Source: Nitrospirota bacterium (lineage in GTDB: Bacteria; Nitrospirota; Thermodesulfovibrionia; Thermodesulfovibrionales; JdFR-85). Taken from it: a DNA stretch of 33,382 bases. The stretch is taken from positions 1 through 33,382 of the forward strand of contig JAYWMQ010000045.1 in assembly GCA_035873375.1 (NCBI GenBank). The letters run 5' to 3'. How positions within the stretch are numbered: the first letter of the stretch is position 1; each line of letters begins with the position of its first letter. The notes below the pieces were generated by a model, which saw only the letters and a program-made list of their open reading frames with translations, did no database searches and was not told where the DNA came from. Shown here one piece after another: positions 1 through 33,382 of this stretch. A program made the translations under genes and the position numbers.

Positions 1-175
<175 letters not shown>

Positions 176-889
176 TCAGTAACGGAGAATTTCGAGCAGG
201 TTGATATAATCCTGTTCCTCATCCATATCAACAGCCTTCAGTTTCTGTCTGATCAGCTCTTTTTCCGCCTTCTCCCTGTCTCCTTTAAAAACGGAATCAA
301 GTTTGATGGCCTCGGTAAGTGCCTCAGAGGCATCACCATATCTGGCCAGGGCATTGTAGCAGAGTGCCAATCCATAATAAGGGGCATTATAGCCCGGTGC
401 CCGATTGATGGCTTTTTTGTACGCGCGTATCGATTTGTCAAACTCACCTTTCCTGTAATAAACTTTCCCAAGATTGGTAAAGGCCGTTTCCGGCGTAGGA
501 TACTGCAGGTTATCCAGGGCCTTCCGAAATGCCTCGATAGCCTTGTCCCATTGCCTTGTCCTCATATAAACCACACCGAGGTTATTATATGCCTCTGAAT
601 ATTGCGGATCTATACTGATTGCCGTCTTAAAAGCCTCTTCAGCTTTTTTCGTATTGCCGAAATAACGGTATACGATACCAAGGGCATTATGTACCCTTTT
701 ATTCCCGGGCTTAAGTTCTACGCTCTTCTGTAGCTCTACAAAGGCTGCCTGCATCTGGCCTCTTTCCAGGTGAGATATGGCGAGTTTAAAATGAGCCTTT
801 GCCTCATTCTGTCTCGCCTGCCTTGATGGCGTTGCACAGGAGATGAGGAAGAAGAGGGTAACAGGTATGATTACAATCCAGGTTTTCAT
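176..889 (-). CDS. TPR-repeat lipoprotein, PilF/PilW-like
   Basis: The 237-residue protein begins with a lipoprotein signal (hydrophobic stretch to residue 17, lipobox LISC with Cys18), so it should be anchored in a membrane facing the periplasm. Residues 30 to 200 form about five tetratricopeptide repeats, with motifs such as NALGIVYRYFG, NNLGVVYMRTRQWDKAIEAF and TNLGKVYYRKGEFDKSI. The layout and the PTPETAFTNLG segment resemble PilF/PilW, the pilotin that helps PilQ secretin multimers assemble in type IV pili. No pilus gene is visible nearby, so that role is not supported by context, and a general TPR scaffold lipoprotein is equally possible. It lies 13 bp after transaldolase and 6 bp before cdd on the same strand. 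Confidence 0.8.
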   Translation of the reverse strand: MKTWIVIIPVTLFFLISCATPSRQARQNEAKAHFKLAISHLERGQMQAAFVELQKSVELKPGNKRVHNALGIVYRYFGNTKKAEEAFKTAISIDPQYSEAYNNLGVVYMRTRQWDKAIEAFRKALDNLQYPTPETAFTNLGKVYYRKGEFDKSIRAYKKAINRAPGYNAPYYGLALCYNALARYGDASEALTEAIKLDSVFKGDREKAEKELIRQKLKAVDMDEEQDYINLLEILRY

Positions 890-902
890 GATAGTTTTAA
901 GG

Positions 903-2036
903 TTAACAGGTCCCGGTCCTTTTTTTCTCGGCTATAAGGTTAAGCAGTGCATCAAAGGATTCGGTAAAGAGCCTTACTCCTTCATCCTCAAGCTCCCCTG
1001 TAACCCGGTCAATGCTGACACCCAGATCCTCTATTGACCGGATGCTTGCCAGGGCAGCCTCGATGTCCGCGTCAATAGTCCGGTCAACATTACCATGGTC
1101 CTTAAAAGCCCTCCAGGTGGCATCGGGCATTGTATTGACCGTGCCTGGACCTATAAGTTCTTCAATATACAGGACATCACGGTATGCCGGATTCTTTGTG
1201 CTTGTGCTGCCCCAGAGCAATCTCTGAATCTTTGCCCCTTTTTCCATCAGAACAAAAAATCTCTGTGAAGAGAATGCATCTTTAAAGAGCTGATAGGCTA
1301 TCTTTGCGTTTGCAACGGCTGCCTTGCCCATAAGGGATTTTATCCTCGCTTTTTCGTCATCATCCCCTGCCATCTTCATTTTTTCCTCAAGGAGTTTATC
1401 TGCAAGGGTATCCACCCTGCTCACAAAGAAGCTTGCAACAGAGGCAACCCTGTCAACAGGCTTGCCTTCCGAGACCCTTCTCTCGAGCCCTTTCATATAG
1501 GCGTCTATCACCTCTTTATACCGTTTTACAGAGAAGAGGAGTGTGACATTGATGTTGTAACCGCGGCAGAGGAGTTCTTCAACAGCTGGAAGGCCTTCTT
1601 TTGTGGCCGGAACCTTTACCATAAGGTTCGGCTTTCCTATCCCCTCAAAGAGTTCCGATGCCTCCCTGACAGCCCCTTCAGTATCATATGCAAGATGAGG
1701 GTCAACTTCAATGCTCACATATCCGTCCAATCCGTTGCTTTCCTCATAAACAGGCATAAGCAGTTCGCAGGCCTCAACGATATCCTGTATTGCAAGGGCA
1801 TAAAACAGGTCTTTTTCAGAGGTCTCCTTGCCGAGCAGCTGATGGAGCTGTTCATCATAGTCATTGCCGGACTGGATGGATTTATGAAATATTGTGGGGT
1901 TTGAAGTTACACCCCTGAGCCCTTCTTCCTCTATCATCCGCTTCAATTCCCCTGATTTCAGAATTCCCCTGCTGATATTGTCATACCAGAAGCTCTGGCC
2001 GTATTTCTGAAGCGTTATAAGCGGACTGCTGTTCAT
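903..2036 (-). CDS. tal: transaldolase
   Basis: Transaldolase transfers a dihydroxyacetone unit between sugar phosphates in the non-oxidative pentose phosphate pathway. The protein shows GVTSNPTIFHKSI near the N-terminus, VSIEVDPHLAYDT, and LMVKVPATKEG, whose first lysine is the Schiff-base residue. NINVTLLFSVKRY and VASFFVSRVDTLAD follow, all typical of the longer bacterial class (about 370-380 residues). I place the start at the ATG at 2036, giving 377 residues, because GGGGAGG lies 6 nt upstream. An upstream in-frame extension to 2087 has no such site and adds residues unlike the family. It heads a minus-strand cluster with the TPR lipoprotein and cdd and is divergent from the VTT-domain gene. 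Confidence 0.95.
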   Translation of the reverse strand: MNSSPLITLQKYGQSFWYDNISRGILKSGELKRMIEEEGLRGVTSNPTIFHKSIQSGNDYDEQLHQLLGKETSEKDLFYALAIQDIVEACELLMPVYEESNGLDGYVSIEVDPHLAYDTEGAVREASELFEGIGKPNLMVKVPATKEGLPAVEELLCRGYNINVTLLFSVKRYKEVIDAYMKGLERRVSEGKPVDRVASVASFFVSRVDTLADKLLEEKMKMAGDDDEKARIKSLMGKAAVANAKIAYQLFKDAFSSQRFFVLMEKGAKIQRLLWGSTSTKNPAYRDVLYIEELIGPGTVNTMPDATWRAFKDHGNVDRTIDADIEAALASIRSIEDLGVSIDRVTGELEDEGVRLFTESFDALLNLIAEKKRTGTC

Positions 2037-2165
2037 TTTTGTCCTCCCCTTAAAGAAGCTGATGGCATCATCTGATGCAGAGAGCAATGCATTAAATTAG
2101 CATTTATCATTTTTCGGAGTCAATATGGAGGGGAAAGAGGGTGATATTTGTAATTCTAATTCGTT

Positions 2166-2768
2166 TTGTTTATTATTAATATTGTGAAGATAGTGAGGAG
2201 GCTTTATGACTGGGTTTTGCACTGGGCAGAGACACCCTATGGTGTTCCAGCCCTTTTTCTGCTCGCCGTAGCCGAATCATCCTTTTTCCCTGTCCCCCCT
2301 GATGTGCTCCTTATTGCCCTGAGCCTTTCATTGCGCAAAAGGGCCTTTTACTATGCAGCGGTCTGCACGGTCGGTTCTGTTATCGGAGGTGCCCTGGGTT
2401 TTTTTATAGGGATGAAATTCTGGTCCGTTGGTCAGGGCATCCTCTTTCATTATGTGAGTAAGGAGACATTCGATATGGTCAGGACCTATTTCCGGGACTA
2501 TGAGGCATGGGCGATTGCGATAGCCGGGTTTACGCCGATCCCGTACAAGGTGTTTACCATCTCTGCAGGTTTCTTTCAGGTGGATTTTTCGGTCTTTATG
2601 GTGGTCTCATTCCTGAGCAGGGGTGCAAGGTTCTTTCTTGTCGGCGGATTAATCTATCTTTTCGGCAAACATATCAGAAATTTTATTGACAAATATTTTA
2701 ACCTGCTTACATACGGATTTACCGCTATCCTGGTTGGTGGATTCATTGTTTTAAGGTTCATAAAATGA
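2166..2768 (+). CDS. VTT/DedA-family membrane protein (YqaA-like)
   Basis: This is a 200-residue polytopic inner-membrane protein with about four to five hydrophobic segments. It carries the VTT (SNARE-associated/DedA) signature: ESSFFPVPPDVLL near residue 40, GSVIGGALGFFIGMKFW near 70, and GFTPIPYKVFTISAGFF near 120 with a conserved arginine in FLSRGARFF. DedA-superfamily proteins include lipid scramblases that recycle undecaprenyl phosphate, and YqaA-type members are poorly defined. No clear Shine-Dalgarno supports the TTG at 2166. GTG codons at 2184 or 2193 are possible starts, so the first ten residues are uncertain. The stop overlaps the marC start (ATGATGA), which indicates translational coupling. 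Confidence 0.85.
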   Translation: MFIINIVKIVRRLYDWVLHWAETPYGVPALFLLAVAESSFFPVPPDVLLIALSLSLRKRAFYYAAVCTVGSVIGGALGFFIGMKFWSVGQGILFHYVSKETFDMVRTYFRDYEAWAIAIAGFTPIPYKVFTISAGFFQVDFSVFMVVSFLSRGARFFLVGGLIYLFGKHIRNFIDKYFNLLTYGFTAILVGGFIVLRFIK

Positions 2769-3373
2769 TGACTTCAATCATGTCTTATATAAAGAACTTA
2801 CCCAATACTTTTATCCCCATCTTTGTAGCTGTTGACATATTTGCTCTGTTGCCCCTCTTTATGGCATATACAGCCGGGCTGCCACAGAAGAAAACAGAGA
2901 GGGTTATTAATCTTTCTCTCCTCACCGCTTTCCTGGTAAGTATGGGGTTTGTGGCAGTCGGCGAGGTGATATTCAGACTACTGGGCATTACAGTGGATGA
3001 TTTCAAGATAGCAGGGGGGCTTCTCCTGTTGGTGATAGCAATTCTTGAAGTAGTCAGGAGCGATTATAAAAGAAAAAGGGTTGTTGATGAAGGGGTAGGG
3101 GTGGTTCCCATTGGAGTGCCCCTTATAGTCGGCCCTGCGGTGCTTACCACATTACTTGTACTGATTGAACATTACGGTGTCGGCCTGACCGTGACAGCCC
3201 TGTTGCTGAACCTCATTATCGTATGGCTTTTTTTCCGTAATTCAATAATTATAACGCGCTATCTTGGAAAGAACGGCATGATGGCCCTCTCCAAGCTGAT
3301 GGCCATACTCCTTGCCTCCATAGCGGTTATGATGATCAGGATTGGCATTGAAAACACAATAAGGATGCGTTGA
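2765..3373 (+). CDS. MarC-family integral membrane protein
   Basis: The 202-residue protein has six predicted membrane segments in the MarC arrangement. FIPIFVAVDIFALLPLFM forms the first helix, with the conserved Asp in a Pro-rich setting. GGLLLLVIAILEV lies mid-protein, VPLIVGPAVLTTLL is the conserved loop and helix, and there is a C-terminal helix pair. MarC proteins were once linked to multiple antibiotic resistance, but that has not held up and their substrate is unknown. The gene overlaps the preceding VTT gene by 4 bp. The next phosphodiesterase gene starts 14 bp downstream, so the three genes form one transcript. No odd features are seen. Confidence 0.9.
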   Translation: MMTSIMSYIKNLPNTFIPIFVAVDIFALLPLFMAYTAGLPQKKTERVINLSLLTAFLVSMGFVAVGEVIFRLLGITVDDFKIAGGLLLLVIAILEVVRSDYKRKRVVDEGVGVVPIGVPLIVGPAVLTTLLVLIEHYGVGLTVTALLLNLIIVWLFFRNSIIITRYLGKNGMMALSKLMAILLASIAVMMIRIGIENTIRMR

Positions 3374-3387
3374 TTCAGGAGGATTTT

Positions 3388-3867
3388 ATGTTGGTCGGAC
3401 TGATATCTGATACCCATGATAATGTAGACAGGATAGAGCAGGCTGTATCTGTCTTTAATGAAAGAGGGGTTGCCCTTGTTGTTCATGCAGGGGATTTCAC
3501 ATCCCCCTTTTCCTTAAAACCCTTTGAAAGGCTGAAGGCGGACTTTGTCGGTATCTATGGAAATAACGACGGAGACAGGCTCCTGCTCAGGGACCGTTCA
3601 AGGGGCAGGATCCACCGTCAGCCTCATAAGTTCACGTTCTCGGAGAAAAGGATAGTGGTGATGCATGAGCCTGACCTTGTTGATGACCTTGCTGCAAGTG
3701 GACATTTTGACCTGATAGTTTATGGTCATACACACCGTGCAGAGATTGAAAAGATTAACAATACACTGATGGTAAACCCGGGAGAGGCAGGTCACTGGCT
3801 CTATGGCAATGCAACAATTGCAGTAGTTGATATAAATAAAATGGAAGGTGAGATTATATCTCTTTAG
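3388..3867 (+). CDS. YfcE/MJ0936-family metallophosphodiesterase
   Basis: This is a 159-residue calcineurin-like phosphoesterase with every metal-binding block of the family in order: SDTHDN (residues 7-12), HAGD, GNNDGD, VMHE and YGHTH, and a C-terminal NPGE. These residues hold a di-metal centre that hydrolyses phosphodiesters. Relatives cleave model phosphodiesters or cyclic nucleotides, and the natural substrate is not known. I chose the ATG at 3388 because CAGGAGG lies 4 nt upstream and the conserved strand begins there. The longer frame from 3370 adds residues unlike the family. It is the third gene of the plus-strand VTT-marC cluster and converges on the broken radical SAM gene, which ends 6 bp away. 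Confidence 0.9.
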   Translation: MLVGLISDTHDNVDRIEQAVSVFNERGVALVVHAGDFTSPFSLKPFERLKADFVGIYGNNDGDRLLLRDRSRGRIHRQPHKFTFSEKRIVVMHEPDLVDDLAASGHFDLIVYGHTHRAEIEKINNTLMVNPGEAGHWLYGNATIAVVDINKMEGEIISL

Positions 3868-3873
3868 CAGATG

Positions 3874-4826
3874 TCAGCATGTCACCCCGACAATCCTCCT
3901 GAGCCCTGCCCGTATGGCTGCCTCGATTGCAGCCCTGTACTCCTCTGATGTTACTCTCCTGTTCAGGGGAGGGTGATCAAATGCCTTATAGCAGGGGTAG
4001 TACTGGTCCATAATATTTGTGTAGGTGTTGGGTGATATCACCTCGGCTATAAATCTAACAACCTCTTCGGTACCGGCAATTCCTTCAGGCATAACCAGGT
4101 GCCTTATCAGCAGGCCGTGCTCTGCAATCCCTTCCTTGTTGATTACAAGGTCACCACCTGTCTGTGCATCTCCCTTATTGCCTCTTTGGCAACCTGCGGG
4201 TAGTCCGGGGCAGCGGAATATCTCCTGGCCATTTCAGGGTCTGAATACTTGAAGTCAGGCATATAGATATCAACTATCCCGTCAAGGATTCCGAGGGTCT
4301 CAACAGATTCATAACCCCCGGTATTATAGACAATCGGGATACATAGCCCCCCTTCCATTGCCATCCTTAATGCCTTCAGTATCATGGGGACCTGATGTGT
4401 TGGAGTGACAAGATTGATATTATGACAACCCCGGGACTGCAGGTCTGTCATAATGGATGAAAGCCTTTCAAAACTTACCTCAGTGCCCTCACCAAGATGG
4501 CTTATGGAATAGTTCTGACAGAAGAGACATCCGAGGTTGCAGTTGGTAAAGAATATCGTTCCTGAGCCTTCCCTGCCCACAAGGGGCCTCTCTTCACCAA
4601 AGTGAGGCCCCCAGCTTGAGACAACGGGTTTGTCCCCTGTACGGCAAAAACCATATTCTCCTTCCTTACGGTTCACACCGCAACTTCTCGGACAGAGTCT
4701 GCAGGAAGTGAGTATATCATCGGCCCGGGCTATCCTCTTGTCAATCTCCTCAACGGTAAGCTTCAGATAGGCAGGGATGAAATCATCTTGTGAGTTTCTG
4801 GGCAATCTCTTTGGCATTCCAGGCAA
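3874..4826 (-). pseudogene. radical SAM protein, PflX-like, split by a frameshift
   Basis: Two adjacent reading frames together make one COG1313/PflX-type radical SAM protein of about 316 residues. The first (4826-4143) has the N-terminal Cys cluster CRLCPRSC...GFC, then NCNLGCLFCQN, whose CxxxCxxC holds the SAM-binding iron-sulphur cluster, and ends VDIYMPDFKYSDP...IREMHRQV. The second frame (ending 3874) resumes with GDLVINKEGIAEHGLLIRHL and LNRRVTSEEYRAAIEAA. The break falls at about 4150-4158, where one G seems to be missing after CAGGTG. Adding one base restores an uninterrupted protein. This could be a recent mutation or a sequencing error, since the C-terminal part is otherwise well kept. 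The start overlaps the PhoU-like gene by 44 bp, and a downstream in-frame ATG at 4817 is an alternative. Confidence 0.8.
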
Positions 4827-5382
4827 TACGCTTTATTGAATCAAGCATGACAATGTAAAGACCTGATGACTTCGGAAGACAGAGTCCCTCGATTAACCGT
4901 TCCTCATGGAGTGTGGCAAATTGATTGGCTGTCCTCTCGATTTCCAGCTCTGATTTCTTTATATAATTTGCAATAAATGTATTTCTGGCAAGTATCAGGT
5001 CGCTTGTGGTATTTAATATTTCCCTGGTCCTCTGAAAGAGAAACCCGAGCTCCGAGATTGCCTTGTCGCTGAAGAGTATGCTCTCCCGCACCTTTGTCCT
5101 TATGGAACGGGCTATGTGCTCAAAATTGCCGGCCATCCTCGCCAGGTGGGAGGGAATGGGAGAGAAGAGACGCGCAGTATCATCTGACTTTGAGGCTGTA
5201 ATCAACTCATCAGTCAGTTCTTTTTCAGTCTCCTGCACCCCTCTGATGATAGCTTCGGCTTCATCGAGAAAGGTATCCCTGTTATAGATGAATGCATTAT
5301 ACAGGAGAGATATGGCCTCCTCAAGTCCCTGACTCATCCCGTGAATTCCGGATATGGCCTCTCTTGTCTCAACCTCTTTCAT
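4783..5382 (-). CDS. PhoU-like helical protein
   Basis: The 199-residue protein is predicted to be almost wholly alpha-helical. It has features of PhoU/DUF47-type proteins: long amphipathic helices, repeated acidic patches (FLDEAEAIIRGVQETEKELTDEL) and a late helix with RIAWNAKEIAQKL. PhoU proteins restrain phosphate uptake and signalling in the cytoplasm. No phosphate transporter is visible here, so the biological role is open. The ATG at 5382 is preferred over an upstream in-frame start at 5421 because AGGAGG lies just upstream. The gene follows tilS by 100 bp and overlaps the radical SAM gene, suggesting joint transcription with it. Family assignment rests on helix pattern and composition rather than a diagnostic motif. 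Confidence 0.55.
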   Translation of the reverse strand: MKEVETREAISGIHGMSQGLEEAISLLYNAFIYNRDTFLDEAEAIIRGVQETEKELTDELITASKSDDTARLFSPIPSHLARMAGNFEHIARSIRTKVRESILFSDKAISELGFLFQRTREILNTTSDLILARNTFIANYIKKSELEIERTANQFATLHEERLIEGLCLPKSSGLYIVMLDSIKRIAWNAKEIAQKLTR

Positions 5383-5460
5383 ACCCCCCCTCCTTTCAGG
5401 ACAACATGGTTTATAAAACAAGATAAACTCCTGATGAAATTATACCACAAAACACACTGT

Positions 5461-5481
5461 ATCAGACCTTTTAAGGCTGAT
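5461..5481 (-). terminator. hairpin directly after the tilS stop
   Basis: ATCAG/CTGAT and CCTT/AAGG pair with a one-base bulge, immediately after the tilS stop codon on the minus strand. The following bases are only moderately T-rich (GTGTGTTTTG), so it is a weak intrinsic terminator at best. Confidence 0.35.
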
Positions 5482-5482
5482 T

Positions 5483-6859
5483 CTATTTTGCCATCTTCAC
5501 GGTTATCTTCAGTGCCCTCGCACTTGAGGATCGTATCATGTACCTGTCGTCCATCCTGTATCCAACCACCCAGATAATATCCTCTCCTGAAAGAAGCAAT
5601 GGAACAGAATCTCTCACATCTCTCGGCACCTTCTCATCGACAAAATAGTCCTGCAGCTTTTTTCTTTTTCCAAACCCGGAGGGATAAAAAAAGTCTCCTG
5701 CCTGCCTTGAACGCACCTTTAGCGGAAAACGGAGCATGTCAAAGTCAAAAACAGCCTCTTTTTTTCCATCCCCTGTACTGGTTGAGTCATTACTGACACT
5801 CGATATCAGAACAAGACCGGCCTCCTTCAATACTGTTTCTCCCGGAACCTCTAATACATGCTCACCCAGTTTTTGAGGTGCTGCCGAGGTAATGATCAAC
5901 GTGGAGTAATCCTTTATAACGCGGATTCCCCCCGGCAGGTAAATCCTTGAACCACTTGAGCCTGTCCTTATAAGGGATATAATCTCTTCAATGTGTTCAA
6001 GGCCTATCCCCCGCAACCCCCTTGTTTCTTCAATAGCCCTGATGAGAGCCCTCCTGAGGATAACCTTCTCCATATTCTCAAGGGGCGAAATGAACAATTC
6101 TATTTTATCGCCTGTTTTACGGCTTATAAGCCTCATAAGGGACTTTGTTACTGCGATCTCCATATACTCATTCTCCTCGCGGAGGATGTTGGCTGTCCTG
6201 CAGAGGGTCCCGGTTAGATTCGGGTTATACTTTTTAAGGAGCGGAATGACTTCATGCCTCAATCTGTTGCGTAGATAATCCTGCTTCAGATTCGATGTGT
6301 CAATAACAAACCCAATGCCCTTCTCATCCAAATACTTCTCGATCTCTTTTCGTTCCACCATGATCAAAGGTCTTATGATCGGTCCCCTGACAGGCGGTAT
6401 ACCGGAGAGACCCTTTGGCCCGGACCCTCGTAAAAGCCGCATGACAAGGGTTTCAGCCTGGTCATCGGCATTATGTCCTGTTGCAATCCTGTCGGCCTCT
6501 ATCTGAAAGGCATGTTCCTCAAATGCGAGGTATCTGAGATGTCTCGCAGCCTCCTGTATGCTGAGGTTCTCCTTATCCGAAAATTCCCTCACATCCACTT
6601 TTTTAACACTGAAGGGGACTTTCAGCCTTTCTGTCAGTTCAGTGCAGAAGTCAATCTCATATGGGGTTTCTTCAGGCCTCAGACCATGGTCAACATAAAT
6701 GGCATCAAGGGAGAGTCTCCACTCTTCCCTCAGTTCACTCAGTATGTGCAGGAGGGAGACCGAATCAGGCCCGCCTGAGAGACCGACAAGTACCCGTTCT
6801 CCGCCTTTCAGCATGGAGTGTTTTTTGATTGTCGTGTTTACTTTTTTCAGTATATCCAA
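5483..6859 (-). CDS. tilS: tRNA(Ile)-lysidine synthase
   Basis: TilS attaches lysine to C34 of the tRNA-Ile CAU anticodon, using ATP, so that it reads AUA codons. The 458-residue protein has the N-type PP-loop VGLSGGPDSVSLL (SGGPDS at 28-33), YVDHGLRP near residue 58, and the GHNADDQAETLVMRLLRGSG core. A middle TilS substrate-binding domain follows, and the C-terminal domain contains KVRSRQAGDFFYP and KKLQDYFVDEKVPRD. Length matches two-domain plus C-terminal family members. The start appears to be the TTG at 6859. Its upstream sequence is a repeated GGAGGATTGG tract, so the ribosome site is unusual. It follows the membrane hydrolase gene by 45 bp on the same strand. Confidence 0.93.
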   Translation of the reverse strand: MDILKKVNTTIKKHSMLKGGERVLVGLSGGPDSVSLLHILSELREEWRLSLDAIYVDHGLRPEETPYEIDFCTELTERLKVPFSVKKVDVREFSDKENLSIQEAARHLRYLAFEEHAFQIEADRIATGHNADDQAETLVMRLLRGSGPKGLSGIPPVRGPIIRPLIMVERKEIEKYLDEKGIGFVIDTSNLKQDYLRNRLRHEVIPLLKKYNPNLTGTLCRTANILREENEYMEIAVTKSLMRLISRKTGDKIELFISPLENMEKVILRRALIRAIEETRGLRGIGLEHIEEIISLIRTGSSGSRIYLPGGIRVIKDYSTLIITSAAPQKLGEHVLEVPGETVLKEAGLVLISSVSNDSTSTGDGKKEAVFDFDMLRFPLKVRSRQAGDFFYPSGFGKRKKLQDYFVDEKVPRDVRDSVPLLLSGEDIIWVVGYRMDDRYMIRSSSARALKITVKMAK

Positions 6860-6904
6860 TCCTCCAACCTCTCCAATCCTCCAATCTTATTCCGGAGGAC
6901 ATGC

Positions 6905-7807
6905 CTAAAATTTAATATACTCCTTCACGGCCCTTCCCATTTTATCAAACTTTACCCTTGCAATGAAATGTTCTCCGGGGAGGAATGAATATGAGAGTTC
7001 ACGCCAGGTTACAATGGTCTCGTCCCCTTTCCTTTTTATCTCGGGCAGCGGGAATCTCGAGAAGTAGAGGAAGTTTTTTACAACCCGCAACTGCTTTGAT
7101 TCCTTTATCTCGGGTGCCTCCTCTGAATAAATGAACTTATCATCAACGCTGACCCTCCTTGTAAACAGATCAACAGTCCCAACTTTATATACGCCTCCTG
7201 AATCAGTGATAAACCACCATCTCAAAAAGTCGTTTGGCAGCGGAAAGAGGTGGTAGTTATACTCGTCCATGCGTGTTCTGAGAAAATCCTCGGCAAGTCC
7301 CTTGAGATAGAACCTGCCGGTCAGATAGAGGGACATTACGACCATCGTTGCCACAGCTATCAGCCGTCTCATGTTCTCTTTCTTCATGGTCAGTATAACA
7401 CCCAGCAGGAGTGTCCCTGTAATATAGGGGTCAATGACAAAGAGGAGGTCTATGGAGTATTTTGACCAGTCGAGGGGAGAGAAGACTCTTACAGGATAGC
7501 GGTTAAAGAGGTCCAGGATGATATGACTGACATAACCTGCAAATGATATCACCGAGAAGAAAATAAATCCCTTTCTGAAGACTCCGTGCATCAGAAATCC
7601 CATGAGCAGGGAAAAGAGTATAAGAGCCCCTATGCCATGAGTAACCCCCCGGTGATACCTCAGGAAGACATCCGCTCCCCACAGGTATGTTATATAATCA
7701 AGGTCCGGGGCATTGGCTGCAAATATAAGCGTTGCAAGAGCTGCCTTCCTTTTTGGAAAGCACCTGGACAGTAGCGTACCTGTGAGGATATGAGTTGCAG
7801 GATCCAT
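6905..7807 (-). CDS. membrane-bound metal-dependent hydrolase (YbcI/DUF457-like)
   Basis: The 300-residue protein has an N-terminal half of about five membrane segments carrying the DUF457/YdjM-type polar motifs. These are MDPATHILTG, ANAPDLDYI, RYHRGVTHGIG and YVSHIILDLFN, whose His and Asp residues are thought to bind metal. The C-terminal half (from about residue 175) is soluble and probably periplasmic, with strand-rich sequence. Relatives are annotated as inner-membrane metal-dependent hydrolases, with no proven substrate. The gene is divergent from gatA and upstream of tilS, with which it probably shares a transcript. The ATG at 7807 fits the family start at MDPxTH. Confidence 0.85.
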   Translation of the reverse strand: MDPATHILTGTLLSRCFPKRKAALATLIFAANAPDLDYITYLWGADVFLRYHRGVTHGIGALILFSLLMGFLMHGVFRKGFIFFSVISFAGYVSHIILDLFNRYPVRVFSPLDWSKYSIDLLFVIDPYITGTLLLGVILTMKKENMRRLIAVATMVVMSLYLTGRFYLKGLAEDFLRTRMDEYNYHLFPLPNDFLRWWFITDSGGVYKVGTVDLFTRRVSVDDKFIYSEEAPEIKESKQLRVVKNFLYFSRFPLPEIKRKGDETIVTWRELSYSFLPGEHFIARVKFDKMGRAVKEYIKF

Positions 7808-7841
7808 ATTTACAGATAGTTTAATTCAGCAGGTGTAAAAC

Positions 7842-7871
7842 TTGCAAACTTCTTTATTGAGACTATATAAT
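7842..7871 (+). promoter_or_regulatory. sigma-70-type promoter for gatA
   Basis: A perfect TATAAT (7866-7871) is preceded by TTGCAA (7842-7847) with 18 bp spacing. This predicts a transcript start about 30-35 nt before the gatA TTG. It lies in the 102 bp gap between the divergent hydrolase and gatA genes. Confidence 0.55.
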
Positions 7872-7909
7872 TAATACCACAATAACACTAATTTCAGATG
7901 GGGGGCTAA

Positions 7910-9355
7910 TTGGAACTCTTCAGGCTTGGCATCTCTGAAGCACTGGATTTATTAGATAAGGGAGAAATATCTTCAAGGGATTTGCTCGACTCTGTATTCA
8001 GCAGGATTGAAGCCGTTGATAACAGGGTAAGGGCTTTCCTCTCTTTAACGAGGGACAGGGCATATGACCGGATGGAAGACCTGAAGGGATCTGAAAAAAG
8101 AGGCCTGCTTTCCGGTATTCCACTCGCTATAAAAGACAATATCTGCATAAAAGGGATTCAGACAACCTGTTCTTCAAAGATACTGGAGGGTTTTATTCCT
8201 CCCTATGAGAGTTCTGTGACCGAAAGGCTCCTCCAGAGCGGCTACATCCTCCTTGGCAAGACAAACCTTGACGAGTTTGCCATGGGCTCTTCCACTGAAA
8301 ACTCAGGATATTTTGTAACACACAATCCCTGGGACCTGGAGCGGGTTCCTGGAGGGTCAAGCGGGGGGTCTGCTGCTGCTGTGGCGGCAGATGTGTGCCT
8401 GGGTGCCATTGGCTCTGATACCGGTGGCTCCATAAGGCAGCCCGCTGCCTTCTGTGGTGTGGTAGGGTTCAAGCCTACATATGGAAGGGTATCGCGCTAC
8501 GGCCTTGTTGCCTTTGCATCGTCACTTGATCAGATCGGACCCATAACAAAAAACGTAAAGGACGCAGCCCTCCTTCTAAACGTCATCTCAGGCCATGACC
8601 CGAGGGACAGCACATCCGTACCTGTTGAGGTACCTGACTTTACAGCAGGACTTGGCCGTGAGATCAGGGGACTGAAGATCGGGGTGCCGAAGGAATATTT
8701 TATAGAAGGGCTTGACCCCGAAGTGGAGCAGTGTGTCAAGGACGCCATAGGAGTGCTTGAGCGGCTCGGGGCAGAGATTGTTGAGGTATCACTGCCACAC
8801 ACCGGGTATGCAGTTGCTGCTTATTATATCCTCGCCACATCTGAGGCAAGCTCAAATCTTGCCCGTTTTGACGGTGTGAAATATGGATTCAGGGCTGATG
8901 GTAAAGACCTGATTGATATGTATATGGAGACAAGGGCTCAGGGTTTCGGCCCTGAAGTGAAACGGAGGATAATGCTCGGCACTTACGCCCTCTCAGCCGG
9001 GTACTACGATGCCTATTACAAAAAAGCCCAGCAGGTGAGGACACTTATAAAGAGGGACTTTGAAGAGGCGTTTAAAGAGGTTGATGTCATAGTCACGCCT
9101 ACAAGTCCCACTGCTGCTTTCAAAATTGGCGACAAGGTCTCGGACCCATTACAGATGTACCTCAGTGATATCTTTACCATATCCATTAATCTTGCAGGTG
9201 TTCCTGCAATATCCATCCCCTGCGGATATACACCTGAAGGCCTTCCCGTCGGGCTTCAGGTTATCGGGAAACATTTTGATGAGGAGACTGTCTTGAGGGT
9301 TTCATATGCCTATGAGCAGTCAACAGACTGGCATAAGAAGAGGCCGGGACTGTAA
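7910..9355 (+). CDS. gatA: glutamyl-tRNA(Gln)/aspartyl-tRNA(Asn) amidotransferase subunit A
   Basis: GatA is the amidase of the GatCAB complex. It releases ammonia from glutamine for conversion of Glu-tRNA(Gln) or Asp-tRNA(Asn) to the correct charged tRNA. The 481-residue protein has the complete amidase-signature triad: Lys75 in PLAIKDN, Ser150 in [14 protein letters not shown] and Ser174 in [13 protein letters not shown]-terminal [21 protein letters not shown] is also typical. Length is standard. The start is the TTG at 7910, with a GGGGGG ribosome site 4 nt upstream, and MELFRLGI aligns with the family start. gatB and gatC are not in the window. The stop overlaps the next gene (TAATG), so the DtxR-type regulator is translationally coupled to it. 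Confidence 0.96.
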
Positions 9356-10014
9356 TGGAAAAGATGGAACAGGAAAGATTGGAAGAAGCGCTGGAACTCC
9401 TGTGGGTTCTTGAAGAAGAGGAAAAGGGTGGGCTCAAACGTCTCAAGGGTTGTTCTGATGATGAAGGGATAGATGAGACCATTGCTGAACTGCAGAAGAG
9501 GGGCCTCATCACCGTTGACGGGGAAAACGTGGAATTCACTCCCGAAGGCAGAGAGATTGCCAGGGGCGTGGTGCGGAGACACAGGCTTGCCGAGAGGCTT
9601 TTTGCGGATGTCTTTGAGATGAAAGAGGAATATATTCATGAGGATGCCTGCAGGATGGAACATATTCTTAGCAAGGAACTGACTGACAGCGTCTGTACCT
9701 TTCTTGGCCACCCCCCCACTTGTCCTCACGACAAGCCCATTCCAAGAGGGGAATGTTGCAAGAAATACAGGGTAGATGTGGAACCACTGGTTATGAGGCT
9801 TGCTGATTTTGAAGTGGGTCAAAGGGGCAGGATTGTCTATATCGTTCCTTCAGATCCTTCACGTCTTAACCGGTTGAATTCCATAGGCATAAATGCCGGT
9901 TCCAAATTAAAGCTCCTTCAGAAATGGCCGTCAGTGGTGGTTCAAGTTGATGAAACCACTGTTGCAATTGATATAGATATTGCTAAGGAGATATTTGTAA
10001 AGAAGATAACCTGA
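9355..10014 (+). CDS. DtxR/MntR-family metal-dependent regulator with FeoA domain
   Basis: The 219-residue protein starts with a winged helix (about residues 5-65, including IDETIAELQKRGLITVDG). It continues with the DtxR dimerisation and metal domain. There, RRHRLAERLF and HEDACRMEHILS supply the His, Cys, Glu and His ligands seen in the IdeR/DtxR group, followed by LGHPPTCPHDKPIP. The C-terminal part (about 145-219) is a FeoA/SH3-like domain. Members bind Fe(II) or Mn(II) and then repress metal-uptake genes. Cys in the ligand set favours iron over manganese, by analogy. No metal transporter is adjacent. It overlaps gatA by 1 bp at the start, and its last 32 bp overlap the convergent sensor kinase gene. 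Confidence 0.88.
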   Translation: MEKMEQERLEEALELLWVLEEEEKGGLKRLKGCSDDEGIDETIAELQKRGLITVDGENVEFTPEGREIARGVVRRHRLAERLFADVFEMKEEYIHEDACRMEHILSKELTDSVCTFLGHPPTCPHDKPIPRGECCKKYRVDVEPLVMRLADFEVGQRGRIVYIVPSDPSRLNRLNSIGINAGSKLKLLQKWPSVVVQVDETTVAIDIDIAKEIFVKKIT

Positions 10015-11962
10015 CCGGCAATATTACCTTGAAGGTTGTCCCTTTATCCACCCTCTTTTTAACCTCTATTTTCCCTTCGTGTTTCTTGATTATCCTGTAA
10101 CTTATGGGAAGCCCCAGTCCTGTCCCCCTGTCCTTTTTGGTTGTAAAAAAGGGTTCGAATATCTTCTGGGCTACGTTGTCGGGAATGCCTGTGCCTGTGT
10201 CAGAGACCTCGATCATTACTGAAGTATCCATCTTTGCTGTACTGATGCTGAGAGTGCCGCCATTCGGCATTGACTGTACGGCGTTGTTGATCAGGTTGAG
10301 GAATACCTGCTTGAGCTGATTTGCATCTGCACTTATCTGGGGTATTTGCGAAAAGTCCTCGATTATATTTATTTCGGAATCCTTGAGGTTGAGAGAGATA
10401 AGGTCGATTACCTCTTTAAGTAGCCTGTTTATATCAACCTTGCTGATTTTGAGAGGCCATTTTTTTGAGAATTCCAGTAACTGCTGGACAATATCTCTTG
10501 CCCTGAGAGATTCGGATTCGATAATCTCAAGATCCCGCATGATGCTCTCAATATCCTCTTCCTCCCTCATGAGTTCCGCATATCCGAGTACGCTTGTCAG
10601 GGGATTATTGATTTCATGGGCAATATTGGCGGCAAGTTCGCCGATAGCAGCAAGTTTGGCCGCCTGTACAAGCTGTTCCTGTGTATCCTTAAGTTTTTGC
10701 ATCTGGGTGTGCAGATCCCTGTACAACTGGGCGTTATCCATGGCAACCGAGAAATTATTTGCAATTACGCTGAGGAGCCGTATGTCTTCTTCAACAAAGT
10801 CTGCACCCTCTTTATTGATGGTCATCAGAAAACCTGTAAGTATTCCTTTCTGTTTCAGCCATATTACAGCCAGGTTGCGGATATTGTCGGTTTCTCTCAG
10901 CAGGAGTTGTTTTGTTACATGATCTTCGGGGAGGATGATTATGGACCGTTTATTGCTTTTGAGATAAAGACTGTTTATGAAAGAGGGCTCATACGACCAG
11001 TTTTCAACATCGCTGTCAGTAAAGCCATAGGCTGGAAAAGCCGAAGCATACCTGTCTCTCTCCCTGTCATACAAAAATACAAGAACTTTTTCCGCCCTGA
11101 TGATCTCGGCAACACCAAATACCATCTCCCTTATGATATCCTGTTTATTGGTTACCATATGGAAGGAAAGGGTCAGTCTGTATAATCCGCTTAGCCTCAT
11201 CATGTAGTTCATATTCCTCTCATGGCCTTCTTTCAGAGAGAGGCTCATCTCATTGAATACCCTGGCAAGATGTCCAAACTCAGTGGTGTCGGAAGAATCT
11301 ATGGTATAACCGAGGTTACCTGAGGCAACCTCTCTTGCGGCATCGGAGAGTTCCCTTATGGGTTTGAGTATCTCGCTTGTAAGGTTGACTGCTATAATAC
11401 CTCCGGTCAGCATTATACCCAGGAGACTCGCAAGGAGGATCTGTTTTATGCGTTCAACTTTACGCAAGGCCGTTCCGGACTTTTCCTTGAGTTTCTGGTT
11501 GGTGATAAAGGCCATCTCCCGTGTGTTCTGCAACAGCATTTCTCCTATATCAGCTGTTACCATCTGGAGTCTCTTTACCCTTTCGGGGTTTGCTGTGGTA
11601 GTTATGAAGGCGCTGAGCGCTTCCTTGTATTTCTCGGTAAATCTCTTCAAACTGATGAGTTTTCTGGTAAGGGCCCTGCTGTGGTGGCATCCCGTGCATC
11701 TGGTAACCGCCTTATCAAGGGAGTTGACGTTGTCAACGATTACATCCAGGTCAGTACCAAAAGATGTCCCTATAGTGTAGAGGTTGGTCTGTACTGTCTG
11801 CAGATTGATTACGAGGTTTTGGCGTATAATCTCAACCTTGTGGAGGGTTATAAGGCTCTTCAGGTCTCTTGTGACCTGAGATAATGCCGTAATTGCTATC
11901 CCTCCGCTGAGGGCGAAAAGCAGAAAGATGAGTAAGAGATATTGCGTTATTTTTTTGCGCAT
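9983..11962 (-). CDS. membrane sensor histidine kinase with heme c motif in its sensor domain
   Basis: The protein has 659 residues. The order is TM1 (about 7-28), an extracytoplasmic helical sensor (29-172), TM2 (173-193), HAMP (194-246), GAF (about 255-410), HisKA with His449 in AANIAHEINNPLTS, and HATPase with LINNA, DTGTGIP and GTGLGLPIS. It lacks a receiver domain. The sensor contains CTGCH (residues 89-93), a CxxCH heme c attachment motif, on the side of the membrane where cytochrome c is matured. I infer a covalently bound heme and redox or gas sensing. The gene ends the cytochrome-barrel-binding protein cluster, 40 bp after the PhnD-like gene. No response regulator is found nearby. 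Its 3' end overlaps the DtxR-type gene. Confidence 0.92.
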   Translation of the reverse strand: MRKKITQYLLLIFLLFALSGGIAITALSQVTRDLKSLITLHKVEIIRQNLVINLQTVQTNLYTIGTSFGTDLDVIVDNVNSLDKAVTRCTGCHHSRALTRKLISLKRFTEKYKEALSAFITTTANPERVKRLQMVTADIGEMLLQNTREMAFITNQKLKEKSGTALRKVERIKQILLASLLGIMLTGGIIAVNLTSEILKPIRELSDAAREVASGNLGYTIDSSDTTEFGHLARVFNEMSLSLKEGHERNMNYMMRLSGLYRLTLSFHMVTNKQDIIREMVFGVAEIIRAEKVLVFLYDRERDRYASAFPAYGFTDSDVENWSYEPSFINSLYLKSNKRSIIILPEDHVTKQLLLRETDNIRNLAVIWLKQKGILTGFLMTINKEGADFVEEDIRLLSVIANNFSVAMDNAQLYRDLHTQMQKLKDTQEQLVQAAKLAAIGELAANIAHEINNPLTSVLGYAELMREEEDIESIMRDLEIIESESLRARDIVQQLLEFSKKWPLKISKVDINRLLKEVIDLISLNLKDSEINIIEDFSQIPQISADANQLKQVFLNLINNAVQSMPNGGTLSISTAKMDTSVMIEVSDTGTGIPDNVAQKIFEPFFTTKKDRGTGLGLPISYRIIKKHEGKIEVKKRVDKGTTFKVILPVRLSSLQISP

Positions 11963-12002
11963 CTATGGGCTCCGGCAGTTAAAAAACTGAAAAAGTTTTC
12001 TT

Positions 12003-12893
12003 TCATCTGACCCTGTACTGGTATGTTTCTATATCCTCTCCGAGTGTTTTCAGCATTTCATAAACGGGTTTGAAGTCTTCAACGGATGCCTCGATAAATC
12101 GCTTTGCCCGCAGTTTTGCAAGAATCTTTCGCCCCTCTTCGTTGCGGTCCATTGTCAGAAGCACTTCTTTTATCATCTTCTTCATATCTTCCGGGAGGTC
12201 TTTTCTCAGGCATAATGTGCTTTCAGGCATAAGGGGAGATTTTGCGATGATTCTTAGTTCACTCTTGATCGTTGGGTCCCGTGAGACGAGATTATTGTAA
12301 ATGGTATTTTTTATACAGCCTATATCAGCCCTTCCATCAAGTACTGCATAGACGGAGGAATCGTGGCTGCCTGTAAAGTAGTATTCCGAGAAGAAATCAT
12401 TCAGGTTTTTCACCCCGTGAGATCTGAAATAGGATAGAGGGAAAAGATAGCCTGTCACTGTTGCCCTGTCCACAAAGGCCAACACCGTTCCTTTCATATC
12501 GGCGACAGTCCTTATCCCGCTATCCTTCCTTACGATTATATAACCATAGGAGTATGTCGATCCGTCTAAATTTACAGGGCGCACAAGCGGCTCTATATCG
12601 AGTTTTTCGATGGCGAGGGCGCCTGTCAGGTCCCCAAAAAAAGCACCGTCCAGTCCCCGCTGAACAAACCTGTCTATAATGTCACCATAGCGGCTGAGTA
12701 TCGTCAGCCTGACCGTTATCCCCGTCCTTGCCGAAAGGTACCCGGCAAGGGGTTTATATCTCTCTATCTGTTTGAATATATTCTGCTCGGGGATGAGTCC
12801 TATCAGCAGTTCCCTCTCTTCTGCATTGGCCCTGAGTGTTTGAGTGAAGAGGATCAAACAGAGCAGTGCAGCTATGGCAATAAATCTCGCCAT
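12003..12893 (-). CDS. PhnD-like periplasmic solute-binding protein
   Basis: A cleavable signal peptide (residues 1-24, ending RANA) precedes a 272-residue type 2 periplasmic binding fold. PhnD-family segments include IGLIPEQNIFKQIERYKPLAGYL, RFVQRGLDGAFFGDLTG, YSYGYIIVRKDSGIRTVADMKG, VDRATVTGYLFP and AVLDGRADIGCI. Relatives bind phosphonate, phosphite or phosphate. Many homologues instead feed ligand information to sensor kinases. No ABC permease or ATPase is encoded here and a histidine kinase follows 40 bp downstream, so I infer a sensory role. The ATG overlaps the stop of the upstream gene (TAATG), implying coupled translation. The ligand cannot be read from sequence. Confidence 0.87.
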   Translation of the reverse strand: MARFIAIAALLCLILFTQTLRANAEERELLIGLIPEQNIFKQIERYKPLAGYLSARTGITVRLTILSRYGDIIDRFVQRGLDGAFFGDLTGALAIEKLDIEPLVRPVNLDGSTYSYGYIIVRKDSGIRTVADMKGTVLAFVDRATVTGYLFPLSYFRSHGVKNLNDFFSEYYFTGSHDSSVYAVLDGRADIGCIKNTIYNNLVSRDPTIKSELRIIAKSPLMPESTLCLRKDLPEDMKKMIKEVLLTMDRNEEGRKILAKLRAKRFIEASVEDFKPVYEMLKTLGEDIETYQYRVR

Positions 12894-13822
12894 TATTTTA
12901 TCACCCTGTCTGATTCCGTTAATAGTTCTATAGGGATATCCAGTCCAAGTTCTATGGCGAGTTTCATGTTGAATGTGAGGGAGTTTTTTAAGAGGGCAGT
13001 ATTTTTAATGCTGTTTATGTCCCTGTTGTTTATGAACTGGATGAGGTTTTTTGCCAGTATGGCACCCTGCTTGCGGGGGTCACTGGAAAGTGTTATGAGA
13101 GAATATTCTTCAAGTCCATCCATGACTGTGACCAATGGAACAGACTTTTTTCTGAAGATCAGAATGTAATCCGGAAAATATTTATTTATAAGTGCACTGC
13201 TTGTAAGCAAGAGGCTGTCATAGGATAAGAGCCTTAACCTTTCACCAATCTCGCCTGGCCTCTTTATAGGTATTTCCACAACATCAAGTGATAAAGTTTT
13301 GCATACATCCTTTACATCGTTGTACTGGGTTTTGGTGCTGGGTTCAGCGTCTGAGTATAATACCCCTATTTTTTTGATGTCCCCGGTCTTCCTCAGATAG
13401 CGGATGATGCTTGATACAGGGACCTTGTAGCCAACTCCTCTTATGTTTTTTCCTTTTATACCTGACCTTTCAGGTTCATATACCGCAGCATAAATAATTG
13501 GAATGGAGGAAGATTCATACAGTGCAGCACGGGCAGCTCCGGAACCGTAAACGATTATGAGGGAGGCGTCATAGGCGATTACCTTTCTTATGGCATTGCT
13601 CCACGCAAGTGTATCAGGGTTGGGTCTCTGTACAATAAACCGAATTTTCTGGTCGTAGCCCTTATCAAACAGTTCCCTGACGAGTTCCTCGTGTATTTCC
13701 CTGTAAAAGGGCAGGTCGCCTGAGAAGACCACACCTGCAATAATCTTCTCCTTTGTAGCAGCATGAAGAGTGCTTGAGAGGATTGAGAGAAGAATCAGGA
13801 TTGATAGAATCAGCCTTTTTAT
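12893..13822 (-). CDS. ABC_sub_bind-type periplasmic binding protein with apparent AUA start
   Basis: This is a TrpX/DUF534-like (ABC transporter substrate-binding, PF04392-type) protein. It has two Rossmann-like lobes, with KIIAGVVFSGDLPFYREIHE at the start, SLIIVYGSGAARAA, SIPIIYAAVYEPERSG, KKIGVLYSDAEPSTKTQYN and SLLLTSSALIN. The first standard start, GTG at 13732, would cut into the first beta strand. Upstream in the same frame lies a clear signal peptide (KRLILSIL...STLHA) reaching an ATA at 13822-13820. GAGGTGG is positioned 4 nt before it, and a TGA closes the frame further upstream. No ATG, GTG or TTG exists between that stop and 13732. CTG at 13813 is a weaker option. The gene follows the barrel gene stop by 1 nt. 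No permease is present, so a sensing role with the kinase is inferred. Confidence 0.8.
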   Translation of the reverse strand: MKRLILSILILLSILSSTLHAATKEKIIAGVVFSGDLPFYREIHEELVRELFDKGYDQKIRFIVQRPNPDTLAWSNAIRKVIAYDASLIIVYGSGAARAALYESSSIPIIYAAVYEPERSGIKGKNIRGVGYKVPVSSIIRYLRKTGDIKKIGVLYSDAEPSTKTQYNDVKDVCKTLSLDVVEIPIKRPGEIGERLRLLSYDSLLLTSSALINKYFPDYILIFRKKSVPLVTVMDGLEEYSLITLSSDPRKQGAILAKNLIQFINNRDINSIKNTALLKNSLTFNMKLAIELGLDIPIELLTESDRVIK

Positions 13823-13823
13823 T

Positions 13824-15821
13824 TTACCACCTCTTTGTCAGAATCAGGATTGCCTGGTAGAATTTACCATCGTTATTGTCGTCAATCCTGTCATTATAGT
13901 CTCTGAGGCCCAATAATGTCTCTATACCAAAGCCGTTGATTATTGCATAGCTGCTCCTGATGGAGACATCAGTCTCTGTTACCTTGAGCATGGAGAACGA
14001 GGCAATATCTTCAGACAGTGGATTGTTGGTCCGGAATTTCCCCTTTGAATGTGTTTGTCCGATGTCGGCAGAAATATCCGTCCTGTCGTTGATCTGGTGA
14101 GTGATGCCGATAGAGTACGATGTTGATTCGTCACTATAAGGAATGCCGTTTTCTATAATGGGGTCACCGGGACTGGAAGAGCCGTCGCCTAAAAATGTGG
14201 AGTACAGCAGTGACTGTCTCAGATTATTTTTGTAGTATCCGCATCCCAGAGTAAGGGATGTCTTTTCTCCCGGAGTGAGCATGAGGAGGCCGAATATATT
14301 ATGGGTGGTATTATTTCTTTGTCCCACCTCGGATACAATATCATCGGCGGTGTTAACGAATCTGAGGTGGTCCCTCTGGTCCTTTTTAAGGTTATAAGTC
14401 AGAACGGTCAATACTCCAGGAAATGGAGAGTAACTTGTATAGAGATTGAGCTCATGGGACTGGTCCGGTTCTGTGTTATAGACCGGATTCTTAAGGTCAC
14501 TATATTTATAACGGGTCCTGAACTTTACTCCCTTCAATAACGTACCGTAGACTTTAAGGGTAAGAGTGTTTACCGTTGTGTCCCTGTTAGCCAGCAACCA
14601 CTCCTCTGTATCAGAGCGGTCTTTCCTGCTGACAGAGTAAGTTCCCGCAAGATTAATGCCCCTTAAGGGTCGTGCCCTGATATTCAGTGAGACCTCCCTG
14701 CGCCTGACATCCAGGGGTGGACGCACTTTATAAGTCAGCTCATTGCTGAGACCATTGAGGACGGTAGTTGCAGGAGCGTCCTCGTCCGTATTCCTGTAAC
14801 TGAACCTGAGAAAGAATGATAGTTCGTCCATCGGTATATAACTTAGCTGGCCTGCACCAAGAATCATATCCCTCTTTACACTGCTGTCCTGATTTGACTG
14901 TCTGACGCTGCCAACTGATGCCGAGGCAGTAATACGCCCTGTATAAGATGAATGTACCTTTATATAATCAGAGGATGTGCGTGTTTCCGGTATCTGGTTG
15001 TGTGGATAGACATCCTCAGGCCTGATACTGGTTGCAGGGTAGAGGTCTGCAAGAACCTTGTTTCCGTTTGGAATAAACTTTTTCTCTCCGTGGGAGTACT
15101 CAATCTCTACAGGTCCAAAATGACCATTGGAGCCTATAATCAACTCTTCCGTCCTGAAATCGATTTGCCTGCCCTGAGACGTTACAGTCATGTCATTAAA
15201 GGTCCCGATGAGAAACCTCTGTTGAATTTCGCCTTCCTTATCATATCTGAAGTATCTTGTATAGAGATGGACCGGGTAGTCCGGGGTCTTGAGTCTTAAG
15301 AAAAAATCGCTTATCCTGGTATCTGCCTGATACGTTTCTCCTGTATTTCTATCCTCATATTTTCTCTTGACTTCATCAGGATTGGAATCCGGGAGTTTGT
15401 AGTGGTCGAGATTATGTATGAGTTCTCTCATGATCAGCCTTGAGAGCAGAATCTCCCTGTATGCATAGCCTGTATCGAGGTACAGGTCGTCTTTTTCATA
15501 ACTGAGAAAATCGAGGTAGAATCTGTGTGGCAGTGGGTAAACCTCGATCCCTGTCCTCAGGGCGGGTGATTTGATCCCTGACTGGTATTCTATCACCCTT
15601 TGAGAGCCGTCAAGTTTGGACCAGCTATAACCGATCCCGAGAGAGTATCTGGGGCTGTATGTCTGGTCCGGATCTTCTTCGGCCCTGAGAGGAGCCGGAA
15701 AGAGTAAAGTCAGGACAACAAACGTCACAAGGACATATAGATAACGGAGGGTGATATCCTGATAAAAGCATAACCCCCTTGCTACATCCGGGTTCCTTAT
15801 TACTGGTTGGATGTTCATCAT
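13824..15821 (-). CDS. outer-membrane beta-barrel, MtrB/PioB-like decaheme-associated porin
   Basis: The protein is 665 residues long with a signal peptide ending near residue 47 (PAPLRA|EED). It is full of alternating polar/hydrophobic strands (for example YSLGIGYSWSKLDG, FFLRFSYRNTDED, TLTLKVYGTLLKGVKFRTRYKYSDL) and ends in a C-terminal strand with terminal aromatic Trp. Size, strand-dense sequence and coupling to a ten-heme lipoprotein match MtrB/PioB, the barrel that sheaths MtrA in porin-cytochrome electron conduits. The N-terminal CxxC found in Shewanella MtrB is not seen. Assignment therefore rests on architecture and neighbourhood. Its ATG overlaps the cytochrome stop (ATGA), and its stop is 1 nt from the next gene's apparent start. 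Confidence 0.78.
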   Translation of the reverse strand: MMNIQPVIRNPDVARGLCFYQDITLRYLYVLVTFVVLTLLFPAPLRAEEDPDQTYSPRYSLGIGYSWSKLDGSQRVIEYQSGIKSPALRTGIEVYPLPHRFYLDFLSYEKDDLYLDTGYAYREILLSRLIMRELIHNLDHYKLPDSNPDEVKRKYEDRNTGETYQADTRISDFFLRLKTPDYPVHLYTRYFRYDKEGEIQQRFLIGTFNDMTVTSQGRQIDFRTEELIIGSNGHFGPVEIEYSHGEKKFIPNGNKVLADLYPATSIRPEDVYPHNQIPETRTSSDYIKVHSSYTGRITASASVGSVRQSNQDSSVKRDMILGAGQLSYIPMDELSFFLRFSYRNTDEDAPATTVLNGLSNELTYKVRPPLDVRRREVSLNIRARPLRGINLAGTYSVSRKDRSDTEEWLLANRDTTVNTLTLKVYGTLLKGVKFRTRYKYSDLKNPVYNTEPDQSHELNLYTSYSPFPGVLTVLTYNLKKDQRDHLRFVNTADDIVSEVGQRNNTTHNIFGLLMLTPGEKTSLTLGCGYYKNNLRQSLLYSTFLGDGSSSPGDPIIENGIPYSDESTSYSIGITHQINDRTDISADIGQTHSKGKFRTNNPLSEDIASFSMLKVTETDVSIRSSYAIINGFGIETLLGLRDYNDRIDDNNDGKFYQAILILTKRW

Positions 15822-16828
15822 TGGATGAATCTTCCCTTGCCTCCCGGTGATGGTATGTCCGTGCCATGTATCTGACTATGACAGTTTGTGCATCTGGTAA
15901 AGAAGAAGCCTTTCAGTGCAATGCTTTTAGGCTCACCTGTGGCAGTATTTATTCTATGGCTCTGATGGCATTGAAGGCACAGAAACGGTTCTCTCACGAC
16001 AAGGAGGTTATTGTTCGGAGAGCCGTGAGGAGTGTGGCAGTTGAGGCAATCCTCTGTCAGGTCGGCATGTTCGTACAGGAAGGGGCCTTCCTTCTCCCCA
16101 TGGCAGCGCGTGCAGACCTCTTTAACCGTGGACTTCCTCAGGAGCTTTTCCGATGTTGTACCGTGCGGGTTATGACAGTCAGTACAGTAGACCTTACCCT
16201 CAGGTACTGGATGATGGCTTGGCATCTTAAAGTAGGCCATTATATCCTGATGACATTTAAAACACATGGTGGCTGTATCCTTTGGTTTTACCTTCAGGTC
16301 AGGGCCTTCGTGTATCCTGTGACAGTCTGAGCAGGAAACGTCGTTTACTGCATGAATACCGGCATTCCATTCATGGAGATTGAAGGTGGCATTACCAGTA
16401 TGACATTTAAGACATATAAGGTTTTTTGCAATCGCCGGAAGGTTATTAATGTCGATCAGTGTCTTGTAATTACATTCCGTCCTGATTCCCTTTTTGTTGT
16501 TTTCCTCAACGAGTTCACTGGTTATGCCCTTGATTGCCAGGCTTCCGGGACCATGACAGGATTCGCAGTCAACAAGGGGCAGTCCTGACTCTCTCCTGAG
16601 TTGTGCCCCCATTGTGCTTGCATCAAAAGCGGCCTTGATTTCATCATGATCATGACAGGCAGAAAGACAGGTCTCTGTTCCCACATATTCTGCATCAAGA
16701 CGTCCGGCTATCATTTTTTCGTATTCGTTCAGCGGAAGTAAGGGTTTTGATCTCTTGAGTTCAGTGCACGCATACAGAACAGTCAGCCCGAGTAACAGGA
16801 CTGCTATAACAGATAGCCGGTGTTTCAT
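15818..16828 (-). CDS. decaheme c-type cytochrome lipoprotein, MtrA/DmsE-like
   Basis: The 336-residue protein has a lipoprotein signal (lipobox LYAC, Cys21). It carries nine CxxCH heme sites (CESCH, CLKCH, CSDCH, CFKCH, CTDCH, CTRCH, CLNCH, CLQCH, CTNCH) plus a first site that reads CLSACH, a CX3CH. Ten hemes in about 330 residues is the MtrA/DmsE size class. These proteins pass electrons through an outer-membrane barrel to or from extracellular acceptors. YVGTETC and DCESCHGPGS match DmsE-family text. The lipid anchor suggests attachment to a membrane. The gene sits 44 bp after RNase J. A TATAAT on the minus strand at 16854-16849 without a good -35 could start a separate transcript. No cell-surface cytochrome of MtrC type is in the window. 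Confidence 0.9.
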   Translation of the reverse strand: MKHRLSVIAVLLLGLTVLYACTELKRSKPLLPLNEYEKMIAGRLDAEYVGTETCLSACHDHDEIKAAFDASTMGAQLRRESGLPLVDCESCHGPGSLAIKGITSELVEENNKKGIRTECNYKTLIDINNLPAIAKNLICLKCHTGNATFNLHEWNAGIHAVNDVSCSDCHRIHEGPDLKVKPKDTATMCFKCHQDIMAYFKMPSHHPVPEGKVYCTDCHNPHGTTSEKLLRKSTVKEVCTRCHGEKEGPFLYEHADLTEDCLNCHTPHGSPNNNLLVVREPFLCLQCHQSHRINTATGEPKSIALKGFFFTRCTNCHSQIHGTDIPSPGGKGRFIQ

Positions 16829-16872
16829 TCTGACCCCTTTTCGTAATTATTATAATATTACAGAATATCAGA

Positions 16873-18528
16873 TCATATTTCAAATATGATAGGCACTATC
16901 ATGGGTCTCCGGTTCATGGTCTTGTAAATATGCTTCTTCAGGGTATTTCTTATCCTGGCCTTCAGAAGTGTAAGGTCCTGGAGCACTTCGGGATCAAGGC
17001 CTGTTATTGTCTCGGCAACCACTCTTCTCGCCTCGGAGATTAAGTCTGTTGAGGCCTCCTCGAAGATGAATCCTCTTGATATTATGTCCGGGCCTGAGGT
17101 GATGCGGCCCGATGGTTTCTCCATTGATATGATTACAAGGACTATGCCGTCATGGGCGAGCCTCCATCTGTCCCTGAGCACAATATCCTTAATATCTCCC
17201 TTTCCATCAATAAATATCCTGCCGGAATGAACCTTTCCGTTCTTTTTCACCCCTTCACCGTTGATTTCAAGGACATTGCCATCCTGCATTATAAATATAT
17301 TCTCTTTAGGTATATTCAGCTTCTCAGCTAATTTTGAGTGATAGATAAGGTGCCTGTACTCGCCGTGTACAGGCATAAAGTATTTGGGCCTTACAAGGTT
17401 GAGCATCAGTTTCAGCTCTTCCTTTGATGCATGTCCCGAGACGTGAACCTCCGAGACCTTTTCATAAATTACATTTGCTCCCCTGCGAAAGAGGTGGTTT
17501 ATAATCTTTCCTATGGAACGCTCATTTCCGGGTATTACCTTTGCAGAGAGCACAACCGTGTCGTCCGGCTTGATCTTGATGGTCTTGTGTTCACCTGTTG
17601 CAATCCTTGACAGAACACTCATGGGTTCACCCTGACTGCCCGTTGTGATTATAGCAACCTCCCGGTCAGGCAGCTTTCGGATATCATCCAGGCTGAGCCA
17701 TGTCTTTGCCGGGAGCCTGAGATACCCGAGGTCGAGGGCTATCTGTGCATTTGATACCATGCTTTTACCGCATATGGCTATCTTCCTTCCGTACTTTAAC
17801 GCCACATCGATCACCTGCTGTATCCTGTGTATGTTGGAGGCGAATGTAGCAATAATGAGCCGTCCGGGGGCAGCGGAAAATATGTCTTCAAAGGCCCTTC
17901 GGACCTCTTTTTCCGAATATGTGAATCCGCCTTTTTCAGCATTTGTACTGTCGGACATCAGGAGCAATGTCCCCCTGTCGCCATATTCGGAAAACTTGTG
18001 GAAATCCAGCAGCTCGCCATCCACGGGGGTCGGGTCAATCTTGAAATCACCTGTATGAACGATCAGTCCATAGGGGGTGTAGATTCCGAGTCCCACTCCA
18101 TCAACAATGCTGTGAGTTACACGTATAAACTCTACGGTGAACTCACCGAGTTTAACGGTATCCCTGGGTTTTACGGTATGGAGGGGAGCGGAAACCTTGT
18201 GTTCGGACAGCTTTTCCTTAAGAAGGCCAAGTGTAAGGGGGGTGCCGTATACAGGCACTGAACCGCCGAGTTCCCTGATGAGGAAAGGCAGTGCTCCTGT
18301 GTGGTCTTCGTGTCCATGTGTTATGAGCACCGCCCTGACCTTTTCCCGGTTTTCTATAAGATAGGTAAAGTCAGGGATGACGAAATCAATGCCGAGCATC
18401 TCGTCTTCAGGAAACATCAATCCAGCATCCACGACTATAAGGTCATTGCCGTATTGCAGGACGGTCATGTTCAGCCCGCCGACCTCTTCGACTCCGCCCA
18501 AGGGTATTATATAAAGTGGCTCACTCAC
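16873..18528 (-). CDS. rnj: ribonuclease J
   Basis: RNase J is a metallo-beta-lactamase/beta-CASP nuclease with 5'-3' exonuclease and endonuclease activity in RNA decay and maturation. The 551-residue protein has PLGGVEEVGGLNMT, the zinc motif HGHEDHTGALPF (71-82), VTHSIVDGVG, HTGDFKIDPTP, SDSTNAEKGG, beta-CASP motifs and HVSGHASKEELKLML. A C-terminal RNase J domain carries GKGDIKDIVLRDR. Length is normal. The start is the GTG at 18528, where MSEPLYIIPLGG aligns with the family, although no strong ribosome site precedes it. It follows argF by 51 bp with a hairpin between them. Confidence 0.96.
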   Translation of the reverse strand: MSEPLYIIPLGGVEEVGGLNMTVLQYGNDLIVVDAGLMFPEDEMLGIDFVIPDFTYLIENREKVRAVLITHGHEDHTGALPFLIRELGGSVPVYGTPLTLGLLKEKLSEHKVSAPLHTVKPRDTVKLGEFTVEFIRVTHSIVDGVGLGIYTPYGLIVHTGDFKIDPTPVDGELLDFHKFSEYGDRGTLLLMSDSTNAEKGGFTYSEKEVRRAFEDIFSAAPGRLIIATFASNIHRIQQVIDVALKYGRKIAICGKSMVSNAQIALDLGYLRLPAKTWLSLDDIRKLPDREVAIITTGSQGEPMSVLSRIATGEHKTIKIKPDDTVVLSAKVIPGNERSIGKIINHLFRRGANVIYEKVSEVHVSGHASKEELKLMLNLVRPKYFMPVHGEYRHLIYHSKLAEKLNIPKENIFIMQDGNVLEINGEGVKKNGKVHSGRIFIDGKGDIKDIVLRDRWRLAHDGIVLVIISMEKPSGRITSGPDIISRGFIFEEASTDLISEARRVVAETITGLDPEVLQDLTLLKARIRNTLKKHIYKTMNRRPMIVPIIFEI

Positions 18529-18554
18529 AAGGCATGTTTAATAATGCAGTCCTG

Positions 18555-18575
18555 TTACCGGAAGACTCCCGGTAA
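18555..18575 (-). promoter_or_regulatory. TTACCGG/CCGGTAA hairpin between argF and rnj
   Basis: A 7 bp perfect inverted repeat with a 7 nt loop sits in the 51 bp gap after the argF stop. On the minus strand no T-run follows, so it is not a standard terminator. It could be a processing or stability element in an argF-rnj transcript. Confidence 0.35.
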
Positions 18576-18579
18576 ATCT

Positions 18580-19482
18580 TTATTTTATGAGTATTTCAAG
18601 AAGTGCCTTTTGTGTGTGAAGTCTGTTTTCCGCCTGGTCAAAGACTACACTCTGCGGACCGTCTATGACCTCATCCGTAATCTCCTCGCCCCTGTGTGCA
18701 GGGAGACAGTGCATAACAATCACGTCCTCTTTTGCACATGCAAGCAGTGAGGAATTAACCTGGTAGGCGCTGAATTTTCTCTTCTTCTTTTCAGCACTAT
18801 CTTCCTGCCCCATACTTACCCATACATCGGTGTATATAACATCCGCCCTGCCTGCTGCCTCTTTCGGGTCTCTCAGAATAATAATTTCTCCCTTGCCGCT
18901 CCTTGCCTGCTCGAGGATATCAAGGTCCGGCTCATAGCCTTCGGGACAGGCTATATTCAGCACCAGCCCCATCCTGCCTGCGGCTTCCATAAGGGAGTTT
19001 GCAACATTATTTCCATCACCGATATATGCAACCTTTATACCTTCAAGTGCCCCTTTCTTCTCTTTTATGGTCATAAGGTCAGCCAGTACCTGGCAGGGGT
19101 GATGGAGGTCGCTGAGGCCGTTTATTACCGGAACATCGGAGTTGGCGGCAAATTCCTCAAGCTTTGTATGTTCAAAGGTTCTTATAATAATGCCGTTAAG
19201 ATACCTTGAAAGCACCCTTGCCGTATCAGCGGTGCTTTCACCCCTTCCGATCTGGATTTCAGAAGGTTTCATATATATGGACTGCCCTCCAAGCTGATAA
19301 ATACCAACCTCAAAGGATATCCGCGTCCTTGTAGATGGTTTTTCAAAAAGCAGCCACAGGCTCTTCCCTATTAACGGGCATTTGTTGGCATCTGCCCCGG
19401 CCTTCAAGTCGATTGCCCGTTCAACAATACTGCTGATCTCTTCTGAAGTGAAGTCCCACAGTCTGAGAAAATCTCTTTTCAT
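18580..19482 (-). CDS. argF: ornithine carbamoyltransferase
   Basis: ArgF converts ornithine and carbamoyl phosphate to citrulline in arginine synthesis. The 300-residue protein has the carbamoyl-phosphate motif FEKPSTRTRISFEVG (STRTR at 50-54), LSRYLNGIIIRTFEH, DLHHPCQVLADLMT, YIGDGNNVANSLMEAA, DVWVSMGQE and the ornithine-binding HCLPAHRGEEI. Nothing is missing, and length is typical. Its ATG overlaps the argD stop by 4 bp (ATGA), so the two are translationally coupled. It is the third gene of a minus-strand cluster with the DHS-like gene and argD, and rnj follows. Confidence 0.97.
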   Translation of the reverse strand: MKRDFLRLWDFTSEEISSIVERAIDLKAGADANKCPLIGKSLWLLFEKPSTRTRISFEVGIYQLGGQSIYMKPSEIQIGRGESTADTARVLSRYLNGIIIRTFEHTKLEEFAANSDVPVINGLSDLHHPCQVLADLMTIKEKKGALEGIKVAYIGDGNNVANSLMEAAGRMGLVLNIACPEGYEPDLDILEQARSGKGEIIILRDPKEAAGRADVIYTDVWVSMGQEDSAEKKKRKFSAYQVNSSLLACAKEDVIVMHCLPAHRGEEITDEVIDGPQSVVFDQAENRLHTQKALLEILIK

Positions 19483-20678
19483 GACAGCCTCGCAAGGATA
19501 TCTTCAACTATATCCGTCACCGTATCTATCTCCTTTTCCGTTACTATCAGCGGAGGGGTAAATCTCAGCGTGTTGTTCGCTGTACAATTAACCAGCACCC
19601 CTTTTTCCATACAGGCCTTAACTATAGGGGCACAATCCCTTGTCAATTGCATCCCGATCATTAGCCCCAGCCCCCTTATTTCCACTATTATACTTGAAAA
19701 CGTATTTTTAAGACCTGACAGCCGTCTGATAAAATATTTTCCCAGTCTCTGGCATTCCTCAAGGAGGATACCGTCTTCAAGGATTGTCTCGATTGTTGCA
19801 ATTGCAGCCTGGGTTGTGAGAGGATTGCCGCCAAAAGTGGATGCATGACTGCCCGGCACAAACGCCTCTGCCACATTCTCTCTGGCAAGCAGTGCCCCTA
19901 TCGGAACTCCGCCTCCAAGACCCTTCGCCAGGGTCATTATATCAGGCTCTATGCCGAAGTGTTCATAGGCAAAGAGTTTGCCGGTCCTTCCCATTCCGGT
20001 CTGGACCTCATCGAGTATCAGGAGGATGCCCTTTTCATCACATATTCGTCTGATCTCCTTCAGGTAGTCAGGGGAAGGCACCACAACGCCGCCTTCACCC
20101 TGAATTGGCTCAAGCATTATGGCACACGTATTATCACTTATTGTTTCCTTTAATGCTTCAAGGTTATTGAAGGGTACATGTCTGAAGCCGGGGACAAGGG
20201 GTTCAAAGCCTTTATGGAACTTTTCCTGACCGGTTGCCGTAAGGGTTGCAAGGGTTCGCCCGTGAAAGGAATTAAAGGCAGTGATTATTTCAAACCGCTC
20301 CTCGCCATAATGTTCCTTTGCGTATTTCCTGGCGAGTTTAATTGCCCCCTCGTTGGCCTCTGCGCCGGAGTTACAGAAAAATATCTTGTCGGCAAATGAG
20401 TTTTCTACGAGCAATCTGGCCAGTTTAATCTGTGGTTCTATGTGATAGAGGTTGGAGACGTGCAGGAGCCTCTGGGCCTGTTTCTGTATTGCCACAACCA
20501 CTCTGGGATGGCAGTGCCCGAGGATATTAACCGCAATACCTCCCACAAAATCGAGATATTCCCTGCCATCTACGCTGTACACCTTGGTTCCGCGGCCCTT
20601 TCTCAGGATGAGAGGGTATCTGTTGTAAGTATTCATCAGATACTTTGAGGATTCTTCAAGGAGTCTCTTTATGTCCAT
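19479..20678 (-). CDS. argD: acetylornithine aminotransferase
   Basis: ArgD is a PLP-dependent class III aminotransferase that makes N-acetylornithine from N-acetylglutamate semialdehyde (and often serves in lysine synthesis too). The 399-residue protein shows YLDFVGGIAVNILGHCHPRV, FFCNSGAEANEGAIKLAR, FNSFHGRTLATLTATGQEK, ILLILDEVQTGMGRTGKLFA, TLAKGLGGGVPIGALLA with the PLP lysine, and HASTFGGNPL. Length is standard. It starts 16 bp after the DHS-like gene and overlaps argF by 4 bp. With argF alone this covers only two arginine steps, so the other arg genes must lie elsewhere. Confidence 0.96.
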   Translation of the reverse strand: MDIKRLLEESSKYLMNTYNRYPLILRKGRGTKVYSVDGREYLDFVGGIAVNILGHCHPRVVVAIQKQAQRLLHVSNLYHIEPQIKLARLLVENSFADKIFFCNSGAEANEGAIKLARKYAKEHYGEERFEIITAFNSFHGRTLATLTATGQEKFHKGFEPLVPGFRHVPFNNLEALKETISDNTCAIMLEPIQGEGGVVVPSPDYLKEIRRICDEKGILLILDEVQTGMGRTGKLFAYEHFGIEPDIMTLAKGLGGGVPIGALLARENVAEAFVPGSHASTFGGNPLTTQAAIATIETILEDGILLEECQRLGKYFIRRLSGLKNTFSSIIVEIRGLGLMIGMQLTRDCAPIVKACMEKGVLVNCTANNTLRFTPPLIVTEKEIDTVTDIVEDILARLS

Positions 20679-20694
20679 GCCGGTTCTCTTGAGT

Positions 20695-21663
20695 TTAATT
20701 GTTTAGTTGTTTATGTTTCGATAATGCTTCTTTTACCGCTCCTGCAAGAAGCGGAAACATGATCTCGTGATGTCCCGTGATATAATAACCCCGGCCTCCT
20801 GATGCAGTAGGCCGGCGCACAACATTCTCCATGGGCCTGTAATGCCTGTTAAAATCCATTGTAACCGTAGTGATATTCTTCACCCGGTGACCAAGGTTTC
20901 TCGCCACTGTAAGGGCCTTTAAAAAGACCTCGGGCATTACGACCGCAGAGCCGAGATTAATAAAAACTCCTCCTTCAAGGTCGGATATCACGGATGTAAG
21001 GGTCCTGAAATCGAGAAGACTGGTCTTGCCTATGGCTTCTCCGCTTGCCTCGGGGTGCATGTGTATGATATCCGTGCCTATGGCTACATGAACTGTAGCG
21101 GGGATTGATAGCCTGTATGCCTCGGAAAAGATGCTCATCCTTCTGTTGTGAAAACCTCGTCCCTTCAGTATGAGTCTGCCTATTGCTGCTCCAAGGCCGA
21201 TGTTTTCCCCTGCCCCATTTTTTATCGCCCTGTTTATCATAACCGCCGTCTCTTTTGCCATGCCGAATGTCCCGTCTTCAAGCTCTGAGGCCACATCCTC
21301 AGAGGTCTCTCCAGTATAGGAAAGTTCGAAGTCATGGATTACAGTGGCACCATTTGCAGCTATGGCTGTTATTATCCCCTTCTGCATAAGATCTATAATG
21401 AGGGGTGAAAGGCCTACCTTTACCGGATGAGCCCCCATTGCAAGCACAACCGGCCTGTCATTCAACCGGGCCCTGACTATGGCATCAATCACTTCCCTGA
21501 AATCTCTGCCCGCAAGAATATCAGGCAGGGAGTCCATGAATTCCTTAAAGGTGCCCCCTTCAGGAAAAGTCCCGGCCGCCTTTGATGCCTCTACCTTGCT
21601 CTTTCTATCCTTTAAAGAGTATCTCCTGACAAGTTTTAAAGAGAGCGGTTTATATGTTTTCAT
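20695..21663 (-). CDS. uncharacterised conserved protein, possibly deoxyhypusine synthase-like
   Basis: The 322-residue soluble protein has an alternating beta-alpha pattern: RPVVLAMGAHPVKVGLSPLI, GIITAIAANGATVIHDFEL, TGETSEDVASELEDGTFGMA, PATVHVAIGTDIIHMHPEA, GVFINLGSAVVMPEVFLKAL and a C-terminal RGYYITGHHEIMFPLLAGA. The glycine-rich strand ends fit a Rossmann-like nucleotide-binding fold. I associate this family with proteins annotated deoxyhypusine-synthase-like, but the eukaryotic/archaeal catalytic lysine region is not recognisable. Bacteria of this type lack eIF5A, so that name would not define a function. It heads the argD-argF cluster with a 16 bp gap, which hints at arginine, ornithine or polyamine metabolism. 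I do not assign a reaction. Confidence 0.45.
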   Translation of the reverse strand: MKTYKPLSLKLVRRYSLKDRKSKVEASKAAGTFPEGGTFKEFMDSLPDILAGRDFREVIDAIVRARLNDRPVVLAMGAHPVKVGLSPLIIDLMQKGIITAIAANGATVIHDFELSYTGETSEDVASELEDGTFGMAKETAVMINRAIKNGAGENIGLGAAIGRLILKGRGFHNRRMSIFSEAYRLSIPATVHVAIGTDIIHMHPEASGEAIGKTSLLDFRTLTSVISDLEGGVFINLGSAVVMPEVFLKALTVARNLGHRVKNITTVTMDFNRHYRPMENVVRRPTASGGRGYYITGHHEIMFPLLAGAVKEALSKHKQLNN

Positions 21664-21750
21664 GGAACAATCAAGAGTAAAGATATAAGATTTACCGTAT
21701 AAAGCATGATTTTCATTTTAGCACAAATATATCCTGTTCTGGTAGTTTTC

Positions 21751-21780
21751 TTGTATTCGGGAGTCTTTTACATCTATAAT
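21751..21780 (+). promoter_or_regulatory. promoter for the PGPGW-lptE-holA cluster, nearly leaderless
   Basis: A perfect TATAAT (21775-21780) has TTGTAT (21751-21756) upstream at 18 bp. The ATG follows only 11 nt after the -10 box and has no Shine-Dalgarno, so the first gene should have a leader of about 5 nt. Confidence 0.5.
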
Positions 21781-21791
21781 AAAACTAACAA

Positions 21792-22043
21792 ATGAATACG
21801 GCGCTAAAATTATTCGTCAGTCGTCTGACTGTTAAGACCCTTCCCCAGGCCAAAAGGGTTACAAAGATTGTTATCGGGTTTACATTGCTGTTGTTGGGTA
21901 TTGTGCTTATCGTGCTTCCGGGGCCTGCAACTGTGGTAATTCCCCTTTCCCTTGCTATCCTGGCAGGTGAGTTTGTCTGGGCAAAAAAACTCCTCGAAAG
22001 GTTTAATTCAGGAATAAGACACATAAGGAACTGGAGAAAATGA
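21792..22043 (+). CDS. PGPGW-family small membrane protein
   Basis: The 83-residue protein has two hydrophobic segments (about 28-45 and 48-65). It carries the family signature IVLPGPATVVIPLSLAILAG followed by EFVWAKKLLERF, matching the putative transmembrane (PGPGW) family. Here the final part of the motif is PGPAT rather than PGPGW. Function is unknown. No ribosome site precedes the ATG, and a promoter -10 box ends 11 nt before it, so translation may be nearly leaderless. The stop overlaps the lptE start by 4 bp (ATGA), coupling the two genes. Confidence 0.8.
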   Translation: MNTALKLFVSRLTVKTLPQAKRVTKIVIGFTLLLLGIVLIVLPGPATVVIPLSLAILAGEFVWAKKLLERFNSGIRHIRNWRK

Positions 22044-22570
22044 GAGTTGTAAACTGCAAAAGATTATCCCGCAACCTGATATTTATAATCTGTATTCTCC
22101 AATACTCTTTTTTACTTTCCTGCGGCTACGGAGTTCACAGGACATCCTCTTTGCCGGTCAAGTCCGTGAAGATCAGCAGTGTTGAAAACCAAACTTTTGA
22201 GCCAGGCCTTCAGGATTTATTTGTAAACGTCTTTACAGAGGAGCTGCTGAGAAGCGGAATTTCTTCCTCTGAGACCTCTAAATATGTGGTATCGGCAATC
22301 CTGACGGATTACAAGCTTGATACGCTGAGTATAAAGGATGACCTTTCTGTTGAATACAGCATCCAGATTGTCGCTGATATCACACTCCGGCTGCCTGACG
22401 GCACCACGAGGGAGATCAAGGGGATAAGCTCCGAATTTATGGAGACATTCGTTTCTGCAGACAATATTCAGGCCATTCAGTCTCAGAGAGAAGTCGCTAC
22501 AGAGAAGGCCGTCAGGGACCTGAGCCAGAGGATTATTGCCGAGATGATCTACAATACTAATCTCAAATGA
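22040..22570 (+). CDS. lptE: LPS-assembly lipoprotein LptE
   Basis: LptE is the outer-membrane lipoprotein that plugs LptD and helps insert lipopolysaccharide into the outer leaflet. The 176-residue protein has a hydrophobic signal ending in lipobox LLSCGYGVH (Cys28). It continues with VKSVKISSVENQTFEPGL, NVFTEELLRSG, LTDYKLDTLSI and a C-terminal helix EKAVRDLSQRIIAEM, the layout of the LptE/LPS-assembly family. Overall size is typical. It is coupled to the PGPGW gene and lies 49 bp before holA, a common lptE-holA order in Gram-negative genomes. Its presence shows a diderm cell with an LPS-type outer membrane. Confidence 0.85.
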   Translation: MRVVNCKRLSRNLIFIICILQYSFLLSCGYGVHRTSSLPVKSVKISSVENQTFEPGLQDLFVNVFTEELLRSGISSSETSKYVVSAILTDYKLDTLSIKDDLSVEYSIQIVADITLRLPDGTTREIKGISSEFMETFVSADNIQAIQSQREVATEKAVRDLSQRIIAEMIYNTNLK

Positions 22571-22619
22571 GGACAAATGCCTGTTTCACCACAGAGGGCA
22601 CAGAGTAAAAGGAGAGCAG

Positions 22620-23498
22620 GTGAGTCAGAAACAGTTTTTAAAAGAGATTGAAAACAACCTTCCATCCCCTGTCTATTATCTGTATGCAAAAGACTCCTTT
22701 CTCCTGAAGAATGCCGTTGACGGGATCAGGGAATTGGTCCCTGAGGAGAGGAGGGAGTTTAATGTCATGATTTATGATATTGATTCGTCACCACCAGTGT
22801 ATACGATCATAGATGTCCTGAATACCCCGGGTTTTTTCGGTGAGAGGAAGATAGTGATAGTGAGAAACATTCAGACGATGAAGAAGAAGGAAGCAAAAGT
22901 TCTTTTCAGTTATCTCGACAACCCCTCTTCGGGCTCTGTTTTTGTAATGCTTTCACTCAAGCCCCCTGACAAGGGCATGAAGGAGAAGTTTAAAGGAGGG
23001 GTCAAGGTGCTCTCGCTTGATATGAAAGCTCAGGAGATAAAGACGTGGCTTACGGAACTTGCACGGCAGAGGGGGGTGGAGATAACATCCGACGCAATTG
23101 GACTCCTCATGGCTACAGCAGGCACTGATATGGGGGTCCTGTACGAGGAGACGGAAAAGGCTGCCCTTCTTGGCAAGTCAAGGGTTGACATAAATGACAT
23201 CAGTGAGCTTATACATGGTTCAGCCACATACAGTGTCTTCACTCTCGTTGATGCGCTGGTAACAAAAGACCGGACAAAGGTTTTTAAGATTTACAGTGCA
23301 ATGCGTGACAGCCTTGACCCGTTTGCCGTTATTGGCGCGATAAACTGGAAGTATGCAGAATTGTCAAAGAGGAGCAGCCGCAGGAAGGGATATTTCTCTG
23401 AAGTCTTCAGGTGTCTGTCAGAGGCTGACAGGAGATTAAAGACTTCAGGAGGTGAATATCCCGTTGAGGAGCTGTTTATCAGGCTGCTTCAGATTTAA
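22620..23498 (+). CDS. holA: DNA polymerase III subunit delta
   Basis: HolA is the clamp-loader subunit that opens the sliding clamp. The 292-residue protein starts at a GTG with AGGAGA 6 nt upstream. It shows PSPVYYLYAKDSFLLKNAVDGI, INVLNTPGFFGERKIVIVRN-like text (residues 60-83), LFSYLDNPSSGSVFVML, LTELARQRGVEITSDAIGLL and GTDMGVLYEETEKAALL. The C-terminal collar is AIGAINWKYAEL and LSEADRRLKTSG. It is slightly short against the usual 320-340, mainly in the C-terminal domain. Its last 20 bp overlap the convergent rpsT gene, a frequent holA-rpsT arrangement. Confidence 0.9.
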   Translation: MSQKQFLKEIENNLPSPVYYLYAKDSFLLKNAVDGIRELVPEERREFNVMIYDIDSSPPVYTIIDVLNTPGFFGERKIVIVRNIQTMKKKEAKVLFSYLDNPSSGSVFVMLSLKPPDKGMKEKFKGGVKVLSLDMKAQEIKTWLTELARQRGVEITSDAIGLLMATAGTDMGVLYEETEKAALLGKSRVDINDISELIHGSATYSVFTLVDALVTKDRTKVFKIYSAMRDSLDPFAVIGAINWKYAELSKRSSRRKGYFSEVFRCLSEADRRLKTSGGEYPVEELFIRLLQI

Positions 23499-23760
23499 CA
23501 ACAGAGTTGACTTTTTTCGTCAGGCGTGAGATCTTTCTTGAAGCAGTATTGTGATGGATAATACCCTTGGATGATCCCTTGGAAATAACCGTGATTGCCT
23601 CACGCAGGAAATTCCGGGCTGCATCCGCGTCCTTTGAGGCTACTGCTGATTCGACCTTTTTTACGCAGGTCTTTATCCTGGTCTTATAGTCCTGGTTTCT
23701 GAGCCTTCTTTTTTCTGCCTGTCTTACCCTCTTCAGAGCAGAGAGATTCTTGTTTGCCAT
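23479..23760 (-). CDS. rpsT: 30S ribosomal protein S20
   Basis: S20 is a primary binding protein of the small ribosomal subunit body and contacts the 5' domain and h44 of 16S rRNA. The 93-residue basic helical protein begins MANKNLSALKRVRQAEKRRLRNQ and continues KTRIKTCVKKVESA, GIIHHNTASRKISRLTKKVN, all standard for the family. GGAGGCAC lies just upstream of the ATG. It converges on holA with a 20 bp overlap, so no independent terminator fits between them. S20 is often feedback-regulated in bacteria, but no such structure is evident here. Confidence 0.97.
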   Translation of the reverse strand: MANKNLSALKRVRQAEKRRLRNQDYKTRIKTCVKKVESAVASKDADAARNFLREAITVISKGSSKGIIHHNTASRKISRLTKKVNSVVKSEAA

Positions 23761-23900
23761 TGTGCCTCCATGTGATTCCTGTAATTATTGGTGTTAAATA
23801 ATTTAATATATAAAGGCATATAAAAGCAAGCCCCTTTTTCAGGATTTCGATATCATGAACTGCGCAACACGGATTTTAAACAGATTAAAGAGGTGAGGCC

Positions 23901-24404
23901 ATGGAGGACAAAAAGGAGATTGAGCTCTTAAAAAGACTTGGATGTTCAGATAGAGTCATAGAGCATATTCTTGCCGTAAAAAGGGTTGCCCTCAGGATTG
24001 CCGATGAGGTGAGGATCCCTGTGGACAGGGAACTGGTCAGGATGGGCGCACTCCTGCATGATATCGGAAGGGCTCGGTCACACGGGATTGAGCATGCCGT
24101 TGTTGGTGCCGAGATGGCGAGGGAGATGAGGGTGGATGAACGTATTGTCAGAATTATCGAAAGGCATATAGGTGCGGGGATTACTGCAGATGAGGCCCGC
24201 GCTCTCGGTCTTCCCGACAAGGATTACGTTCCGCAGACACCTGAGGAGAAGATCGTGGCATATGCCGATAATCTCATTAAGGGCAACAGGGAGACCAGCT
24301 TTGAAGCGGCCCTGGAGGAATTCAAGAGTATTCCGGGGATTGGAAAGCCTGCAATTGAACGGTTTATAAGACTTCATGAGGAGATAGAACAATGGAAAAA
24401 GTAG
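23901..24404 (+). CDS. HD-domain protein, TIGR00295-like
   Basis: The 167-residue protein carries an HD metal-hydrolase domain: VIEHILAVKRVALRIADEV, GALLHDIGRARSHGIEHAVVGAEMA (the HD pair and following His), IIERHIGAGIT and EEKIVAYADNLI. This matches the TIGR00295 group of small HD proteins, which are predicted phosphohydrolases with unknown substrates. A typical ribosome site, AAGAGGTGAGG, lies just upstream of the ATG. Its 3' end overlaps the DUF3108 gene by 13 bp, so the two are probably coupled. It is divergent from rpsT. Confidence 0.85.
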   Translation: MEDKKEIELLKRLGCSDRVIEHILAVKRVALRIADEVRIPVDRELVRMGALLHDIGRARSHGIEHAVVGAEMAREMRVDERIVRIIERHIGAGITADEARALGLPDKDYVPQTPEEKIVAYADNLIKGNRETSFEAALEEFKSIPGIGKPAIERFIRLHEEIEQWKK

Positions 24405-25165
24405 TTTGCTATACAGGGAGGGCAGGATTCTCAGGTATGTTATCTGTCCTGCTGTTTACCCTCGGTATTTTACTATTCACGCCTTTCACTGTTTCTGCCT
24501 CCGAGAGTTTTCGCTATGACCTTAGATGGATGGGTATAAAGGCGGGAGAGGCACGGCTTGAGTTTATAGAGGATGGAGATTCCCTGAGGATAGTTTCGAG
24601 GGCTGAATCTGCAAAGTGGCTTTCCGTCTTTTACAAGGTGGATGATCGTGTGGAGAGTGTGGTAGTGAAGAAGAACAATCCTGCAAAAGGAGCGAACCAC
24701 TGGGTTGCCGACAGATACAGGCTGAAGATCAGGGAAGGGCGGCACAGGAGAGACAAAGAGGTGATATTTGACCCTGCAAACAAAACGGCACTGTATATAA
24801 ACCATCTTGATAATAAAAGAGAGACATATGCTGTTCCGGAGAATACATTTGATCCCCTCTCGGGATTTTTTCTCATGAGAAAGAGACCCCTTGAGGTTAA
24901 TCGGCCTGTCCATGTAACGATCTTTGACAGCAAGAAGGTCTGGGATGTGAGGGTGGATGTACTGAGAAAAGAAGAAGTGGAGACCCAAGCCGGGAAATTC
25001 AGGACAATTGTGGTCAAACCCAATATGAAGTCAGAGGGGATATTTGACAGTAAAGGCGATATTTATATATATCTCACGGATGACAAGAGGCACATTCCTG
25101 TGCTTATCAGGACAAAGGTTGCCGTAGGTTATATAGAGGCAGAGCTTGTTGGCGGAGAGTTCTGA
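24392..25165 (+). CDS. DUF3108-domain periplasmic protein
   Basis: The 257-residue protein has an N-terminal hydrophobic signal (about residues 14-36, ending VSASES). It then has the DUF3108 layout: FRYDLRWMGIKAGEARLEF, SRAESAKWLSVFYKVDDRVES, ENTFDPLSGFFLMRKRPL, GKFRTIVVKPNMKSEGIFD, GDIYIYLTDDKRHIPVLIRTK and VGYIEAEL. The domain is a predicted beta-rich periplasmic or outer-membrane-associated fold of unknown function. The ATG lies inside the preceding HD gene (13 bp overlap). A 125 bp gap follows before ugd. Confidence 0.83.
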   Translation: MEKVVCYTGRAGFSGMLSVLLFTLGILLFTPFTVSASESFRYDLRWMGIKAGEARLEFIEDGDSLRIVSRAESAKWLSVFYKVDDRVESVVVKKNNPAKGANHWVADRYRLKIREGRHRRDKEVIFDPANKTALYINHLDNKRETYAVPENTFDPLSGFFLMRKRPLEVNRPVHVTIFDSKKVWDVRVDVLRKEEVETQAGKFRTIVVKPNMKSEGIFDSKGDIYIYLTDDKRHIPVLIRTKVAVGYIEAELVGGEF

Positions 25166-25290
25166 ACCCAGTAAATGCAGGCCTGGGATGGACTTCAAGG
25201 GCTGATATTGGTTATTCTTATAGTGTAACTAAATAGTTTTCCGAGACTAAACCTGAGTTATTGGAAATAAGCTAAATTATTGGAGGACGA

Positions 25291-26601
25291 ATGCACATAG
25301 GCATTATTGGAACAGGGTATGTAGGGCTTGTAACAGGCGCATGCTTTTCCGAGTTCGGGGTTTCTGTCACCTGTGTGGACAGGGATGAAAAAAAGGTCAA
25401 GGCACTCAAGAAGGGCGATATCCCCTTTTATGAGCCGGGACTCGAGGAGCTGGTCAAGAGAAATGTTGCAGAGGGCAGGCTCAACTTCAGCACAAAGGTG
25501 AAGGATGCAATAGAGTCATCCCTTGCTATCTTTATAGCGGTTGGTACTCCCCCAAGGGGTGATGGTACTGCTGACCTCAGTTATGTTAAGGAGGTTTCAG
25601 AGGAGATCGCCCGTTACATGGACGACTACAAGATTATTGTGACAAAGAGCACTGTGCCTGTGGGCACGGGCAAGAAGATCAGAAAGTGGATTAAGGAAAA
25701 ACTGAAAGATGATATTGACTTTGACATTGCCTCCAACCCTGAGTTTCTCCGTGAAGGCTCTGCTATCGGGGATTTCATGAGGCCGGACAGGGTGGTGATT
25801 GGTGCAGAGAGCCCTCAGGCTATTGCCATTATGAGGGACCTTTACAGGCCCCTTTATCTGATAGAGACACCTTTTGTGATTACCAATATCGAGACAGCGG
25901 AACTCATAAAATACTCCTCCAATTCTTTTCTTGCAGTCAAAATCTCCTTTATTAACGAGATAGCAAACCTGTGTGACATCGTGGGCGCGGATGTCCATGT
26001 TGTTGCGAGGGCAATGGGACTTGACAAGCGGATCGGCCCCAAATTTCTGCATCCCGGCCCCGGGTTTGGTGGTTCCTGTTTTCCAAAGGATACGGTGGCA
26101 CTGCTTCATCTTGCCGGGGAAAGGGATGCCGAGCTTGGTGTTGTAGAGGCTGCAGTAAAGGCCAATGAAAAGCAGAGGGCACTGATGTTCAGCAGGCTGA
26201 AGGAAGCGCTTGGTGATGTCAATGGCAAGAAGGTAGGCATCCTCGGCCTCTCCTTTAAACCCAACACAAATGACATCCGGGAGGCCCCGTCTCTCTATAT
26301 GATAGAGAGTCTCCTTAACGAGGGTGCCAAAGTGCAGGCCTATGACCCTGTAGCAACCCCGGATATGAAAGCTGTCTTCCCGAAGGTCAGTTATAAAAAG
26401 GATGCCTATGAAACGGTAAAGGGGGTAGATGCCCTTGTGCTTATGACCGAATGGAACCAGTTCAGAAACCTTGACCTTGCACGGATAAAGTCGACCATGA
26501 AGTCCCCGAATTTCTTTGATCTCAGGAACATCTATGCACCTGAAAAGATGAAGGAACTGGGCTTTAACTACTATTGTGTCGGCAGGAACTGTATAAAATA
26601 G
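25291..26601 (+). CDS. ugd: UDP-glucose 6-dehydrogenase
   Basis: Ugd oxidises UDP-glucose to UDP-glucuronate in two NAD-dependent steps, supplying surface polysaccharide and lipid A modification. The 436-residue protein has the Rossmann start IGIIGTGYVGLVTGACFSEFG, FIAVGTPPRGDGTADLSYV, TKSTVPVGTGKKIR, NPEFLREGSAIGDFMRPDRVV and ELIKYSSNSFLAVKISFINE. The catalytic cysteine lies in HPGPGFGGSCFPKDTVAL, with GLSFKPNTNDIREAPS in the C-terminal domain. All are intact and length is standard. TTGGAGGAC lies just upstream of the ATG. It is the last typical core gene before the accessory region. Confidence 0.97.
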   Translation: MHIGIIGTGYVGLVTGACFSEFGVSVTCVDRDEKKVKALKKGDIPFYEPGLEELVKRNVAEGRLNFSTKVKDAIESSLAIFIAVGTPPRGDGTADLSYVKEVSEEIARYMDDYKIIVTKSTVPVGTGKKIRKWIKEKLKDDIDFDIASNPEFLREGSAIGDFMRPDRVVIGAESPQAIAIMRDLYRPLYLIETPFVITNIETAELIKYSSNSFLAVKISFINEIANLCDIVGADVHVVARAMGLDKRIGPKFLHPGPGFGGSCFPKDTVALLHLAGERDAELGVVEAAVKANEKQRALMFSRLKEALGDVNGKKVGILGLSFKPNTNDIREAPSLYMIESLLNEGAKVQAYDPVATPDMKAVFPKVSYKKDAYETVKGVDALVLMTEWNQFRNLDLARIKSTMKSPNFFDLRNIYAPEKMKELGFNYYCVGRNCIK

Positions 26602-26625
26602 TTTGTCACAGTCAATAATAGTAGT

Positions 26626-26642
26626 GGCGAGGTTACCTCGCC
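26626..26642. terminator. bidirectional terminator between ugd and the hemerythrin gene
   Basis: GGCGAGG TTA CCTCGCC forms a perfect 7 bp stem with a 3 nt loop between two convergent stops. On the plus strand it is followed by TTCCTTCTTAT, a moderate U-rich tail. Confidence 0.65.
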
Positions 26643-26649
26643 TTCCTTC

Positions 26650-27060
26650 TTATGTAGCTGTCAGTTTTTTAAGAAAGGGAGCATATTTTCTGTCTTCCTT
26701 ATTAATATGGTCTGACCACCATTCTTTTAAAAACTTCAGCATCATATCCAGGTCCTTATCCATAAAAACCTCACGAGAAACATTCTCTGTCTTCCTTGCC
26801 AGTTCCTTATGCAGCAAAATATGTTCCTCCAGGGCAGGATAGCCTGCCTCTGTCATTAATGATTCTTCGGTCTCAAAATGGATGTGTATATGTTGCTCCA
26901 ACATAATTAAAGTAGGTTGTAATATTTTCTCTCCGCGTCCTTTTTGAATAAAGTAGTACAACGAATTGATAATGGAGACAATTCCTCTATGCTGCTCATC
27001 AATTATCGGAATTCCCAGCCTGTTACTGTCACTCCATACTATGTACAGGACATTTTTCAT
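26650..27060 (-). CDS. bacteriohemerythrin
   Basis: The 136-residue four-helix protein has the full di-iron ligand set of hemerythrins in order: GIPIIDEQHRGIVSIINSLY, HIHIHFETEESLM with HxxxE, HILLHKELARK with HxxxH, and WWSDHINKEDRKY with HxxxxD. Bacteriohemerythrins bind O2 reversibly for storage, delivery or sensing, which fits a microaerophilic or anaerobic host. It is a stand-alone cytoplasmic protein with no signal. It converges on ugd and is followed upstream by the DUF2283 gene, ending 2 bp after it on the same strand. Confidence 0.92.
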   Translation of the reverse strand: MKNVLYIVWSDSNRLGIPIIDEQHRGIVSIINSLYYFIQKGRGEKILQPTLIMLEQHIHIHFETEESLMTEAGYPALEEHILLHKELARKTENVSREVFMDKDLDMMLKFLKEWWSDHINKEDRKYAPFLKKLTAT

Positions 27061-27062
27061 AA

Positions 27063-27269
27063 TTATGCAATTTCTTTCTCAATTTCCTGGTAGGAGAGCT
27101 CTTTTATTGCTGCTTGTTCTTTAGCATGTTCTATTGTCATGCTTATCAACTTGCCATCCTTGCCAAGGTCAATATAAATATTTTCATTTATCTCTTTTGT
27201 TTCGTATACCTCATTTTCAGAAAACTCCAGTAATGCCGTATCTGTATCGGAAAAATATTTTATTTTCAT
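27063..27269 (-). CDS. DUF2283-family small protein
   Basis: The 68-residue protein starts MKIKYFSDTDTALLEFSE and continues TKEINENIYIDLGKDGKLISMTIEHA, the DUF2283 pattern of a short beta-rich domain ending in a helix. The family is often found next to a DUF4258-type partner in toxin-antitoxin-like pairs, but no activity has been shown. Here the partner gene lies immediately upstream with no gap (its stop is the base before this ATG). It lies 2 bp before the hemerythrin gene, so the three may be co-transcribed. Confidence 0.75.
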   Translation of the reverse strand: MKIKYFSDTDTALLEFSENEVYETKEINENIYIDLGKDGKLISMTIEHAKEQAAIKELSYQEIEKEIA

Positions 27270-27512
27270 TTATCGGTCCTCCTTGAATGATCTATCGAAA
27301 AATGTATTATGAACTGTTTCTCCATCACTTAATAATATAACCCTCAATGCTCTTCCTTCCATTTCTTCTATTTTTGCCCATCTCCTGATTCTTCCGTCTG
27401 ATTGAATTTCCTCTTTCAATGGATATTTGATAACCTTCTCAATCCCTTCATCTTTAATAATACACCTATCTGGCCTTTTTCGAATGTATTTGAAATATTC
27501 TGTTACTTTCAT
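27270..27512 (-). CDS. DUF4258-like partner of the DUF2283 protein
   Basis: The 80-residue protein reads VTEYFKYIRKRPDRCIIKDEG, then EKVIKYPLKEEIQSDGRIRRW, RALRVILLSDGETVHNTFFD. I recognise this as a widespread small conserved protein that accompanies DUF2283, resembling the DUF4258 group (a fold compared with RelE-like or BrnT-like toxins). The C-terminal HN and the basic RIRRW are conserved-looking, but I cannot name catalytic residues. It is directly followed by the DUF2283 gene, fitting a toxin-first pair. No ribosome site is evident before the ATG. Confidence 0.55.
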   Translation of the reverse strand: MKVTEYFKYIRKRPDRCIIKDEGIEKVIKYPLKEEIQSDGRIRRWAKIEEMEGRALRVILLSDGETVHNTFFDRSFKEDR

Positions 27513-27936
27513 ATTATTTTATTATATCAGTAATAGTATCAAATTGTTTTAGCATTTATTCCCTGCAGATAACTGGTTGATAGACGAAATGTATTTTATT
27601 CAGGCAATTTAAATATACCATATCACAGAAAAGACAAAAAATAAAGGGCTCAGGTTTCAAACTTTGACATGGCAGACATTAAGTGTTAAGAAATGTTCAT
27701 GGCGGTACCATTGCTTTTTATGCGCGCTGCTGATCTCTCGGATGTAGATAATCTGTGGCAGTGGGAAGTGAGTGTTTCATAGGAATTTAGAGGAAAAAGG
27801 TGCAAAGAGATATTGATGTCAAGAAGGATTGCCATCCAGAGGGTATATTAAGCATTGGCTGACTGAATCATGGTATATTATGTCAGATATTGACCAATCA
27901 TGAAAGTATAACAGTTCAAAAATGTGAGGTGATCCT
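27513..27936. other. 424 bp non-coding gap before hicB
   Basis: No convincing reading frame or RNA gene is seen here. It is AT-rich at the left end and contains two GGTATATTA copies near 27845-27877. It marks the shift from compact core genes to the accessory region. Confidence 0.6.
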
Positions 27937-28140
27937 ATGAAGCTGAAAGTAATTGTTCATGAAGCGGAAGAAGGAGGCTACTGGGCTGAGGTGCCAGCTA
28001 TTCCAGGCTGTGCAACTCAGGGAGAGACCTTCGACGAACTTCTCACCAACCTTTATGAGGCCGTCGAAGGTTGCTTATCCGTAGATATAAAAGACATTGA
28101 AATAACGGAGAAGGACAAAGTCCTGGAGATCGCAGTGTGA
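27937..28140 (+). CDS. hicB: HicB-family antitoxin
   Basis: The 67-residue protein has the short HicB/UPF0150 partial-RNase-H fold: VIVHEAEEGGYWAEVPAIPGCATQGETFDELLTNLYEAVEG. It lacks a separate DNA-binding domain, as in minimal HicB antitoxins. HicB binds and blocks HicA and usually represses its own operon. GTGAGGTGAT lies just before the ATG. The stop overlaps the hicA GTG by 4 bp (GTGA), so both proteins are made together. Order is antitoxin then toxin. Confidence 0.9.
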   Translation: MKLKVIVHEAEEGGYWAEVPAIPGCATQGETFDELLTNLYEAVEGCLSVDIKDIEITEKDKVLEIAV

Positions 28141-28343
28141 AAGCTATATCGGGGAAGGACTTTGCAAAACTGCTTGAAAAGAGAGGTTGGGAGTTGCGGA
28201 GAACAAAAGGCAGCCATCACATCTACGTGAAAGAGGGAAATCCGGTTCGGATTTCTGTACCCATACATGGAAATAGCCCGCTAAAGATCGGCTTGCTGAA
28301 GCACCTTATGAAGGTTGCAGGAATTGATGAAAGCGAGTTGTGA
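28137..28343 (+). CDS. hicA: HicA-family mRNA interferase toxin
   Basis: The 68-residue dsRBD-like protein has the HicA core: SGKDFAKLLEKRGWELRRTKGSHHIYVKEG with the catalytic histidine in GSHH (25-28), followed by ISVPIHGNSPLKIGLLKHLMK. HicA cleaves mRNA when free of HicB. The start is a GTG inside the hicB stop. The pair lies just upstream of the first copy of the inverted-repeat element, on the edge of the accessory region. Confidence 0.9.
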   Translation: MKAISGKDFAKLLEKRGWELRRTKGSHHIYVKEGNPVRISVPIHGNSPLKIGLLKHLMKVAGIDESEL

Positions 28344-28371
28344 CATGATGCACATAATCGGATAAGCAGGG

Positions 28372-28387
28372 TCCCGATATATCGGGA
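28372..28387. repeat. 16 bp perfect palindrome
   Basis: TCCCGATATATCGGGA is fully self-complementary. It lies 29 bp after the hicA stop and 10 bp before the first inverted-repeat element. It could be a protein-binding site or part of a REP-type repeat. Confidence 0.6.
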
Positions 28388-28396
28388 GTAGCGGGA

Positions 28397-28591
28397 CGAC
28401 CTGGGGGACATGTTGCATACTACGCAAAACTATTGACTGGCAAGAAAATGAAGTTGATAAAATTGCAGGATTATAGCTTACTATGACAGCCATGATTAGA
28501 CATGCCAGGAGTCTCGCACATGCCCAAATACACGAGAGGAAGAACTTAAATATGTATAAGTTTTGCATAGTGTGCAACAACGTTAAGGTCG
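28397..28591. mobile_element. MITE-like inverted-repeat element, copy A
   Basis: This 195 bp element has imperfect terminal inverted repeats. The left end runs CGACCT...GTTGCATACTACGCAAAACT, and the right end is its reverse complement with a few changes (AGTTTTGCATAGTGTGCAAC...AGGTCG). The inner part shares long identical stretches with two other copies in the window, such as TTGACTGGCAAGAAAATGAA and GATAAAATTG. No transposase is encoded. The 116 bp that follow, up to the next gene, hold nothing I recognise. Confidence 0.75.
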
Positions 28592-28707
28592 CATACAACT
28601 TGTTATCCGCACACAATGAAAATAAGCAATTTGCCTATTTGAATCGATATAATTGAGACTAAAAGAATTGCAAAACAATGTCTATATATTAACCAAAATG
28701 AAGAATC

Positions 28708-29157
28708 GTGATAATAATGGCCTGTGACCTTTTGAACGATATCTCTTACCAAAAGGCCATCATTGCCCTGGTTGGAACGCTTTTCGGCGGTTTTATTTCT
28801 TATTTTGTCGGCGTTGGTCTTTACGTCAAAAAAGGATTTTATGATCATGCCATCAAATTTAAACGTGCTTTTATTGATGAACTCTATGCTATTGAAAGAG
28901 AAGGGGGAAACCCGTCTAAAATCCTCCCTAAAGCTATGAAAAGACATGACCTTGCTGTTTTTGAATTTATACGTGTTTTGTCAAGGCGTAAACGAAAAGC
29001 ATTGTCCAGAGCTTGGGATGAATATCGTAATCCCAAAAAGCAAGGCAAAGTTGACTTGACGCATTATTATTTTGAAGGGGAGTCTTCTGAAGAGCAGGAA
29101 AATAGGCGCAAGCTCATCATCGAGCGTCTTAGTAAAATAATTTCCTTTGCTGAATAA
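28708..29157 (+). CDS. hypothetical single-span membrane protein
   Basis: I do not recognise the family of this 149-residue protein. Residues 17-40 form one hydrophobic membrane segment (IIALVGTLFGGFISYFVGVG). The rest is a charged, probably cytoplasmic helical domain with VFEFIRVLSRRKRKALSRAW and a C-terminal basic helix. An alternative ATG lies three codons in. The gene sits between copies A and B of the inverted-repeat element. Its stop codon is directly followed by the first 35 bp repeat unit. Lower GC than the core suggests acquisition by transfer. Confidence 0.65.
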   Translation: MIIMACDLLNDISYQKAIIALVGTLFGGFISYFVGVGLYVKKGFYDHAIKFKRAFIDELYAIEREGGNPSKILPKAMKRHDLAVFEFIRVLSRRKRKALSRAWDEYRNPKKQGKVDLTHYYFEGESSEEQENRRKLIIERLSKIISFAE

Positions 29158-29227
29158 GGAAACGAACTTAAGGGACGTTGTTACCCACTATGGGAAACGA
29201 ACTTAAGGGACGTTGTTACCCACTATG
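29158..29227. repeat. two exact tandem copies of a 35 bp unit
   Basis: The units at 29158-29192 and 29193-29227 are identical. The unit contains ACGAACTTAAGGGACGTTG and ends CCCACTATG. The second copy forms the left terminus of element copy B, so the first looks like a duplicated or partial element end. Confidence 0.9.
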
Positions 29228-29404
29228 CAAAACTATTGACTGGCAAGAAAATGAAGTTGATAAAATTGTAGGATTATAGCATACTATGACAGCAATGATT
29301 AGATATGTCAGTAGCCTCGCACACGCCCAATTGCATGAGGGGAGGAGCTTTATAATGTATAAGTTATGCATAGTATGCAACAACATCCCTAAGGTTCGTA
29401 TTCC
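29193..29404. mobile_element. MITE-like inverted-repeat element, copy B
   Basis: This is a 212 bp relative of copy A with the longest terminal inverted repeats (about 43 bp, imperfect). The left end is GGAAACGAACTTAAGGGAC and the right end reads GGGATGTTGTT and GGAATACGAACCTTA on the opposite strand. The inner conserved block TTGACTGGCAAGAAAATGAA is shared with copies A and C. No gene is inside. The 51 bp after it, up to the next ATG, hold nothing recognised. Confidence 0.75.
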
Positions 29405-29455
29405 AAGCCTCATGTTACTCCAATTTGCCGGTGATTTGCGACGTTCGGTGTAAAA

Positions 29456-30073
29456 ATGGCAATCTGGTTGCGGACAAACGAATTCGAAGAAGCAGTGCAA
29501 TCTTTCGAGTCCTGCCTTGAATTTGCTATAAAGGTAACGGGGGATTTATCCTACTGGAAATGGACTATGATTAGTTTGCACAATGCACTTCAAGGGTTCA
29601 TGGTCATTTCCTTGCGGAGGAGCGATGGGTTCGGACCAATTAGAGATGACATAGAGAAGGAATGGCATGAAGCACGAAGTAAAGGGCATCAGCTACCCGT
29701 GGAAAAATTGGATAGCTTCTTGAATCTATACAAAAAAATAAAGAAGGAAGGAAGTCTTCAATATTCGAATGAAGAGCGGTTTATTCCCAAGGGTAACCAA
29801 GGACATTCTGTGAAGAAAGTTAACGAGATTAGAGATGAGTTCATTCATTTTACTCCCAAGGGCTGGAGTCTCGAATGTTCTGGATTGCCTAACTGCTGCT
29901 TGGATTGCCTGCAAATCGCACGTTTTTTGCATGAGAACTGTAGAAACATCTCAACTCAATCAGGGCACGACAGGGACAGGGTTATAAGAGTCCTATCTGA
30001 ACTGGAAAAAGTCTTTTCTGATCTAAAAACACAGTATACAAACACCGAACCAAGCAAGCGAGTGGACGCTTGA
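29456..30073 (+). CDS. HEPN-like hypothetical protein ending inside an attC-like site
   Basis: The 205-residue, mainly helical protein has EFEEAVQSFESCLEFAIKVTG at the start and KWTMISLHNALQGFMVISLR near residue 38. A later IRDEFIHFTPKGWSLE (about residues 125-140) has RDEFIH fitting the HEPN Rx4H motif. HEPN proteins are often RNases in toxin or defence systems, and that activity is inferred only from the motif. A second cluster, GLPNCCLDCLQIARFLHENC, is Cys-rich. The stop codon lies inside the attC-like site at 30044-30100, as is usual for integron gene cassettes. No neighbour antitoxin is evident. Confidence 0.6.
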   Translation: MAIWLRTNEFEEAVQSFESCLEFAIKVTGDLSYWKWTMISLHNALQGFMVISLRRSDGFGPIRDDIEKEWHEARSKGHQLPVEKLDSFLNLYKKIKKEGSLQYSNEERFIPKGNQGHSVKKVNEIRDEFIHFTPKGWSLECSGLPNCCLDCLQIARFLHENCRNISTQSGHDRDRVIRVLSELEKVFSDLKTQYTNTEPSKRVDA

Positions 30074-30100
30074 CAGCGCCGCTCCATTCAATCGTTAGAT
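30044..30100 (+). repeat. attC-like (59-base-element type) recombination site
   Basis: The site is 57 bp and ends in GTTAGAT, an exact GTTRRRY box. It begins ACCGAAC, one base from RYYYAAC. The central arms GAGTGGACGC (30060-30069) and GCGCCGCTC (30076-30084) pair with one unpaired A at 30066, the extrahelical base typical of attC, around a TTGACA loop. It overlaps the end of one gene and lies 29 bp before the next ATG. No integrase is in the window. Confidence 0.65.
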
Positions 30101-30129
30101 AGTAAAATTATTAAGGTATTCATCTAACC

Positions 30130-30936
30130 ATGAGTAAAAGTTTAAATTGCAATCCAGCGTCCGTAGCAAATGCATCAGGCTTTCCACTTCAAATGCGCCT
30201 TGCGGACATCGCAAAAACTTCCGGACGATGGAGGCTATTAGGAGAAGAACATCCATGGTCATTGCAGTCCGGACACTCGGAGGGTTTCATTGATCTTATC
30301 CTCCTTGACACTCATGAGGAACAAACCATAGTGGTTGAATGTAAACGTGTCAAGCAAACAGTATGGGTTTTCTTGCTTCCTAAAACTAATCCGGAAAAGC
30401 GTTCACATGCAAGATTATGGGTTTCATCTAAAAGCAATTCTAAATGGGAAATGCTTGGATGGTCTCAATTTCAAGTAGATCCTCAATGTCACGAATCAAA
30501 ATACTGTGCCATTCCTGGACAAGATCATGGAAGACATAACCTTCTTGAAAGAACTGCATCAGAATTAATTGCTTCAGTTGAAGCCCTTGCACTTCAGGAA
30601 CGGGAATTAACCGAAAAAGGTCAAGCTTCAGATGTAAGATTTAGAAGATGCTACATTCCTGTAATTGTCACCACTGCTCAACTACAAGTGGCTTGTTTTG
30701 ATCCAAGTGAGGTGTCCCTTGTTGATGGTACGTTACCTGCCGAAGCTAATTTTTCGGAAGTTCCTTATGTTAAGTTGCGTAAAGCCTTAACAAACAGTTT
30801 TTCGACAACGTCACAAACAAATTTAACAGAAGCATATCAAAAAGCGGAGCGGACTGTATTCATAGTCAATGCTGAAAAATTTGGTGATTTTCTATATGCT
30901 TGTGAGGTCCATCGCAGTGCCAGTTGGTGGGAATAA
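30130..30936 (+). CDS. PD-(D/E)XK-like nuclease-fold protein
   Basis: I do not know a named family for this 268-residue protein. The N-terminal half contains FPLQMRLADIAKTSGRWRLLGEEHPW, then GFIDLILLDTHEEQTIVVECKRVK (about residues 52-75). The Glu, Asp and ECK positions fit the PD-(D/E)XK nuclease active site (E...D-x13-ExK). The C-terminal half has VRFRRCYIPVIVTTAQLQVACFD, resembling a structural continuation of the fold. It could be a restriction-like enzyme or a regulator using the fold. The gene follows the attC-like site, the position expected for a gene cassette, but no second attC follows it. Confidence 0.6.
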   Translation: MSKSLNCNPASVANASGFPLQMRLADIAKTSGRWRLLGEEHPWSLQSGHSEGFIDLILLDTHEEQTIVVECKRVKQTVWVFLLPKTNPEKRSHARLWVSSKSNSKWEMLGWSQFQVDPQCHESKYCAIPGQDHGRHNLLERTASELIASVEALALQERELTEKGQASDVRFRRCYIPVIVTTAQLQVACFDPSEVSLVDGTLPAEANFSEVPYVKLRKALTNSFSTTSQTNLTEAYQKAERTVFIVNAEKFGDFLYACEVHRSASWWE

Positions 30937-30995
30937 AAAAAACGATTTTACTATTTGCTGGAAGAGGGATTGCTCAAAGCGCTGTAGGGAGAAAA

Positions 30996-31065
30996 AGGGT
31001 CAAAGCTTTCATATTGACATTGTTTGATAACATTATGTATCTGTCAATGATAAAAATTCGACCCT
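30996..31065. repeat. REP-like nested palindrome
   Basis: In this 70 bp element AGGGTC pairs with GACCCT at the ends, and ATTGACA pairs with TGTCAAT inside around a 22 nt loop. It resembles the large REP-type palindromes of many Gram-negative genomes. The rest of the gap 30937-31154 holds one small hairpin (GATTGC/GCAATC near 31115) and nothing else recognised. Confidence 0.6.
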
Positions 31066-31154
31066 ATTACTTTATTAACCCGGCAACTATTCAGAGAGAC
31101 TGACAGCCTGTAAGATTGCGGGTTTAGCAATCAAATTGTTAGCAGTAAAAAAAC

Positions 31155-31646
31155 ATGAACAAATTCTGGCTGAAGCAAATATATGAAGAAGCAGTTAAAC
31201 GGTATTTGGACGGTGAGTTCCTTAGCAGTAAAAGGTCATCAGATTCTGGATACTTACTTAAGCTTCTGGGTTTTGAGTTATTGCTTAAAGCAGCACTATA
31301 TATCGACAAAGGAAAAGAAGATTACTCACATAATTACTACGCGGTGTATTGCACATTAAGCCGAGATGTCAAAAAGAATTTAGTTTCAGAAGCGCAACAG
31401 ATTTCACAAATTTTCGATATCAAAGACAAAATAAAAAATATTTTAACTTGGTATTCTGATAACTTTGTTAGGCTTAGGTACCCTTTTAACTCTTATAAAT
31501 GCCTTACTGAACCCGAATATAAAGAATACAGCAAGTTATATTCGGAGTTGGGATGTCCAGAAGGTGAAGCAGAATTTGAGTATTACCCTGAAGAATTACG
31601 TGGCCTATTTATGGCTTTGGAAGTGTATGTTAAGAAAAACTGCTAA
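31155..31646 (+). CDS. HEPN-like hypothetical protein
   Basis: The 163-residue helical protein has DSGYLLKLLGFELLLKAALYI, SHNYYAVYCTL and WYSDNFVRLRYPFN. The pattern of an acidic helix with FE..LKA, a following histidine and the RYPF segment resembles HEPN-domain proteins. It lacks a clear Rx4-6H catalytic motif, so it may be inactive or a partner. No ribosome site is strong before the ATG. It lies between the REP-like palindrome and copy C of the inverted-repeat element. No adjacent nucleotidyltransferase antitoxin is present. Confidence 0.5.
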   Translation: MNKFWLKQIYEEAVKRYLDGEFLSSKRSSDSGYLLKLLGFELLLKAALYIDKGKEDYSHNYYAVYCTLSRDVKKNLVSEAQQISQIFDIKDKIKNILTWYSDNFVRLRYPFNSYKCLTEPEYKEYSKLYSELGCPEGEAEFEYYPEELRGLFMALEVYVKKNC

Positions 31647-31751
31647 CAGACTCATCGATAACACACAATATATTTTGCACAATTAGAGCCATAGTGACCT
31701 CGAAGCTGGTAAAGTAATTTAACCCAAAAACCAAACCATAGGAGGCACACC

Positions 31752-31856
31752 ATGACTCAGAGACATTGTACCGAGGGAGACAGAAGACAGACTTCCGTTG
31801 AGGCATACTATGCAAGATTCTTGACTGGCAAGAAAATGAAGTTGATAAATTTGTAG
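31752..31856 (+). pseudogene. 34-codon frame with strong ribosome site, cut by element copy C
   Basis: TAGGAGGCACACC precedes the ATG at 31752, an excellent translation start. The first codons read MTQRHCTEGDRRQTSVE, but the frame then runs into the shared inner sequence of element copy C (FLTGKKMKL) and stops. It looks like the 5' end of a gene into which the element inserted, with the remainder lost. I do not recognise the protein. Confidence 0.45.
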
Positions 31857-31978
31857 GATTATAGCATACTATGACAGCCATGATTAAACATGCCAGGAAC
31901 CCCGCACACGTCCAATTGATCGAAAGGAAAAACTTGCTAATGTATTAAGTTATGCATAGTATACAACGTTACTGAAGT
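31791..31978. mobile_element. MITE-like inverted-repeat element, copy C
   Basis: This is the third copy, about 188 bp. Termini are GGCATACTATGCAAG on the left and CTTAATAC...TATGCATAGTATACAACG on the right. The inner block TTGACTGGCAAGAAAATGAA and TATAGCATACTATGACAGCC are shared with copy B. It is more diverged at its ends than A and B. Confidence 0.7.
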
Positions 31979-32033
31979 TAGTCCGTACAAAGAAATAAAA
32001 TGGGGCAGTTTCGTTATGCCTATACGGGGAAGA

Positions 32034-32426
32034 ATGAAAAAGATAATAGTTTTTTTAGCTCTTTACTTTATAGCCTTTTCAGCATATGCAGAAAATAGTT
32101 TATTGGGAAAATGGACAAATAAAAGTAATCTTGGGCAACAAACTTTCGAGTTCATAAAAGGACATGATTTTATACACACATATAATTGGGTTAAAGATGG
32201 GAAAGCTATGACTAATGTAATAAAAGGCGTATGGGAGACTGGGTCATGGACTATTACTAAATCAGGCAATATTAATCAGTCTTGCAATTTAACAATATAC
32301 TTAAATGAAGACGAATGTTGTTTTGATTACAAATTTATCGCTGACAACTTAATTATGACAAAGAAATTTTCTGCAAAATCATACAGTTCTTTTTGTGAAA
32401 ATAAAGTCCTTATAAGAGGAAAATAA
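32034..32426 (+). CDS. secreted hypothetical protein
   Basis: The 130-residue protein starts at the ATG at 32034, with GGGGAAG upstream, rather than the in-frame ATG at 32016. From there MKKIIVFLALYFIAFSAYAEN is a standard signal peptide with an AYA cleavage site. The mature part is beta-rich (LLGKWTNKSNLGQQTFEFIKG, GVWETGSWTITKSG, NLTIYLNEDECCFDYKFIADN) with five cysteines, one in the C-terminal tail. The GKW opening and strand pattern suggest a lipocalin-like or related small beta barrel, but I cannot name a family. It is AT-rich like its neighbours. Confidence 0.65.
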   Translation: MKKIIVFLALYFIAFSAYAENSLLGKWTNKSNLGQQTFEFIKGHDFIHTYNWVKDGKAMTNVIKGVWETGSWTITKSGNINQSCNLTIYLNEDECCFDYKFIADNLIMTKKFSAKSYSSFCENKVLIRGK

Positions 32427-32795
32427 ATGGTTCATATTATGGACTTAAGAAACGGACTTGAGGGACATCCTATAGTCCCCTGTCAAGTAAAAAATACATC
32501 TCAAGAAATATCTTTTAGAATTAAAGAGTTACAGAACCTTACAAGGATTCAAACGCACCTCTCCTCTAAGCCTTCAAAAGACTTTTTTAAGTTTTGTGGC
32601 GAGTCTCTCACCGTAATGGAACCATGCACCTTATCGTTACGTTTATCCGATGTATCCCATTAAAAAGGGATCACCCATCATCCCTTATCCAGGTTGCAGA
32701 GTTCAGTGAGAGGCCCCTTTATTGTCCCGGACGAGGTCCATTTATGGCCTCAACGTTGTTGCTCGGGGTCCTCTCGCCAATATTAAAATAGTGTT
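32427..32795. other. 369 bp non-coding region next to the IS110 remnant
   Basis: The left part has a GGGAC/GTCCC hairpin near 32465-32480 whose flank (GAAACGGACTTGAGGGAC) resembles the terminus of inverted-repeat element B. The right part is the putative structured RNA described separately. No convincing gene is present. Confidence 0.5.
32605..32712 (-). ncRNA. possible structured RNA of the IS110 element
   Basis: CTCTCAC (32605-32611) pairs with GTGAGAG (32706-32712). Inside, AACC pairs with GGTT across an internal loop, and ATCCC/GGGAT forms an apical hairpin. This lies in the non-coding 3' flank of an IS110-family transposase, where some members of the family encode a guide (bridge) RNA. 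This is a structural guess only. Confidence 0.3.
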
Positions 32796-33279
32796 TTATT
32801 CTATATTCAGGTATTTCGGGTCAAAGAACTCCTTTTTCTTCATCAGCGTCCATGCGATTATAAGCATCTTGGCCGCCAGCTTTACTCTCATCTTTGTTTT
32901 TATGCCTCTTTCCCTCTGACGGCCCCTGAGCTTATTGGTAAAATATGCAATAAAATACTTATCCCTGCTCGATGCAATCATTGCTGCCTGGTATAAGGCA
33001 TATCTGATATCCGACTTTCCCTTCTTGGATATGGAGGGTGTTACTGCATCGGAAGTTTTTCCGCTTCTGCTTGCTGACAAATCCATACCCACCAGCTTCA
33101 GTACCTGAGAACCTTTATTAAAGCGGAAGGGATTGCCAATAGCTCCCAGGACCATTGCTGAGATTAACGGGCCAAACCCCGGAATACTTAAAAGGTATTC
33201 GTATTCCGGAAACACCCCGCAGACTGCATTGATCTGTTGCTGTGTAAGCGTCAAATAAAGCCCATCTTCCCAGGAAGAG
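32796..33279 (-). pseudogene. IS110-family transposase, C-terminal fragment
   Basis: About 160 residues match the C-terminal (Transposase_20) domain of IS110/IS1111 transposases: LLSIPGFGPLISAMVLGAIG (a helix-hairpin-helix), FRFNKGSQVLKLVGMDLSASRSGK with the catalytic-serine region, SISKKGKSDIRYALYQAAMIAS, and KLAAKMLIIAWTLMKKKE. The N-terminal DEDD/RuvC-like half is missing. The reading frame continues to 33326 but, from about 33280, sequence belongs to another element whose left end begins GTAA, so I read this as a transposase truncated by insertion. It cannot be active alone. Confidence 0.8.
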
Positions 33280-33382
33280 GTAAGAGATGCCATGATAAGC
33301 CAATCAAAAATAAGGAGGCGAGTCATGGCAAAGAAAGGGTCAAGAGAGGGAGAGAAAGAGGAATACTGGAAGGGGCATATAC
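33280..33382 (+). mobile_element. probable left end of an IS66-like element
   Basis: The sequence GTAAGAGATGCC begins exactly where the IS110 homology ends. IS66-family inverted repeats start with GTAA. A transposon-type gene starts 45 bp inside. The rest of the element lies beyond the window, so the assignment is tentative. Confidence 0.45.
33325..33382 (+). CDS. start of an IS66 TnpA-like protein (runs off the window)
   Basis: AAGGAGG precedes the ATG by 7 nt, and 19 codons are visible: a basic, charged start followed by EEYWKGHI. This resembles the N-terminus of IS66-type accessory proteins (TnpA), where a helix with W and H precedes the SGLSxxxYC helix-turn-helix. The distinguishing motif lies outside the window, so only the start and likely identity can be given. 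Confidence 0.45.
   Translation, partial: MAKKGSREGEKEEYWKGHI

Follow-up and report, generated by a model that had tools for sequence, protein, structure and literature searches.

Three collinear repeats among orphan genes

The window, by which we mean the whole stretch of 33,382 nucleotides analysed here, belongs to a 2.67-Mb draft assembly of 63 contigs. It carries a HicB-like/HicA toxin-antitoxin pair (27937–28343), and just downstream of this pair lies the first of three related repeats, copies A, B and C; the other neighbouring genes are orphan ORFs with no Pfam, NCBIfam or PADLOC match. The first-pass annotation had described the three copies as sharing inverted termini and a near-identical inner block, and both features are present as claimed, the termini being of the GCATACTATGC type. 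In a repeat search of the window, the copies were collinear on the plus strand and ran in register, without gaps, over 171 nt, the other two being 87% and 74% identical to copy A. BLAST of copy B against its own genome returned A at 9e-54 and C at 6e-46, far beyond chance, so that the repeat relationship is real. The ends of each copy were set by extension to the ends of the family consensus, to which the three copies are 86–92% identical over the aligned part:

28396–28592, plus strand: copy A, 197 bp
29158–29227, plus strand: outer left terminus of copy B (GGAAACGAACTTAAGGGACGTTGTTACCCACTATG), 35 bp, twice in tandem (repeat search)
29198–29398, plus strand: copy B, 201 bp, the copy nearest to the family consensus (92%)
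about 29198–29233 and 29363–29398: terminal repeats of copy B
31783–31981, plus strand: copy C, 199 bp, with its outer ends degraded further

The copies thus measure 197–201 bp, within the 190–212 bp given previously; the upper value of 212 bp was not reproduced, though copy B does have the extra 35-bp tandem copy at its left end.

The first-pass annotation had raised a structured recombination or RNA element that helped to assemble the cluster. Since small orphan genes alternate with the repeats, we considered whether the latter are gene-cassette recombination sites (integron attC or similar) that built it. A 65-bp repeat lying between B and C (31072–31136), which also occurs about 50 bp from another family member, copy F on contig C31, could be taken in the same sense. 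Against this, no integron integrase over cut-off was found in the genome, and, in a comparison with the 17 genomes of the host's family, nothing that lies between the copies, the 65-bp repeat excepted, turned up as a mobile unit at another place. An attC-like pair (RYYYAAC/GTTRRRY) was absent in a strict scan, which was not validated on known sites. Assembly of the cluster through such sites is extremely improbable.

The 65-bp repeat itself is located upstream of an ORF (31155–31646), recurs with 94% identity at C31:10485 and is present in two related genomes, G004 and G006. The initial 28 nt (GGCAACTATTCAGAGAGACTGACAGCCT) are found about 10–20 times per genome in the four genomes searched, and the repeat has no Rfam match at gathering score. 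A further repeat at 32456–32954 begins with GGACTTGAGGGACATCCTATAGTCCCC, a similar outer end. It has copies on C31 and C6, at the ends of contigs C42 and C43, and in G006 and G002; on C31 and C6 it abuts the left end of a copy of the A/B/C family. At the contig end lies an IS110-family transposase gene (PF02371; 32796–33326, minus strand), and the last ~140 bp of the window recur with 99–100% identity at several other places, mostly contig ends, which is probably the cause of the assembly break.

A full-length relative and a common deletion seam

A genome-wide search, as the first-pass annotation had recommended, revealed that the copies are not restricted to the window cluster. By BLAST, on which all copy counts are based, seven copies in the host genome are near-complete and about 10 more are end fragments; a single relative is full-length. 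In addition to the window, near-complete copies were found with copy B on contigs C39, C43, C31 and C11, and right-truncated copies on C36 and C43, together with a series of one-ended fragments. The seven near-complete copies thus lie on five contigs, with unrelated flanks, and copies are also present in G006 and, as a shorter variant, in G002. Identity of the near-complete copies to the consensus is 83–92%, indicating that these copies are not recent.

One of the one-ended matches (C37:43329–43432) leads directly into a Y1_Tnp gene. It belongs to a transposon of ~1.1 kb on contig C37 (42351–43458), hereafter R37, which encloses an intact transposase gene of 330 codons. AACTTCAGGGACGTCAACCTCAGGGACGTTGTTACCTACTATGCAAAACTATTGACAGAAAAGGG ahead of this gene and GTTTTGCATATCACACAACAACGTCCCTGAAGTTCG behind it form terminal inverted repeats with the same sequence as the ends of the short copies, so that the same genome holds the transposase gene with matching termini that the first-pass annotation had called for. 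Comparison of R37 with the family consensus revealed how the two are related. Consensus positions 3–125 correspond to the R37 5′ end, comprising the terminal repeat, the promoter region and the first ~14 codons (79% identity, E 8e-24), and positions 123–201 correspond to the last ~13 codons and the 3′ terminal repeat (81%, E 3e-16). The two blocks tile the consensus without a gap and overlap by 3 nt, CAC, a trinucleotide found at both R37 break positions; what is missing between the two CACs is an internal segment of ~900 bp of the transposase gene. In a control with 300 dinucleotide shuffles of the consensus, scores reached at most 29 bits. Three independent autonomous relatives (L070, L071 and L077) gave the same blocks and seam; so did the intact copy of G006 (L157), where the seam fitted to within a few bases. 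The features of copy B, with the seams of A and C, can accordingly be laid out as follows:

29236–29264, plus strand: promoter-like relic, TTGACT – 17 bp – GATAAA (read from the sequence)
29285–29322, plus strand: relic of transposase codons 1 to ~14 (MPRQPRLDIPGALH in R37), with indels (alignment to R37)
29320–29322, plus strand: deletion seam with CAC microhomology, joining R37 positions L051:5330 and L051:4430
29320–29361, plus strand: relic of the last ~13 transposase codons, running into the right terminal repeat (alignment to R37)
28517–28519, plus strand: seam CAC of copy A
31905–31907, plus strand: seam CAC of copy C

The half that had been noted as diverged lies beyond the seam, on the 3′ side of the element. 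The copies therefore combine small size (197–201 bp) and inverted ends of ~35 bp with relics of a gene rather than an intact one, as in a MITE, and R37 represents an autonomous relative that shares their termini.

The seam also bears on whether the copies are one family. They could be decayed copies of the transposon, each truncated independently, and about 10 places where one end only is left, as well as different deletions in related species (L079 and G203), might be read in this way. However, the same CAC seam is common to all seven near-complete host copies and to those of G006, while their flanks are unrelated; the shared seam indicates that one founder deletion occurred and was then multiplied. 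Independent truncation is very improbable, and the copies are better described as one multiplied, non-autonomous family.

The promoter-like relic of copy B adjoins the inner side of its left terminal repeat, and its counterpart in R37 is TTGACA – 16 bp – TATAAA. A strict promoter scan did not include the relic and called TTGATA-17-CATACT in B and C instead; it found 14 promoters versus 9.9 (sd 2.9) in shuffles, within 1.4 sd. When folded as single-stranded DNA, copy B was more stable than shuffles (z = −3.3) with its two ends paired, whereas copy A reached z = −1.5. Several near-complete copies have a co-directional ORF 35–270 bp from their right end (ORFs were called mechanically), which leaves room for promoter donation, although replication direction could also explain the orientation. 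The fold of B and the position of most near-complete copies upstream of a co-directional ORF would also be expected of a repeat with a structured-RNA or regulatory role (like a riboswitch, an sRNA or an attenuator) that is kept for its function and is not a transposon relic; an RNA element was among the possibilities raised in the first-pass annotation. No Rfam match at gathering score was obtained, however, and the weak matches near A and B fall in a neighbouring gene. The terminal inverted repeats account for the fold, and the deleted transposase gene accounts for the content, making an RNA or regulatory origin very improbable.

By contrast, the dispersal of copies in this genome and in its relatives, their terminal inverted repeats and the presence of a transposase gene with the same termini bear out the earlier suggestion of a non-autonomous transposon. 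We conclude that A, B and C are very probably MITE-like elements, derived by deletion from a RAYT transposon with flanking TIRs (TIRtron) and most likely moved in trans by R37-type transposases.

R37, its relatives and known element classes

The R37 protein matched Y1_Tnp over cut-off (E 2.4e-12). It contains the HUH motif NHVH at residue 59 and the Y motif YIHLNP at residue 119, as in TIRYTs of TnpAY1 subclass 2.1, and its C-terminal helix-turn-helix matched HTH_23 (1.5e-6, over cut-off) and Bac_DnaA_C (6.5e-6, below cut-off). Its score against NF047646, the NCBIfam model for REP-associated tyrosine transposases, was below cut-off (66 versus 80 bits), and no solved structure matched its sequence at E ≤ 0.01. 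R37 and its relatives possess long terminal inverted repeats and no GTAG REP; their box, GGGAC[AG]T or GGGGAC[AG]T, is a partial fit to GGGGWSAS. Judged by these features, R37 fits the TIRYT/TIRtron class, TnpAY1 subclass 2.1. R37 is flanked by an ~80-bp repeat (C37:43454–43540, containing GTCATTCCCG...CGGGAATCC) that is abundant in G001, G002 and G006. The host genome carries a second TIRYT, R54 (C54:1889–2860), which is 51% identical to R37 and has its own terminal inverted repeats, AACTTAGGGGACGTTATTGACTAC. Fragments of the R54 type, N-terminal on C11 (547–681) and C-terminal on C49 (26–304), indicate together with R54 that a second TIRtron family with decayed copies exists in this genome.

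Among the 17 genomes of the family, matches to the short element were found in the host genome itself, G002, G004 and G006; in a phylum sample of 296 genomes, the additional matches were weak or partial, except for one clear element in G203. G006 holds two near-complete copies, an intact R37-type gene (88% identity) and fragments, and the G002 version lacks ~25 further bp around the seam. The G203 element has another seam, at a GGTGAG common to both sides of its own transposase gene, and L079 2938–3498 (BMS3Bbin05) is an independent internal-deletion derivative of ~560 bp with another repeat sequence within its 3′ part. Relatives of R37 in Nitrospirae, Desulfobulbaceae, Syntrophobacterales and Syntrophorhabdaceae have common ends, GGGACGTTGTTG...CAACAACGTCCC, and most of them have a −35 box of the TTGAC type immediately within the left end. 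There are consequently at least three different seams: CAC in the host and G006, GGTGAG in G203, and that of the ~560-bp form in BMS3Bbin05. Taken together, the seams suggest that deletions have produced such derivatives repeatedly. In this phylum, RAYT transposons with flanking TIRs may lose their gene time and again through deletion at short homologies and so give rise to REPIN-like miniature elements, a generalisation that we advance tentatively and with rather less than even confidence.

The TIRtron class, with its TIRYTs (TIR-associated tyrosine transposases), is that of Di Nocera et al. 2013 (PMC3733652); Quentin et al. 2018 (PMC6006769) assign most TIRYTs to TnpAY1 subclass 2.1. These papers also report TIR families and TIR dimers. 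R37 resembles TIRYTs in NHVH, YIHLNP, the DnaA_C/HTH_23-like C-terminal helix-turn-helix and long terminal inverted repeats that are not GTAG REPs, and its terminal box GGGGAC[AG]T is similar to the published motif GGGGWSAS, fitting in part only; the window elements differ from TIRYTs in lacking a transposase. No TIRtron-derived MITE keeping both ends of the transposase gene is described in the parts of the TIRYT/TIRtron literature searched. A REPIN is a REP doublet that forms a hairpin, for which Bertels and Rainey 2011 (PMC3116915) propose as source an IS200-like ancestor with REPs at its flanks. The window family is similar to REPINs in having two inverted copies of a palindromic terminus, in being non-autonomous and in its presumed mobilisation by a RAYT in trans. 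It is unlike REPINs in that its termini carry no GTAG tag, it numbers seven copies and not hundreds, each is about 200 bp long, and remnants of the transposase gene are kept. With bacterial MITEs such as ERIC and NEMIS, as listed in PMC3733652, it shares a size within 70–300 bp, inverted repeats at both ends, a non-coding and intergenic nature and an autonomous relative. The parent here is a Y1/HUH transposon, which distinguishes the family from bacterial MITEs in general, and target duplication is hence not expected. The palindrome-associated transposable elements of Haloquadratum are reportedly also small non-autonomous relatives of Y1-type insertion sequences, but are said to be archaeal and tied to IS200/IS605 proper, not to RAYT/TIRYT.

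MITEs, REPINs and the TIR families of TIRYTs are all known already, and the present one is otherwise an ordinary MITE family. The usual description of RAYT/TnpAREP proteins is that of domesticated enzymes; the family suggests that those of subclass 2.1 are still able to move DNA. What it adds is a stage, still recognisable, that lies between a RAYT transposon and a REPIN-like element, on the route proposed in PMC3116915. Here a single genome, and relatives too, contain both an intact RAYT gene with flanking TIRs and miniature derivatives whose seams can be identified, so that this proposed origin of REPIN-like elements becomes testable. If gene shedding is indeed repeated, the proposed path from RAYT transposon to REPIN would be open to direct view, with a surviving promoter upstream of co-directional genes.

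A proposal for mobilisation

The alignments show each copy to be a TIRtron that has lost ~900 bp of its Y1 (HUH-motif) transposase gene between two CAC trinucleotides and has kept the promoter region, the first ~14 and last ~13 codons and, at either end, a terminal inverted repeat of ~35 bp (about GAACTTNNGGGACGTTGTTGCATACTATGCAAAACT). A single deleted founder then spread to at least seven near-complete copies in the host genome. Mobilisation was most likely in trans, by an R37-type transposase encoded elsewhere in the genome that would recognise the ends as single-stranded hairpin or inverted-repeat substrates and move the elements without target duplications. It is from the dispersal of the copies that we infer their movement. 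Since the MITE ends are just 79–81% identical to those of R37, a different but related transposase may now be their partner, or the family may have no activity at present. The elements now lie between genes, where downstream genes may make use of their leftover promoter or hairpins.

For Y1/HUH transposons, with chemistry as in IS200/IS605, target duplications are not expected. The flanking duplications that the first-pass annotation had proposed to look for were not found consistently across 12 copies, the mean being 2.3 nt versus 1.7 for mismatched flanks. This lack fits Y1 chemistry but is weak evidence, because the ends are degraded and one copy, E, has a 6-bp direct repeat at its flanks. 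The latter repeat, and the long terminal inverted repeats typical of DDE elements, are what would be seen if the family were a MITE of a cut-and-paste (DDE) insertion sequence whose ends resemble those of a RAYT by chance. Such a coincidence has next to no chance of being correct, given that target duplications are not consistent and that the element aligns over its entire length to the Y1 transposon on either side of a single seam, taking in the regions where the transposase gene starts and stops. For the preferred Y1-derived family, a search for empty sites among the 17 family genomes, with the window region and, for 11 other places (R37 among them), the two flanks joined as queries, yielded none, nor did a search for the G006 copy among 176 genomes of the order; in these comparisons, the flank was conserved on one side at a time only.

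Partial tandem copies of the outer left terminus occur in three elements, always from the same outer end: the 35-bp copy in B, one of ~15 bp in R37 (L051, near 5443), and nested copies of 18, 21 and 33 bp in the G203 element (L146 1640–1800, reverse strand). These tandem copies may be the footprint of aberrant end processing.
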